Below, piece after piece: positions 1-64,000 of a stretch of 64,000 bases of DNA. Where the stretch lies: assembly GCA_027100635.1 (NCBI GenBank), contig JAMOOQ010000012.1, positions 62,001 through 126,000 on the forward strand. The letters run 5' to 3'. The position numbers and the translations under genes were made by a program. The notes under the pieces are model-generated. The model saw nothing but the letters and a program-made list of their open reading frames with translations. It made no database searches and had not been told where the DNA came from. The stretch comes from Campylobacteraceae bacterium. Lineage in GTDB: Bacteria; Campylobacterota; Campylobacteria; Campylobacterales; Sulfurovaceae. Numbering within the stretch: the first letter of the stretch is position 1; every line of letters starts with the position of its first letter.

Positions 1-1
1 T

Positions 2-697
2 ATTGCCATGGGTGTGGCTTTTTCTATCTTGATTCTTGCTGTTGTTCCTAAGTTTAAAGAGATTTTTGAAGCACTTAAAACTGAGTTACCTCTACCAACT
101 AGAATATTACTATTTTTAGAACATTATATGGGAACTTATATGTGGCAGATTTTGATTGTTCTTTTTGTCTCCATTAAAGCTCATGGGTATCTATATAAAA
201 CCAATAAGGGATGGAAGTATGGTACGGATAGGATTCTTATTCACCCTAAATTTCCTCTTGTAAGTAAAGCTATATTTCTTTCAACTATGCATAGGTATAG
301 TCTAATTTTTGGAGAACTTGTAAAGTCTGGTGTTCCCGTAAATGAGGCACTTGAGACGGCTGTAGGGATGGTAGATAATGAGATTCTCAAAGAAAAACTA
401 GGTAGTATTAATGGAAATATTGGTAGAGGAAAGAGTCTAACAGAGTCCATTATTGAAACAGGAATATATGAAAATATGTTGATACAGATGATAAAAGCAG
501 GAGAGATGGGTGGACAATTAGATTTGATGCTAGAAAAAGTTACAAACTATTATTATGCAGAATTTACAGATTTAATTGATAACTTATCAGCTTATATTGA
601 ACCAATTATGATGTTCTTTATTGCTTGTTTGGTTACACTTATGGCTTTAGGTATTTTTATGCCTATGTGGGGTATGGGAGATGCCGCAGCAGAGTAA
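2..697 (+). CDS. Type II secretion/type IV pilus assembly inner membrane protein (GspF/PilC family), 5'-truncated by window edge
   Basis: C-terminal T2SSF-like sequence (SLIFGELVKSGVPVNEALE..., MIKAGEMGGQLDLMLEKVTNYYYAEF...); frame stays open to the window start. Confidence 0.85.
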   Translation: MAMGVAFSILILAVVPKFKEIFEALKTELPLPTRILLFLEHYMGTYMWQILIVLFVSIKAHGYLYKTNKGWKYGTDRILIHPKFPLVSKAIFLSTMHRYSLIFGELVKSGVPVNEALETAVGMVDNEILKEKLGSINGNIGRGKSLTESIIETGIYENMLIQMIKAGEMGGQLDLMLEKVTNYYYAEFTDLIDNLSAYIEPIMMFFIACLVTLMALGIFMPMWGMGDAAAE

Positions 698-700
698 AAT

Positions 701-1441
701 ATGGGAATAGAACTTATTATAATAGGAGTTATTATCGGTATTATATCAGGATTCTTTGGAATTGGTGGAGGGATGATTTTAGTCCCTCTACTACTTATTA
801 TTGGATTTGATATAAATACAACTGTTGGAATATCTATTATACAAATGGTTTTCACATCAGTATATGGCTCTTATTTAAATTATAAGAAAGGCTCATTAGA
901 AATTAATGATGGTATTTTTATTGGTATTGGTGGTTTTATTGGTGGATTTGGTGGCTCTTTATTAACTCCTTTTATCCCAAGTGAAATTTTAAAATATCTA
1001 TTTCTTTTAATAATACTATTTGCAATTTTTAAACTAATCTTTTCAAAAGAGAAAAAAGATGAAGTTATGAATAATTCTATCTCTTGGCTACTTCTTCTAA
1101 CTATTGGAGTTATTATTGGAGTATTTGCAATTACTCTAGGAATAGGTGGTTCTGTTATGCTTACACCCATTTTGGCAGGAATTTTACACTATCCAATTAA
1201 AAAAGCAATTAGTGCTGGTTTATTTTTTGTTGTATTTTCTTCAATGGCAGGATTAATAGGAAGATTAACTAGTAATAATATTGATTTAGAAAATGGTCTC
1301 ATTGTTGCAATATCTTCACTCTTCGGAGTTTTTATTGGAATATGGTTTAAAGATCATATAACAAGTAAGAATCATAAGAATTTACTTATTTTGTTGTATC
1401 TTATTACTTTATTTATGATGATAAAAAAGATGTGGTTTTAA
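701..1441 (+). CDS. Sulfite exporter TauE/SafE family membrane protein
   Basis: Hydrophobic protein with GFFGIGGGMILVPLL and ITLGIGGSVMLTPIL repeats typical of TauE/SafE. Confidence 0.88.
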   Translation: MGIELIIIGVIIGIISGFFGIGGGMILVPLLLIIGFDINTTVGISIIQMVFTSVYGSYLNYKKGSLEINDGIFIGIGGFIGGFGGSLLTPFIPSEILKYLFLLIILFAIFKLIFSKEKKDEVMNNSISWLLLLTIGVIIGVFAITLGIGGSVMLTPILAGILHYPIKKAISAGLFFVVFSSMAGLIGRLTSNNIDLENGLIVAISSLFGVFIGIWFKDHITSKNHKNLLILLYLITLFMMIKKMWF

Positions 1442-1449
1442 AAAAAAGA

Positions 1450-1471
1450 TACTCTAATATAAATTAGAGTA
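1450..1471. promoter_or_regulatory. Perfect inverted repeat TACTCTAAT-ATAA-ATTAGAGTA upstream of Rrf2 regulator
   Basis: 9-bp arms, 4-bp spacer, about 35 bp upstream of the regulator start; no T-tract following. Confidence 0.45.
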
Positions 1472-1505
1472 AAATTATCTTATTTAAAATATAGAAAAGG
1501 CTAAT

Positions 1506-1907
1506 ATGTTATTAACAAGAGCTAGTGAGTATGCATTATTATCATTGGGAAAGATACAAAGTTCAAATGTACCAATGGGTGCAGAATTGATAGCCAATGA
1601 GTTAAGTATTCCAAAGAGTTTTTTGGCAAAAATTCTTCAAAATCTTGCAAAACATGGTATTTTAGAGTCTCGTAAAGGGGCTCATGGTGGATTTTTTTTA
1701 GCAAGAAAGGTTGATGAAATTACAATATATAGTATTATCTTAGCAGCAGAGGGAAAAGCTCCTGCTATTTTTGATTGTACTCAATATAGTGATACTTGTC
1801 CAAATGGTACAATAGGAACATGCTATATATCACCTTTTTTAGCAAAATTTCAATCTAAGATAGATGGTTTTTTATATGAATTAACACTAGGAGATATACT
1901 TAAATGA
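1506..1907 (+). CDS. Rrf2 family transcriptional regulator
   Basis: N-terminal winged helix MLLTRASEYALLSL...IPKSFLAKILQNLAKHGILESRKGAHGGFFLAR typical of Rrf2. Confidence 0.9.
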   Translation: MLLTRASEYALLSLGKIQSSNVPMGAELIANELSIPKSFLAKILQNLAKHGILESRKGAHGGFFLARKVDEITIYSIILAAEGKAPAIFDCTQYSDTCPNGTIGTCYISPFLAKFQSKIDGFLYELTLGDILK

Positions 1908-2944
1908 TAAAATTATTACACCTTTCACATATTGATTTAGATGGATATGGATGTCAATACTTAACTAGTAAGTATTTTAAAAATATTAATTGTTATAATG
2001 CAAACTACGGACCTGAGGTTACCTCTAGGATAAAAGAGATAATTTATGATATTAAAAAGAGTCAATTATTTTATCCTAATCAAGAGATTATGATACTAAT
2101 TACAGATTTAAATTTAACACCAAAAGAGTCTGCATGGATAGAAAAAGAGGCAAAAGAACTTGATGTTGGACTTCAATTATTAGATCATCATGCTACAGGT
2201 CAAACCTCTGCTGATAGATATAAATGGTATCATCTTGATAGTTCAAAATCAGCAACATTAATTACATATAACTGGCTTCAAAATTTGTATAAATTTGATG
2301 AAGAGAACACTCTTTTAGATGTGGTTAAGACTATTAATGCTATTGATATATGGCTTAGTGATGATAAATTCTTTGAATTAGGTAAAGTATGTTTGGGAAT
2401 GATAGCTGGTTCAAGAGAGATAAATAAGATAGTTTTTCCTGATAATGATAGAGCATTTAAACTATTTTTAATAGATTCAATACAATCTGTAATATCAAAG
2501 AAAGATTCAAATATTTTATTAGATGATAATCTTCACTCTATTAAAAAGGAGTTTTTTACAGATGATAAAAATGATACAAAAGATAATCTTGTTGCGTCAT
2601 ATATTACAGATTTACTTGGTAAAGATAAAGATAGATTTAAAATATTTTATAAAAATTATAAGGGTGTTTTAGGTTATAATATAGGAAGCTCATCAATTAT
2701 TGGCAATAGATTTTTATTAGATAATCCTGATTATGACTTTTATATGGATATAAGTAGCCGTGGTTCATTTTCACTAAGAAGTAATGATAAGCTTGATGTT
2801 TCAATTATGGCACAAGAGATTGGTAATGGTGGTGGACATCCAAATGCGAGTGGTGGGAAAATAGAGGGATTTAAAAACTCTTTTGTATATGAAAAAGTTA
2901 AACTTGCTATTGTTGAACATATTAAAACCAAAACTATCAAATAA
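1904..2944 (+). CDS. DHH family phosphoesterase (NrnB-like)
   Basis: HIDLDGYGCQ, LLDHHATG and GGGHPNASGGKI (DHHA1) motifs; 4-nt overlap with upstream gene. Confidence 0.8.
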   Translation: MIKLLHLSHIDLDGYGCQYLTSKYFKNINCYNANYGPEVTSRIKEIIYDIKKSQLFYPNQEIMILITDLNLTPKESAWIEKEAKELDVGLQLLDHHATGQTSADRYKWYHLDSSKSATLITYNWLQNLYKFDEENTLLDVVKTINAIDIWLSDDKFFELGKVCLGMIAGSREINKIVFPDNDRAFKLFLIDSIQSVISKKDSNILLDDNLHSIKKEFFTDDKNDTKDNLVASYITDLLGKDKDRFKIFYKNYKGVLGYNIGSSSIIGNRFLLDNPDYDFYMDISSRGSFSLRSNDKLDVSIMAQEIGNGGGHPNASGGKIEGFKNSFVYEKVKLAIVEHIKTKTIK

Positions 2945-2957
2945 TTAAGAGAATTTA

Positions 2958-3935
2958 GTGGCGAAATTTAAATATATTCTATTTTTAGTATTAATCTTAT
3001 CATATATAGAGGCAAAAACCTATACTTATCTAAAGGTAGAACCATATTTTTCTAAAATAACAGGTAAATATTATAAAGATGGTGTTGATAATAAAATTAT
3101 AAATGATATAGATAAAGCATTCTCATCTATTAAAATGGCAATGTATTATCTAACAAATAAACATATCACTCAGTCTCTTATTAATGCTCATAATAGAGGT
3201 ATTAAAATTGAAGTTATAACAGATAATAAGATGATAAACAAAAAATATTTTACAAGACTTAGAGATGCAGGGATAAAAGTTATAGATGATGGAGATAAAT
3301 ATGCTTTAATGCATAATAAAATTTTAATTATAGATAAAGATATTCTTTGGATAAGTTCTGCTAATTATACTGTATATTCATTTTATAGAAATTATGATAA
3401 CTTTTTGAAAATCTCAGATAAAAAAGTGATAAAATATTATGATAAAAAGTTTGATGGACTATATAAGAATAATAGAGAGATTTTAAAACCATACATATCA
3501 GATAAAATAGAGGTGTATTTTTCTCCTGACACCAATTTTGAAAATAAAATTATAGATATTATCTCTAAAGCTAAAGAATCTATTAACTTTTTGGCTTTTG
3601 CATTTACAAATCCAAAAATTACAGATGCTTTAATATCTGCTCAAAATAGAGGTGTAAAGATAAAAGGTGTATTTGATAAAGCTCAAAATAATTATCAAAA
3701 ATATTCACAATATAAAGTACTTAAAGAAAATAATATATCTGTAGTTTTAGATAAAAATCCAAAAAAACTACATAGTAAAGTTATCATCATAGATAAAAAA
3801 ATTGTAATAACTGGATCATATAACTTTACAAAAAAAGCTAATAATAAAAATGACGAAAACTCTATAGTGATATATGATAAAGCTATAGCAAAAGAGTATA
3901 TTGATAATTTTAATAATATATATTACTCTAAATAA
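2958..3935 (+). CDS. Phospholipase D-like (two HKD motifs) exported protein
   Basis: Signal-like N-terminus; LMHNKILIIDKDILWISSANYT and LHSKVIIIDKKIVITGSYNFT. Confidence 0.85.
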   Translation: MAKFKYILFLVLILSYIEAKTYTYLKVEPYFSKITGKYYKDGVDNKIINDIDKAFSSIKMAMYYLTNKHITQSLINAHNRGIKIEVITDNKMINKKYFTRLRDAGIKVIDDGDKYALMHNKILIIDKDILWISSANYTVYSFYRNYDNFLKISDKKVIKYYDKKFDGLYKNNREILKPYISDKIEVYFSPDTNFENKIIDIISKAKESINFLAFAFTNPKITDALISAQNRGVKIKGVFDKAQNNYQKYSQYKVLKENNISVVLDKNPKKLHSKVIIIDKKIVITGSYNFTKKANNKNDENSIVIYDKAIAKEYIDNFNNIYYSK

Positions 3936-4026
3936 GTTTTAAATATAAAATTTATATGCTTTTAAGAGCAAAAAAGATAAAATAGTTAATCTAACTCAAT
4001 TAACAATCAACAAAGGTTTATATAAC

Positions 4027-5187
4027 ATGCCACATATTAAAGTAGAAAAATTTGATACCCAACTAATTGAGACTTTGGATGATATTGTAGTATTTAGAGC
4101 TATAGTTTTAAATAGTGATGATGAACTTTTCGCTATTAATTATAAAAATGAAGAATTTTTACTTCATCTTAAAAAAACAGATAATAATTATATGATAAAA
4201 TATGATAAAATTACAAGACCATTAAAGGTTGAGCTTTTAAAAGAGGCTATATCTCAAATAGCAACTAGACTAAACCTAAAAATCCTAAGTTCTAATATTC
4301 AAAATAAAAATCCAAAAGGATCAATATCTTCAAAATATTTAAAAAAAATTAAAGATTTTGAAAGTATTAATTTTTCTAAAAAAAGAGTTTCTATAGAGGT
4401 TGGTTTTGGAAGTGGTAAGCATATTCTTTATCAAGCAAATCAGAATAGAGATAAATTATATATTGGCATAGAGATACATACTCCATCAGCCCAACAACTA
4501 TTAAATCAGATAGATATTCAACAATTAGATAATATATGGGTAGTCAATTATGATGCAAGACTTCTTTTAGAGATGATTCCATCAAATATTTTAGATGAAA
4601 TTTTCGTACATTTTCCAATTCCATGGGACAAAAAACCTCATAGAAGAGTTATTAGTAAAAGTTTTTTAGATGAATCAATAAGAGTATTAAAAGTAGATGG
4701 AAAGTTAGAACTTAGAACAGATAGTAATAAATATTTTTGGTACTCTTTAGATACATTTTTATCTTATCCTAAAATTATGGTTAATATCAAAAAGAATGAA
4801 GATTTGCCAGTAATAAGTAAATATGAGGCAAGATGGAGACGACAAGAGAAAGATATATATGATGTATCTGTAATATCACAAGCCATTAGTGACGATAGGG
4901 ATAATATATATGATTTTAGTTTTAAAGATATTAGCTTTAATTCTGAACTTATAAATACTTTACCAAAAGAGACCATTATTGAAGATCAATTTTTTATTCA
5001 CTTTGAAAGAACTTATACTATTAAAGATAATATGTTACTTGTTAAATGTGCATTTGGTAGTTTTGATAGACCAGAACATAAATATATTTTGATAGCCAAA
5101 GAGAGTAGATATTTATCTTCAACACCTGTATCAACTCTAACCAATTATAAAGCACATCAAAAACTACAGGAGTATTTAGATGTCTAG
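4027..5187 (+). CDS. trmB: tRNA (guanosine(46)-N7)-methyltransferase
   Basis: VEVGFGSGKHILYQA...IGIEIHTPSAQQLL...HFPIPWDKKPHRRV motifs. Confidence 0.88.
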   Translation: MPHIKVEKFDTQLIETLDDIVVFRAIVLNSDDELFAINYKNEEFLLHLKKTDNNYMIKYDKITRPLKVELLKEAISQIATRLNLKILSSNIQNKNPKGSISSKYLKKIKDFESINFSKKRVSIEVGFGSGKHILYQANQNRDKLYIGIEIHTPSAQQLLNQIDIQQLDNIWVVNYDARLLLEMIPSNILDEIFVHFPIPWDKKPHRRVISKSFLDESIRVLKVDGKLELRTDSNKYFWYSLDTFLSYPKIMVNIKKNEDLPVISKYEARWRRQEKDIYDVSVISQAISDDRDNIYDFSFKDISFNSELINTLPKETIIEDQFFIHFERTYTIKDNMLLVKCAFGSFDRPEHKYILIAKESRYLSSTPVSTLTNYKAHQKLQEYLDV

Positions 5188-5854
5188 TGTGGTATCAGCT
5201 TTTAATTTAAGCTTATCTTATAATAATAGTGAAAATGATATAATTCAAAATGCTACATTTGATATAAAAAAGGGTGAATTTGTTTTTATTACTGGTCTTA
5301 GTGGAAGTGGAAAATCAACATTACTAAAAGCACTTTATGGAGAACTTATACCAAAAGAAGGGGAATTAGTAGTTGGAGGTCTTAATTTAAATAGTATAGA
5401 GAAAAAAAAACTTCAAGAGTTAAGAAGACATCTTGGTATTATTTTTCAAGATTATAAACTTATTAATGAGTGGAGTGTAGAAAAAAATGTTGTTTTACCA
5501 CTTATTATAGATGGATACTCTAAAGATATACAAAAAACTCAATCAACAAGACTTTTAAAGCATGTTAAACTTAGTGAATATGCAGAAAAATTACCATTAG
5601 AACTTAGTGGTGGGGAACAACAAAGAGTTGGTGTTGCTAGAGCATTATCCAAAAATCCATTTTTAATATTAGCAGATGAACCAACAGGAAACCTTGATGA
5701 ATATTCATCTAATGTAATTTGGGATTTGATGGAAACAAGTTGTGAGCAACTTCAAACTACTGTGATTGTTGTTACGCATAAAATTCCTACAATATTTTCT
5801 ATCCCATATAGGCATTTAATTATTGAAAATAGAGAAGTTTATGAAATTCATTAA
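5180..5854 (+). CDS. ftsE: Cell division ATP-binding protein FtsE-like ABC ATPase
   Basis: Walker A GLSGSGKSTL, signature LSGGEQQRVGVARAL, Walker B; followed by FtsX-like gene. Confidence 0.85.
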   Translation: MSSVVSAFNLSLSYNNSENDIIQNATFDIKKGEFVFITGLSGSGKSTLLKALYGELIPKEGELVVGGLNLNSIEKKKLQELRRHLGIIFQDYKLINEWSVEKNVVLPLIIDGYSKDIQKTQSTRLLKHVKLSEYAEKLPLELSGGEQQRVGVARALSKNPFLILADEPTGNLDEYSSNVIWDLMETSCEQLQTTVIVVTHKIPTIFSIPYRHLIIENREVYEIH

Positions 5855-6653
5855 AAATCACCTTACTTTTATATTTCCTTTGATGGCTATACTTATTGGT
5901 ATAGAGTTTTTTTTAGTATTTGAAAGAACAACTATAAGCTATGAAGATGGCTTAAGAGATAAATATAGTATGTTAGTTGTAGTTCACGACGAGATAGATT
6001 TGGAGTCTATACAAAATTTAAATCCACATATATTCTCAATTGATTTAATTAAAAAAGATGCTATTGTAGATGAGATTTCAAAGGGTCTAAAGGAGTCAAG
6101 TAAAAAGAACTTATCTAAATTACTTCCATACTTTTATAATGTGAAATTAGATACATACTTTGATATTAAGCAGATAGATAAGATAAAAGCTGACTTAGAG
6201 AAGAGTCCAATTGTTAAGAGTGTTGAGACATTTGATAATAGCCATGATTCAAATTATAAATTATTTATATTTTTAAAGTTTATATTTAAAATCTTTATCT
6301 CATTTATAGCTGTTGTTAGTTTTTTTCTTATTATAAAACAGATGGAGATATGGAGTCTTGTTCATAAACAAAGGATGAAAGTGATGGAGATTTTTGGAGC
6401 ACCTCTACTCCTTAGAAGTGCTGTAATGTACCGTATCGCCATAGTTGATTCTATAATTTCAACCATTATTATTTCTCTTTTTTTTGTACATTTAAAGTAT
6501 AACTGGGTAGATAGTAGTGGTATTGATATATTAGTACATAATCGTGATTTAATCTTTGAATTTAATGACCTATTTAAGATGCTTGGTATCTCACTATTAA
6601 TAGTTATATCATCTGTATCTATGGTTATTTCAAGATTAAAGGATGATAATTGA
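5823..6653 (+). CDS. ftsX: FtsX-like cell division membrane protein
   Basis: Membrane protein with FtsX-like topology, overlaps FtsE gene. Confidence 0.75.
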   Translation: MKIEKFMKFIKNHLTFIFPLMAILIGIEFFLVFERTTISYEDGLRDKYSMLVVVHDEIDLESIQNLNPHIFSIDLIKKDAIVDEISKGLKESSKKNLSKLLPYFYNVKLDTYFDIKQIDKIKADLEKSPIVKSVETFDNSHDSNYKLFIFLKFIFKIFISFIAVVSFFLIIKQMEIWSLVHKQRMKVMEIFGAPLLLRSAVMYRIAIVDSIISTIIISLFFVHLKYNWVDSSGIDILVHNRDLIFEFNDLFKMLGISLLIVISSVSMVISRLKDDN

Positions 6654-7861
6654 AAATTATAGTGATATTAATATTATCAATTTTTATATTAAATGGCGAA
6701 ACAACCAATATTAAAATTAAAAAATCTAAAAAAGAATTAAATGTTGTTAAAAGAGATAAAAGAAGCACAAGTGCAAGGCTTTCAGAAGTTGTAAAAAGTA
6801 TAAAAAAAACAAAATTAGAGCAAGAGAGATTAAATACTAAGCTAATCAAATTAAAAGAACAAAAAAAAGTAGATGATGTTTTATATAAAAGAGCTAAGAA
6901 TAAATTAAATGAATATAATAAATTATATAGAGATGCAGAAAAAGAGATAAAAAAACGAAATATGCAATTCTTATCTCTATTATCAAATCAGTTTGGAATA
7001 ATATTTGCAATGAAAGAGCTTGATAAAAATACACCAACCTCTATTATATATAGAGAGCTGTACTCACACTATAAAACAGAAAATATTAAAGAGTTACAAG
7101 ATTTAAAAAGTGATATAACTAAGTGGAAAAGAAAAAAGAATTCTATTGTAGCAAAACAAAAAGATATAAAAAGAAGTATGAGGCGTATAGAAAAACAAAA
7201 AATTAATTTTAATAAACAAAAAAGAAAAAGAGTAAAACTATTATCAAGGTTAGCAACAGATGAAAATATATACAAAAAAAAGTTAAGTACTATTATAGAT
7301 AAACAAGCATCTCTTCGTTCAACTTTGGCAAATTTAAATATTCTTAAAGCAAAAGATGTTAATAAAGCAAAAGCTGCTGCAAGAGCAAGAAAAAAAGCAT
7401 TAAAATCTAAAAAAAGAGGGAAAAAGAGTAAAACAAATTCAAACTCTTCATACTATAAAACAGCAGTTACTGCTTATCGTGGTTCAAAAACTATATCTCC
7501 AATATCAAATGCTACAGTTACGAAAAGATTTGGTTCATATACTGATCCAATTTATAATATAAAAATTTTTAATGACTCTATCACACTTAAATCTCCATCA
7601 AGTAATAGCAAAGTTAGAAGTGTTCTTTCAGGTAAAATTGTATTCTCAGGAAAAAGTAGTATGTTAGGAAATGTAATTGTAATATCTCATCGTAAAAAAA
7701 TACATACAATATATGCAGGACTTTCAAAAATTGCTCCAACCATAAGAGTTGGAAAACGTGTTAAAAAAGGATATGTTATAGGAAGAATATCTAAAAAATT
7801 AATTTTTCAAGCAACAAAAAACTCTAAACATATAAATCCACTAAAACTTATTAAGTTATAA
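6650..7861 (+). CDS. EnvC-like murein hydrolase activator (coiled coil + M23 domain)
   Basis: Signal peptide, long coiled coil, C-terminal M23/LytM-like segment (RSVLSGKIVFSGKSSMLGNVIVISH...); position after ftsEX. Confidence 0.8.
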   Translation: MKIIVILILSIFILNGETTNIKIKKSKKELNVVKRDKRSTSARLSEVVKSIKKTKLEQERLNTKLIKLKEQKKVDDVLYKRAKNKLNEYNKLYRDAEKEIKKRNMQFLSLLSNQFGIIFAMKELDKNTPTSIIYRELYSHYKTENIKELQDLKSDITKWKRKKNSIVAKQKDIKRSMRRIEKQKINFNKQKRKRVKLLSRLATDENIYKKKLSTIIDKQASLRSTLANLNILKAKDVNKAKAAARARKKALKSKKRGKKSKTNSNSSYYKTAVTAYRGSKTISPISNATVTKRFGSYTDPIYNIKIFNDSITLKSPSSNSKVRSVLSGKIVFSGKSSMLGNVIVISHRKKIHTIYAGLSKIAPTIRVGKRVKKGYVIGRISKKLIFQATKNSKHINPLKLIKL

Positions 7862-7864
7862 TAT

Positions 7865-8461
7865 ATGAATAATAGAACAGAAGATATCTCATCATCTACT
7901 AAGAAACTTATTTTTATAATATTTTTTCTTTTTTTAATTCTATTTTCTAAATATTTACCTTATGGAAATATTCAAACCAATGATAACTCTTCTCTAAAAA
8001 TGATTTTTAATCTATATTTTTTCATATCCTATCAAACTTTAGGAATAGTACATGAGGGTGGTCATGGAATTTGTCATCTTATTGAATGTCCAAAATTTAT
8101 AACAACATTAAATGGTACAATATTTCAAGTTCTTTTTCCATTAGGTATAGGTTATTATTATAAATTAAGAGAAAATTATATTGGATTTTGGATAGGAATA
8201 TTTTTTACAGGTTTTTCCTTACAATATACTTCATGGTATATCTCAACAGCTCATCAAGGTTTATTTGTATCAGGTTCCAAATCTTTTCTTGGTCAAGATG
8301 GGTATCATGATTTTAATTATATCTTAGATACTATGGGACTACTTGCATATGATAATGGAATATCTATTTTAGTTAAACTAATAGCCTATGGATTAATGAT
8401 TTTTTCTGTTTGGAAAATGTTTCTTTTGGCATTTAATATGAAATCACTTTCAAAAAGATAA
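7865..8461 (+). CDS. Multipass membrane protein with HEXXH motif (putative membrane metalloprotease)
   Basis: TLGIVHEGGHGICHLI in a hydrophobic context, several TM stretches. Confidence 0.55.
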   Translation: MNNRTEDISSSTKKLIFIIFFLFLILFSKYLPYGNIQTNDNSSLKMIFNLYFFISYQTLGIVHEGGHGICHLIECPKFITTLNGTIFQVLFPLGIGYYYKLRENYIGFWIGIFFTGFSLQYTSWYISTAHQGLFVSGSKSFLGQDGYHDFNYILDTMGLLAYDNGISILVKLIAYGLMIFSVWKMFLLAFNMKSLSKR

Positions 8462-8482
8462 AATTTTAAAAAAAGGGAAAAT

Positions 8483-10375
8483 ATGCACGGTTTTTATAGG
8501 GTAACTTCTGTTGTTCCAAAGTTAATTTTAGCAGATACAAAGAGTAATTCAAAAGAGATTATAAAATTGATAAAAGAGGCTTATTTAAATGATTCAAGCA
8601 TAATTTTATTTCCTGAGCTTACTCTTACTGGATATAGTATGGGAGATTTGTTTTTAAATCATCATCTTATCTCATCTCAAAATCAAGCACTTCAAAATAT
8701 TTTAGATAAAACAAAAGATATTAATAGTCTCTCTATTCTTGGTATCGCTTTATTAAAACAAAATAGACTTTATAATTGTGCCGTAGTTATTCAAAATGGT
8801 GATATTTTGGGAGTTGTGCCAAAAAGTTATATCCCAAATAAAGAGGAGTTTTACGAAAAAAGATATTTTAACTCTGGAATTGATATAAAAAATAGTTTTA
8901 TTAATATCTTAGATAAAGAGATCCCTTTTGGTGTAGATTTGCTTTTTAGCGATAATAATGATATTACTTTTGGAATTGAAATTTGTGAGGATTTATGGGC
9001 TGTATCTCCACCTAGTAATCAGATGGCAACTAATGGGGCAAATATTATTTTAAATCTATCTGCGAGTAATGAGCTTGTGGGTAAGGCAAATTACAGAGAA
9101 GAGCTTGTGCGAACTCAAAGTGCAAGATGTTATTCTAGTTATGTTTATAGTTCATCAGGAATTAATGAATCTACAAGTGATACAATCTTTAGTGGTGATG
9201 CGATTATTAGTGAATATGGTTCAACTTTGTCAAGAGGAGATAGATTTAATTTTGAAAGCAGTATTATAAATGCTGATATAGATTTGCAAAAACTAAATTG
9301 GCTAAGATTAAATAGTGGTTCTTTTAATGATGGGATTCTCACCTCTTTTAGAGATATTATTATAAATAAAACTCCTCAAATAAATAAATTAAATAGATAT
9401 ATAAATCCAAAACCATTTGTTCCATCAAATCCAAATATTAGAGATGAGGTTTCAAAAGAGATAATAGATATTCAGGCTTTTGCATTAGCTTCAAGATTTA
9501 AAGTCACAGGTATTAAAAAAGCAGTTATTGGAATATCAGGAGGTCTTGATTCTACTCTAGCTCTTTTGTCTACTTGCAAAGCATTTGAGATTTTAGGTCG
9601 CAATTTAAAAGATATTATAGCTATCACAATGCCAGGATTTGGAACAACAAAACGGACAAAAAATAATGCAATAGATTTATGTAATGCTTTAGGGGTAACT
9701 TTAAGAGAGATTGATATTACAAAAATTGCACTTGCTGAATTTAAAGAGATTGGTCATGATACAGATGATTTAAGTGTAACTTACGAAAATGTTCAAGCAC
9801 GAATACGCACAACAATTTTGATGAACCTTGCTAATAAAGAATACGGATTAGTGATTGGAACGGGGGATTTAAGCGAAATAGCTTTGGGATGGAGTACATA
9901 TAACGGTGACCATATGAGTATGTATGGATTAAATTCTGGTATTCCAAAAACTTTAATCTCTTATCTTATAGAATATTTTACCTATAATTCAAATATTAAA
10001 GAGATTTTATTAGACATTTTAGATACACCAATTTCGCCAGAACTTTTGCCTCATAAAGATGGTGAGATAGAGCAGATAACAGAAGATATTATTGGTCCTT
10101 ATGAACTTCATGACTTCTTTCTTTATCATTTTGTAAAGTATGGAGCAAAGCCTGGTAAAATCTTATTTATGGCAAATCATTCTTTTGATAAATATGATGA
10201 GAATACTATAAAGAAATGGCTTATATTATTTTTAAAACGATTTTTTACTCAGCAATTTAAACGAAATGCAATGCCTGATGGAATAAAAGTGGGAACAATA
10301 TCTCTAAGCCCACGAGCAGACTGGAGAATGCCTAGCGAAGCCTCTTTCCAAAATTGGATAGATGAATTAGGATAA
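8483..10375 (+). CDS. nadE: Glutamine-dependent NAD+ synthetase
   Basis: N-terminal nitrilase domain (FPELTLTGYSMGDL) plus NAD synthase SGGLDSTLALL. Confidence 0.93.
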   Translation: MHGFYRVTSVVPKLILADTKSNSKEIIKLIKEAYLNDSSIILFPELTLTGYSMGDLFLNHHLISSQNQALQNILDKTKDINSLSILGIALLKQNRLYNCAVVIQNGDILGVVPKSYIPNKEEFYEKRYFNSGIDIKNSFINILDKEIPFGVDLLFSDNNDITFGIEICEDLWAVSPPSNQMATNGANIILNLSASNELVGKANYREELVRTQSARCYSSYVYSSSGINESTSDTIFSGDAIISEYGSTLSRGDRFNFESSIINADIDLQKLNWLRLNSGSFNDGILTSFRDIIINKTPQINKLNRYINPKPFVPSNPNIRDEVSKEIIDIQAFALASRFKVTGIKKAVIGISGGLDSTLALLSTCKAFEILGRNLKDIIAITMPGFGTTKRTKNNAIDLCNALGVTLREIDITKIALAEFKEIGHDTDDLSVTYENVQARIRTTILMNLANKEYGLVIGTGDLSEIALGWSTYNGDHMSMYGLNSGIPKTLISYLIEYFTYNSNIKEILLDILDTPISPELLPHKDGEIEQITEDIIGPYELHDFFLYHFVKYGAKPGKILFMANHSFDKYDENTIKKWLILFLKRFFTQQFKRNAMPDGIKVGTISLSPRADWRMPSEASFQNWIDELG

Positions 10376-10446
10376 TAGGGTACCTGCAAGAGATACCCCT
10401 ACACAAAATATGTATGTAGGGGGCAATCCCCTTTTGCTTACCCTTT
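10376..10446. repeat. Dispersed intergenic palindromic repeat, family B
   Basis: gggtacctgcaagagatacccctac...tgtagggggcaatccccttttgcttaccc; related to copies at 11741, 38879, 54206, 58879. Confidence 0.6.
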
Positions 10447-10546
10447 GGAAGTTTAATCCTTAACTTCATAAAAATATCTAATATTAACTTTTACTTATAT
10501 TTTATATGATAAAATAAGGGCAAATTTTTTTATATCAGGAGATATT

Positions 10547-11734
10547 ATGACCCCAGAAGTTTCGTATGTAATTGATACATTTTTTGCTATCTTTTCATTT
10601 GTATTGATTATATTTATGGTTCCAGGTTTTGCAATGCTTGAAGCAGGACTAGTCAGAACAAAGAACGTTACAGCAGTATTAATGATGAATACAGCAATCT
10701 ATGCAATTGCTTCAATGTCATTTTTACTTGTTGGTTACTCAATTGCTTTTGGTGATTTTGGAAGTGACCATATGAGTAAATGGGCTGCCTTTTTGTTTCA
10801 AATGGCATTTGTTGGAAAAGTTATAAATATTATGAGTGGTGGAGTAAGTGAAAGAGCAAGGATTTTTCCTTTAGCATTATTTGCAATTATAATGTCTGCA
10901 TTAATCTATCCAACTGTTGTAAATTGGTCTTGGGGTAGCGATATGTTAAAGGATACATTCTTAGACTTAAATATGTATGATTTGGCAGGAAGTACAGTGA
11001 TTCATTCAACGGGTGGATGGGCTTTATTAGCTGCTATTTTGATTATTGGAGCAAGAAAAGGGAGATACACTCCAACTGGTGGTATAAGAGTAATTCCAGC
11101 TTCTAATGTTCCCCTTGTAACTTTAGGTGCATTTTTATTATGGATTGGTTGGTTTGGATTTAATGGTGGAAGTGTTGGTTCAATTTCATCAAAAGAGAGT
11201 GCTGACGCAGTTGCTTTAACAATTATGAATACAAATACAGCTGGTTTAGCAGGGGCAATTACTGTGGGAATTATGATGTATATTAGATATAAAAAACTTG
11301 ATATTACAATGATTCTAAATGGTGCTTTGGGTGGGCTTGTATCAATTACGGCAGGACCTGATTTATATAATATTTATCAACCAATATTAATTGGTGCAAT
11401 TGGTGGAATGTTGGTTGTTTTTGCAGTTCCATTTTTTGATAAACTTCGCCTTGATGATCCAGTTGGAGCGTTGTCTGTTCACTTAGTTAATGGTATTTGG
11501 GGAACTTTGGCAGTTGGAATTTTTGCAAGTAATCCAGCTGAGGGGATTACACTTTTAGGTCAAATTAAAGGTATAGTTGTTATTGGAGTGTTTGCTTTTG
11601 TAAGTAGTTATATAGTATTATTTGCTATCAACAAAATTATTCCTCTAAAATTAACAACAGATGAACAGATGGAAGGTCTTGATGTAAATGAATGTGGACT
11701 TGAAGCTTATCCAGAGTTTAAACGAGCATTTTAA
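10547..11734 (+). CDS. amtB: Ammonium transporter
   Basis: Amt family sequence (GFAMLEAGLVRTKN, DLAGSTVIHSTGGWALLAA, NTAGLAGAITVG); followed by P-II gene. Confidence 0.93.
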   Translation: MTPEVSYVIDTFFAIFSFVLIIFMVPGFAMLEAGLVRTKNVTAVLMMNTAIYAIASMSFLLVGYSIAFGDFGSDHMSKWAAFLFQMAFVGKVINIMSGGVSERARIFPLALFAIIMSALIYPTVVNWSWGSDMLKDTFLDLNMYDLAGSTVIHSTGGWALLAAILIIGARKGRYTPTGGIRVIPASNVPLVTLGAFLLWIGWFGFNGGSVGSISSKESADAVALTIMNTNTAGLAGAITVGIMMYIRYKKLDITMILNGALGGLVSITAGPDLYNIYQPILIGAIGGMLVVFAVPFFDKLRLDDPVGALSVHLVNGIWGTLAVGIFASNPAEGITLLGQIKGIVVIGVFAFVSSYIVLFAINKIIPLKLTTDEQMEGLDVNECGLEAYPEFKRAF

Positions 11735-11740
11735 TATTTA

Positions 11741-11938
11741 AGGGGGGGCAACCATAAGGGATTGCCTCAATGCCAATGAGATAAGGATTATTATGCTTTT
11801 GGACACGGCGGTGCTTTAGCTCCGTATATTAGGGAGAGGCTAAAGCCATCTCGTCCAAAAAAAAGCTTAATTCATTGGCATTGGGGAGATTGCCCCTACG
11901 AAATATTAGTTGTAGGGGTATCTCCTCGTGAGTACCCT
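11741..11938. repeat. Long structured intergenic repeat (family B composite) between amtB and P-II gene
   Basis: 12-bp perfect inverted arms CAATGCCAATGA (11768-11779)/TCATTGGCATTG (11872-11883), nested CTTTAGC/GCTAAAG, flanking GGCAAYC/GATTGCC hairpins. Confidence 0.65.
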
Positions 11939-11963
11939 AAAATGTGTATAGGTATAAAAATAA

Positions 11964-12320
<357 letters not shown>

Positions 12321-12327
12321 CTAGTAG

Positions 12328-12349
12328 GGTGGGGTAATCCCACCTTTTT
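12328..12349 (+). terminator. Rho-independent terminator after P-II gene
   Basis: GGTGGG-gtaat-CCCACC stem followed by TTTTT. Confidence 0.7.
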
Positions 12350-12371
12350 AAAATATTATAAAGGTATAAAT

Positions 12372-12863
12372 ATGAAAAAATTATTTTTAACTCCAAAAAT
12401 CTTAATTAGTGTAATACTTGTTGCTATATTTAGTAGCTCTTGTGTCCAACCCAGTGTAGATAAAAACTCTGTTTTAACTACTTTAAAGCAATATGACCCA
12501 TCATTAAAAGTAGAACATTTTGTGGTATCTTCTGTTGATTTAAACGATGATAATTGTCAAGATGCAGTGGTTCTTATGAAACAAAATAGCAGATATTGTG
12601 GAGCTTCAGGGTGTGTAATGCTAACTCTTTTATGCGAAGATAATAAGTTAAAACCAATAGGAAAAACTACTTTTGTAAGTCCTATAATATCTACCTCAAC
12701 AGATAAAACTCTAGGTTTTAAAAATATTGATGTTATTGTTAAACCTCAAGGGGAAAAACCATATTCTGTAGTGTTAAGATATAATGGAAAAGTTTATCCA
12801 TCAAATGCACTTCGTTCTCCAATATCTCCAAAAAGATCGATAGATAAAGTTTTAATAAAATAG
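12372..12863 (+). CDS. Hypothetical lipoprotein
   Basis: Signal peptide with lipobox-like FSSSC; coherent ORF. Confidence 0.6.
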   Translation: MKKLFLTPKILISVILVAIFSSSCVQPSVDKNSVLTTLKQYDPSLKVEHFVVSSVDLNDDNCQDAVVLMKQNSRYCGASGCVMLTLLCEDNKLKPIGKTTFVSPIISTSTDKTLGFKNIDVIVKPQGEKPYSVVLRYNGKVYPSNALRSPISPKRSIDKVLIK

Positions 12864-13175
12864 TAAATTTTTAATATCTTATAAAATCAAGGAGATAGAT
12901 ATTGAAGGTTTAAAGATAGAATTATTTTCTTTAAGCCTTTCTTGTTAGAGAATTACCAATAGTAATAGTATTGATAATTAATAAAGGCTCTAAGAGTAAG
13001 TAGTATTAACAACAATTTTTAAAGTTATTTCTTATAACTAGAACCTACAGAAAAAAAAGAGAGAAGAGCGATAAGAATTGTTGGGCAAAGGAATGTTCTT
13101 AGTTATTTAAATATTCTCATTCGTAAAATATCTCCTATGCTTTTGGTATACTGTACTATTTATTATATCATAACT

Positions 13176-14417
13176 TTAAATTCTTACAACATTTATACTC
13201 CGTTCTTTATCTTGAAGCAAAAACTCTTCACCTTTTTCTATATCTTTAAGTGTTATTACCTTACCATTTTTGCTAATCTCTGCCCATCCATTTTTATATT
13301 TTAGTTCTGGATTAACCAATTTTAATGACGATTGAACTAGGTTTAAATTTTGTTCTTGTGTGGATATTATAAAAGATATACTATTTTTAAAACTATTTTT
13401 GATTTGTGGAATAGAGGAATTATATATTGTGATTTTAGAGTTCATTACCCTTTTATACTCATTTTTAAGTGCCTCAAATTCATTTTGCATTAAAGTTAAT
13501 TGATTTGAGCTTGAGTATCTTTGAAGCTCTTTTGTAAAACTTTGAAGCTCTTTGGATTTATGAGCTATTACTCTTTGAATAGTTTGAGAATATCTTATTT
13601 GTAAATCATCCAAAAGATATAACATATCATTTTTATCAGGTAAAATCATCTCAATTGAAGCACTTGGAGTAGGTGCTCTTAAATCTGCTACAAAGTCACT
13701 AATCACCACATCAATCTCATGACCAATAGCACTAACAATAGGTGTTTTAAGATTAAAAATTGTATCTGCCATCTGTTCATCATTAAAAGCTGATAAATCC
13801 TCTACACTTCCTCCACCCCTTGCCAAAACTATAACATCTGCATTAATTTTATCTGCATATATTAAAGCATTAATTATCTGAACTGGTGCTTTTTGACCTT
13901 GAACCAAAGAGTCAATAATCACAACTTCAACTCCTGCCCATCGTTTTTCTATAATCTTTATCATATCAAATAGCGCTGCTGAATTTTTGGCTGTAACAAG
14001 AGCCATTTTTGTGATATTTTTTGGTATCTCTTTTTTATAAATCTTATCAAAATACCCTTTATCTTCTAGCCGTTTTTTGAGCTGTTCATAAGCTATTGCC
14101 AAACTTCCTTTTCCAAAAGGCTCAACCCTTGATGCATAAAACTGATATTCACCCCTTGGAGTATAAACACCAACATTCCCATCAACAATAATCCTCTCAC
14201 CTTTTTCAATTTTAAATTTAAGCTTAGAGGCATTAGATCTAAACATTACACATTTAAGGGTCGATTTATTATCTTTGATAGAAAAATACAGATGACCACT
14301 TGTATGATATGTGACCGATGCAACCTCCCCTTCAACAAGGGTATTGATAAAGGTTGCCTCTAAAATTGCTTTTATCTTTTCATTTAGAGATGATACAGAT
14401 ATTGCTATGCTACTCAC
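13176..14417 (-). CDS. xseA: Exodeoxyribonuclease VII large subunit
   Basis: N-terminal OB fold ([22 protein letters not shown]) and [16 protein letters not shown] / PTPSASIE motifs. Confidence 0.93.
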
Positions 14418-15658
14418 ATATATCTCTTTAATACTTCTGGAATATTCACACTTCCATCCTCATTTTGATAGTTCTCCATAATTGCAACAATTGTTCGTCC
14501 AACTGCAAGAGCAGAACCATTTAGAGTATGAACAAATGTATTCTTTTTGCTATCTTTAAATCTAATTTTTGCTCTTCTTGCCTGAAACTCTTTTGTATTT
14601 GAGATTGAACTAATTTCACGATATTGATTTTGCCCAGGTAACCAAACTTCTAAATCAATAGTATGAGAAGCACTAAAGCCTAAATCTCCACCACAAAGCT
14701 CTACTATTCTATGAGGAAGCCCTAGTTTTGTTAAAATATCAGAGGCATTTTGAACCATCATCTCAAATATTCTTTCACTATCATCAGGCTTTGAAATTGC
14801 CACCATTTCAACTTTACTAAATTGATGCTGTCTTATCATCCCTCTTGTATCTCGCCCAGCACTTCCTGCCTCTTTTCTAAAGCATGGAGTATATGCAGTC
14901 AAAAGCATTGGTAACTCTTTTTCTCTTAAAATCTCATCATTATATAAATTTGTAAGGGGAACTTCTGCTGTTGGAATAAGATATAAATTTTCATCTTCTA
15001 TCTTAAAAAGGTCATCTTCAAATTTTGGTAATTGCCCTGTTCCTTGAAGCATAGAGGCATTATTTATAAATGGAACCGCCACCTCTTCAAACCCTTTTGC
15101 ACGATTTTCATCCAAAAAGAAATTAATTAAAGCTCTTTCTAATCTTGCTCCATCACCTCTTAAAACAGAAAAACGACTTTTTGCAAGTTTTACACCTCTT
15201 CCAAAATCAATCCATCCATTAATTTCACTTAATTCCCAATGCTCTTTAGGGATAAAATTAAAAGTAGTTGGTTTAAGGACTTTTTTAAGCTCTACATTAT
15301 CATTTTCATCCTCTCCATCTGGAACTCTATCATCAGGAAAATTTGGAATTCCAAGTGCCAAAGAGTTTAAAGCCTCATTAGCTTCTCTTGCACTCTCTTG
15401 TAAAGATGAAAGAAGCTCTTTATTTGCATCAACTTTTACTTTAAGCTCAGCTATATCCTTACCATCTTTTTTATATTGTCCAAACAGTTTTGACATCTGG
15501 TTTTGATTGGCTTTAGCCTCTTCAAAAGTACTATTTACCTCTTTTAACTCTATAAATCTTTGTTTTAGAGCCTCTAATATTTCACTATCTACACCTTTTT
15601 TAATTAGTTTAGTAGCGGTTTCTTCGTAATTTTTTTGGAGATATTTTAAATCTATCAT
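14414..15658 (-). CDS. serS: Seryl-tRNA synthetase
   Basis: Class II aaRS motifs [24 protein letters not shown] and [16 protein letters not shown]. Confidence 0.95.
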
Positions 15659-15962
15659 AATATATTGCCTAAGTTTGAAATTTTTTAAAATTATATTACT
15701 ATTTTATAAATTTAATCTTATATTTGACATTCACCCCTTATCCTCCTTAAATTGAAACACACTTTGAGCAATTAGCAGATTTTTCAGCCCTCTCCCCCTC
15801 TTGTTTTAAAGTAATTCGAACTATTGTGTAGTAATTTTCATTAATTTTCACCTTTTAATCTTAGATTTTCTATCACTTGAGTATCTCTATTTGCAAACTC
15901 TGAATCTACGAGTTTTAGTTTTTTAAGGTTACTTACCCCCATCAAAAACAATAATAATTGAA

Positions 15963-16037
15963 TATTATAAGAAAATAGGAACTACTACTATAGAAGCTCA
16001 AAGAAAGGAGCTTTATAAATTGGAAAGAATAGAATAA
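15963..16037 (+). pseudogene. Possible short C-terminal gene remnant (YYKKIGTTTIEAQRKELYKLERIE*)
   Basis: Short protein-like open stretch ending in stop inside a long non-coding gap. Confidence 0.25.
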
Positions 16038-16195
16038 AACAGGGATAGTAAAATTAGTTTAAGGGTAGATTAAATTGCAAACCCCAAGTCAAGTATTAAA
16101 ACATATTTCTGATTAAGTTTAGATTTTTCCGTAATTTTTAGTATAATAATGGTGAAGTTTTCCCACCCTACTTAATTAATAAGGTTGGTAATTTT

Positions 16196-16693
16196 TTATT
16201 TCATATATAACGGATATAATCTTTTCTCTTCCATATCAATTCTTTTTATTAATACAGCACCAATAGCTTCAAGGTCTTTAACAAAATTATTAATATTATT
16301 ATTATAAGATTCTTTATTACTATACTTTCTTATAAAAAACATAACCTCTTTAGCAATATTATTCATCTCTCCTTGAATATCATCCACAAATGCCATATGT
16401 GTATCATCTCTACCATATTTCATTTTTAAAAATGAGTATAGCTTATTATCTTCAACCATTAAATGTATCTCTAGTGCTATTTTAAAATCATTTAAAAGTA
16501 CTACTATATTTTTATGTGCCTTTTGATTTGTATTAAAAGATTCTAAAATCTCTGTATATATCTTTAATAACTCTTGGTGGTCATTTTTAAACATCTCAAT
16601 TAATTGCTCATTAAACTCCGTATCTGTCTGTATTGATTCATTTTCGCATTGTTTCTTTTTAAATGAATGTAAAAGGTTTTTTATAAATCCCAT
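16196..16693 (-). CDS. Hemerythrin-like domain protein
   Basis: Helical protein with FKNDHQELLKIY...LEIHLMVEDNKLYSFL...EEKRLYPLY pattern. Confidence 0.7.
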   Translation of the reverse strand: MGFIKNLLHSFKKKQCENESIQTDTEFNEQLIEMFKNDHQELLKIYTEILESFNTNQKAHKNIVVLLNDFKIALEIHLMVEDNKLYSFLKMKYGRDDTHMAFVDDIQGEMNNIAKEVMFFIRKYSNKESYNNNINNFVKDLEAIGAVLIKRIDMEEKRLYPLYMK

Positions 16694-16843
16694 TAGATAA
16701 CTCCTTTATTATTTAATACTATTATACCACGAGTTTAATTAAAATTTATTATAGAGAGACTTAGATTATACTATCTAATAATTATTATAACTATAAGTAT
16801 ATTTTTGATATTATACTAAAAAACAAATTAGTAAGGATTATAA

Positions 16844-17233
16844 ATGAAACAGAGTATTTTAATGGAAAAATACCATATATATGAAATTGATATTCGAAAA
16901 ACAGAATCTAAATTAGATAGTGTTGATAGTATTATAAATTATTTAGAAGATAAGATAAAATCACATAAAGTATCTGCCTACATAGGTAAATTTGATCACT
17001 ATTCTCATACAAAGTCATTAGAAGATGGAGAGATTAATCCTGATATATTAGATGCAAAAGAGATTATTTTTTGTTTTGGTAAAAAGCTACCAAAAGCATC
17101 TATAATGGCAATTAGACCCCGTTCTATAGGAGTTGCTGAGTTTAAAGAGTATTTTGCAATCACATTTATGGAAGCACCAAATGAAGAGGCAAATAGTGCA
17201 ATGGAGAGTTGGGTCAAATCCATTATTAAGTAA
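16844..17233 (+). CDS. Conserved hypothetical protein
   Basis: Coherent 129-aa ORF with upstream SD-like sequence. Confidence 0.6.
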   Translation: MKQSILMEKYHIYEIDIRKTESKLDSVDSIINYLEDKIKSHKVSAYIGKFDHYSHTKSLEDGEINPDILDAKEIIFCFGKKLPKASIMAIRPRSIGVAEFKEYFAITFMEAPNEEANSAMESWVKSIIK

Positions 17234-17309
17234 TTTTCTTTAATTAAGACTAATTTTATCTTATTTAGAGTATAATACTTTTATATAAAAAAATATAAGG
17301 AAATTAAAT

Positions 17310-17825
17310 ATGGCAACAGTAACATTTAAAAACGACACAGTATGTAATTTAGCAGGAACAGAAATCAATGTAGGTGACACTGCACCAGTAGTAACAGTAG
17401 TAAACTGTAACCCAATGCTTCAAAATGAGCAAATTGGTGGAGAAGGTAAAGTTCAACTTGTAGTTGCAGTACCATCACTTGATACAGGTGTTTGTGACGC
17501 TGAAACTAGAAGATTTAATACAGAAGCAGCAAACCTTGATGGTGTAGAAGTTATTACAGTATCTATGGATTTACCATTTGCAGCAGCTAGATGGTGTGGA
17601 GCAGCTGGAATTGAAAACTTAAAAGTATGTTCAGATTTTAGAAACAAAGATTTTGCTAATGCTTATGGTGTTCTTTTAGCAGATGGTCCTTTAGCAGGAA
17701 TTACAGCAAGAGTTATATTTGTAATTGATGCAAGTGGAAAAGTAACTTACAAGCAAACAGTTCCAGAAATTACAACAGAACCAAATTATGAAGAAGCTCT
17801 AGCAGCAGCAAAAGCAGCTTTATAA
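17310..17825 (+). CDS. tpx: Thiol peroxidase
   Basis: Tpx sequence with SLDTGVCDAETRRFN active site. Confidence 0.93.
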   Translation: MATVTFKNDTVCNLAGTEINVGDTAPVVTVVNCNPMLQNEQIGGEGKVQLVVAVPSLDTGVCDAETRRFNTEAANLDGVEVITVSMDLPFAAARWCGAAGIENLKVCSDFRNKDFANAYGVLLADGPLAGITARVIFVIDASGKVTYKQTVPEITTEPNYEEALAAAKAAL

Positions 17826-17852
17826 TAAGTTAATTTAATCATTCTCATCTCC

Positions 17853-17910
17853 TTTGAGAAGTTAAGAGTCTCTCTTTCTCCCCTTTTTTTAGGAGACTCT
17901 TATTCTCAAA
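17853..17910 (+). terminator. Stem-loop terminator downstream of tpx
   Basis: TTTGAGAA...AAGAGTCTC...GAGACTCTT..TTCTCAAA nested perfect arms. Confidence 0.55.
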
Positions 17911-17958
17911 TATAAAATATGTTATACTAACACTAATTTTTATCTTTAGGATATCTTT

Positions 17959-18540
17959 ATGAAATTTATAGGATTTTTTATATTAATACTGATGATATCA
18001 AGTTGTAGACAGATAAAGTTAGAAACAAAATCGAGAAAACCATATCCAATATCTGTAATCAATAAACAATATTTATTAAATCAGTGCAATCAAGAGATAT
18101 TATCAACTGAACTTATTGATAAAATATCTATCTATAAATCTTCGCGAAATATGTATCTTTATAAAAATGGTAAAATTATATATAATTTTAAAATCTCTCT
18201 TGGCAAAAACCCAAAAGGTCATAAGTTGAAACAAGGGGATTTTAAAACACCAATAGGTAGATATAAAATTAGCTTAAAAAGATGTGATAAGAAATATTAT
18301 AGAGCAATTCATATATCTTATCCTGATGCAGAGGATTTGGCAAGAGGACTAAAAAATGGGGTTAATGTAGGAAGTGGAATAACAATTCATTCTCAACCAA
18401 CTTGGAATGCTAATGGAGATGGAGATAGTTATACTCTTAGTAGAGATTGGACACAAGGATGCATCGCAATTACAACTGCTGATATGCAAATTTTATGGAG
18501 TAGATTAATGATTGGAACTCCAATAGAGATTAGAGAATAA
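17959..18540 (+). CDS. L,D-transpeptidase (YkuD) family lipoprotein
   Basis: GDFKTPIGRYKIS and HSQPTWNANGDGDSYTLSRDWTQGCIAIT catalytic motif; lipobox-like SSC. Confidence 0.85.
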   Translation: MKFIGFFILILMISSCRQIKLETKSRKPYPISVINKQYLLNQCNQEILSTELIDKISIYKSSRNMYLYKNGKIIYNFKISLGKNPKGHKLKQGDFKTPIGRYKISLKRCDKKYYRAIHISYPDAEDLARGLKNGVNVGSGITIHSQPTWNANGDGDSYTLSRDWTQGCIAITTADMQILWSRLMIGTPIEIRE

Positions 18541-18549
18541 GAGGATAAA

Positions 18550-18924
18550 ATGGCAATAGTTAGATATACAGATAAACAAATAGAAAAATTTAATCGTCAA
18601 AAATATATAGCATACTTATCTAAAGTAACAAAAAATTTATATAAGATGTTTAGAGATAAAGGTGTAACGCAAGAGAATTTTGTTAAAAAATTTATTACAA
18701 TTAAAGCATCACTAGACCCAAAATATAAAGTTGAACTATATACAGGTTATCATAAAGATGTAGAGATTTATATTGAGAATATATATTTAAAATGTATGGG
18801 TGAATTTATTTTAGATGATATTAGATATGAAGAGATGAGTAACCTTAATCGGCTTCAAAAAAGTAAAAATAGAAAGAGTTATAAAAAAGATAAGCATAAA
18901 AATAGTTTTAATCAACAATTTTAG
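18550..18924 (+). CDS. Hypothetical protein
   Basis: Coherent 124-aa ORF close behind L,D-transpeptidase gene. Confidence 0.5.
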   Translation: MAIVRYTDKQIEKFNRQKYIAYLSKVTKNLYKMFRDKGVTQENFVKKFITIKASLDPKYKVELYTGYHKDVEIYIENIYLKCMGEFILDDIRYEEMSNLNRLQKSKNRKSYKKDKHKNSFNQQF

Positions 18925-19015
18925 TAAAATACTATTGTTTTTTTAATCTATATTTGATATAATGTTATTCTTTAATATATGAGAGATGCACTGAGAGTAT
19001 AAAATTGTACTTTGA

Positions 19016-19125
19016 GTGCCTCTCTTTAGACTTATGCAATAATATTTGTGAGCATCGTGTCAGGATGGGAACATAGCAGCACACTTGCTTTTATTATGTG
19101 CCGTAAGTATCTGAAGGGGGGTATT
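19016..19125 (+). ncRNA. ffs: Small SRP RNA (4.5S RNA)
   Basis: Conserved apical loop GTGTCAGGATGGGAACATAGCAGCACAC; flanks pair (CTTTAGACTTATG with CGTAAGTATCTGAAG). Confidence 0.85.
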
Positions 19126-19236
19126 TCCCTTTTCAAATTAACTTAATCAAATTAATAATTAGTATATCTTATATAAAATAAATTGTATTTGGTTTTTCTC
19201 TTTAATTTTTACTAGAATTATTGTAAAACTATTCCT

Positions 19237-19354
19237 AGATTCCGTGTCAAGCACGGAATGACAAAAATTCAAGCACGGAATGACAAAAAGTCAAGCAAGG
19301 TTGTTTGTCATTTTGAAACTGTTGTTTGTCATTCTGAATTTAATTCAGAATCTA
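19237..19354. repeat. Dispersed palindromic intergenic repeat, family A copy 1
   Basis: AGATTCCGTGTCAAGCACGGAATGACAAA ... TTGTCATTCTGAATTTAATTCAGAATCT. Confidence 0.75.
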
Positions 19355-19376
19355 CTTTTGAAAGAAGTCTAGTAAA

Positions 19377-19919
19377 TTATAACCATGGAAGTAGCTTTTC
19401 TACTTGAAGTCCCATCGCAGTGCTTTCTAGTCCGTAAACACTTTTTATATATTTTTTACAAAATCCCTCAACCATACATCCACCAGCTTTTCCCATCCAA
19501 AGATTACTATCTAAATATTCTTGTAAATCATCTTTGTCAAATTTATAAAAATTATAATATGTGGCAGATATATCACTAAATAACATAGATTCCGTTTTGT
19601 AGTGCAGTGAGGATATTATAGATATTGTTGAACCACTTTGAAGTTCTAATATTCTTCTTACATCATCCTTTGTTTTTGCTTTTCTAAGAATTTTAGAGGA
19701 TAAAGAGATTACAGTATCAGCAGATAAAAGAGGATATTCTAATCCAAATTCATCAATAGATGCGTTTAGTTTTCCTAAACTTGCAATATATACAAAATCT
19801 TTTGCTACTGTTGTTTTAATTTTATCTTCGTCATAATTTGGACTTTTTTGAATATATTTTATATCAAAATTATCTAAAAGCATAGCTCTTGTTGGGGATG
19901 ATGAGCATAATTGTATCAT
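19377..19919 (-). CDS. maf: Maf family nucleoside triphosphate pyrophosphatase
   Basis: LCSSSPTRAMLL..., LSADTVISL, FCKKYIKSVYGLESTAMGL. Confidence 0.85.
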   Translation of the reverse strand: MIQLCSSSPTRAMLLDNFDIKYIQKSPNYDEDKIKTTVAKDFVYIASLGKLNASIDEFGLEYPLLSADTVISLSSKILRKAKTKDDVRRILELQSGSTISIISSLHYKTESMLFSDISATYYNFYKFDKDDLQEYLDSNLWMGKAGGCMVEGFCKKYIKSVYGLESTAMGLQVEKLLPWL

Positions 19920-20025
19920 TATTTAATCTCCTGATTTAAGTAAATTGTTTCTTTTATTATATCATTAACTTAAAAAAAACTTGGTATAATGAGTAAAAAT
20001 TATATATAAAAAAGTTAGGAAAAAG

Positions 20026-20475
20026 ATGAAATTTTATATAGCAACAGATCATGCTGGATTTGAAGTAAAAGGTTTTGTAATTGATTATATATCTTCAAAA
20101 GGTCATGAAGTTATTGATTTAGGTCCAGATAGTGATGATAGAGTAGATTATCCAGATTTTGCCAAAAAATGTGCAAACTCGGTGGTATCGGATAAAGGTA
20201 GTTTTGGTGTATTAATATGTGGAACTGGTATTGGTATATCAATTGCTGCAAATAAAATAGAGGGAATTAGAGCAGGGTTGTGTCATGATGCTTTTACAGC
20301 AAGTGCAACAAGAGCTCATAATAATGCTAATATTTTATGCTTTGGTCAAAGAGTTGTAGGGCGTGGAGTTATTGAAAGTATGATTGATGCATTTTGTGAG
20401 ACTGAGTTTGAAGGTGGAAGACATACAGGAAGAGTGGAGAAAATAGAGGGATGTAGTTTTGGAGCTAATTTATAG
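20026..20475 (+). CDS. rpiB: Ribose 5-phosphate isomerase B
   Basis: DHAGFEVKG, GVLICGTGIGISIAANK, RAHNNANILCFGQRVVG. Confidence 0.93.
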   Translation: MKFYIATDHAGFEVKGFVIDYISSKGHEVIDLGPDSDDRVDYPDFAKKCANSVVSDKGSFGVLICGTGIGISIAANKIEGIRAGLCHDAFTASATRAHNNANILCFGQRVVGRGVIESMIDAFCETEFEGGRHTGRVEKIEGCSFGANL

Positions 20476-20483
20476 AGTAAAAT

Positions 20484-21320
20484 ATGGAAAATAGAGCAAG
20501 AGTATTAATAGATTGTAGTGACGAAAAAGGTCTTGTTTGTAACATAACTAAAGTTTTTTTTGATTTGGATTTGAATATTGATCATAACCGTGAGTTTGTG
20601 GATAAAGATAACTCTAAATTTTTTATGCGTACTGTAGTAACTGGTAAATTTAATACGGAGGAGTTATTTAAATCGTTAAAAAGTATAACACCTCAAGATG
20701 CAAAAATAAAAATAATTGAGCCAAAAAGAAAAAAAATTGTAATTATGGCAACAAGAGAGTCTCACTGTTTGGGAGATATTTTAATTAGATGGGAAAGTGG
20801 AGAGCTTGATGCTGATATAGAAGCAGTTGTGGCTAATCATAAAGATTTGCAATCATTGACCCATCGTTTTAATATACCGTTTAATTATATAAGTGCTGAA
20901 AATATTTCACGAGAAGAGCATGAGCAAAAAGTTCTTTTGCTTTTGAAAGATATAGATTTTGATTATATAGTTTTAGCTAAATATATGAGAATTTTAAGTA
21001 ATGATTTTGTGGAGAATTATAGATGGCGAATTATTAATATTCATCACTCTTTTTTACCTGCATTTATTGGAGCTAATCCTTATAAACAAGCCCATAGCAG
21101 AGGTGTTAAAATTATTGGAGCAACTGCACATTTTGTTACTTCTAATTTGGATGAGGGACCAATTATATCTCAAGATGTAATCCCTGTAAATCATTATTAT
21201 AAGTGGCGAGATATGCAAAAAGCTGGTAAAGATGTAGAAAAAATTGTTCTTTCAAAAGCACTTGCCTTAGTGTTAAATGATAGAGTATTTATTCATAAAA
21301 ACAAAACGGTGGTATTTTAA
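20484..21320 (+). CDS. purU: Formyltetrahydrofolate deformylase
   Basis: ACT-like N-terminus plus formyltransferase domain (NIHHSFLPAFIGANPYKQAHSRGVKIIGATAHFVT). Confidence 0.93.
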   Translation: MENRARVLIDCSDEKGLVCNITKVFFDLDLNIDHNREFVDKDNSKFFMRTVVTGKFNTEELFKSLKSITPQDAKIKIIEPKRKKIVIMATRESHCLGDILIRWESGELDADIEAVVANHKDLQSLTHRFNIPFNYISAENISREEHEQKVLLLLKDIDFDYIVLAKYMRILSNDFVENYRWRIINIHHSFLPAFIGANPYKQAHSRGVKIIGATAHFVTSNLDEGPIISQDVIPVNHYYKWRDMQKAGKDVEKIVLSKALALVLNDRVFIHKNKTVVF

Positions 21321-21805
21321 TGTTTAATATAGTATTAGTAGAGCCTCAAATTCCTCCAAATACTGGAACAATTGGGAGATTATGTGTAAATCTTGGTGCA
21401 TCATTGCATTTAATAAAACCTCTTGGATTTGATATTGATGATAAAGCAGTAAAACGAGCAGGATTAGATTATTGGAATAAATTGGATTTAAAAGTTTGGG
21501 AAAGTTTTGAAGAGTTTTTAGAGGTTCATCCGATAGATGAAAATTCCCATTTAGCTACAACAAAAACTGATAATATATATTTTGAAGCAACTTATAAAAA
21601 AGATGATTTCTTGATATTTGGCTCTGAAACGAAAGGGATAGATGAGAAAGTTCTAAAAGATAACCCTAGTAGATGTGTAACTATCCCAATGGGTGGAGCG
21701 GGGAGAAGCTTGAATATTGCTATTTCTGTGGGAATTGTTACTTATGAAGCACTAAAGCAAAACTATGATGGATTTAAAAAAATTACAATAGATATGAAGG
21801 ACTAG
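21320..21805 (+). CDS. trmL: tRNA (cytidine(34)-2'-O)-methyltransferase (SPOUT)
   Basis: VLVEPQIPPNTGTIGRLCVNLGASLHLI, FGSETKGI, IPMGGAGRSLNIAISVGI. Confidence 0.92.
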   Translation: MFNIVLVEPQIPPNTGTIGRLCVNLGASLHLIKPLGFDIDDKAVKRAGLDYWNKLDLKVWESFEEFLEVHPIDENSHLATTKTDNIYFEATYKKDDFLIFGSETKGIDEKVLKDNPSRCVTIPMGGAGRSLNIAISVGIVTYEALKQNYDGFKKITIDMKD

Positions 21806-21806
21806 A

Positions 21807-21956
21807 ATGAGTATTGGTGATATATTTTATATAATTTCTGCTATTTTCTTTTCTCTTATTACCTTTGGAATCGTGCGTGGATATTATAGAAGAAAGTTTG
21901 ATGACAAAGGTAGAAGACTTGATATGATTGATGAGTATAAAGATAAAACAGATTAA
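21807..21956 (+). CDS. Small single-TM protein (49 aa)
   Basis: Read directly: MSIGDIFYIISAIFFSLITFGIVRGYYRRKFDDKGRRLDMIDEYKDKTD*, directly after trmL; absent from supplied ORF list. Confidence 0.55.
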   Translation: MSIGDIFYIISAIFFSLITFGIVRGYYRRKFDDKGRRLDMIDEYKDKTD

Positions 21957-22005
21957 TATTTATCTTTTGGTATAATATTAATAATTTAAATTAAAAGGAG
22001 TCATT

Positions 22006-22497
22006 GTGGTGGAAAAAGAGCCAATGACTGATATAACATACGAGAAATTGACTATAGAGTTAGAGTATCTCAAAACAAAAGAGAGAGCTAATATCGCAAA
22101 AGAGATTGAATCTGCTTTAGAACTAGGAGATTTAAAAGAAAATGCTGAATATCATGCAGCAAAAGATAAGCAGGGATTAATGGAAGCTCGTATTATTGAG
22201 CTTCAAGATATTGTTGGAAGAGCAATTGTGATTGACCCTTCTAAATTAGCTCATAATAGAATAAGTTTTGGCTCAACCATATTAATAGTGGATACTAAAA
22301 CAGATGAAGAGATTACTTACACTATATTAGGAACTCAAGAGAGCAATCCAAATAAAGGATTAATTTCAATTAAATCTCCATTAGCAAAACAACTTTTGGG
22401 TAAGGAAGAGGGTGATAGTGTTAGAGTAGATTTACCATCAGGAAAAGTCAAATATGATATTGAAGAGGTCTATTATAAAGAGATAAACCTATCATGA
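22006..22497 (+). CDS. greA: Transcription elongation factor GreA
   Basis: ALELGDLKENAEYHAAKDKQGLMEARI... GreA coiled-coil signature. Confidence 0.93.
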   Translation: MVEKEPMTDITYEKLTIELEYLKTKERANIAKEIESALELGDLKENAEYHAAKDKQGLMEARIIELQDIVGRAIVIDPSKLAHNRISFGSTILIVDTKTDEEITYTILGTQESNPNKGLISIKSPLAKQLLGKEEGDSVRVDLPSGKVKYDIEEVYYKEINLS

Positions 22498-23501
22498 AAG
22501 TTGGAGTTGTTGGGGCAAGTGGGTATACAGGATTAGAGCTTATTAAAATGTTAATATCTCATCCTTATTTTGAAATTTCAGTTCTTGCTACTACCACAGG
22601 AGATACAAGAGTTGAAGAACTTCATCCATCATTGCAAGATGTTATAAGTTTTCCAATAGAAAAAGCAGATGCTAATTTGATTTCAGAAAATTGTGATTTA
22701 GTATTCTTGGCACTTCCTCATAAAGCATCAATGGGATTTGCAAAACTGTTATTAGCTAATGGTGTAAAAGTTGTGGACTTATCAGCAGACTATAGATTAG
22801 ATAAAGATACTTATGAGGAGCATTATTGTGAACATGAAGATGTGGAAAGTTTAGATAAGAGTGTTTATGCTTTAATTGAATACTACAGAGAAGATTTAAA
22901 AAAGACTTCACTAGCATCAGGTCCAGGATGTTATCCAACTGCAACACTTCTTGGAATTTTACCATTTATTGATTATATAGATGAAAATGCACCAATGTTT
23001 GTTGATGCAAAATCAGGAGTAAGTGGAGCAGGTAAAAAGTTATCCGAGGTATCTCATTTTGTGAATATGAATGATAATATATTTGCATATAATCCTCTTA
23101 AACATAGACATGCTCCAGAGATTGCCGAGAAGATAAAGCTTATTAGTGGTAAAAAAATATCTGTAAATTTTGTTCCTCATTTAATCCCTGTAACAAGAGG
23201 AGAACTTATTAGCGTGTATTCCACTTTAAAAGATAAAAATATAGACCCTTTAGAAATTTTAAAAGAGCATTATAAGAATGATCCATTTATTAGAATCAGA
23301 GAAAATCCAGTTGATATTAAAAGCACAGCAGGTACTCATTTTTGTGATATATTTGCTAGTAAAAATGAAAATGGGCTTTTTGTAAACTCTGCAATTGATA
23401 ATCTTTTAAGAGGAGCATCTTCTCAAGCACTTGTTGCTGCAAATTTAATGTGTGGGTTTCCAGAAAATACAGCAATTCCTACAATCTCTTATATTCCATA
23501 A
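22494..23501 (+). CDS. argC: N-acetyl-gamma-glutamyl-phosphate reductase
   Basis: VGVVGASGYTGLELIKML, GPGCYPTATLLGI, KSGVSGAGK. Confidence 0.95.
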   Translation: MKVGVVGASGYTGLELIKMLISHPYFEISVLATTTGDTRVEELHPSLQDVISFPIEKADANLISENCDLVFLALPHKASMGFAKLLLANGVKVVDLSADYRLDKDTYEEHYCEHEDVESLDKSVYALIEYYREDLKKTSLASGPGCYPTATLLGILPFIDYIDENAPMFVDAKSGVSGAGKKLSEVSHFVNMNDNIFAYNPLKHRHAPEIAEKIKLISGKKISVNFVPHLIPVTRGELISVYSTLKDKNIDPLEILKEHYKNDPFIRIRENPVDIKSTAGTHFCDIFASKNENGLFVNSAIDNLLRGASSQALVAANLMCGFPENTAIPTISYIP

Positions 23502-23580
23502 TATATATATATTAATGAAAAATAACTTATCGGAAGTGATGGCTTTAGCCTCACAAAAAGCTGAAGCTAAAGTACCAGTT

Positions 23581-23648
23581 CTGAATTTAATGGTTATTTG
23601 TCATTATTTAATGGTTGTTTGTCATTCTGAATTTAATTCAGAATCTAG
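23581..23648. repeat. Dispersed palindromic intergenic repeat, family A copy 2 (right-end half)
   Basis: TTTGTCATTCTGAATTTAATTCAGAATCTAG preceded by degenerate units. Confidence 0.65.
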
Positions 23649-23668
23649 TTTTAAAAGAAGAATATTCA

Positions 23669-24370
23669 GTGATAAAAATAGAAAATAGAGCTATTTTTAT
23701 AGCTGATGTTCATTATCCACACCATGGAGATAAAATATTTGATCTATTAAGTGTTACTTTTTTACAAAAAAATAAAATTTCTCAAATATTTTTTTTAGGT
23801 GATATTTTTGATATTCTTTTTGAAAATACTCAATATCTTATAAATTATAATAAAAAATTAATACAAGTTATAAATAGTATTGATATAAATATAAGAATTT
23901 CTTATTTTGAGGGAAATCATGACTTTAATTTAAGAGGAATTTTACCTAATATAACTATATATTCTATAGAAAATCAGCCTCAACAGATGTTACTTGGTAA
24001 TAAAATTGTATCAATTTCCCATGGAGATAAGTATGAAATGGGTTTAAGATATAGAATTTACAGTAAATTTATTAGAAATAGTTTTATTATAAAGTATCTA
24101 ATTCCTTTAAAAAATACTCTATTAGCCAAACAGATTAGTAAATTAAAAAAGAAAAAGATATGTAAAAAATTAGATAATTTTACCCAAATTGTGAATAAAA
24201 TTTTATCAAACTATAATAGTGAAGAGTTAGTAATAGAAGCTCATTATCATCAAGGAGTGATAATAGATAACTATATCTCATTGCCTTCTTTGGCTTGTCA
24301 AAATATGATTGCAATTGTAGAAAATGGTGAAATTTTATTTAAGAAGATAAAGTTTAATACCCCTTTATAG
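23669..24370 (+). CDS. Metallophosphoesterase, UDP-2,3-diacylglucosamine pyrophosphatase (LpxH)-like
   Basis: IADVHYPHHGDK, FFLGDIFDILF, FEGNHDFNL, VISLSHGDKYEMGLRYRIYSKF-like; start placed at GTG 23669 because the upstream extension is repeat-derived. Confidence 0.8.
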   Translation: MIKIENRAIFIADVHYPHHGDKIFDLLSVTFLQKNKISQIFFLGDIFDILFENTQYLINYNKKLIQVINSIDINIRISYFEGNHDFNLRGILPNITIYSIENQPQQMLLGNKIVSISHGDKYEMGLRYRIYSKFIRNSFIIKYLIPLKNTLLAKQISKLKKKKICKKLDNFTQIVNKILSNYNSEELVIEAHYHQGVIIDNYISLPSLACQNMIAIVENGEILFKKIKFNTPL

Positions 24371-24376
24371 GGAGTA

Positions 24377-25171
24377 TTAATATTTTTTAATTATAACTTT
24401 TGCATACATTCCAGGAAAAACATTTGCACCATTCTTATTAAAACTAACACGCATTTTTATTTTATGTGTCATTGGATTAGCATCAGGAATAATCGCTTTT
24501 ATTTTACCTATTGTTTCATAGTTTAAAGATGGGATAAGAACTTTCACCTTGTCATTCTCTTTTACATACTTTAATATACTTTCAGATAATGATACATCAA
24601 TCTCTAAATCTTCAGTATCAATAAGCATTATAGTGAGCATCCCTGGCATAACCATATCACCTACTTTTATATTCTTTTGAACAACAACACCATCTGATGG
24701 AGCTTTCATTTTAATATAATTATATGTAGAAGCCACCTGTTTTGCTTTTATAGCCATCTGTTTAACAGCTACTCTACCAGTTTCTAGCATTGTTTGAGCA
24801 TTGTCTGCCATCATCTCTAAATCATCAAGTTGCATTGCAGGAGCACCCTTCTTATTTTTAAGAGCCTCTTTTCTTCTTTGCAATATTTTGATTCGTTTTT
24901 GCCAAAATTGAACAATAACTTGGGTTTGTTCTAGTGCTAAATCAGCCTGAGATTTCATTATATCAAACTCTGCTGATTCCATCTCATAAAGATCATCTTC
25001 ACGTTTTACTTTATCTCCAAGCTTTACAAATACTTTCTTGATATAGCCCATATATCTACTACCAATCATCTTTTGACCATTAGATACAACAGTACCTGTT
25101 AAAGTCAATTGAGCTGCATTAGCATTTTGCATTACAAAAAGTAACAATATAGAAAAAATTATTTTTTTCAA
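24377..25171 (-). CDS. Efflux RND/HlyD-type periplasmic adaptor subunit
   Basis: Signal peptide; lipoyl-like halves GYIKKVFVKLGDKVKREDDLYEME and APSDGVVVQKNIKVGDMV. Confidence 0.8.
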   Translation of the reverse strand: MKKIIFSILLLFVMQNANAAQLTLTGTVVSNGQKMIGSRYMGYIKKVFVKLGDKVKREDDLYEMESAEFDIMKSQADLALEQTQVIVQFWQKRIKILQRRKEALKNKKGAPAMQLDDLEMMADNAQTMLETGRVAVKQMAIKAKQVASTYNYIKMKAPSDGVVVQKNIKVGDMVMPGMLTIMLIDTEDLEIDVSLSESILKYVKENDKVKVLIPSLNYETIGKIKAIIPDANPMTHKIKMRVSFNKNGANVFPGMYAKVIIKKY

Positions 25172-25206
25172 AAAACTATCCTTTTAAACTTATTATAGTA
25201 AATTAT

Positions 25207-25617
25207 TTACCAATTTCTTAGTTGAGTATGGCACTTCATACACTCTTTTGTTATCTTTGTAAAGGCGTGTATAGCTTGAACTGTATCACCTTGTGAAAAT
25301 CTTTCTAATAAGACTTTTGTTTTTTTATTAATTCGTCTTTTTATACTATTTGATATTTGAACTTTATTATTTACATAACGAGTCATAACATCCTTCTCTT
25401 CAACCTCTTCTAAAGGTGGCTCTACCTTTACTATAGTCTTTGTAAGCTTTGTTGTACCAACTTTTATCATATCAAAATTATTATAGAAAAATCCATTTTG
25501 AATATCTTGCATTGCTGATGCCATTATTTGCATATCTTTAATTCTATCCTCTTTAGTATAATTAGTTGCAGATAGAGTTGCAGTCACTATTGCTAATGTC
25601 ACAATTATTTTTTTCAT
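25207..25617 (-). CDS. Exported cytochrome c'-like protein (C-terminal CXXCH)
   Basis: Signal peptide, helical body, C-terminal ITKECMKCHTQLRNW. Confidence 0.6.
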   Translation of the reverse strand: MKKIIVTLAIVTATLSATNYTKEDRIKDMQIMASAMQDIQNGFFYNNFDMIKVGTTKLTKTIVKVEPPLEEVEEKDVMTRYVNNKVQISNSIKRRINKKTKVLLERFSQGDTVQAIHAFTKITKECMKCHTQLRNW

Positions 25618-25807
25618 TCTTACTCCTACTTTTTTAAATTACCCATTGTATCAAAATAATAATTAAAGATTCATCAATGTTTCTTATAATTTAAAATATA
25701 TATAACTACAATTTATTATTTAAGTTTCAATTTAGTAAATTATAGTTATAGTTTTGGTATGCATATTATGCAATAAAAATTTAATTAAAGCCTTGGGAGG
25801 ATTTAAA

Positions 25808-26887
25808 ATGAGAAGAATAGTAATAGCGAGTGCAATCACAATTGCAACAATGACAACAGTAAGTGCAGAGTTTAGTTTTGGTGATATGTTTAGAGATATG
25901 AAAGATGCAGCAACATCAATGAGTCATGATGCAAGAGATAGTGTTGATTCAATGAAAGATGGAGCAGTTGAACTTGGTAAAAGTGGTGAGAGAACTGCTA
26001 CAAGTATGAGTAAAGATGCTAAAGATTCAGCTGTTAAAGTTTCTGATGATCTTAAAACTAGTGAAATTGCTACAGTAAATAGTGGTGAAAGATCTGTAAC
26101 TAATGTTAGTAAAGATGTAAGAGATTCTACAGTAGAACTTGCAGAAGATACAAAAGATTCTATTACAAATACTTCAAGAGATATGAAAGATAGCTCAACA
26201 ATGGCTACTAAAGATATGAAAGATAGTGCTATTGCAGTTTCTGGAGATATGAGTGATACTACAAAAACAATCTCTAATGATACAAATGATGCAACTAAAA
26301 ATGTATCTGATAACTTGAATGATTCTACTAAGACAATTTCAAATGATACAAATGATGCAACTAAAAATATTTCTGATAACTTAAATGATTCAACAAAAAC
26401 AATTTCAAATGATACAGCAGATTCAGCTAAAAATGTATCTAATAATATCAATGATTCTACAAAAACAATCTCTAATGATACAGCAGACTCAGCTAAAACT
26501 GTTTCTAATAACATTAATGATTCTACTAAGACAATTTCAAATGATACAAATGATGCAACTAAAAATATTTCTGATAACTTAAATGATTCAACAAAAACAA
26601 TTTCAAATGATACGAATGATGCAACTAAAAATGTATCTAATAACTTGAATGATTCAACAAAAACAATCTCTAATGATACAGCAGATGCAACTAAAACAAT
26701 TTCTGATAATGCGAATGACTCTACAAAGACAATTTCAAATGATACAGCAGATGCAACTAAAACAGTTTCAAGTAATGCAAATGATTCTACAAAAACAATT
26801 TCTAATGATACAGCAGATGCAACTAAAACAGTTTCTAGTAATGCAAATGATTCTACAAAAACAATTTCTAATGATACTCAAAAATAA
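25808..26887 (+). CDS. Exported low-complexity 11-residue repeat protein (LEA/hendecad-like)
   Basis: Signal peptide MRRIVIASAITIATMTTVSA followed by tandem 11-mers, consensus [ST]xKx[IV]S[ND][ND]xxD; internal ATG 25808 preferred over ORF-track start 25754. Confidence 0.75.
   Translation: MRRIVIASAITIATMTTVSAEFSFGDMFRDMKDAATSMSHDARDSVDSMKDGAVELGKSGERTATSMSKDAKDSAVKVSDDLKTSEIATVNSGERSVTNVSKDVRDSTVELAEDTKDSITNTSRDMKDSSTMATKDMKDSAIAVSGDMSDTTKTISNDTNDATKNVSDNLNDSTKTISNDTNDATKNISDNLNDSTKTISNDTADSAKNVSNNINDSTKTISNDTADSAKTVSNNINDSTKTISNDTNDATKNISDNLNDSTKTISNDTNDATKNVSNNLNDSTKTISNDTADATKTISDNANDSTKTISNDTADATKTVSSNANDSTKTISNDTADATKTVSSNANDSTKTISNDTQK
26260..26884 (+). repeat. Intragenic tandem repeat, about 66-bp units (22 aa = two 11-mers)
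   Basis: Ten copies of [S/T]TKTISNDT spaced every 22 residues. Confidence 0.85.
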
Positions 26888-26903
26888 TTAGTATATAATT
26901 ATG

Positions 26904-26926
26904 AAGCAGACCTTTTTGGTCTGTTT
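26904..26926 (+). terminator. Hairpin terminator after repeat-protein gene
   Basis: AAGCAGACC-TTTTT-GGTCTGTTT. Confidence 0.6.
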
Positions 26927-26992
26927 ATATATTTAATTATGGATACAGATATTATATATAATTAAATATATATCAATCTAAAGGAGAGAGTT

Positions 26993-28105
26993 GTGAAAAA
27001 TAAGTTTAAAATAGGTCTATCAATATTAGCAATATTATCTATTAGTAGTTTGGCAAATGCAAATCAGGAGACTGAATTAAATGATGCAAATAAAAGTAAA
27101 TCTATAATTAAAGAGGAAAATAAAGTACCTATTATAGAGATTCATATTCCAAAAGTTCCAGAAGTACCAAAAGTACCCAAAGTTGTCACCATTGGTGGCA
27201 ACCCTCCAGTGGTAGAAAATGAAAGTATATATGAAAAAAGAAAAAGATTAAATCATAAAATCAATCCCTTACCTATACAATTACAACAAGATGTTAAAGT
27301 TGTATCAACTGATACCAAAAAAGAGTTACAAGTTGGAGATATTAAAAATAATAGAGTAAGTGCATATCTTAGAGGTACTTTTGTAGATTCTAATAGTGTA
27401 AAAAATAGTTTAGTAAAAGCAGGTTTTACTCTTTTATCAGAATATGTAATAGATAAAAAAGGTCTTTTAACAACAATAGTATTTACAAGTGAAGAGTTCC
27501 AAAAACAAGGGGATAAACCTAATAGGGGTTTTGCTAGTTCAATGAGAATCTTAGTTGATAAGAAAAATAAACAGATCTCCATAACAAATCCACTATATAC
27601 ATCAAGAGCATTTATGCAAGATGAATTTGATGAGAAAATTTCACAAGTAGTATTAGATAAATTAAGAGGTGCTTTTAGTGGACTAAAAGATTCTGATGGT
27701 ATGATAAAGTTTCATCTTCTCCCTAAATATCATTTTATGGTATCAATGCCATATTATAAAGATATGTTAGAGGTTGCATCAGCAAAGGACTCACAAACTC
27801 TTATAGATAAAATAAAAGCCCATAAAAAAGGTAAAAAACTTTTATATATGCAAAAACTTTCTAAAGATAGGTTTGTTATTGGAATACAATTAAGTAAAAG
27901 AACATCTAAGTTTGTAAAAAAGATTGGTTATGAAAATTCTGGATTGCTTCCTTATCCAATACTTATAGAAAATGGTGTTGCTAAAATTCTTGACCCTAAA
28001 TATTATATAGCAGTTATGTACCCTAAATTAAAGATGTCTCAGTTTATGACAATTGCAACTATTCCTGATGCAATAGAAAAAGATTGTGGAAGAGTTTTTA
28101 GATAA
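26993..28105 (+). CDS. Exported hypothetical protein
   Basis: GTG start with SD (aaaggagag), signal peptide ...SSLANA, proline-rich PKVPEVPKVPKV segment. Confidence 0.65.
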   Translation: MKNKFKIGLSILAILSISSLANANQETELNDANKSKSIIKEENKVPIIEIHIPKVPEVPKVPKVVTIGGNPPVVENESIYEKRKRLNHKINPLPIQLQQDVKVVSTDTKKELQVGDIKNNRVSAYLRGTFVDSNSVKNSLVKAGFTLLSEYVIDKKGLLTTIVFTSEEFQKQGDKPNRGFASSMRILVDKKNKQISITNPLYTSRAFMQDEFDEKISQVVLDKLRGAFSGLKDSDGMIKFHLLPKYHFMVSMPYYKDMLEVASAKDSQTLIDKIKAHKKGKKLLYMQKLSKDRFVIGIQLSKRTSKFVKKIGYENSGLLPYPILIENGVAKILDPKYYIAVMYPKLKMSQFMTIATIPDAIEKDCGRVFR

Positions 28106-28130
28106 AAGATTTCTGTTAAAACTTATTTTT

Positions 28131-28265
28131 AGATTCTGTGTCAAGCACGGAATGACTGTTGTTTCTCAAATTGAGTATGACTGTTGTTTCTCAAATTGAG
28201 TATGACTGTTGTTTCTCAAATTGAGTATGACTGTTGTTTGTCATTCTGAATTTAATTCAGAATCT
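28131..28265. repeat. Dispersed palindromic intergenic repeat, family A copy 3, with three exact 25-bp tandem units
   Basis: AGATTCTGTGTCAAGCACGGAATGAC..., ATGACTGTTGTTTCTCAAATTGAGT x3 (28152-28226), ...GTCATTCTGAATTTAATTCAGAATCT. Confidence 0.8.
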
Positions 28266-28338
28266 AGTTTTGAAAAAAATCTAAAATACGAGTTAAATAA
28301 CTTTTGCTTAAAGTTCTTCTAATCTAAAAAATACTAAA

Positions 28339-28638
28339 ATGAATGCAAATAAATTCCTCCAAAAGATACTATATATGCAAGAGATAGAGACAGAAAAAAA
28401 TAATGGGATTGATATAATTACTATTTTATCAATATTAGGCGTAATGATTGCAATTTTATCAATGGCAATTATTAGAATATATATAAATAAAGAGATTTAT
28501 TACGAGAGTATAGAGATAACAAAAATCAAAAAAGAGTATAGTATATTAAAAGAGGAACAAGTCTCTTTGGTATATAGTATAAATAAATTAAGATATAAGA
28601 ATCTAATTGTTGATATGATCTCTGATACACAAAAATAA
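28339..28638 (+). CDS. Hypothetical single-TM protein
   Basis: Coherent 99-aa ORF with TM segment. Confidence 0.5.
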   Translation: MNANKFLQKILYMQEIETEKNNGIDIITILSILGVMIAILSMAIIRIYINKEIYYESIEITKIKKEYSILKEEQVSLVYSINKLRYKNLIVDMISDTQK

Positions 28639-28821
28639 AGCTAACAGTAAGCTAATAATAGCTATACTTTTAATCTAGTTAGATAATCAATCTAACAATT
28701 TTAGACTTTCAAAAAATCAATATTCCAACTCTTATAAAATTTTTGTATTTTGCTATCTAGTATTTTACTATAATTTTGAGTTTATTAAATGAGATTTTAC
28801 CTCAATATTTAGGATAATAAA

Positions 28822-29670
28822 ATGTACTATAAAACAATTAAAGAGCTTATTCTTATACTTTATATTTTTATAAGAGATTTTTCTGGAGCAATTTTTGATA
28901 AAAAGCTTGGTTACTATTCTGCAAGTTTAAGCTTCTACACAATCTCCTCTATTATTCCACTTTTAATCGTTATTTTTTATATTTTTAATAATCTTCCAAT
29001 ATTTGAGGATGTTCATATTCAAATTAGAGAGTTTATAATTCATAACTTTTTACCAACAAATTATAATGAGACTATGAAATATGTGGATAAATTTTTAATC
29101 TCTTCAGATAAAAAGCTAGGGATTTTGGAATTGAGTTATATAATATTAGCAACAACTCTATTCTTTAGAAATTATGATATTGTTATCAATGAAATCTTTG
29201 GTACAAAAAAACGAAATCTATTAAGAGTTGCTAAAACATATTGGATATTTCTTATAGCAGTATCTTTAATAATTCCATTATCATTTTATCTATCTATTCT
29301 TATAGATAACGCTCTAACCAATAATACTTCTCAAGTAACAGTTCATATATTCTATTTTTTACCATATTTTATTATCTGGGGATTGTTTTTTATATCTTAT
29401 AAAGTATCAGCAAGTATTAGGATTCGTACAAAAGCTGCATTTATTAGCTCTTTTATATCTTCTGGAATATGGTATGTATCAAAGATTGGATTTACATTTT
29501 ATATATTAAATAATAGTAAAATGTATCTAAGTATATATGGAAGCCTTAGCATTTTACTTATCTTTATGCTTTGGTTATATCTATCTTGGGCAATCTATCT
29601 TAGAGGGCTTAAATTATGTTGTATGTTAAATAGAAATAAAAATATAGATGGCGTATGGTGTGGCTATTAA
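28822..29670 (+). CDS. YihY/virulence factor BrkB family membrane protein
   Basis: LGYYSASLSFYTISSIIPLLIV..., YGSLSILLIFMLWLYLSWAIYLRG. Confidence 0.85.
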   Translation: MYYKTIKELILILYIFIRDFSGAIFDKKLGYYSASLSFYTISSIIPLLIVIFYIFNNLPIFEDVHIQIREFIIHNFLPTNYNETMKYVDKFLISSDKKLGILELSYIILATTLFFRNYDIVINEIFGTKKRNLLRVAKTYWIFLIAVSLIIPLSFYLSILIDNALTNNTSQVTVHIFYFLPYFIIWGLFFISYKVSASIRIRTKAAFISSFISSGIWYVSKIGFTFYILNNSKMYLSIYGSLSILLIFMLWLYLSWAIYLRGLKLCCMLNRNKNIDGVWCGY

Positions 29671-29853
29671 AACATAGATATTATATCTATATTCATCTTT
29701 TTTTCATTTTAGACTTCTTATCTCATCAAAACTTTTTTATTTTTTGAATAACTCTATAATTTAAATAATTTTCCTCTATATTGCTATTTTTATCAAAAAA
29801 TGAGATATAAATTGATCGTGGTATATCTATCTTTTTGATTTATTATATCATAA

Positions 29854-31131
29854 CTAGATAAAAAGATATATGGCGTATGATATAGAGATTAAAACAAGAA
29901 ACCAAAAAATATTTTTACTAAAAATAGAGGTGATAGAGACTATTAAATAGATTAAAAGTATATCAAAAGTTAAAGGCATTAAATAGGATAACTCTTTAGA
30001 GGAAACATCAATTAATAATAGTAAATATTTATCAAAAATATATCCATACCCCAGAATATGTAGGAATATTGAGATAGGATAAAATAGTATAAATATTAAA
30101 GATAAAAGTATAGAAAATGGTTGCAATATAGATGTAATATCAAATATAGTATGAACTACTGGTAACATTAAAAAAAAGATGCCAATAGGAAAAATTAAAT
30201 ATTTAAAAATCTTATTTTTTATATTTTTAGTATGTAAACCTATCAAATATATATAAAATACGCCAGATACTGATAACCAAAATGCTATAGAGAAGAATAG
30301 CGATATATCTATTGATAATAATCCTAAGACAATCATTAATAAAAAACTAAAACTAAATATCTCAATACCCAAAAGAGTTAAAATCCATGCAAATAGTATC
30401 ATACTATAAGAGCGAATCAGAGATGGTGGCATATCTACAAACCAAAGATAAAATCCAAGAGTCAAAATTGTGATAAAGCCAATATCCAAAAGAGAATGCC
30501 TATATGGAAAATATCTTTTTTGGGTATATTTATATGGTATTGCAATTAGTTTATATATAAAAATCCATAATATTGAAAGATGAAAACCACTAAGAGCTAT
30601 CAAATGACTAACTCCTAATTTGGATACTTGTAATCTCAACTCTTTTGATATTGGTGTTGCCAAAAATATTGCACTATAAAACTCTGATATAAAATTATTC
30701 TTATGTTGAGAGATTATCTCTTTTTGTAAGATTTCAAATTTAGACTCTATATTCTTAGTTAAGAAAATATCTTTTATCTTATATTTAAAAAAGGATATTG
30801 TCATAAAATCTATAAATCTTATCTCTTTATTTGGAATTAATTTAACTCTTACTTTTTGATTCTTAAAACTTCTTTTAGAGTTTAGATATATAAAAAATAT
30901 ATACCCCTCTTTTGATTTAACTTTTACTAATTGTGATGAATCTTGAATATTTTTGGCACTTTGTGGATATATGGTTATAACTTTTGCATTAGTATAATAA
31001 AATGGCTTAGAGATAAAATCTTTGTAGTTAATATAAGAGATAAATAGTCTGCTTAATATAAAAAGGAAAAGAGTTATTACTACTATGAATAACTCTTTTT
31101 TATTCAAAAATAAATTTACTTTTTGAATCAT
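29854..31131 (-). CDS. ComEC/Rec2-related competence membrane protein
   Basis: VSHLIALSGFHLSILWIF and PPSLIRSYSMILFAW motifs. Confidence 0.85.
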   Translation of the reverse strand: MIQKVNLFLNKKELFIVVITLFLFILSRLFISYINYKDFISKPFYYTNAKVITIYPQSAKNIQDSSQLVKVKSKEGYIFFIYLNSKRSFKNQKVRVKLIPNKEIRFIDFMTISFFKYKIKDIFLTKNIESKFEILQKEIISQHKNNFISEFYSAIFLATPISKELRLQVSKLGVSHLIALSGFHLSILWIFIYKLIAIPYKYTQKRYFPYRHSLLDIGFITILTLGFYLWFVDMPPSLIRSYSMILFAWILTLLGIEIFSFSFLLMIVLGLLSIDISLFFSIAFWLSVSGVFYIYLIGLHTKNIKNKIFKYLIFPIGIFFLMLPVVHTIFDITSILQPFSILLSLIFILFYPISIFLHILGYGYIFDKYLLLLIDVSSKELSYLMPLTFDILLIYLIVSITSIFSKNIFWFLVLISISYAIYLFI

Positions 31132-31148
31132 CTATTTAACTATATCAA

Positions 31149-32597
31149 TTAAAATGGTGCTGGTAAATCTATTTTTGGATCTCTCATATCTATATCATTT
31201 TCTTCATAACTTACCTCATAAGATGGAGAATGTGAATGTAAATCTGCATCCACAAATCTTGTAAAGTTTTTTTGAAACATAAGCTTGACTGTTCCTGTTG
31301 GTCCATTTCTTTGTTTTCCAATAATAAGCTCTGTCTCCTCTTCGGTTTTGACCTTAAAATCACTCTTATAATCTTTACCTTCTGCTTTTGCTTTCATCTC
31401 TCGCTCTTTCTCTTGAGCCTCACGATAAACATCATCACGATAAACAAATAATATAATATCTGCATCTTGTTCAATCGCTCCACTTTCACGCAAATCACTT
31501 AACATTGGTCGTTTATTATCTCTTGATTCTACCCCACGATTTAGTTGAGAGAGTGCAAGAATTGGTATTTGAAGTTCACGAGCAAGTTGTTTTAATCCTC
31601 TTGAAATCTCTGAAATTTCTTGTTGTCTTCCATCTGTTCCACCTGAACCACTCATAAGTTGCAGATAATCAATAATAGCCATACTAATCTCTGGATGTTG
31701 AGTTTTTAATTTTCTTAATTTACTTCGTACATGAGAAATTGTTGCATATCCACCATCATCAACAAAGAGTTTTTTATTTGAAATTGTATCAGTTGCATCA
31801 CTTAATTGAGTCCATTGATTATCATTTAAATCTCCAACTCTAAGAGCCTGAAGAGGGATAGAAGTATGTGCAGATAAAAGCCTTAACATTAACTGTTCTG
31901 CGGGCATCTCTAGTGAAAATATTGCTACACCTTCATCTCTCTGAATCGCTTTAAGAGCCATATTTAGCGCTAGTGCAGTTTTCCCCATCGCTGGACGTGC
32001 AGCAATTATTATTAAATCTCCTTTACCAAATCCACTTGTTTTATCATTAAGATTTAAAAACCCTGTATCAACACCTATAAGTTTAGAATTTCCAAGAGCT
32101 TTTAATCTATTTATCTCATCAAGAAGTGCTAAAGTTATCTCTTTAGAGCCTCTAAAGTCTTGATTTGTGCTATTTTGTGTAATCTCATATAGTTTTTTTT
32201 CAACCAAATTAACAACTTCAACAGCTGGTAAATCATCCTCTAGGGTTACTCTTTTTATCACTGTGGCAAGATTTGCTAATAATCTTTTGGTAGATTTTGC
32301 TTTTATCTCATTAGTATAAGCATTTGTATTTACAATTGGATTTGCCGATAAAATATCAAGCATAGCATTTTCATCGAATTTACCAATTTTTATAAGCTTT
32401 GAGCGTAAAAATTCATCATCAATAGGCTTCTCTTCTACAAAAAGCTCATTTGATGCATTAAAAAAATATTGATGAAAGGGCAGATAAAAATCCTCTGCCT
32501 TAAGTTTTGAAGATATATCTTCAAATACATCTGGGTCAAATATAATAGAAGAGAGAATAGCTCTTTCTATATTTATATTATATAAGTTTTCTTGCAT
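31149..32597 (-). CDS. dnaB: Replicative DNA helicase
   Basis: IIAARPAMGKTALALNMA, FSLEMPAEQLMLRLLS, LSDLRESGAIEQDADIILF. Confidence 0.96.
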   Translation of the reverse strand: MQENLYNINIERAILSSIIFDPDVFEDISSKLKAEDFYLPFHQYFFNASNELFVEEKPIDDEFLRSKLIKIGKFDENAMLDILSANPIVNTNAYTNEIKAKSTKRLLANLATVIKRVTLEDDLPAVEVVNLVEKKLYEITQNSTNQDFRGSKEITLALLDEINRLKALGNSKLIGVDTGFLNLNDKTSGFGKGDLIIIAARPAMGKTALALNMALKAIQRDEGVAIFSLEMPAEQLMLRLLSAHTSIPLQALRVGDLNDNQWTQLSDATDTISNKKLFVDDGGYATISHVRSKLRKLKTQHPEISMAIIDYLQLMSGSGGTDGRQQEISEISRGLKQLARELQIPILALSQLNRGVESRDNKRPMLSDLRESGAIEQDADIILFVYRDDVYREAQEKEREMKAKAEGKDYKSDFKVKTEEETELIIGKQRNGPTGTVKLMFQKNFTRFVDADLHSHSPSYEVSYEENDIDMRDPKIDLPAPF

Positions 32598-32620
32598 TTT
32601 TGTCCTAACTGAAAAAAGAG

Positions 32621-33295
32621 TTATTTAGTTCTATTCTCTTTCTCTTTTATTCCACTCATTCCAAAACGACGAGCTAGTTCCTGTTTAATTCTATCAGGAG
32701 ATACATCACGATATGCAAGTCCTACAAGAGAGTGATAAAGTAAATCAGATGCTTCATAAATTACTTGTGCATCATCTTCTGATTCAATAGCAACTACTAA
32801 TTCATCCGCTTCTTCTTTAATTTTAGATAAAAGTAAATCTTTATCATTTAATAGCTTTTTTGTCCAAGACTTTTGGCTATTATCATTTTTACGACTAAGA
32901 ATTGTATGATATAAAGTATCAACTACACCATAAATAGCATCTGTATCTACCTCTTGAGTTAATACTACTTTATCTTGAGTTATACTTGTAAAAAAGCAAC
33001 TTTTAGTTCCTGTATGACAAGCTACACCATTTTGTTTGATTTTAAGAATAATAGTATCTCCATCACAATCAACAAGCATATCTTGTACCTCTTGTGTATG
33101 ATTTGAACTTTCACCTTTTTTCCAAATTCTCTGTTTACTTCTGCTAAAATAGTGAGCAAAGCTAGTTTCAAGTGTTAGATTATATGCCTCTTGATTCATA
33201 TAAGCCAACATTAAAACTTCACTATTCTCATAATCTTGAGCAATTGCTGGGATAAGAGGTGTCTTATTCCAGTCAATTTTTACTTTATTATTCAT
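32621..33295 (-). CDS. hisI: Bifunctional phosphoribosyl-AMP cyclohydrolase/phosphoribosyl-ATP pyrophosphatase
   Basis: HisI domain (MLAYMNQEAYNLTLET..., GVACHTGTKSCFF) fused to HisE helical domain. Confidence 0.93.
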   Translation of the reverse strand: MNNKVKIDWNKTPLIPAIAQDYENSEVLMLAYMNQEAYNLTLETSFAHYFSRSKQRIWKKGESSNHTQEVQDMLVDCDGDTIILKIKQNGVACHTGTKSCFFTSITQDKVVLTQEVDTDAIYGVVDTLYHTILSRKNDNSQKSWTKKLLNDKDLLLSKIKEEADELVVAIESEDDAQVIYEASDLLYHSLVGLAYRDVSPDRIKQELARRFGMSGIKEKENRTK

Positions 33296-34400
33296 TGCTT
33301 CCTACTGTACTTCTTTGAACTATATTTTTACCATTTGTTTTTGAATCAACCCAAATATTTGGAACTGCTCCACCAGGTGTTAAGAAAATTTGTGCATTAG
33401 TATTAACTTTAAGAGCTTCATTAAATTTTAATTGAGTCTCTATCTGTTTAAGTTGCAATAGTGCAGGAGTCAGAGATTTTGCAATTAATATATTGGCTTT
33501 TGCTTGTTCTTCTGCTTCAATTCTTACTTTATCAGCCTCACCTTGTGCCTCAATTCTATTTCTTTGAGCCTCACCTTTTGCAATTTCTGCTTTTCTTTGA
33601 GCATCTTGTTTTGCTTTCTCTTTTTGTTGTTCTGCTACTGTTACTTCTTGTTTAGCAATCTGAACTCTCTCAATTTGTTCTCTAATTTTTACAGGTAGTT
33701 CTATATTTCTAAGTTGCACTGATGATAATTCCACAGGTTTACCCTCTAGTTCACTTATCGATACTTTTACTTTTGTTTGAATAGATTTTGCAATCTCATT
33801 TCTCATCTCTGGAAGTTGTTCAGCAGTATATTGACCAACAACATCTCTTACCACTTCTCTTACTGTTGAGTTTATAATCTTTTCTTCCCAACTGTCACCC
33901 CATTTTTCAATAGTAGCAGGAGCAGACTCAGCTTTTAATCTATATTGAACAGCTAACTCTATTTGAACATTTAGTCCTCTTTTATCTAATACTAAGATAG
34001 ATTCATTTCTTCTTAGTCCACCCTCATATTTGTTACCATCACCAATTGCAACTCTACTATTATTACTATAAGTTATCATTTTAATTTTTGTGTTTACTGT
34101 ATATATTTTTTGAAATACAGGGATATAAAAATGAAGACCTGCTTTTAAAGGAGTTTCGCTAAATTTACCAGTTGTAACTTTAATTCCAACTTCACCAGAA
34201 TTTATAATCATAAATGGTTTAAATGTAATAAGAGCAAAAATCAATATTATTGCACCTATAATAAATGGAGTATATTTACTAATGATATTATCAAGGTTAA
34301 AATTATTATTACCACTTTCTGGTTTTTTATTATTAGAGTTGTTATCTCCACTATTAGATGATTTTTTCTTTTTAAAATAGTCGTTCATATCTGCTGGCAT
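33288..34400 (-). CDS. SPFH/Band 7 (prohibitin-like) membrane protein
   Basis: NSGEVGIKVTTGKFSETPLKAGLHFYIPVFQKI..., alanine/glutamate-rich coiled coil; start set at MPADMNDYF (34400). Confidence 0.85.
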   Translation of the reverse strand: MPADMNDYFKKKKSSNSGDNNSNNKKPESGNNNFNLDNIISKYTPFIIGAIILIFALITFKPFMIINSGEVGIKVTTGKFSETPLKAGLHFYIPVFQKIYTVNTKIKMITYSNNSRVAIGDGNKYEGGLRRNESILVLDKRGLNVQIELAVQYRLKAESAPATIEKWGDSWEEKIINSTVREVVRDVVGQYTAEQLPEMRNEIAKSIQTKVKVSISELEGKPVELSSVQLRNIELPVKIREQIERVQIAKQEVTVAEQQKEKAKQDAQRKAEIAKGEAQRNRIEAQGEADKVRIEAEEQAKANILIAKSLTPALLQLKQIETQLKFNEALKVNTNAQIFLTPGGAVPNIWVDSKTNGKNIVQRSTVGSNE

Positions 34401-34401
34401 T

Positions 34402-35370
34402 TTAATACCCCCCTTTTTTATATACACTTTTATGATTTATATATGTTAAATCACTTTTATAATCTTTATCTCTTCCATATACTACATCAAAATAAGCACT
34501 TTGAAGTTTTTTTGTCATTTCACCTCTTGCTCCATTACCTATCTCTCTATGGTCTAATGAATTTATTGGTGTTACCTCTGCTGCTGTTCCTGTAAAGAAT
34601 GCTTCATCACAAATATAAATCTCATCTCTTGTGATATTTCGTCTTTCAACTTTTATGCCAAACTCTTCTGCAAGTTTTATAACAGTTGCTTGTGTGATTG
34701 ATTCAAGTGAATTATCATTTGGTGGAGATACTAAAACACCATCACGAACAATAAATAGACATTCACCAGTTCCTTCTGCTGCAAAACCATTCTCATCAAG
34801 CATTAAAGCCTCTTCAAAACCAGCTTCAATTGCTTCATATTTTGCCATTTGAGAATTTAAATAATTTGCTGCTGCTTTTGCTTTACCAAAAGTTGAACGG
34901 TTAGGATTTCTTGTGATTGATGATGTACAAACTTTAATACCATTCTCTAATCCTTCATCACCCAAATATGCACCCCATTCCCAAGCAGCAATCATTGTAT
35001 GAACAGGAGCATTTATATGATGAACACCCATTTGACCATATCCTAAATATATTAAAGGGCGAATATATATATTTGCTCCACTTTTAAATTCATTTGCTTT
35101 TAACAATTTTATATGAGCTAATCTTACCTCTTCAAGAGTAATATTAGGTTTTATTGCTGTGATTTTTGCTGAATTATACAATCTTTTACAATGTTCATCA
35201 AGCTTAAAAATTGCCAATCCATTATCTGTTTGATATGCTCTTGTACCTTCAAATACAGCATTACCATAGTGTAATGTATGTGTAAGAACATGAACTTTGG
35301 CATCAGCCCATTTTACAAGTTCTCCATCCATCCATATATATTTAGATTCTTTCATATTTAATAACTCCAA
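34402..35370 (-). CDS. ilvE: Branched-chain amino acid aminotransferase
   Basis: class IV aminotransferase sequence (HTLHYGNAVFEGTRAYQT, EGTGECLFIVRDG, EAFFTGTAAEVTPI). Confidence 0.93.
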   Translation of the reverse strand: MELLNMKESKYIWMDGELVKWADAKVHVLTHTLHYGNAVFEGTRAYQTDNGLAIFKLDEHCKRLYNSAKITAIKPNITLEEVRLAHIKLLKANEFKSGANIYIRPLIYLGYGQMGVHHINAPVHTMIAAWEWGAYLGDEGLENGIKVCTSSITRNPNRSTFGKAKAAANYLNSQMAKYEAIEAGFEEALMLDENGFAAEGTGECLFIVRDGVLVSPPNDNSLESITQATVIKLAEEFGIKVERRNITRDEIYICDEAFFTGTAAEVTPINSLDHREIGNGARGEMTKKLQSAYFDVVYGRDKDYKSDLTYINHKSVYKKGGY

Positions 35371-35503
35371 GTTTATTTATTATTTATTTAAAAGAGATAT
35401 TATCAGAAAAATGATTAAAAGGTGATTTGATTTTATTAAAGAAATCACATCTCTAATATATAAAAAGGTACTATATTAAAATAATTTCTTTAGGATATTT
35501 GAA

Positions 35504-36004
35504 ATGCTTAAAATTAAAATATATTTATTATTGCTTATTATGATACTTTTATTTAGTTCTTGTAGTTCAAGAAGAACCACACCATATATTCGTACTGTAA
35601 ATAATGCTATACTTTTTGCATCTCCAGAGGGTAAGATAGTTTTAAGAACAGCACATAATATGGCTTATGATAAATCTGTAGTGGTTAGAGGTTCTTGCTG
35701 GAACTATATTAACGCAATATATAAAAAAGCAGGTTTTAATGGGTATAAAAAGAGTAAAATTATATTTAAAGGTAGCAAAAGAGGATCTTATGCAGATCAA
35801 AAGATAATTCAAAGAGGAGATTGGCTTTATTATGTTAATTATTCATATCATAATGTGGGACATAGTGGAATTTTTGTAGCATGGATGAATTATTCTAAGA
35901 AAAAAGCACTAATGTTAAGTTATAAAGGCAGTGGAAGAGTCCCTGCAAGATACAAGATATATAATTTATCTGGTGTATATCGTATAAAAAGAGGAAAAAT
36001 ATAA
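35504..36004 (+). CDS. Lipoprotein, possibly NlpC/CHAP-like
   Basis: lipobox FSSCSS; VRGSCWNYINAIYKKAGF (Cys) and NVGHSGIFVAW (His) resemble papain-like amidases. Confidence 0.5.
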   Translation: MLKIKIYLLLLIMILLFSSCSSRRTTPYIRTVNNAILFASPEGKIVLRTAHNMAYDKSVVVRGSCWNYINAIYKKAGFNGYKKSKIIFKGSKRGSYADQKIIQRGDWLYYVNYSYHNVGHSGIFVAWMNYSKKKALMLSYKGSGRVPARYKIYNLSGVYRIKRGKI

Positions 36005-36006
36005 AT

Positions 36007-36753
36007 ATGAAAATTTTAATTACAGGTGCTAGTTCAGGGTTAGGTAGAGCTATATCTTTACATTATAGTAAACCAAATACGACCTTATATCTCTTAGCAA
36101 GACGAAATGAATTACTTTTAGAAGTGGCAAAACAAGCAAGAGAAAAAGGTGCTATTGTATATATTTATAGTGTTGATGTTAGTGATTTTGATGCTCTTGC
36201 AAATATTACAAAAGAGATTGCTTTAAAAGAGGATAGTTTAGATATGATAATTGCAAATGCTGGAGTATCTGTTGGACATAATCATAATGGTCATACAAAA
36301 TTTAGTGATTTTAAAAGAGTAATTGATATTAATTTTCTATCTATTCATGCACTTTTAGAGAATCTTTTACCATTATTAAAAAGCGGTTCAAAAGTTGTGT
36401 TAATTTCATCTTTAGCATCAATTATAACAATGCCATCTTCAATTGCATATAGTAGCTCAAAACGAGCTTTAAATGCTTATGCACAAGGTTTAAGAGTTTT
36501 ATTAAAAAAAGATAATATTTATCTTATAAATATTTTGCCAGGGTTTATTGTATCTCCGATGACGGATAAAAATAGTTTTAATATGCCTTTTTTAATGAAT
36601 ACAGAAGATGGAGTTACTAGAATTATTAAGGCAATAGAGAAGAATAAAAAATGTTATGCTTTTCCAAAGAGATTTTTTATTCTTATTAAGATAATATCTT
36701 TTTTACCAATTAAAGTACGAGATGATTTAATATTAAAATATAGTGTCAAATAG
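36007..36753 (+). CDS. SDR family NAD(P)-dependent oxidoreductase
   Basis: ITGASSGLGRAISLHY, NAGVS, YSSSKRALNAYAQGLR. Confidence 0.9.
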   Translation: MKILITGASSGLGRAISLHYSKPNTTLYLLARRNELLLEVAKQAREKGAIVYIYSVDVSDFDALANITKEIALKEDSLDMIIANAGVSVGHNHNGHTKFSDFKRVIDINFLSIHALLENLLPLLKSGSKVVLISSLASIITMPSSIAYSSSKRALNAYAQGLRVLLKKDNIYLINILPGFIVSPMTDKNSFNMPFLMNTEDGVTRIIKAIEKNKKCYAFPKRFFILIKIISFLPIKVRDDLILKYSVK

Positions 36754-36791
36754 TTTTAATTTTGAAATATTTTATGAAGTTTTATTTTTAG

Positions 36792-36866
36792 TGGCTCCGG
36801 ATACTGGATTCGAACCAGTGACCAAATGATTAACAGTCATCTACTCTACCGCTGAGCTAATCCGGA
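36792..36866 (-). tRNA. tRNA-Asn (anticodon GTT)
   Basis: Reverse complement TCCGGATTAGCTCAGCGGTAGAGTAGATGACTGTTAATCATTTGGTCACTGGTTCGAATCCAGTATCCGGAGCCA folds as cloverleaf with encoded CCA. Confidence 0.95.
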
Positions 36867-36942
36867 ACAATTACTTTTAAGTATTTCTACTTGTTAGTGG
36901 GCGAAATTATACAGAAATAAAAATCTTTTGTCAAGTCTTTTT

Positions 36943-37851
36943 TTAAATTTTATAAAAAAAGACCCCATTAGAATCAACTTTCTTGATTTTATCATCTTTT
37001 AAAAGTATTTTTAGTCTATTTTTAGTATTCTCATCAAAAAGTATCTCTACATCATCATCTGTCAATGGTCTTTTAAAAAGTGTTGCCAAAATCTCATTAT
37101 TATTATAATTAGATGGTGTAGCAGTAATATTTTTTCTTGATGCAATATATATCGGCAAAGATGAATCAAAAAGTAGTGATATATCTCTAAGTTTATCATA
37201 ATTAATTGCACTAATTGGATATGCTGGTGGTCTATCTACAGAACCGATATCAATTCTTGTTGGTAAAAGTTGTAGCAAAAACTCATTTAATGCTTTAATA
37301 TGCTCTTTTTTATCATTAATAGTTTCAACTAATAATATCTCTATCACAAGATTACCACTATAAATATTTTTAAACTCTAAAAGCCCTTTTTTAATATCAT
37401 CTATTGTAATACTTTTAAATGCACGGTCAAGTTTTTTTAAACATTTAGCATCAATACAATCTAAAGATAATTTTACAGTATCTAATTTTTTTAATGATTG
37501 TTGAATATTTTTATTATAGATAGTACTGCTATTAGTTAAAATAAGAGTTTTAATATCACCTTTAATTAGATTAATATTATCAATTAACTCATCAAGATAT
37601 GGGTATAAAGTGGGTTCACCATTTGCAGTAATTGTAATTGCATCAATATTTTTATATTTATTTAGAGAGTCTTTTAACTCTGATAGAATATCTTCTGCAG
37701 ATATAATATCGCTATATTTATCTACTGTTTTATTTGGGGAGAGTTCGCAATATAGACAATCAAAATTACACTGCTTTTTATTAGGACTTAAATCTATCCC
37801 TAATGATCTTCCGAATCTTCTTGAATTAATTGGTCCAAATATAATATTCAT
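36943..37851 (-). CDS. Radical SAM protein
   Basis: CNFDCLYCE (CxxxCxxC context), GEPTLYPYLDELI. Confidence 0.85.
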   Translation of the reverse strand: MNIIFGPINSRRFGRSLGIDLSPNKKQCNFDCLYCELSPNKTVDKYSDIISAEDILSELKDSLNKYKNIDAITITANGEPTLYPYLDELIDNINLIKGDIKTLILTNSSTIYNKNIQQSLKKLDTVKLSLDCIDAKCLKKLDRAFKSITIDDIKKGLLEFKNIYSGNLVIEILLVETINDKKEHIKALNEFLLQLLPTRIDIGSVDRPPAYPISAINYDKLRDISLLFDSSLPIYIASRKNITATPSNYNNNEILATLFKRPLTDDDVEILFDENTKNRLKILLKDDKIKKVDSNGVFFYKI

Positions 37852-37931
37852 AATTTCTACTTAGTGGGGATTTGATTTTTAATTAGTAAAATCTACAAAA
37901 GCCAAAAGACTTCTGTAAATATAGATAGAAT

Positions 37932-38324
37932 CTATCTTTTTGAGAACTGAGGAGATCTTCTTGCTTTCTTTCTACCTGGTTTCTTTCTTTCCACTACTCT
38001 TGAATCTCTTGTAACTAGTCCCATTGGTTTAAGGATTAGTCTAAATGACTCTTCGTATTGAATTAAAGCTTTTGTAATACCATGCTTAAGAGCATCAGCT
38101 TGTGCTGAATAACCACCACCTAAAGTAGTCGCTTTAATATTTACTGCTTCTAGTTGCTTTGTAGCATCTAAAGGAAGTCTAACTTTCATTTTAAGTGTTT
38201 CATGTCCACCTAACCACTCATCAAGAGTTTTACCATTGATAACCATCTCACCATTTCCTGGAGTTAGCCAAACTTTAGCAATAGCACTTTTTCTTTTACC
38301 TGTTGCATATAATGTTGTTGCCAT
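37932..38324 (-). CDS. rpsI: 30S ribosomal protein S9
   Basis: [14 protein letters not shown]..., C-terminal [17 protein letters not shown]. Confidence 0.97.
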
Positions 38325-38326
38325 AT

Positions 38327-38752
38327 CTAGTTTCCTTTGTTAAATTGAGCAGTATGAGGATGTTGATCACCTACATAAACTTTTAATTTTTTAAGCATAT
38401 CACGACCAAGATAAGTTTTTGGTAACATACCTCTTACTGATAATCTATATAATTTTTCTGTACTATTCTCTAGCATATCACTAAGTTTTTTGCTCTTAGT
38501 ACTACCAAAATAACCACTATGAGTAAAATACTCTTTAGCTTGTAATTTATTTCCTGAAAATTTAACTTTTTCAGCATTAATAATAACAACATAATCTCCA
38601 CAATCTACATTTGGAGTAAATGATGGCTTATGTTTACCTCTTAGGTATGTTGCTACTTGTGTAAGAATACGACCAAAAGTTTGACCTTCTGCATCGATTA
38701 ATATCCAATCTCTCTCTACTTCATGAGGTTTAACTACTGATGTTAGTTTCAT
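38327..38752 (-). CDS. rplM: 50S ribosomal protein L13
   Basis: [46 protein letters not shown]. Confidence 0.97.
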
Positions 38753-38878
38753 GATGTCTCCTTGTTATTTTTTAATCTATATCTCAAATTGATAATTAAA
38801 GTTGGTGGAATTATAGTGAATTTTACTTAAAGTTTATTGAAATTAAGAAAGGTTTAAAGAATTTCTGAAATGGTAACC

Positions 38879-38938
38879 ACAAGAATTACCACTACAGTTT
38901 ATTATTTTGTAGGGATTCCTCTTACTGGGTTACCCTAA
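38879..38938. repeat. Dispersed intergenic palindromic repeat, family B
   Basis: taaccacaagaattaccactacag...tgtagggattcctcttactgggttaccc. Confidence 0.5.
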
Positions 38939-38947
38939 ATTAAAATT

Positions 38948-39817
38948 TTAGCCTAAAACTTTAGCAATTGCTTTTCCAATATCAGCAGGAGAAACAACTA
39001 CTGTAACACCAGCAGCTTCAAGAGCTTCCATTTTTTCTTTTGCAGTTCCAGCACTTCCTGAAACAATTGCTCCAGCATGACCCATTGTTTTACCTTTAGG
39101 TGCAGTTTGACCAGCAATAAATGCAACAACTGGCTTAGTGATTTGTTCTTTAATAAGCTTAGCAGCCTGAATTTCTAAATCACCACCAATTTCACCAATC
39201 ATAACGATTGCTTTTGTATCTGGATCAGCTTCAAACATTGGTAAAATCTCTTTATATGAAAGACCAATAATTGGGTCTCCACCAATACCGATAGCAGTTG
39301 TGATTCCATAACCTTCATTACATACTTGGTTTGCACCTTCATAAGTTAATGTACCAGACTTAGAGATAAGCCCAACATTTCCTTTTTTGAAAATCATACC
39401 TGGCATAATACCAATTTTACACTCTTCAGCAGTGATAACACCTGGACAGTTTGGCCCAAGTGTTTTCATACCATGTTTAGTAGCATGAGCTTTAGCCATT
39501 TGCATATCTTTAACAGGAGCTCCCTCTGTAATAATTACAGCAAGTTCTATTCCAGCTTCTGCAGCTTCCATTACAGCATCACCAACAAAAGCAGGTGGTA
39601 CAAAAATCATAGAAACAGTAGCACCAGTTGTTGCAACTGCTTCAGCAACTGTATTAAATACTGGTTTATCTAGGTGTAGTTGACCACCTTTATTTGGAGT
39701 AACTCCACCAACAATATTTGTACCATATGCAATACATTGTTCAGAGTGAAAAGTTCCCTCTTTACCTGTAAAACCTTGAACGATTACTTTTGAATCTTTA
39801 TTTACTAAAATACTCAT
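38948..39817 (-). CDS. sucD: Succinate-CoA ligase subunit alpha
   Basis: [37 protein letters not shown]. Confidence 0.96.
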
Positions 39818-40455
39818 TTATTCCCCTTATCTTTACAATACAAACTCTTTACAGCTTGTAGATTTTTATATATAATTATTAAATCATCTATTTTTAAACT
39901 ATCATAACTTTCAGAAGAAAATAAAATATATTTATCATTTTCTTTTATAAGTTTTAGAAAATGCCAATATTGTCTTATATTATAACTTCCTAAGATAGGC
40001 TTATTACCATTCTTGTTAATAGTTACTAATAGTTCAGATAATAATTGCCATTTAGGATGTCCATTTGGAATACTTTTTTTATACTCTTGAATAAAAAAAA
40101 ATGGTTCTTCAGGAACTATTGTTCCACTTGCTAACATAAAATCTGTTTTACCAGAAATAATTATATTATCAAATTCAAAACTTAATTCTCTTTCAAACCA
40201 CTCTCTAACATTATTACCTCTTAATGAAATATCATATAAGATAGGCGATATAAAAAGCATTTTAATCTCTTCTTCTGAATATACAATAAAATCTTTTTTA
40301 TGTTCAGAGATTAATTTATTTAATAATTTTTCACTCTCTTTAGATATATTAATCTTTGATATATCTAAAATATTATTATCTTCTTTTTCTTCTATTGAGA
40401 AGTAATCAAATAATTTTAATGGTGAAATATTTCCAAATGTCAATCTAAGTTTCAT
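39814..40455 (-). CDS. Uncharacterised PD-(D/E)XK nuclease-like protein inserted between sucC and sucD
   Basis: [16 protein letters not shown]...FFFIQEYKK (D...ExK) pattern; 4-nt overlap with sucD start and 1-nt overlap with sucC stop. Confidence 0.6.
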
Positions 40456-41633
40456 TAGTTACCTTTAGCTGCCTCAACAGCTTTTGCTGCACCATCACCT
40501 AAGTCATCACCAACAATTAAGTTTGCAATATTAGCATTCTTTAAAATCTCTGCAGCTTCTGGAGCATTTGTTCCATCAAGTCTAACGATTACTGGTACAT
40601 TTACATCGGTAATTTTAGTAGCTTCAATAATACCATTTGCAATTCTATCACATCTTACAATTCCACCAAAGATATTTACAAAAATAGCTTTAACTTTTGG
40701 ATTTTTAAGGATGATTTCAAAACCTTTTGCAACAGTTTCAGCATTTGCTGAACCACCAACATCAAGGAAGTTCGCAGGAGTTCCACCCATATGATTAATT
40801 GTATCCATAGTACCCATAGCAAGACCAGCACCATTTACCATACAACCAATTTCACCATCAAGTGCTACATAAGATAAACCATATTTAGCAGCTTCAATTT
40901 CATCAGCATCTTCTTCAGTTAAATCTCTCATAGCTGAAACTTCTGGTTGACGTCCTAATGCAGAGTTATCAAAGCCCATTTTTCCATCAAGTGCTAAAAA
41001 TTCTCCAGCTCCTGTTCTTACTAATGGATTAATCTCTATCATTTCAGCATCATTTTCCATATATAATTTAAATAATTTTTGTGCAAAAGTAATAATATTT
41101 CTTTGTTCAGCTTTATCTGTAATACCTAAGCTAAATGCAAGTTGTCTTCCGTGAAAACCTTGGAAACCAATAGCAGGATCAACTGGAATTGTTATGATTT
41201 TCTCAGGAGTATTTTCAGCAACATCTTCAATATTCATACCACCTTCAGTAGAAGCCATAATTAGAGGCATCTCTAATTTTCTATCAAGAACAACAGAAAG
41301 ATATAACTCATCTTGAATATCAGCACCATCTTCAATATATAATTTTTGTACTAATTTTCCAGCAGCATCAGTTTGGTGAGTAACTAAAGTCATCCCAAGA
41401 ATTTCATCAGCTAATTCTCTAACTTCTTCTAAAGATTTAGCAAGTTTTACACCACCACCAAGTCCTCTACCACCTGCGTGAATTTGTGCTTTAACAACCC
41501 AAATTGGACCACCTAATTCTTTTGCAGCTTCAACAGCGGCATCTACAGATTCAACCATAATTCCTTTTGGAGTTGGTACACCATATTTTGCAAAAATTTG
41601 TTTTGCTTGATACTCATGAATATTCACTATCAA
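40455..41633 (-). CDS. sucC: ADP-forming succinate-CoA ligase subunit beta
   Basis: NIHEYQAKQIFAKYGVPTPKG, KAQIHAGGRGLGGGVK, NIFGGIVRCDRIANGI. Confidence 0.96.
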   Translation of the reverse strand: MIVNIHEYQAKQIFAKYGVPTPKGIMVESVDAAVEAAKELGGPIWVVKAQIHAGGRGLGGGVKLAKSLEEVRELADEILGMTLVTHQTDAAGKLVQKLYIEDGADIQDELYLSVVLDRKLEMPLIMASTEGGMNIEDVAENTPEKIITIPVDPAIGFQGFHGRQLAFSLGITDKAEQRNIITFAQKLFKLYMENDAEMIEINPLVRTGAGEFLALDGKMGFDNSALGRQPEVSAMRDLTEEDADEIEAAKYGLSYVALDGEIGCMVNGAGLAMGTMDTINHMGGTPANFLDVGGSANAETVAKGFEIILKNPKVKAIFVNIFGGIVRCDRIANGIIEATKITDVNVPVIVRLDGTNAPEAAEILKNANIANLIVGDDLGDGAAKAVEAAKGN

Positions 41634-41741
41634 TTCCTTTTAAACTTTTATTAAAATATTATAGTATAACTAAAAGCAATCTATAATTAATCTAAGATAA
41701 TTAAAAATATAATTTACTTATATGTACATTATTTACACAAT

Positions 41742-42668
41742 TTAAGATAAAATGGCAATACTATCTTTAATTGATATTACACAATCATCTAGTTGAGTTT
41801 TAATGCTCTCCTCTAATGGTAATTCAATGATTTTTTCAACACCATTTCGTCCTAAAACAACGGGCACTCCCAAAGTTGTATCTCTATATCCATATTCCCC
41901 ATCTAAGACAACTGATGATGGTATAATCACTTTTGAATCATTTAATATAGCACTTACCATCTCTGTTATGGCTCTTGCTGGTGCATAATATGCAGATGTT
42001 TTAAGATGTTTAACAATTGTTGCTCCACCTGATTTTGTATCTTCTATTATATTATCTATATCGCTTTTTCCAATAAGTTGATTAATTGGTACTCCTGAAA
42101 TTGCACTTATTGTTGGACAAGGTAACATCTTTTCCCCATGTTCACCTAAAACCATAGACTTAATTTGAGAAGAGTCCATTGCTGTTTTTTTAGCAATATA
42201 ATAAGACATTCTTGCACTATCTAACGCTCCTGCCATCCCTATAATTCTATTTCTTTCAAGTCCACTCTCTTTATACATTAAATATGTCATTACATCAAGA
42301 GGATTTGAGACACATATAATAATTGCTTTTGGTGAATATTTTACTATATTTTTTGTTACATCTTTTATAATCTTAGAATTTATATCTAGCAAATCATTGC
42401 GTGTCATATTTGCTTTTCTTGGTACTCCTGCTGTTACAATAACAATATCACAATTTATCATATCAGCAGGTGTTAGTGCATAATTAATAATTGTAGCTTT
42501 TGATGAAAAACTAGTAGATTGTTCTATATCTATCGCTTTCCCAATAGCAACATCAGTCACTATATCATATAATATTATCTCTGTACAAATCTCTAACATT
42601 GCCAAACTATATGCTGTTGTAGCCCCTACTAAACCAGCCCCTATAATCCCTACTTTTCTTTTTAACAT
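41742..42668 (-). CDS. mdh: Malate dehydrogenase (LDH/MDH family)
   Basis: VGIIGAGLVGATTAYSLA, TAGVPRKANMTRNDLL, VLGEHGEKMLP; adjacent to sucCD. Confidence 0.87.
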   Translation of the reverse strand: MLKRKVGIIGAGLVGATTAYSLAMLEICTEIILYDIVTDVAIGKAIDIEQSTSFSSKATIINYALTPADMINCDIVIVTAGVPRKANMTRNDLLDINSKIIKDVTKNIVKYSPKAIIICVSNPLDVMTYLMYKESGLERNRIIGMAGALDSARMSYYIAKKTAMDSSQIKSMVLGEHGEKMLPCPTISAISGVPINQLIGKSDIDNIIEDTKSGGATIVKHLKTSAYYAPARAITEMVSAILNDSKVIIPSSVVLDGEYGYRDTTLGVPVVLGRNGVEKIIELPLEESIKTQLDDCVISIKDSIAILS

Positions 42669-42799
42669 AATAATCTCCTCTAAAAGCTTTATAATAATAG
42701 CTTGTTGCTTAGAGATAGAATTGCTTTATAAATATATTAATAATTAATATGAAATTGAGTATAATTAAACAAATTAAAACTACATAAAAGGTAAAAGTT

Positions 42800-43249
42800 A
42801 TGAAAAACTTCCATAATCAATTAGAGAAATATTCTCGTCAATGTGATGAGTTGATATTAAATAAACATCTTAAATTGCTATTAGATAAAGCTAAGGAATC
42901 TATAGAAAGTATAGAGGTAGAAGATCTTTATATTTTAGATAATAAACTTATACTTATAGATGTGAGAGAACCAGAAGAATTTGGTTCTGGATATATTAAC
43001 GCTCATACAGTATTAACCATTCCAAGGGGTAAATTAGAGTTTATGGCAATTGATGAAGTGGCAAAAAAATATGGTCAAGATAGCCATATTGTAACATATT
43101 GTCTAAAAGGTTCAAGAGGATTACTCGCAGCTTATCAACTAAAAAAACTTGGTTTTACAAATGTAAGAAACTTAAATGGTGGTATTAGTAAATGGTTATC
43201 TAAAGGTAACACAATTCATAGTTATTTAGGTGAATTAACACTAGCATAG
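42800..43249 (+). CDS. Rhodanese-like domain protein
   Basis: LIDVREPEEFGSGYI, HIVTYCLKGSRGLLAAYQLKKLGFTNVRNLNGGISKW. Confidence 0.88.
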   Translation: MKNFHNQLEKYSRQCDELILNKHLKLLLDKAKESIESIEVEDLYILDNKLILIDVREPEEFGSGYINAHTVLTIPRGKLEFMAIDEVAKKYGQDSHIVTYCLKGSRGLLAAYQLKKLGFTNVRNLNGGISKWLSKGNTIHSYLGELTLA

Positions 43250-43360
43250 ATTATTTATTTGGATTAATTAGATACTTATTATTTTTAAGTTATAATATTA
43301 ACTTAATTAATCATTTCTATAAAATTTATAGAAAATTTGATAAGAGAGGGGGTGACTGTA

Positions 43361-43573
43361 ATGCCTGGTATCGTTGTTAAATCAAGAGACTCTTTTGATG
43401 ATGCTTATAGAAAATTCAAAAGACAATGTGATAGAAACCTAATAGTAACTGAATCAAGAGCTAGACAATATTATGAAACTGCTACTGAAAAGAAGAAGAA
43501 AGAAAAAATTGCTACTCGTAAAAAGATTCTTAAAAAGCTATTTATGCTTAGAAGATATGAATCAAGACTATAA
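43361..43573 (+). CDS. rpsU: 30S ribosomal protein S21
   Basis: [26 protein letters not shown]...; internal ATG chosen as start. Confidence 0.9.
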
Positions 43574-43589
43574 TCTTTATAGCTATTGT

Positions 43590-43610
43590 TGTGGGTAATC
43601 TTTACCCACA
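43590..43610. terminator. Hairpin downstream of rpsU
   Basis: TGTGGGTAA-TCT-TTACCCACA perfect 9-bp stem. Confidence 0.5.
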
Positions 43611-43944
43611 CAAGATTAGTGTTGCCTAAAATCATCTCTTTTATTAATCAAATTTAATCCTCTTTAATTATAATATTTTCCCCTATGATAAATTTATTTT
43701 AAGCTTATTTGAAGATTTTAAAAAATATGAAAAGTTAGTAAAAAATTATATGAATCATAAACAAAATGGTACCCACTTTAAGTATTGTATATTGAATTTA
43801 TACTTTTTCTAAGTCTATTTGTCCGACATTCATCACCCCTATAAACTTAAACGAATATAATAAGTAATTAATATATAAACTAGGAGGATAGCATCTGTTT
43901 TACAAAAATAAATAAAATAAAAATAAAAAAATTAGGAGATCAAA

Positions 43945-44415
43945 GAACACTGAGCCATGGGGACGCTGTGGTCGCTATGATCATCAATGGCTTGGGTTTT
44001 ACAGGTACTCCACTATATATGACTCCACAATATTTTGAAGATAAACCAATAGCCCAACTATTGGGAAAGGAGATAATTTCAACGATAGAGCTAAATCAAC
44101 TTGAAGTTATTGATGATAACTACTCATATTTGGAGGAAGCAACTATAATGATGTAAATCAAAGATGGATAATTGTAGATAATAAAGAGATAGAATATCTA
44201 AAAAATAAGAGTACAATTAAGAAATTTGATACAAATAGTAAAAAAGATTTAAAAGTTAAAATAAGATATGAAAAACAAAAATTTGCTTGTGAGATTGATA
44301 CAATAAAGGCATTAGAAGATTTAAAGAAAAAGCTAGTTATATCCGATCCGATGTAGAGGGCTTTAAGCTTGTTGAACATAGAACAGATTGCAAAGAAGAT
44401 TAAAGAGCTAGTTTA
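43945..44415 (+). pseudogene. Degenerate IS1634-type (DUF4277) transposase remnant
   Basis: LSHGDAVVAMIINGLGFTGTPLYMTPQYFEDKPIAQLLGKEI then, after frame breaks, QRWIIVDNKEIEYLKNKSTIKKFDTNSKKDLKVKIRYEKQKFACEIDTIKALEDLKKKL; most of the catalytic region missing. Confidence 0.65.
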
Positions 44416-44434
44416 ATCTAGCTCTAAATATTAT

Positions 44435-46504
44435 TTAAATCTCTAAAACCTCTACCTTTACAGATTTAAATCTAGCTGTTAATATCAACTCATCACACTC
44501 ATCTCCAAATATTGCATTAATCTCACTTTTAGCATGGTGAAATGTTGTATACATAGTTTTAGGTTTGATTTTCTTTGAATACTCCACTCTTAATGGTGTT
44601 GTTTGCCCATATTGAGTTTTTAAAATTACTCGTTTACTTTGGATTTTATCTTTATCATCTATTGATACAAATAGAATATCTTCATCATGTTTTGTAAATA
44701 ACTTTTTACTTCTTGCAGTTTGAGCAGAGTTATTATAATGTGCCAAAGTTCTACCTGTTGTTAAATAAAATCCATCATTATTTTTATAAAATTTCTTTTC
44801 TATAATCTCTTTAACCATCCCTCTTAAATCATATTGATGATAAACAAAATTTGCCAATCCATCATCAGTTCTAAAATCTAAAAGGTGTAATATTGGTGTA
44901 TCTTCATGATATATTGGCCACTGCATCCCTCTTTTTCTATGTCTCTCTAATCTATAATATTTTGCACCACTAAATCTTCTATGAGCTACTTGTGTAACCT
45001 CTTCCCAAACATCTTCACTACTTTTATAATCAAAATCACCACCAAGCTTATTATCCAACATCTGTAACACTTCCCAATCATCAGGTAAATCTGATTTAAC
45101 GATAGGTTGAGAAAGATGTAATCGTCTCATCGCATTTACATAAACACCTGTCTTCTCATAAGCACTTCTCACTCCAATTACAATATCAGCATAGTGAGCA
45201 ACATCAGTCATAAACAGATCTTGTGTCATTATAAAGTCAAGATTTTTAAGTGCTTTTTTTACTTTATTAATGTTAGTATGAATATGCGTAATATCTTCAC
45301 CCATATTTAGAAGTGCTTTTACATTCCCCTCTATCATCTCATCCACAAGTTGAGGAGTCATCAATCCCACATTTTTAGCATCTTGATAATCAGGTTCATA
45401 ATATGGTAAACATCCCATATCACAAGCACCTTGTACATTATTCTGACCTCTTAAAGGCATCAATCCAGCACCACTTTTACCAATATTTCCAGTCATTACA
45501 GCCAAATGAGTAATCGCCATAACAGCATAACTTCCATCAAGATGTTGTGTAATCCCAAGCCCCCAAAATATCATAGACTTTTTAAGTGCATACTCTCTTG
45601 CAATATTTGGAATCATTTTTGCTAAATACTCATACCCCTCAACATCTTCAAAAAACTTAGGATTTGCATATTTATCACTTAAAATACCATTTTTAAACTC
45701 CTCAAAACCTTTACTTCTAGTTTCTATAAAATTTTCATCATAAAGCTCCTCTGTAATAATTACAAAAGCCATCATATTTAAAATTAATAGATTTGATTCA
45801 AAAGGGATAACAGTATTATATTTTGCCAACTTTGCTAACTTTGTCTCTCTTACATCAATCACTGCTAGGTTATGATGCTTTCTTGCCATATCCATAATAC
45901 GATTAGCTATAATTGGATGAGCCTCCATTACATTAGCACCAATCACCACCATAAATTCAGCCTCATAAATATCATTATATGGATTAGTCGCTGCTCCCTC
46001 ACCAATAGTCATTTTCATCCCTTTAAGCGAAGGTGAATGACATACTCTAGCACAATTATCTACATTACCAGAATCCATAGTTTCACGAGTAAACTTTTGA
46101 AATAGATATGCACTCTCACAATTACCTCTAGCCCCACCAATTGCACAAAAACTTTTACCCCCAAACTCATTTTTAATTTGAGAAAATTTCATAGATGCAA
46201 TTGTAGTTGCCATATCAAGGCTACAAGTATAATAATCTTTATTAAATTCTACTAACTCATCTTTAGCAATTTTATATAAATCTGGATTTTTATCCAAAAA
46301 ACTCTTTTTAATTCGTGGCTCTTTGATTCTATCAGGAGAATCTACAAAATCATATCCATACTTGCCCTTGATACATAATTTACCCTGACTTACAACCCCA
46401 TCTTTTTGAGCATAAATCTTTTGAATTTTATTATCCTCTACAATGGCTGTTATATCACAACCAACACCACAATATGTACATACACTTTCTATCTCTTGTT
46501 TCAT
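44435..46504 (-). CDS. Formate dehydrogenase-like molybdopterin oxidoreductase, Cys type
   Basis: CTYCGVGCDI [4Fe-4S] motif, NVDNCARVCHSPSLKG active site, LRGQNNVQGACDMG. Confidence 0.88.
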   Translation of the reverse strand: MKQEIESVCTYCGVGCDITAIVEDNKIQKIYAQKDGVVSQGKLCIKGKYGYDFVDSPDRIKEPRIKKSFLDKNPDLYKIAKDELVEFNKDYYTCSLDMATTIASMKFSQIKNEFGGKSFCAIGGARGNCESAYLFQKFTRETMDSGNVDNCARVCHSPSLKGMKMTIGEGAATNPYNDIYEAEFMVVIGANVMEAHPIIANRIMDMARKHHNLAVIDVRETKLAKLAKYNTVIPFESNLLILNMMAFVIITEELYDENFIETRSKGFEEFKNGILSDKYANPKFFEDVEGYEYLAKMIPNIAREYALKKSMIFWGLGITQHLDGSYAVMAITHLAVMTGNIGKSGAGLMPLRGQNNVQGACDMGCLPYYEPDYQDAKNVGLMTPQLVDEMIEGNVKALLNMGEDITHIHTNINKVKKALKNLDFIMTQDLFMTDVAHYADIVIGVRSAYEKTGVYVNAMRRLHLSQPIVKSDLPDDWEVLQMLDNKLGGDFDYKSSEDVWEEVTQVAHRRFSGAKYYRLERHRKRGMQWPIYHEDTPILHLLDFRTDDGLANFVYHQYDLRGMVKEIIEKKFYKNNDGFYLTTGRTLAHYNNSAQTARSKKLFTKHDEDILFVSIDDKDKIQSKRVILKTQYGQTTPLRVEYSKKIKPKTMYTTFHHAKSEINAIFGDECDELILTARFKSVKVEVLEI

Positions 46505-46681
46505 TTTTATAACCCTATTTTATTATTTATATCATAGTATATATTAATATTCATAATGAATAATTAATTAAAATTTAAGCTAAAGTTTTAAAGAAAAAGT
46601 GAAGTATTATTCCTAATAATTTTTGCAATGATTAAGAAGTAAAAATACATTTCTAAATTAACATGACGACTGGGATAGAAG

Positions 46682-47803
46682 CTAATCTTCAAATTCTCTA
46701 TCTAAAAAATGTTTAAAAATTGTTGTTACTAAGTCTATCCTTTGACTAAAACTCTCTTTATTCGCTCGTTCATTTACTGTATGGTCACCATCACCATAAG
46801 GTCCCCAGCCATCAAGCGTTGCAACACCATTTGAAGAGATTATATTAGCATCACTAACCCCTCCTCGTCTTTCTGTTGGAAGTTTTATATCACATAATAA
46901 GTTAATTTTATTTATAAAATCTTTTTGTTCAAATGATGGTTGCATAACATCTCTTTGAATACCACCAGTAAGAGTTGAAATTGTACCATTTACATAAGAT
47001 TTGTTAACTATATTATTGATATCTTCTAATATTCTATCTTTTTCATCTACATCTGTATATCTAATTTCAAAAGTTAGTTTTGCTTTTGGAGAGATTGTAT
47101 TTGCACCAATTCCACCCTCAATTTTTCCAACATTAACAGTTGTTCCTTTTTGTATATTTGTTAATTTAATCAACTCTAATAATTTAAAAGAAGCTTCTGC
47201 ATTTGCATCGTGTCCATCTGTATAGTGGTTTCCTGCATGAGATGCTTTACCCTCAATATTTACAAAAAATGTACCCACACCTTTCCTTGCTTCTACCACT
47301 TCTCCATTTTTTCCAGCAGCCTCAAAAACCATACAGTAATCGTAATCTTTTGCCAACTCGGCTGTTAGATATTTGCTATCATCACTTCCAGTTTCTTCAT
47401 CACTAACCATTAATAAGTCTATGTTAAAAATCTCTTTTTGCTTATCATATATATTTTTAAGAGCCTGATATGCAACAAAATTACCACCTTTCATATCACA
47501 AACACCTGGACCATAAATCCACTCTTTATCTTCTCTAAAATCTTCAAATGTATCAGGGGGAAAAACAGTATCAAGATGACCTAATAAAAGTAATTTTTTA
47601 CCCTCTTTATGCTTTGATTTTAGATGAATATGGTTTCCTATATCATCTCTTTGATATTTTGTTAAAGAAAATCCAATTTCAACTAACCATTTTGAGAAAA
47701 TATCTCCATTAATATCAACACCTTTTTTATTTTTTGTCCATGAGTTTATATTAATAATCTCTTTAAGTTTATCTAAATTTAATTCTTGCATGATAAAAAT
47801 CAC
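46682..47803 (-). CDS. M20 family metallopeptidase (carboxypeptidase G2-like)
   Basis: LLLGHLDTVFP, GVCDMKGGNFVAYQAL, SDEETGSDDSKY, GGVSDANIISSNGVATLDGWGPYGDGDHTVNE. Confidence 0.9.
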   Translation of the reverse strand: MIFIMQELNLDKLKEIININSWTKNKKGVDINGDIFSKWLVEIGFSLTKYQRDDIGNHIHLKSKHKEGKKLLLLGHLDTVFPPDTFEDFREDKEWIYGPGVCDMKGGNFVAYQALKNIYDKQKEIFNIDLLMVSDEETGSDDSKYLTAELAKDYDYCMVFEAAGKNGEVVEARKGVGTFFVNIEGKASHAGNHYTDGHDANAEASFKLLELIKLTNIQKGTTVNVGKIEGGIGANTISPKAKLTFEIRYTDVDEKDRILEDINNIVNKSYVNGTISTLTGGIQRDVMQPSFEQKDFINKINLLCDIKLPTERRGGVSDANIISSNGVATLDGWGPYGDGDHTVNERANKESFSQRIDLVTTIFKHFLDREFED

Positions 47804-47885
47804 CTTTTCTAAAATTTATTGGTTTAAAACAACTGATATTTTATAAAAAAATAGTAAAATGTTACATTAAATTGAGGAGTATTAT

Positions 47886-48791
47886 ATGTCTCGTAAAATT
47901 GGTATGTGGTTGTATTCAAATGGTGGTGGAGATAAGATTCAAAAGAAGATTATCAAAAAGCTTAAAGATAGAGATATAGAGACTATTAATAATGTAAGGT
48001 TGCATGATTGTATTGCCAAAAATGGTCATATTTATAGAGATGATTTAAAAGTTGATAAATTAGATCTATTTTTCTCTTATAATGCTGGTGAACAAACTCA
48101 ATATCAGATGTATTTATATCAAGCACTTAATCGTATAATACCTATGATAAATTCTTATGACTCGTTTGCCTTAACAGAAGATAAGTTCCATACATCTTTT
48201 GTTTTAAGAAATCAGGGTATCCAAACTGCTGATTATAAGCTTTGTCATAGAGATAATGGAGAAGCACTTAAAAAGATTATAAAAAAATGGGATAAAATGG
48301 TTTATAAACCAACTGATGGTTGGGGTGGAGTTGGACTTACAAAGATTGAGAGTGAAGCTAATCTTGATATGCTTATGCCATTTCTAAATCAAATGGATTT
48401 AAGATATTTTTATGTTGAGAGATTTATTAATTATGATAATACTGATTTTAGAGTTGATATTGTAGATGGTAAGTTTGTAAGTTGTTATGGGAGAAAAGCT
48501 AGTGGAACTGACTGGCGAACTAATGTAACAGCTGGTGGTTCTGTATTTATGAGAGAGGCAAATGATGATATTATTAATTTGGCAATTAAAGCATGTAAAG
48601 CTTGTGGCGTTGATATTGGTGGTGTTGATATAATTTATGATAGAGATAAAGAAGAATATGTTGTTCTTGAGGTAAATGGAATTCCTGCATTTGCTACACC
48701 AGAACAAGAAAAAATGGGATTAAATTTTAATAAGAAAAAGATAGACTTAATTGTAGACCTAATTGATAGGAAAACAAAAAAGGCTAAATAA
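47886..48791 (+). CDS. ATP-grasp ligase (RimK-like)
   Basis: DKFHTSFVLRNQGIQTADYK, MVYKPTDGWGGVGL, FRVDIVDGKFVSCYGRKA, VLEVNGIPAF. Confidence 0.78.
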   Translation: MSRKIGMWLYSNGGGDKIQKKIIKKLKDRDIETINNVRLHDCIAKNGHIYRDDLKVDKLDLFFSYNAGEQTQYQMYLYQALNRIIPMINSYDSFALTEDKFHTSFVLRNQGIQTADYKLCHRDNGEALKKIIKKWDKMVYKPTDGWGGVGLTKIESEANLDMLMPFLNQMDLRYFYVERFINYDNTDFRVDIVDGKFVSCYGRKASGTDWRTNVTAGGSVFMREANDDIINLAIKACKACGVDIGGVDIIYDRDKEEYVVLEVNGIPAFATPEQEKMGLNFNKKKIDLIVDLIDRKTKKAK

Positions 48792-48792
48792 A

Positions 48793-49332
48793 ATGGAAGC
48801 AGTAGAATTAAAGAATTATAGTTATGAAGATTATTTAGAAATAGATACTACAACTTCTAATGATAGAATGGTTGAGCTTATTTTTGGTGAAATTTATATG
48901 ATGAGTGGTTGTAGTATAAAACATCAAAATACGGTAGGTAATCTTTATTTTAATATAAGAAAAAATAAAAAAACGAAATGTAAAGTAGTAATTGCTCCAT
49001 TTGATATTAAAATTAATATTAAAAATAATATATCAGTTACACAACCTGATGTTATGATTTTCTGTAAAGATAAGCAATTACCTTGTGCTGTTTTTGAAGT
49101 TTTATCAAAATCTACTGCATATAAAGATAAAGGTGTTAAAAAAGAGTTATATGAGATAGCAGGTATTAAAGAATATTTTATAATTAATACTGAATTAAAA
49201 ATTATTGATAAATATATTTTAAAGAAAAATGGATATTTTTATGTAAGAGGCTTTAATATAAAAGATGAGATAAAAATAGATTGTGTTGATGTAATACTAA
49301 ATGTATCTGATATATTTGATGATATAGAGTAA
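48793..49332 (+). CDS. Uma2 family (DUF820) putative endonuclease
   Basis: YLEIDTTTSNDRMVELIFGEIYMMSG, QPDVMIFC, VFEVLSKSTAYKDKGVKKELYEIAGIKEYFIIN; start at internal ATG 48793. Confidence 0.85.
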   Translation: MEAVELKNYSYEDYLEIDTTTSNDRMVELIFGEIYMMSGCSIKHQNTVGNLYFNIRKNKKTKCKVVIAPFDIKINIKNNISVTQPDVMIFCKDKQLPCAVFEVLSKSTAYKDKGVKKELYEIAGIKEYFIINTELKIIDKYILKKNGYFYVRGFNIKDEIKIDCVDVILNVSDIFDDIE

Positions 49333-49360
49333 AAAATAAAAATAAAAATAAAAATAAAAA
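49331..49360. repeat. Hexanucleotide simple sequence repeat (TAAAAA)n in ATP-grasp leader
   Basis: aaaaaataaaaataaaaataaaaataaaaa read directly. Confidence 0.85.
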
Positions 49361-49374
49361 CAAAAGGAAAAAGA

Positions 49375-50790
49375 ATGGCAAAAAGCAAAGAGAGTAAATT
49401 ACCAAAATTAGGTCTATTATATATGGACTATGTATTAAGATTTTTTGATAAGTCAAACTTCAAAGGTTGGCCTGATAAAATTGAAATTGTAACATATCAC
49501 TGGAAAAATGATAAAGCTAGATTTATTAGAGAAGTTAAAAGAAAAAAGATAGATGTTTTAGTTGGAAATATTCCTGCAACTGCTTATGAAACATTTAGAG
49601 AGATTGCAAGAGAGTTACCAAATGTAAGATTTATGCCATCTATGGATACACAGTTTTCTAATAAATCAAAAGAGAATGTTACAAGATTTGCATGGAAATA
49701 TGATTTACCAATTCCAAAGACATATATCTATTACAAAAAAGATAATGCAACTAAATTTTTAAAAAAATGTGACTATCCAAAGATAATTAAAAAATCTTAC
49801 GGACCATCAAATTATGGTGGATATTTTGTACACAAAGTAGATTCTCCAAAAGAGGCAATATCTTTATTTAAAGAGAAAAAGTATTATCCTCAATATTTTC
49901 AAGATTTTGTCCCTATGGAAGCTGATATTAGAGTTATGCTTATTGGTCATAAACCAGTTTGTGCATTTTGGAGAAGAGCTCCAGAGGGTGAATGGCTTAC
50001 AAACACTTCTCAGGGTGGAAGTATGGATTATATGGATGTTCCAAAAAATGTTCTTGATTTAGCTGTTAAAACTAGTAAGGCTGCAAAAGCTGAATATTGG
50101 GCTTGTGATATTGCTTATGGTAAAGATGGAAAAGTAAGAATCTTAGAGTGTGCCACAGCATTTGCAGCATTCCCTTATATTAGAGATTGGATTGGGCAAT
50201 ATATTATGTGGAATCTAAGTGATGGTAGATTTAATATGCCTCATATGCCTATGTTTAACTGGGAAGAATTGGGTAAAATCAATCCTGATTTACTTAGAAC
50301 AATGAGAAATATTACATTTGGTAAATATAATCCAAGTTATGATGGTGCATATTTTGGAAACAAAAAAAGAGTATATGGTGATGCAAAAAAATATATTCAT
50401 GAATTAGATGAAGAGTATCAAGTTCTTAATATACAAGCAAGAGACTCCGAAGAGTGGCCAAGTGAAAAATGGAATTATCAAGATAATTATAAAACTACTA
50501 AATTAAGAGATATTCCTACTACAGATATTATTTCTGATGATGAATCAGTTGATAGTCCTCAGGCTAAAACAATTGAATTAGATAAACAAGAGATGATTAA
50601 AATATTAAAATCTGTAAAAGGGATTGGAAATAAAAAAGCTAAAGAAATTTTAAATCAATTTAGTATGGTAGAACTTGTTGATATTTTTGAAACAAAATCA
50701 AAAAAAATAAGAGATGAGATTACATGGTTCAATAAAGATTTATCTAAAAAATTAAACTCTGAGTGGAAAAACTTTAAAAGTAAAATATAA
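49375..50790 (+). CDS. ATP-grasp ligase with C-terminal helix-hairpin-helix segment
   Basis: KYDLPIPKTYIYYKKD, PKIIKKSYGPSNYGGYFVH, DIRVMLIGHKPVCAFWRRAPEGEWLTNTSQGG, ILECATAFAAF; C-terminal ILKSVKGIGNKKAKEILNQF. Confidence 0.75.
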   Translation: MAKSKESKLPKLGLLYMDYVLRFFDKSNFKGWPDKIEIVTYHWKNDKARFIREVKRKKIDVLVGNIPATAYETFREIARELPNVRFMPSMDTQFSNKSKENVTRFAWKYDLPIPKTYIYYKKDNATKFLKKCDYPKIIKKSYGPSNYGGYFVHKVDSPKEAISLFKEKKYYPQYFQDFVPMEADIRVMLIGHKPVCAFWRRAPEGEWLTNTSQGGSMDYMDVPKNVLDLAVKTSKAAKAEYWACDIAYGKDGKVRILECATAFAAFPYIRDWIGQYIMWNLSDGRFNMPHMPMFNWEELGKINPDLLRTMRNITFGKYNPSYDGAYFGNKKRVYGDAKKYIHELDEEYQVLNIQARDSEEWPSEKWNYQDNYKTTKLRDIPTTDIISDDESVDSPQAKTIELDKQEMIKILKSVKGIGNKKAKEILNQFSMVELVDIFETKSKKIRDEITWFNKDLSKKLNSEWKNFKSKI

Positions 50791-50801
50791 AAATATTATA
50801 A

Positions 50802-50825
50802 TAGACTTCCTTTAAAGGAAGTCTA
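50802..50825. terminator. Perfect hairpin after ATP-grasp gene
   Basis: TAGACTTCCTT-TA-AAGGAAGTCTA. Confidence 0.55.
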
Positions 50826-50933
50826 AGTCTATTCTACTTCTTGCAAAATCAAATAAATAATCAAGACTTCAATTAAACATTGATACAATATCTTAAAGAA
50901 CTTCAAAATATGATAGTTTTACAAAGGAATAGT

Positions 50934-52163
50934 ATGAGATTTTTGGTAATCTTTATCTTTTCATTTTATCTTTTTGCTGATGTAGATGCAACAATTAGAA
51001 TTGAAAAAGATGTAGAGAGTAGAAGTAGAGTAGCAATAATTGATGGTAGTGTGGGTGTATCTCCAAATATTAATAGTAAATTTTTTGAGATACTTTTAGC
51101 AGATTTAAAAATTAGTGGTCATTTTTTGGCAGATAAAACTCATTATATGGGTAGAGGTGCTGATTTTAGTTCTAAAGATTATATTATTAAGTATAAATTT
51201 TCAATTGAGGACAGTGCTTCTTTGAATATACAACTTATTGAGGTATCTTCAGACAAGCAGATAATGAGTAAAAATTATAATATCCCATCATTTTCTAAAT
51301 ATCCGTTTTTAGTTCATCAAGCAGTTAGTGATATTAATCAGTTTTTAAAATATCCTTCTATATCTTGGATTAATAGGTATCTTGTATTTTCACGATATAC
51401 TTCTAAAAAACAGAGTGAAATTATATTAAGTGATTATACAATGAATTATAGGAAAGTTATTATTAGCGGAGGGTTAAATTTGTTTCCAAAATGGGCAGAT
51501 AAAAATCAGAGAACTCTATATTATACATCATATAACTCTCTTATACCAACTTTATATAAGTTAAATATTTATAATGGTTCAAAAATTAAGATAGCATCTT
51601 CTGAGGGGATGCTTGTATGTTCTGATGTTAAAGGTAGTAAAATTCTTGTGACAATGGCTCCAAATGGACAACCTGATATTTATGAAATAGATACACTAAG
51701 TGGTGTAAAAAATAGATTAACATCTTTTTCTGGTATTGATGTAAAAGGTAGATATGTGGATGGTGGAGATAGTATGATATTTATATCTAATCCTTTAGGA
51801 TATGCAAATGTATATAAAAAATCTCTTTATGGTACATCTGTTTCGCAATTAGTGTATCACGGTAAAAATAATAACTCATGTGATGCATATGGGAAAAGTA
51901 TAGTTTATTCTAGTCGAGAGACTAAAAGTGGTTATTCTAAAAATAGATTTAATATATACTTAGCATCTTCAAATGGATACAATACTAAACCATTGACATC
52001 TACTGGTTCAAATCAATTACCAACATTTTCATCTGATGGTTCAGTTGTTTTATATGTTAAAAGTAGAGGGAACTCAAGCTCTATAGGATATATAAATCTA
52101 AAAGATCTTAAAACAGTACAATTTCCACTAAGTGGAAGAAAAATACAATCATTAGATTGGTAA
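50934..52163 (+). CDS. tolB: Tol-Pal system protein TolB
   Basis: N-terminal TolB domain plus beta-propeller repeats; directly before Pal; start set at MRFLVIF with SD. Confidence 0.85.
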   Translation: MRFLVIFIFSFYLFADVDATIRIEKDVESRSRVAIIDGSVGVSPNINSKFFEILLADLKISGHFLADKTHYMGRGADFSSKDYIIKYKFSIEDSASLNIQLIEVSSDKQIMSKNYNIPSFSKYPFLVHQAVSDINQFLKYPSISWINRYLVFSRYTSKKQSEIILSDYTMNYRKVIISGGLNLFPKWADKNQRTLYYTSYNSLIPTLYKLNIYNGSKIKIASSEGMLVCSDVKGSKILVTMAPNGQPDIYEIDTLSGVKNRLTSFSGIDVKGRYVDGGDSMIFISNPLGYANVYKKSLYGTSVSQLVYHGKNNNSCDAYGKSIVYSSRETKSGYSKNRFNIYLASSNGYNTKPLTSTGSNQLPTFSSDGSVVLYVKSRGNSSSIGYINLKDLKTVQFPLSGRKIQSLDW

Positions 52164-52187
52164 ATATAATTAAATTAAAAAGGTAAA

Positions 52188-52721
52188 ATGATGAAATCAA
52201 AAATATTTATAATTGCTATCTCAGTATTTTTTATAGGTTGTAGTGATAAAAAAAAGGTACAACCATCAAATGTAACAAACTCTTCTGAAACTGTTACTAT
52301 TGATGGTGGAGTTGATAGTTCTAATAATGGTGGAAGTGGTGGTGGTAATGCTGCGACATATAATAACTCTTATGGTGGGCTTGATGGAAGTAGTGGAGGC
52401 TTGAAAAGTATATATTTTGAATTTGGTCAATACTCTATTAGTTCCGATATGCAAGAGAGAATAGCTCAAAATAGTAATATAATTAAAACTAAAAGTAAGA
52501 TAAAAATAGAGGGTAACTGTGATGAATTTGGTACAGATGAATATAACTTTGCACTAGGGCTTAAAAGAGCAAAAGTTATCAAAGATGACTTGATGGCAAA
52601 GGGTGTAGACGAGAATAAAATTGTTATGATAAGTTTAGGTGAGAGTACACCATTGTGTAGAGAAACAACAGATGAGTGTTATGCAAAAAATCGTAGAGTC
52701 GATTTTCATATAATAAATTAG
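52188..52721 (+). CDS. pal: Peptidoglycan-associated lipoprotein (OmpA family)
   Basis: lipobox FFIGCSD; OmpA motif IEGNCDEFGTDEYNFALGLKRAKVIKDDL. Confidence 0.92.
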   Translation: MMKSKIFIIAISVFFIGCSDKKKVQPSNVTNSSETVTIDGGVDSSNNGGSGGGNAATYNNSYGGLDGSSGGLKSIYFEFGQYSISSDMQERIAQNSNIIKTKSKIKIEGNCDEFGTDEYNFALGLKRAKVIKDDLMAKGVDENKIVMISLGESTPLCRETTDECYAKNRRVDFHIIN

Positions 52722-52730
52722 GTATAAATA

Positions 52731-53594
52731 GTGAAAAATAGTATTAAAATATTATCAGTTTTGGTAATAACAATTTCTGGATTAAATGCTTATGATGAGT
52801 CTATAGAGTCGCTTAAATATAAAATAGCTCAACAAAAAGAGAGAATGGATGGACTAACTCAAATAGTAGAAGGGTTAGGTCGTACAATTAATGAACTTAG
52901 GCAAAATAGAAGTGGTGGTAGAGGAAGCAGATATTCCGATGAAGAATTAGTAAGTGAATTAGGTCGTATAGTTGATAATATTAATGAAAATTATGTAAGT
53001 AAATCTGAGTTAAGAAGAGCTATAAGTAAGTTAAAAAATAGATATGAAGATAATATAGAATATAGACAAAAAAAAGTCAATAAACCAAAAGAGAGAATCT
53101 ATACTCAAAAAGAGGAGCGTGTAGATAATAATAAGCCTCAACAAGAAATAGTTATGATTCCTAGAGTATTTGATAATAATCAACAAAATAACAATAATTC
53201 TCAAATAAGAGACCAAGATAATAGTTCTCAAAGTAATCTACAATTATATACAAAAGCAGTTAAACTTTTTAATAAAAAAAATTATAATGAAGCAAGAAAT
53301 ATATTTAAAGCTTTAAATAAAAAAGCATATAAAAATTCATCTACAAATTATTATCTTGGAGAGATTTCATATTATACAAAAAATTATGAAGATTCTATAT
53401 TTTATTTTAAAAAGAGTGCAGGATTCTCTACAGAGTCTTCATATATGCATGTTTTACTTTTACATACAGCTATCTCTTTAGAGAAAGAGGGAAATAAGAG
53501 AGAGGCGATAATATTTTATCAAAATATTTTAGATAATTATCCTAATGATAGTAGTGTTGCAATTGCTAAAATAAGATTAAAAGAACTAAAATAG
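52731..53594 (+). CDS. Tol-Pal system protein YbgF/CpoB-like
   Basis: Signal peptide, coiled coil, C-terminal TPR (LYTKAVKLFNKKNYNEARNIFKAL...YPNDSSVAIAKIRLKEL). Confidence 0.8.
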   Translation: MKNSIKILSVLVITISGLNAYDESIESLKYKIAQQKERMDGLTQIVEGLGRTINELRQNRSGGRGSRYSDEELVSELGRIVDNINENYVSKSELRRAISKLKNRYEDNIEYRQKKVNKPKERIYTQKEERVDNNKPQQEIVMIPRVFDNNQQNNNNSQIRDQDNSSQSNLQLYTKAVKLFNKKNYNEARNIFKALNKKAYKNSSTNYYLGEISYYTKNYEDSIFYFKKSAGFSTESSYMHVLLLHTAISLEKEGNKREAIIFYQNILDNYPNDSSVAIAKIRLKELK

Positions 53595-53665
53595 AACTAA
53601 ATATTATCTTTTTATAAGTTATAATAGATACAATAAGCCAAAAAATTAAATGGAGACAAATATAA

Positions 53666-54175
53666 ATGTCAGTTACAGCACAAAATAGTATAGTATCAAT
53701 AGAGTATGAAGTAAAAGAAAATGGAACAACAGAAATTCTTGATTCAAATATAGGTCAAGCAGGTTTAGATTTTATTACAGGGAAAAGCCAAGTAATTATC
53801 GGTTTAGAAGAAGCAATGGTTGGAATGAATGCAGGGGAATCTAAAGAAGTTGTTATTCCACCAGAAAAAGCTTATGGTCAAAAAGATCCAGAGGGTGTGC
53901 AATCATTACCAATAGAACAATTTGCAGAAGTTGAGCTAAAAGAGGGAATGTCTTTATATGGTCAAGGGGAACAAGGTGAAACTATTCAAGTTGTTGTAAA
54001 ATCTTTTGATGATAATATGGTTGAATTAGACTTTAATCACCCTTTAGCAGGTAAAGAATTAGTATTTAATGTAAAAGTACTAGAGTGTAGAGAAGCAACT
54101 GCTGAAGAGATTGCTGATGGTCATGCTGGTGGAAGCTGTGAATCTGGAGAAGGTAGTTGTGGCTGTGGTCACTAA
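53666..54175 (+). CDS. slyD: FKBP-type peptidyl-prolyl cis-trans isomerase (SlyD)
   Basis: GLDFITGKSQVIIGLEEAMVGMNAGESKEVVIPPEKAYG; Cys/His/Gly-rich tail. Confidence 0.9.
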   Translation: MSVTAQNSIVSIEYEVKENGTTEILDSNIGQAGLDFITGKSQVIIGLEEAMVGMNAGESKEVVIPPEKAYGQKDPEGVQSLPIEQFAEVELKEGMSLYGQGEQGETIQVVVKSFDDNMVELDFNHPLAGKELVFNVKVLECREATAEEIADGHAGGSCESGEGSCGCGH

Positions 54176-54205
54176 CTAAGAGATAGAAATTAAATAACTA
54201 CCAAA

Positions 54206-54227
54206 GGGCAATCATAAAGGATTGCCC
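54206..54227. repeat. Family B repeat core hairpin
   Basis: GGGCAATC-ATAAAG-GATTGCCC perfect palindrome between convergent genes. Confidence 0.6.
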
Positions 54228-54253
54228 CTACAATAACATATAAATCTTAATTA

Positions 54254-54649
54254 TTATCTACCCCTTTGACCCATACCTCTAAATCCAGCAGGTGGGAAAT
54301 TATCATATAAATAACTAGATATATCTTTTGCCTCTTGTAGTGTTACGATCCCTTTTTGTGATGGCATAAGTCCAAATTTTTCTAATTTTTTTGGTTTACA
54401 AATTGATTTTTCTTTAGTTGGATTTAATATAAAATCAGCCATAAAATCTACTGCTTTTTCTTTATCACCTTTAAACTCCATTTTAATATGTCTCATCACA
54501 CCCATTATTGCAGGAGCAATCACTTTATTCATATCAGTTGGTTGTATTTTACTATGACAGATACTACATTTACTATCAAATAGAACTTCTACACTATTTG
54601 ATGCAAAAGCAAATGATACCAGAGTTGTTATTAAGATTACTTTTTTCAT
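54254..54649 (-). CDS. Exported c-type cytochrome
   Basis: Signal peptide, DSKCSICHSKI (CXXCH), downstream GLMPSQ candidate Met ligand. Confidence 0.75.
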   Translation of the reverse strand: MKKVILITTLVSFAFASNSVEVLFDSKCSICHSKIQPTDMNKVIAPAIMGVMRHIKMEFKGDKEKAVDFMADFILNPTKEKSICKPKKLEKFGLMPSQKGIVTLQEAKDISSYLYDNFPPAGFRGMGQRGR

Positions 54650-54808
54650 AAAATGTTCCTTTTTTACTTGATTATAAAAGATTATATTATAAATATATTA
54701 ACTATTTGTGAATTATCGTTCTATTAATTTTAATTATTAAATTACTATGATATAATTTCTTTAGGCAGTAATATATTATGCTAAAAATATTTTTTCAAAG
54801 GATATAAA

Positions 54809-55180
54809 ATGATTATAGATGAAAGTTTATTAGAAGATTTAGGTGGAATAAGTGGTTATAGAGCTTCTGCAATTACAACAAACTCAGGAGAAGTTATAAT
54901 CTCTGATACTCAAAAATTAAAAACAGACCTTACAGAAGTTACAGCAACTTTTAATGATATTTTTAAAAATGCACATATTGTTTCTAAATCTATTGGTTTA
55001 GGTCAAGCAGAATTAATGGAGATTCATACAGATAGTGCAGTTGCATTAATGGTTTGTTCTGGTGAAGATGCAAGAGTTCATTTACATGGATTTGCTATTT
55101 TTACAAAAGATGGTAACATTACACTTGCTAAGTTGATGTTAAATAAAATTTTACCAAAAGCAGTTAGTGCATTATTATAA
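54809..55180 (+). CDS. Roadblock/LC7-like domain protein
   Basis: Whole 123-aa sequence resembles Roadblock/LC7 (ISGYRASAITTNSGEVI..., VALMVCSGEDARVHLHGFAIF...). Confidence 0.5.
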   Translation: MIIDESLLEDLGGISGYRASAITTNSGEVIISDTQKLKTDLTEVTATFNDIFKNAHIVSKSIGLGQAELMEIHTDSAVALMVCSGEDARVHLHGFAIFTKDGNITLAKLMLNKILPKAVSALL

Positions 55181-55264
55181 ATTATAAATTATAAATTATA
55201 AATTAAAGTTTTAATGGTTTAGTGTCATTAAGACTTTAAAATTTTAAACTCCATGGATAAGTAA

Positions 55265-55882
55265 ATGGTCTCATTTAAAAAACAATTAACGGCAAAAGAG
55301 AAAAGTGATGCAATATTATCATCTATAAAAATTCTTAACACTGAAAGTAATAATAGAAATATTATATATATAATAGAAAAGTTGGTCAAAGCTCTATTAA
55401 CAGCATCTTATGCTAGATTATGGATATTAAATAAAGAAAAATCTGTTTTATATTCAAGAACAATTGATGAATTAGAAGATATAGAAATACCAATATATCA
55501 GGGTCTACTAGGTAAAACAGCAAGAAGTACAGAGCCATTTTATGTCAATGATATAAAAAGTAGTAAGTCAGAATATATTAAATCTAGTGATAATTTTGAA
55601 GAGAATAATATTAAAGATATGATTCTCATACCTATCATAAAAGATAAAGATGTTATATGTGTAATTCAAGCTATGACATCAACTTATGATATTCAACAAT
55701 TTACAGATAATGACCTTCAAACATTTAAGATGCTTATCCCTTATATTCAAAGTATTGATTTGTACTCTACTCAAAAGATAGAAGAAGAGATTAAAGCAGA
55801 TAATAAGGATGAGAGGAAGAATAACTCAGAAGAGACAATAGATAATAGTATTTTATCAAAAGTATTTGATTTCTTTAAGTAA
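55265..55882 (+). CDS. GAF domain-containing protein
   Basis: ARLWILNKEKSVLYSRT...GLLGKTARSTEPFYVNDIKSS...LIPIIKDKDVICVIQAM. Confidence 0.75.
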   Translation: MVSFKKQLTAKEKSDAILSSIKILNTESNNRNIIYIIEKLVKALLTASYARLWILNKEKSVLYSRTIDELEDIEIPIYQGLLGKTARSTEPFYVNDIKSSKSEYIKSSDNFEENNIKDMILIPIIKDKDVICVIQAMTSTYDIQQFTDNDLQTFKMLIPYIQSIDLYSTQKIEEEIKADNKDERKNNSEETIDNSILSKVFDFFK

Positions 55883-56954
55883 CTAAAGAAACTTCCATAA
55901 TATCACTATAAGTTTTAGATTGACAAACTATCTCTAATTTTGATATAGGAATCTCTTTTACAACCAAAATAGCACCCAAATCATAATGATTAATACCTAA
56001 CTTTTCTCTTATCTTTAACTCTTCATCAAAATCTGGAGGATTAAACATTAATTCTATAATAGAACTATAGTTACGATTAGATAAGAAATTATATCTATCT
56101 AGTGTAACAAATCTTACCTCATCACGATTTAAATAAAAAATATCATTAATCTCAACATCAATTTTACCTCGGCTATAATCACCTCTTATTGTTGAATATG
56201 GTAAAAAATGGGCATTGACCATTGTATTCTTAACTTTAAGATAACCATATAAAAGACGATAATTTAAAAACCTTTGTTTTATAATTTTATACTCTTTAAA
56301 CTTTTCTTCTAATTTTATTCTATACTCATATAACTCAATTCGTTGCTCTATAGATTCAGGTTGAATCTGTTTAGAAATTGGTGAAAATAGCTCATCTGCT
56401 AATCTATTCTGATCTTTTCGTTGCATAGTTAATCCATAAATACAACCACAATAATCTTGACGATATAATTTATCTTTTTTGGCTAAAATATTTTGCTCTT
56501 GTGTTCCTGATGCTTTTCTAAAATCTGGAGCAATAAACTTTATATTATACTTTTTTGCAAGTCTATCACCTGCTAATTTAAGTTGAGAAAGAGATTTTTT
56601 TGGGCTTGTTAGTAAAGTTGATGTAAAAGAATCAATACCTAAATTCTCTGCTTTTTGTGCTGTAACTTCAAATCTTTTATCAAAACAAACACCACATCTA
56701 ATCCCTTTTTCGGGTTCATTCTCTAATCCCTTTACACTTTTAAGCCAACTATCTATATCATAATCACCCTCAATAAGTTTAATATTTAACATCTTACAAC
56801 TTCTTTTTACATCAAGAAGCCTTAGATAATATTCGCTATATGGATGAATATTTGGATCATAAAAAAATCCGATAAGCTCCTCCTGTGGAAACTCTTGCCT
56901 AAGCTTCTGTAAAAAATAGTGACTATCTACAGAACAACATATATGAACTAACAT
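55875..56954 (-). CDS. queH: Epoxyqueuosine reductase QueH (DUF208)
   Basis: LVHICCSVDSHYFLQKL, FFYDPNIHPYSEYYLRL, RCGVCFDKR, QDYCGCIYG. Confidence 0.9.
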   Translation of the reverse strand: MLVHICCSVDSHYFLQKLRQEFPQEELIGFFYDPNIHPYSEYYLRLLDVKRSCKMLNIKLIEGDYDIDSWLKSVKGLENEPEKGIRCGVCFDKRFEVTAQKAENLGIDSFTSTLLTSPKKSLSQLKLAGDRLAKKYNIKFIAPDFRKASGTQEQNILAKKDKLYRQDYCGCIYGLTMQRKDQNRLADELFSPISKQIQPESIEQRIELYEYRIKLEEKFKEYKIIKQRFLNYRLLYGYLKVKNTMVNAHFLPYSTIRGDYSRGKIDVEINDIFYLNRDEVRFVTLDRYNFLSNRNYSSIIELMFNPPDFDEELKIREKLGINHYDLGAILVVKEIPISKLEIVCQSKTYSDIMEVSLVT

Positions 56955-57010
56955 AAAAATCCTTTTTTAATAAAAATGTCTCTAAAATTATAGCTAAAAA
57001 TTTAAATATT

Positions 57011-58855
57011 TTACGAAAAATCAACAGGATCCATATCTATATCAATATCTTTTGAGTTGATTAAGTGAAGAGCTTTTAAAAGTAATACTCTATCTTTTGC
57101 TTTAAGTAAAATATTATATCTATATCTATTTGAAATTTTTTCTATAGGTGCTTTCCCATACCCAACTATCTCAATATCTTTTATAGTTTGAAGTTTAAAA
57201 ACTGTGTCATTAATAATTTTTTCTGCTTTTTTAAAATCTTTATTAGCCACAAGAATTTTTGCCAATGATACAAATGGAGGATATTCCCCTATTTCAACAA
57301 ATACTAATTCATCTTGAATAAATCGTTCATAATCACCCAAATACTCTTGAAAAGTCTCTATATTATTTGTATATATTATAACTTTAGACTCTGAAGCTCT
57401 TCCACATCTTCCAGATATTTGAAACATCATACTCATAGCCCTTGACCTTGCTCTATAGTCAGCAATCCCCAACATATAATCAAGCCCTGTAATAATCCCC
57501 AAAGTTACATTAGGATAATCATGACCTTTACTTAACATTTGAGTTCCAACAAGAATATCACTCTCACAGCTTTCTACCCTATCAAGAGCCTTTTGTAACC
57601 TGTTTGCCGTATTAATTGTATCAGCATCAAACTGTTCTATATTTATATCAGATATACTATTTTTGATAATATCAATCGCTTCAGCTGTTCCAATTCGTCT
57701 ACTGCTAAGAGGATGATAACCACAAGCGACACAACTCTCTATTATTCTTTGAACGAAATTACAATAGTGACATAAAAGAAGCCGTTTTGTGCGATGAAGT
57801 GCCATTCCCACAGAACAATATGGACATTTATGTGTCTCTCCACAAGATTGACAATACAAATATTTAAAATTTCCTCTTGTTGGTATAAACAAAATAGATT
57901 GATTATGAAGCAGTTTATTATCATAAATTTCTTTTAAAATCTCATTGGTAATAGAGTTAGTGTGTGGCTTGAATATATAATTCTTTTTACTTGTAATAAA
58001 AGCTTGATTTAATTTAACTACTGGCAATTTATAGTAAGAATTAAGACTTGGAGTAGCAGATAAAAGGAGAACCTTTGCATCTAATCTGTCTGCCATTAAG
58101 ATTGCCAAATCTCTAGCATTATATCTTGGATTAGAATTTGATTTATAGCTATCATCATGCTCTTCATCCACCACAATTAAACCAATATTTTTTAGTGGAA
58201 CAAACAATGCTGACCTTGCACCTGCTACCACTCGTACCTCTAATTTTGATATAGAGTCTAATATCTTCTCTTTTTTCTTTTTTGTAAGTTTTGAATGCCA
58301 TATTGCAACAGTTGAACCAAAATATTTAGCAAGTCTTTTACCCATCTGAGGAGTTAAACTAATCTCTGGCATCAATATAATTGCTGTTTTATTCTCTTTT
58401 AACGAATCAGCCACCAAAGATATAAAAATCTCACTTTTACCTGCTCCAGTAACTCCAAAAAGTAGAGCCTTTTTATGCTTTTTTATCTCTAAATAAGCCT
58501 TGGACTGAGCCTCTGTTAAATTTGGATACTCTATATCCATATTATAATTTGATGGCTCTTTTTGATTAATCTCAAATGGTATAAAAATAGATAGAGACTG
58601 AGATAAAGATGAGAAATAATAACTTGATATAAATTTAGCAATTTTAATTTGACAAAGAGAATAGATTTTATTCTCTAAAGAGATAATATCAAGAGTATTA
58701 AAACTGGGTTTTTCACATCTACCCATAACAATTGCTCTTTTAGTAGTATTTCTAATGGGAACTTCTATAATCTGCCCAATCTCAATATCTCCATCAAAAC
58801 TATATGTAAGCTCTGGTGCTAAAGAGCGATATAATATCACTTTAAAATAGTTCAT
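57011..58855 (-). CDS. priA: Primosomal protein N' (replication restart helicase PriA)
   Basis: FGVTGAGKSEIFI, VVDEEHDDSYKSNSNPRYNARDLAI, zinc-binding Cys clusters; start moved to MNYFKVILYRS (58855). Confidence 0.93.
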   Translation of the reverse strand: MNYFKVILYRSLAPELTYSFDGDIEIGQIIEVPIRNTTKRAIVMGRCEKPSFNTLDIISLENKIYSLCQIKIAKFISSYYFSSLSQSLSIFIPFEINQKEPSNYNMDIEYPNLTEAQSKAYLEIKKHKKALLFGVTGAGKSEIFISLVADSLKENKTAIILMPEISLTPQMGKRLAKYFGSTVAIWHSKLTKKKKEKILDSISKLEVRVVAGARSALFVPLKNIGLIVVDEEHDDSYKSNSNPRYNARDLAILMADRLDAKVLLLSATPSLNSYYKLPVVKLNQAFITSKKNYIFKPHTNSITNEILKEIYDNKLLHNQSILFIPTRGNFKYLYCQSCGETHKCPYCSVGMALHRTKRLLLCHYCNFVQRIIESCVACGYHPLSSRRIGTAEAIDIIKNSISDINIEQFDADTINTANRLQKALDRVESCESDILVGTQMLSKGHDYPNVTLGIITGLDYMLGIADYRARSRAMSMMFQISGRCGRASESKVIIYTNNIETFQEYLGDYERFIQDELVFVEIGEYPPFVSLAKILVANKDFKKAEKIINDTVFKLQTIKDIEIVGYGKAPIEKISNRYRYNILLKAKDRVLLLKALHLINSKDIDIDMDPVDFS

Positions 58856-58878
58856 AAAATTATATATCTTTAAATTTA

Positions 58879-58966
58879 GGGTACCCACAAGGGGTACCCC
58901 TACGAAATAAAGCTGTATGGATAATTCTACGAAATAGAACTGTAGGGGCAATCCCTTGTGGTTGCC
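58879..58966. repeat. Dispersed intergenic palindromic repeat, family B
   Basis: gggtacccacaaggggtacccctacgaaat...tgtaggggcaatcccttgtggttgcc. Confidence 0.65.
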
Positions 58967-58989
58967 TTTTGATACTTAGCATTTATATT

Positions 58990-60945
58990 TTACTCTAATC
59001 CATAAAGCTTAATTAAACTCTCAACTTTAGCTTCTCTTTTTAGCCAAATATTGTAAAGTTCACTCATATCTTTTGAACCACCACAACTTAAAATATTATC
59101 TTTATACTCTTTTGCTCTTGTTTTATTAAATCCATTCTCTTCATCAATACACTCAAAAAAAGCATCAGCACTTAATACTTCTGCCCATTTATAACTATAA
59201 TATCCAGCCGAGTATCCACCTGCAAATATATGAGCAAAACCATTTTGAAATTTATTATAAGCAGGTGGTTTTAAAAGAGCCGTTTTTTCTCTAATAGAAT
59301 CTAGTAAATCTTGAACCTCATCTTCTTGATAAAGTTTTTGGTGAAGTTTAAAATCAAATAAAGAGAACTCAACCTGTCGTAAAAGACCTAATGCAACTTG
59401 ATAATTTTTTGTATCTTTAATCTTAAATAATAACTCATCGCTAATAGCCTCATCTGTTTTATAATGAAAAGCAAATCTTTTAAGTATAGCACTTTCATAG
59501 GCAAAATTTTCTAAAAACTGTGATGGAAACTCCACAACATCCCATGCCACACCATTAATTCCACTTACACTTCTTTGCTTCACTTTGCTAAATAGATGAT
59601 GGATAGCGTGTCCCATTTCGTGAAATAAAGTTACAACATCATCGTGTCTTAAAAGGCTTGGAGTTGAATCTGTTGTTGGAGAAAAATTACATACCACAAA
59701 AGCAGATGCTAAATGTTGAGTATTATCAGAATCAATATAATGTGTTTCAAAATCATTCATCCACGCTCCACCTCGTTTTTCTTTCCTTGCTTCAAGGTCA
59801 AAATAGATACGGCTTGATACTTTTTCATTCTCATATATATCAAAAATTCTTACACATTTATGCCATTTTTCTATATCAGTAACCTCTTTGATAGTTAAAT
59901 CAAAAAGCTCAGAGATAATATCTAACATCCCATTAAGCACTTTTTCTTGTACAAAATATGGTTTTGTCATACTATTATCAAAATCAAATTTCTCTTTTTT
60001 AAGCTTTTCACTATAATAAGCAACATCAAAACTTTGTAGAGATTTTATATTATCACTCTTTTTTGCAAAATCTTTTAACTCTTGAAGCTCATCTTTTGCA
60101 TAAGGCAGTGCAAGAGTAACCAGTTTTTCTAAAAAATCTATAACACTATCAGATGAACTAGCATCTTTAAAAGCGATAGAGTAATCAGCAAAATTATCAA
60201 ATCCTAATAGTTTACTTTTTTGATTTTTAAGTGATAAAATTTGATTTATAACTTCACTATTTTGTGGAGCTCTTGACGAGTATGCACGATATATCTCTTC
60301 ACGATATTCTCTACTTGAACCATAAGTGATATATGCCATATAACTAGGTATTTGCAAAGTGAACTTATAAGCTTCACTGCCATCTTCAAGAGTTATTTTT
60401 GCACTATCTAAATCATTTTGAGGCAACTCTTTAACATCATTAAACGATTTTATAATTAGCTCATAATCATTTGTAGCATTTAATAAATTTTGCGAAAACT
60501 CATTAGAAAGCTCACTAAGTTTCATATCAATCTCTTCAAGCTCTTTTTTCTCTTTTAATGGAAGATTCACTCCACTAAGCTTAAAATCTTTAATATCATT
60601 ATCTATCACTTTTTGAGACTCTAAATCATTGCAACTTAAAGATTCTATCTTTTTAAATAGTTCAAGATTTTGAGAAACTTCACTACTAAATTTTGATAAA
60701 AGTGGCAAAGAGTTTTCATATGCTTTTTGAGTATCATCACTATTCATAATAGAATTAAGATGAGAAAGAGGGGTGAAAAATAAACTTAATTCCTCATCCA
60801 TATCTTGCATTGGCTTCAAAATATCAGCATAATTATTGCTTTTTAATTTTGTAATTGTATCAATTTTTTCTCTATGAGTATTTAAAAGTTTTTCTAATTC
60901 TTTCGGAAAATTTGCTAAGTTATCTAATCTAAAATCTATAAACAT
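58990..60945 (-). CDS. M3 family metallopeptidase (oligopeptidase A/PrlC-like)
   Basis: VVTLFHEMGHAIHHLFS zinc motif; M3 C-terminal domain (FAGGYSAGYYSYKWAEVLSADAF). Confidence 0.92.
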   Translation of the reverse strand: MFIDFRLDNLANFPKELEKLLNTHREKIDTITKLKSNNYADILKPMQDMDEELSLFFTPLSHLNSIMNSDDTQKAYENSLPLLSKFSSEVSQNLELFKKIESLSCNDLESQKVIDNDIKDFKLSGVNLPLKEKKELEEIDMKLSELSNEFSQNLLNATNDYELIIKSFNDVKELPQNDLDSAKITLEDGSEAYKFTLQIPSYMAYITYGSSREYREEIYRAYSSRAPQNSEVINQILSLKNQKSKLLGFDNFADYSIAFKDASSSDSVIDFLEKLVTLALPYAKDELQELKDFAKKSDNIKSLQSFDVAYYSEKLKKEKFDFDNSMTKPYFVQEKVLNGMLDIISELFDLTIKEVTDIEKWHKCVRIFDIYENEKVSSRIYFDLEARKEKRGGAWMNDFETHYIDSDNTQHLASAFVVCNFSPTTDSTPSLLRHDDVVTLFHEMGHAIHHLFSKVKQRSVSGINGVAWDVVEFPSQFLENFAYESAILKRFAFHYKTDEAISDELLFKIKDTKNYQVALGLLRQVEFSLFDFKLHQKLYQEDEVQDLLDSIREKTALLKPPAYNKFQNGFAHIFAGGYSAGYYSYKWAEVLSADAFFECIDEENGFNKTRAKEYKDNILSCGGSKDMSELYNIWLKREAKVESLIKLYGLE

Positions 60946-61376
60946 TTTTTCACCATCTCATTAATTCTTCTACCATCAGCTCCACCACCAATTTTTGCTT
61001 TAGCAGGATTCATAACTTTACCCATATCTTTCATAGAAGAAGCTCCTGTCTCTTCTATAATTGCTTTTATTATAGATTCTAACTCATCATCGGTTAGTTG
61101 TACAGGTAAATAAATAGAAAATATATCAATCTCAGCTTGTTCTTTTTCTACTAAATCTTCTCTTTTTGCAATTTTATATTGAGAAATTGATTCGGTTCTT
61201 GTTTTAATACCTCTTTGAATTAGAACGATTATCTCTTCATCATTCATATCTTTTCTTTCATCAACTTCTATCTGTTTAATCATTGTATTAATTGATCTAA
61301 TTGAATCTCTTTTTACTATCTCTTTTGCTCTCATTGCATTTTTTAAATCTGCTTTTAACTGCTCTTTTAAATTCAT
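60936..61376 (-). CDS. GatB/YqeY domain-containing protein
   Basis: LKEQLKADLKNAMRAKE...MGKVMNPAKAKIGGGADGRRINEMVKKCL. Confidence 0.9.
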   Translation of the reverse strand: MNLKEQLKADLKNAMRAKEIVKRDSIRSINTMIKQIEVDERKDMNDEEIIVLIQRGIKTRTESISQYKIAKREDLVEKEQAEIDIFSIYLPVQLTDDELESIIKAIIEETGASSMKDMGKVMNPAKAKIGGGADGRRINEMVKKCL

Positions 61377-61417
61377 CTTTATCCCTTTTTAAATATTTTT
61401 AATTAGACCTCATTTTT

Positions 61418-61512
61418 AGATACCCAGTCAAGCTGAGTATGACGGTTGTTTGTCATTCCAAATTAAATTCAGTATGATGGTCGTTTGTCATTCTGAATTT
61501 AATTCAGAATCT
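61418..61512. repeat. Dispersed palindromic intergenic repeat, family A copy 4
   Basis: AGATACCCAGTCAAGCTGAGTATGAC ... GTCATTCTGAATTTAATTCAGAATCT. Confidence 0.7.
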
Positions 61513-61692
61513 AGTTTTAAAAGAAATCTATTCAAATTTTATATAACATAATAACCAAAATAGACAAAAAGATTTCTGATATTACATACTTGACAATTTA
61601 TAATCATATCTTTTTAATCTTATTCTTTATTGTTAATAAAACTTTGATAGAATGATAAACATAAAATTAAAACGAAATAAAAGGATTTCAAT

Positions 61693-62265
61693 ATGGGTAT
61701 TAGTTTAGCTAAAGGTGGAAGAGTAAATTTGAGTAAAGAGGCTCCTGGTCTTACAAAAATGGTAGTTGGTCTTGGTTGGGATGCAAATGCTAGTGATTCT
61801 GGTTCTGCTTATGATTTAGATGCTTCAGTATTTTTAATTGGTGCAAATGGTAAAGTAGCTAGTGAAAAAGATTTTATATTTTATAATAATTTAAAATCTG
61901 CTGATGGAAGTGTAGAACATACTGGAGATAATTTAACTGGTGAGGGTGATGGAGATGATGAGCAAGTAATAGTTGATCTTACAAAAGTTTCTGCTGATGT
62001 ACAAGAGATTATTTTTGTTGTTACTATTGATAGTGCAGATACAAAAGGTCAGAATTTTGGTCAAGTTTCAAACTCATTTATTAGACTTATTAATGAAGAT
62101 ACAGTAGAAGAAGTAGCTAAATATGAGCTTGATGAAGATTATTCAAGTGAAACTGCTATTGAATTTGGTAAATTATACAGAAAAGATGGTAGTTGGAGAT
62201 TTCAAGCAGTTGGAACTGGATTTAATGCAGGACTTCAAGGTTTTGTAGATAAGTATATAGGATAA
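61693..62265 (+). CDS. terD: TerD family protein
   Basis: MGISLAKGGRVNLSKEAPGLTKMVVGLGWDAN...DLDASVFLIGANGKV...GDNLTGEGDGDDEQV. Confidence 0.93.
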   Translation: MGISLAKGGRVNLSKEAPGLTKMVVGLGWDANASDSGSAYDLDASVFLIGANGKVASEKDFIFYNNLKSADGSVEHTGDNLTGEGDGDDEQVIVDLTKVSADVQEIIFVVTIDSADTKGQNFGQVSNSFIRLINEDTVEEVAKYELDEDYSSETAIEFGKLYRKDGSWRFQAVGTGFNAGLQGFVDKYIG

Positions 62266-62266
62266 T

Positions 62267-62875
62267 TTGATGGGTATTAATTTAGTAAAAGGTCAAAAAA
62301 TCTCTCTTAAAAAGAGTAATGGTTCTGATTTATCATCTTTTTGTGTTGGTGCAAACTGGGGTGCAATTGAAGGTAAAGGTTTTTTTGGTGGAGCTAAAAA
62401 GGTAGCAGTAGATTTAGATTTGTCTGTTGGTCTTTTTGATGCAAAGCAAAATATTATAGATAGTATATATTTTGGAAATTTAAATTCTGCTGGAATAAAT
62501 CACTCTGGTGATGATTTGACTGGTGATATAGATGGTGATGATGGATTAGATAATGAAGTTATTTCTATTAATCTAACGCAAATACCATCAACAGTAGAAC
62601 AAGTTGTATTTGTATTAAATTCATTTAATGGTAAAGATTTTGCAACTATCCCTTTTGCTTCAATTCGTCTTTATGAGGGTACACCTGATAGAGTAAATGA
62701 TGTGGTAGCAACTTATAATATAGCATCAGATGCTAAATTTAGTGGTTATGTATCTATGATTTTGGGTAAACTATATAGAAGAAATGGAGAATGGAAATTC
62801 TCTGCTATTGGTGAACCAACAACAGATAAAAAATTGGCTGATACTTTAAATACAGTTCAAGCTAAATATTTATAG
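62267..62875 (+). CDS. Divergent TerD family protein (TerZ/TerX-like)
   Basis: INLVKGQKISLKK...GANWGAIEGKGFFGGAKKVAVDLDLSVGLFD...GDDLTGDIDGDDG. Confidence 0.85.
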   Translation: MMGINLVKGQKISLKKSNGSDLSSFCVGANWGAIEGKGFFGGAKKVAVDLDLSVGLFDAKQNIIDSIYFGNLNSAGINHSGDDLTGDIDGDDGLDNEVISINLTQIPSTVEQVVFVLNSFNGKDFATIPFASIRLYEGTPDRVNDVVATYNIASDAKFSGYVSMILGKLYRRNGEWKFSAIGEPTTDKKLADTLNTVQAKYL

Positions 62876-62879
62876 TTTT

Positions 62880-63131
62880 AGATTCCGTGTCAAGCACGGA
62901 ATGACAAAACGGCACGGAATGACAAAACGGCACGGAATGACAAAAAGTCAGCACGGAATGACAAAGTCAGCACGAAATGACAAAACAGAATGGAATGAGA
63001 AGTTCAAGTATGGAATGTCAAAACAGTACAGAATGAGAAAATAGTATGGAATAGCGGTTGTTTGTCATTCTGAAACGGTTATTTGTCATTCTAAGACGGT
63101 TGTTTGTCATTCTGAACTTGATTCAGAATCT
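62880..63131. repeat. Family A copy 5, expanded two-arm inverted array
   Basis: about 10 degenerate CACGGAATGACAAAA-type units followed by 3 inverted TTGTTTGTCATTCTGAAACGG-type units. Confidence 0.8.
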
Positions 63132-63206
63132 ATGTTGATTATAGATTTGATAATATTAAATAATTATTTAATATCATTAAATCTATATAAATAAAAAGGA
63201 GATAAA

Positions 63207-63779
63207 ATGGGAATTAGTTTAAGTAAGGGTGGAAGAGTAAATTTAAGTAAGGAGGTACCATCTCTGCAAAATATTGGAGTTGGTCTTGGGTGGGATACAA
63301 ATATTAGTGATAGTGGAGCAGATTTTGATTTAGATGCTTCGGTATTTATGATAGATGCTAGTGGAAAAGTTCCAGAAGATAAGTATTTTGTATTTTATAA
63401 TAATCTTCAATCTCCTGATGGAGCAATTGTTCATCAAGGTGATAACCGAACTGGTGAAGGTGAAGGTGATGATGAGAGTTTGACAATTGATTTAAAAAAG
63501 ATAAATCCATCTATTACAGAACTTGTATTTGTAGTAACTATTGATGATGCTATTAAAAAGTCTCAAAATTTTGGACAAGTGAGTAATGCTTTTATTAGAA
63601 TTTATGACCTTGATACAAATGTAGAGATTGCTAAATATGATTTAGATGAAGATTTTTCGGCGGAGACAGCTATTGAATTTGGACGATTATATCAAAGAGA
63701 TAATAGTTGGAGATTTAAAGCAGTTGGGACAGGATATAATAATGGACTACAAGGTTTTGTAGATTTGTTTATTAGTTAA
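63207..63779 (+). CDS. terD: TerD family protein (second close paralogue)
   Basis: MGISLSKGGRVNLSKEVPSLQNIGVGLGWDTN...DLDASVFMIDASGKV...GDNRTGEGEGDDESL. Confidence 0.93.
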   Translation: MGISLSKGGRVNLSKEVPSLQNIGVGLGWDTNISDSGADFDLDASVFMIDASGKVPEDKYFVFYNNLQSPDGAIVHQGDNRTGEGEGDDESLTIDLKKINPSITELVFVVTIDDAIKKSQNFGQVSNAFIRIYDLDTNVEIAKYDLDEDFSAETAIEFGRLYQRDNSWRFKAVGTGYNNGLQGFVDLFIS

Positions 63780-63795
63780 AATAAGGAATAATATA

Positions 63796-64000
63796 ATGTT
63801 AGATTGGAATAGAATTAAAGAGGCAAGTAGTAAAGCCTTAGAAGATGGCAGAAGAAAGCTTAGACAATATACGCCAGAGAGTTTCTCAAAAGAGAAGCAG
63901 TTTGTAAATGCGTTGGTTGTAAGTATGGCATTGATGACAATGGCAGATAAAAAAGCTACAACAGAAGAGATTATAAGTGCTCTTGATTTAATCAAAGATA
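63796..64000 (+). CDS. TerB-like tellurite resistance protein, 3'-truncated by window edge
   Basis: Read directly: MLDWNRIKEASSKALEDGRRKLRQYTPESFSKEKQFVNALVVSMALMTMADKKATTEEIISALDLIKD; follows TerD run. Confidence 0.65.
   Translation, partial: MLDWNRIKEASSKALEDGRRKLRQYTPESFSKEKQFVNALVVSMALMTMADKKATTEEIISALDLIKD

Follow-up and report, generated by a model that had tools for sequence, protein, structure and literature searches.

Two writer/eraser cycles serve as precedents for the gene module described here, namely tubulin glutamylation by the TTLL/CCP enzymes (PMC13137484) and the bacterial RimK/RimB pair (PMC11957791). The module comprises two ATP-grasp ligases (GRASP1 and GRASP2) and two carboxypeptidases, one of family M20 and one of family M14. 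As in the TTLL/CCP system, an ATP-grasp ligase is opposed by an M14-family carboxypeptidase with a putative acidic-specificity signature; ligase and M14 are co-inherited (51 genomes shared of the 52 and 53 carrying each, among 397), and the M14 pocket residue is basic (Arg at CPA position 255). The module differs in being bacterial, in having an M14 that resembles CPA/B in sequence and fold, with no CCP among the matches listed, and in possessing two ligases and an extra M20. It is similar to RimABK in combining a bacterial RimK-type ligase with a putative glutamate-removing protease, and in its patchy, horizontally spread distribution. However, the eraser RimB is a retropepsin while those of the module would be metallocarboxypeptidases, there is a second ligase with an HhH domain and no rimA- or rimB-like neighbor, and S6 is not indicated as a target. 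In our best reading, the module would work like TTLL/CCP or RimK/RimB, being a member of neither.

Other systems share single traits with it. The LysX/ArgX-LysW-LysK system also combines an ATP-grasp ligase with an M20 hydrolase, but the module has no LysW and no biosynthetic genes at the locus, and contains the additional M14. The NAGGN operon (asnO-ngg-peptidase) likewise brings amide-forming enzymes and a peptidase together, although its ligases are of other families, GNAT and asparagine synthase are missing from the module, and M14 and M20 replace the glutamyl aminopeptidase. GRASP1 is nearest by sequence to MptN among the archaeal cofactor glutamate ligases (MptN/CofF), yet it falls far under the equivalog cut-offs and the cofactor pathway is absent at the locus. 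Finally, the GAK system (TIGR04356, CofD-like, HprK-related kinase, amphi-Trp) has a RimK-clade ATP-grasp too, but our ligases score 52 and about 46 bits against the TIGR04356 cut-off of 300, and the GAK partners were not recognised among the conserved neighbors, in agreement with the initial annotation of this DNA, which had set the locus apart from GAK.

Layout of the locus

The window, i.e., the whole stretch of 64,000 nucleotides analyzed here, belongs to a Campylobacteraceae bacterium (contig JAMOOQ010000012.1, positions 62,001 to 126,000). The positions and families assigned to its four genes in the initial annotation are borne out by Pfam and by open frames, which are intact for M20, GRASP1, Uma2, and GRASP2 (Table 1). 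So are the divergent orientation of M20 at about 80 bp from GRASP1 (82 bp counted from a GTG start, 94 bp from the likelier ATG) and the perfect hairpin 3′ of GRASP2.

Table 1. Coordinates of the features at the locus, in positions of the window.
Feature	Position	Strand	Evidence or remark
M20 metallopeptidase, CPG2/DapE-like	46682..47803	-	Pfam Peptidase_M20 7.8e-20 and M20_dimer; likely start ATG 47791
Divergent intergenic region	47792..47885	.	Letters inspected between M20 and GRASP1
GRASP1, RimK/MptN-like ATP-grasp ligase	47886..48791	+	Pfam RimK 8e-19
Uma2-family nuclease	48763/48793..49332	+	Pfam Uma2 3.1e-21; stray insertion
GRASP2, ATP-grasp ligase of LysX/ArgX/RimK type, HhH at the C-terminus	49375..50790	+	Pfam RimK 5e-13
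HhH (RuvA-like) domain of GRASP2, residues ~403-471	50581..50787	+	TIGR00084 weak match; AlphaFold helices; conserved residues
Perfect hairpin, probable terminator, GRASP2/tolB interval	50802..50825	+	10 bp stem

One of these genes does not belong to the set. Uma2, which had been proposed as a component of the four-gene group, is absent from all 80 related loci (the best 80 of 172 GRASP2 relatives), and copies are found at other sites in the genus, four in the window genome and five in each of three genomes of the same genus. These two facts rule it out as a module member, and we conclude that it is an insertion specific to the window genome. Conversely, the fourth gene of the module, M14, is not present in this assembly (77% complete). 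The module of the window is also a mosaic, as GRASP1 groups in its tree with an Arcobacter MAG (support 0.996), adjoining Sulfurimonas, and M20 with its own genus (support 0.884).

Conservation and co-inheritance

A scan of one genome per bacterial or archaeal species provided 172 GRASP2 relatives, the best 80 of which were analyzed as loci; all are Campylobacterota by title, except one titled only "bacterium". Unbiased clustering of the open reading frames at these 80 loci retrieved GRASP2 in 80, GRASP1 in 50, an M14 of ~858 amino acids in 49, and M20 in 43. All four genes appear together at 37 loci, with M20 divergent in 27 and co-directional in 10, and the usual order is M20 followed by GRASP1-GRASP2-M14, with intergenic gaps mostly below 110 bp or overlapping. 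No conserved small ORF or precursor peptide was found at the module loci, and neither a transporter nor an asnB-like or GNAT gene was among the conserved neighbors. The module occupies different genomic sites across lineages.

The co-occurrence holds at the level of whole genomes. Among 397 Campylobacterota genomes, GRASP2 was detected in 52, M14 in 53, and both in 51 (hypergeometric p ~1e-60, kinship ignored), with the carriers distributed over 25 of 68 genera. Only the window's own incomplete genome has GRASP2 without M14, and just two have M14 without GRASP2. Within four single genera presence is patchy, and both genes switch together. At the class level, 16 of 200 genomes carry all four genes (pairwise hypergeometric p ~1e-20 to 1e-24). 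In five Sulfurimonas-type genomes (G009, G129, G319, G333, and G343) GRASP2 lies 0.7–1.4 Mb from M14 and both are nevertheless retained, the M14 locus containing also M20 and GRASP1 in G009 and G129; this retention of unlinked genes argues for a joint function, beyond mere joint transfer. Thus, M20, GRASP1, GRASP2, and M14 form a conserved, co-inherited, operon-like module. The grouping seen initially was more than chance, M20, GRASP1, and GRASP2 being neighbors in dozens of other loci, and the proposed survey of co-occurrence did not refute it, with nearly perfect co-occurrence of the conserved genes. The make/unmake idea that accompanied it is supported: two ligases with a CPG2-class hydrolase are indeed conserved and a second carboxypeptidase, bearing an acidic-specificity signature, joins them. 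The gene list changes, with Uma2 out and M14 in.

Outside Campylobacterota, we sampled plasmid, phage, and viral collections together with the genome scan (best 80 of 172 relatives). A megaplasmid of Photobacterium sp. DA100 carries the complete module in the same order and with a divergent M20, and two phyla therefore share it as one unit. Identities are 49% for M14, 58% for GRASP2, 53% for GRASP1, and 52% for M20, and M14, GRASP2, and GRASP1 are joined by ATGA overlaps. A phage origin was considered and rejected, since two scans of viral contigs contained no relative and tblastn against phages gave only distant RimK-like genes (21–29% identity). Most of the named carriers come from marine genera or from vent genera, and Photobacterium is a further one.

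A full-text literature search of limited extent retrieved no published description of this gene set. The four-gene module is real and apparently undescribed, its class of chemistry being known and the combination of genes new with respect to the literature searched. It is a compact, phylogenetically clean, and experimentally accessible system, found in about one in eight of the sampled Campylobacterota genomes and complete in one Gammaproteobacterium, and the near-perfect co-occurrence of its genes makes its function directly testable.

Residue features of the ligases and carboxypeptidases

GRASP1 is closest to the glutamate ligases MptN and RimK, as judged from sequence. Its best NCBIfam model is MptN (142.8 bits, below the cut-off of 350), the RimK family model gives 133.3 bits (cut-off 143.4), and the best match among PDB profiles is RimK 5zct (1.4e-16). 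The metal motif E262-x-N264 is intact and a RimK-like R-K-A...D-W-R-T-N segment is also kept, these residues being invariant. Against the RimK equivalog PRK10446 (cut-off 331), GRASP1 reaches 46.7 bits and GRASP2 21.6 bits. Because the MptN and RimK scores are far under the equivalog cut-offs, the residue transferred could differ from glutamate. No NCBIfam equivalog cut-off was reached by either ligase, and the HMM comparison suggested in the initial annotation assigned them to no characterized pathway.

For GRASP2, the nearest NCBIfam models are the RimK family model and LysX and the nearest PDB profiles LysX/ArgX, a placement with which Foldseek on the low-confidence model agrees. Weak NCBIfam matches to MvdC/SAV_5884 miss the maturase cut-offs by more than 300 bits. 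Where E-x-N is usual, GRASP2 has E258-C-A260, and E-C-A is found in every sequence aligned, so that one usual metal ligand (Asn) is missing and activity is plausible but not assured. PurK-type ATP-grasps likewise lack the Asn metal ligand. The AlphaFold model has an overall pLDDT of 63.5 (below 50 in the linker) and hence its global superpositions (rmsd ~14) serve for family placement only. The best-modelled part is the HhH domain, with helices mostly at pLDDT 80–90, weak similarity to RuvA (TIGR00084, residues 403–446, 4e-4), and G416, G418, and K421 conserved.

The nearest solved structure to M20 is CPG2 (1cg2, 1.5e-27). The metal and catalytic residues H76, D103, E136/E137, E161, and H341 are invariant in 37 sequences, i.e., the CPG2-class di-metal site is intact. 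The NCBIfam model PRK06133 gives 190 bits (cut-off 349), and there is a weak LysK-type match. Lys208 of CPG2, a position that we take to bear on glutamate preference, is not retained in the alignment, which leaves a glutamate preference of M20 unproven.

M14 sits downstream of GRASP2 in most relatives. Its zinc carboxypeptidase part precedes domains of the fn3 and DNRLRE types, and no signal peptide is evident at the N-terminus. The zinc ligands H65, E68, and H188 are invariant in the family, as are Arg123, Asn139-Arg140, and Glu261 (Arg127, Asn144-Arg145, and Glu270 of CPA). Arg247, also invariant, aligns with CPA Ile255 in a HMMER alignment to CPA4, whereas the six stretches compared from other bacterial M14 proteins carry I, T, or D at this position, except for one whose alignment is unclear (two of the six, both from S. 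meliloti, are alike in that segment). In funnelins residue 255 sets the specificity, and Arg255 confers on carboxypeptidase O its preference for acidic C-termini (PMC9925722). This suggests that M14 bears an acidic-specificity signature of the carboxypeptidase O type. CPA Tyr248 is not retained, H, K, or N being found in its place. Both sequence and fold match CPA/B/T-type enzymes, with no CCP among the matches listed, and the model supports the fold only, its active-site loops having pLDDT below 50.

Proposed function and rival explanations

Taken together, the residue features of M20, M14, GRASP1, and GRASP2 suggest that the ligases add an acidic residue that the metallocarboxypeptidases remove. 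We tentatively propose, at a little under even confidence, a four-gene writer/eraser cycle adding and removing glutamate (or aspartate) on an intracellular component. GRASP1 and GRASP2 would activate a carboxylate at the expense of ATP and join an amino acid by an amide bond, most likely glutamate or else another acidic one, probably acting in two successive steps or at two sites. M14 would remove one or more acidic residues from the product's C-terminus, leaving an amide or dipeptide for M20 to split, so that the modification turns over. All module proteins appear cytoplasmic, and the HhH of GRASP2, together with the fn3 and DNRLRE domains in M14, suggests that the partner is a macromolecule. 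We infer the direction of the cycle, glutamate as its moiety, and the macromolecular substrate. The writer/eraser reading is favored by the linkage and order in the 80 loci, the co-occurrence, the unlinked retention, and the intact Photobacterium module, as well as by the invariant M14 active site with its Arg255, the proximity of M20 to CPG2, and that of GRASP1 to MptN and RimK. It is weakened by the loss of Tyr248 in M14, of Lys208 in M20, and of the Asn ligand in GRASP2, by the low MptN and RimK scores, by the M14 missing from the window genome, and by the fact that no substrate was found, with the readable S6 tails alike in genomes with and without the module.

The main rival, a realistic possibility even if we lean away from it, is a small non-ribosomal peptide metabolite (e.g., an osmolyte, redox, or storage di- or tripeptide) that the ligases would build in two steps and M14 and M20 dismantle, with no protein substrate. 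M20 enzymes commonly cleave dipeptides, and the mostly marine and vent habitats of the named carriers would suit such a compound. The NAGGN operon, which serves an osmolyte, likewise couples ligases to a peptidase (PMC8070244), and linked peptide ligases often work successively (PMC4431377). However, for a small metabolite an M14 of 858 amino acids that includes fn3 and DNRLRE domains is large, as is an HhH-bearing ligase, and transporter, asnB-like, and GNAT genes are not conserved nearby. If true, this explanation would point to an unrecognised metabolite in vent and marine sulfur oxidizers. A poly-alpha-glutamate cycle, in which GRASP1 would polymerise glutamate like RimK in vitro and M14 and M20 degrade the polymer to free glutamate as a nitrogen or osmotic store, seems improbable: RimK makes poly-alpha-L-glutamate (PMC11957791) and Arg255 would fit stepwise trimming, but the second, LysX-like HhH ligase, conserved to the same degree as GRASP1, is left unexplained.

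The remaining explanations fare worse. GRASP2 is nearest LysX/ArgX by sequence and fold and M20 has its LysK-type match, as in an amino-group carrier protein pathway of the LysW/LysX/LysK kind, but LysW (TIGR01206) is absent in the window genome (77% complete), although detected in the positive-control genomes, and a small conserved ORF is absent at the module; we consider this pathway largely refuted and very improbable. A graspetide-like RiPP cluster, also largely refuted, keeps scarcely any probability, for despite the association of ATP-grasp and peptidases and the MvdC/SAV_5884 matches, no precursor ORF or transporter is conserved and the maturase cut-offs are missed widely. That the genes are chance neighbors lacking a joint function could be argued from the varying genomic site, but is almost certainly wrong, being refuted by the co-occurrence (51 of 53) and the linkage in two phyla.

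Returning to the writer/eraser cycle, a bolder version of it would be a bacterial protein-glutamylation code, written by ATP-grasp enzymes and erased by a cytoplasmic M14, convergent with the TTLL/CCP tubulin code and directed through the GRASP2 HhH to a nucleic-acid- or ribosome-associated target, which we regard as rather unlikely. If protein glutamylation is true, the module would provide bacteria with a writer/eraser pair in which a metallocarboxypeptidase does the erasing; RimB, the bacterial eraser already known, is a retropepsin. Neither S6 nor EF-P gained support as a substrate: the C-terminal tails of S6 are alike in nine carriers and seven non-carriers, most ending in EA (16 of 30 tails were readable), and the lysine loop of EF-P is ordinary in the genomes inspected. 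In Sulfurimonas an adjacency of EF-P is noted, which we mention as a lead only.

Ancestry of the window module

The two genes of the window module compared here have their nearest relatives in different places, the RimK/MptN-like ligase GRASP1 among Arcobacter and Sulfurimonas copies and the M20 peptidase within its own genus, so that the module looks recombined. The zinc carboxypeptidase M14 is absent from the module here (window 47886-50790). Uma2-family nuclease genes are multi-copy in this genus, with 2-5 copies per genome in the genomes checked, and the window Uma2 is one of these, inserted between GRASP1 and the second ligase, GRASP2.

Coordinates of Uma2 copies and partial modules (G, genome; C, contig; L, locus; G000, the window's own genome)
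Feature	Position	Remarks
Uma2, window copy	window 48793-49332	between GRASP1 and GRASP2
Uma2, other copies	G000 C25, C4, C42	
GRASP2 remnant	G037 C1:157167-157466 (L019)	102 aa, two in-frame stops
M20 orthologue	G061 C1:495174-496259 (L173)	60% identity

Partial and split modules in relatives

The GRASP2 remnant of G037 is a module copy in decay. In G061, a genome counted as 100% complete, the M20 orthologue occurs without ligases or M14. The M20-GRASP1 locus of G105 (L172, on the 4156 bp contig C50) is followed by an unrelated small ORF close to the contig end, and neither GRASP2 nor M14 was found in that genome.

A lone GRASP2 is flanked by efp (elongation factor P) and dnaE in three Sulfurimonas-type loci (L020, L168, and L170), with GRASP2 ~30 bp downstream of efp, and M20-GRASP1-M14 lies at a separate site of the same genome, as shown for G009 and G129.

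Adjoining translation genes

In the Sulfurovum-type contigs L049 (1648-8875) and L073 the ribosomal S6 operon (rpsF-ssb-rpsR) adjoins the module. This proximity to the S6 operon or efp possibly reflects a link to translation, or chance. The operon is placed 3' of M14 in L073, and efp also adjoins the module in L049.
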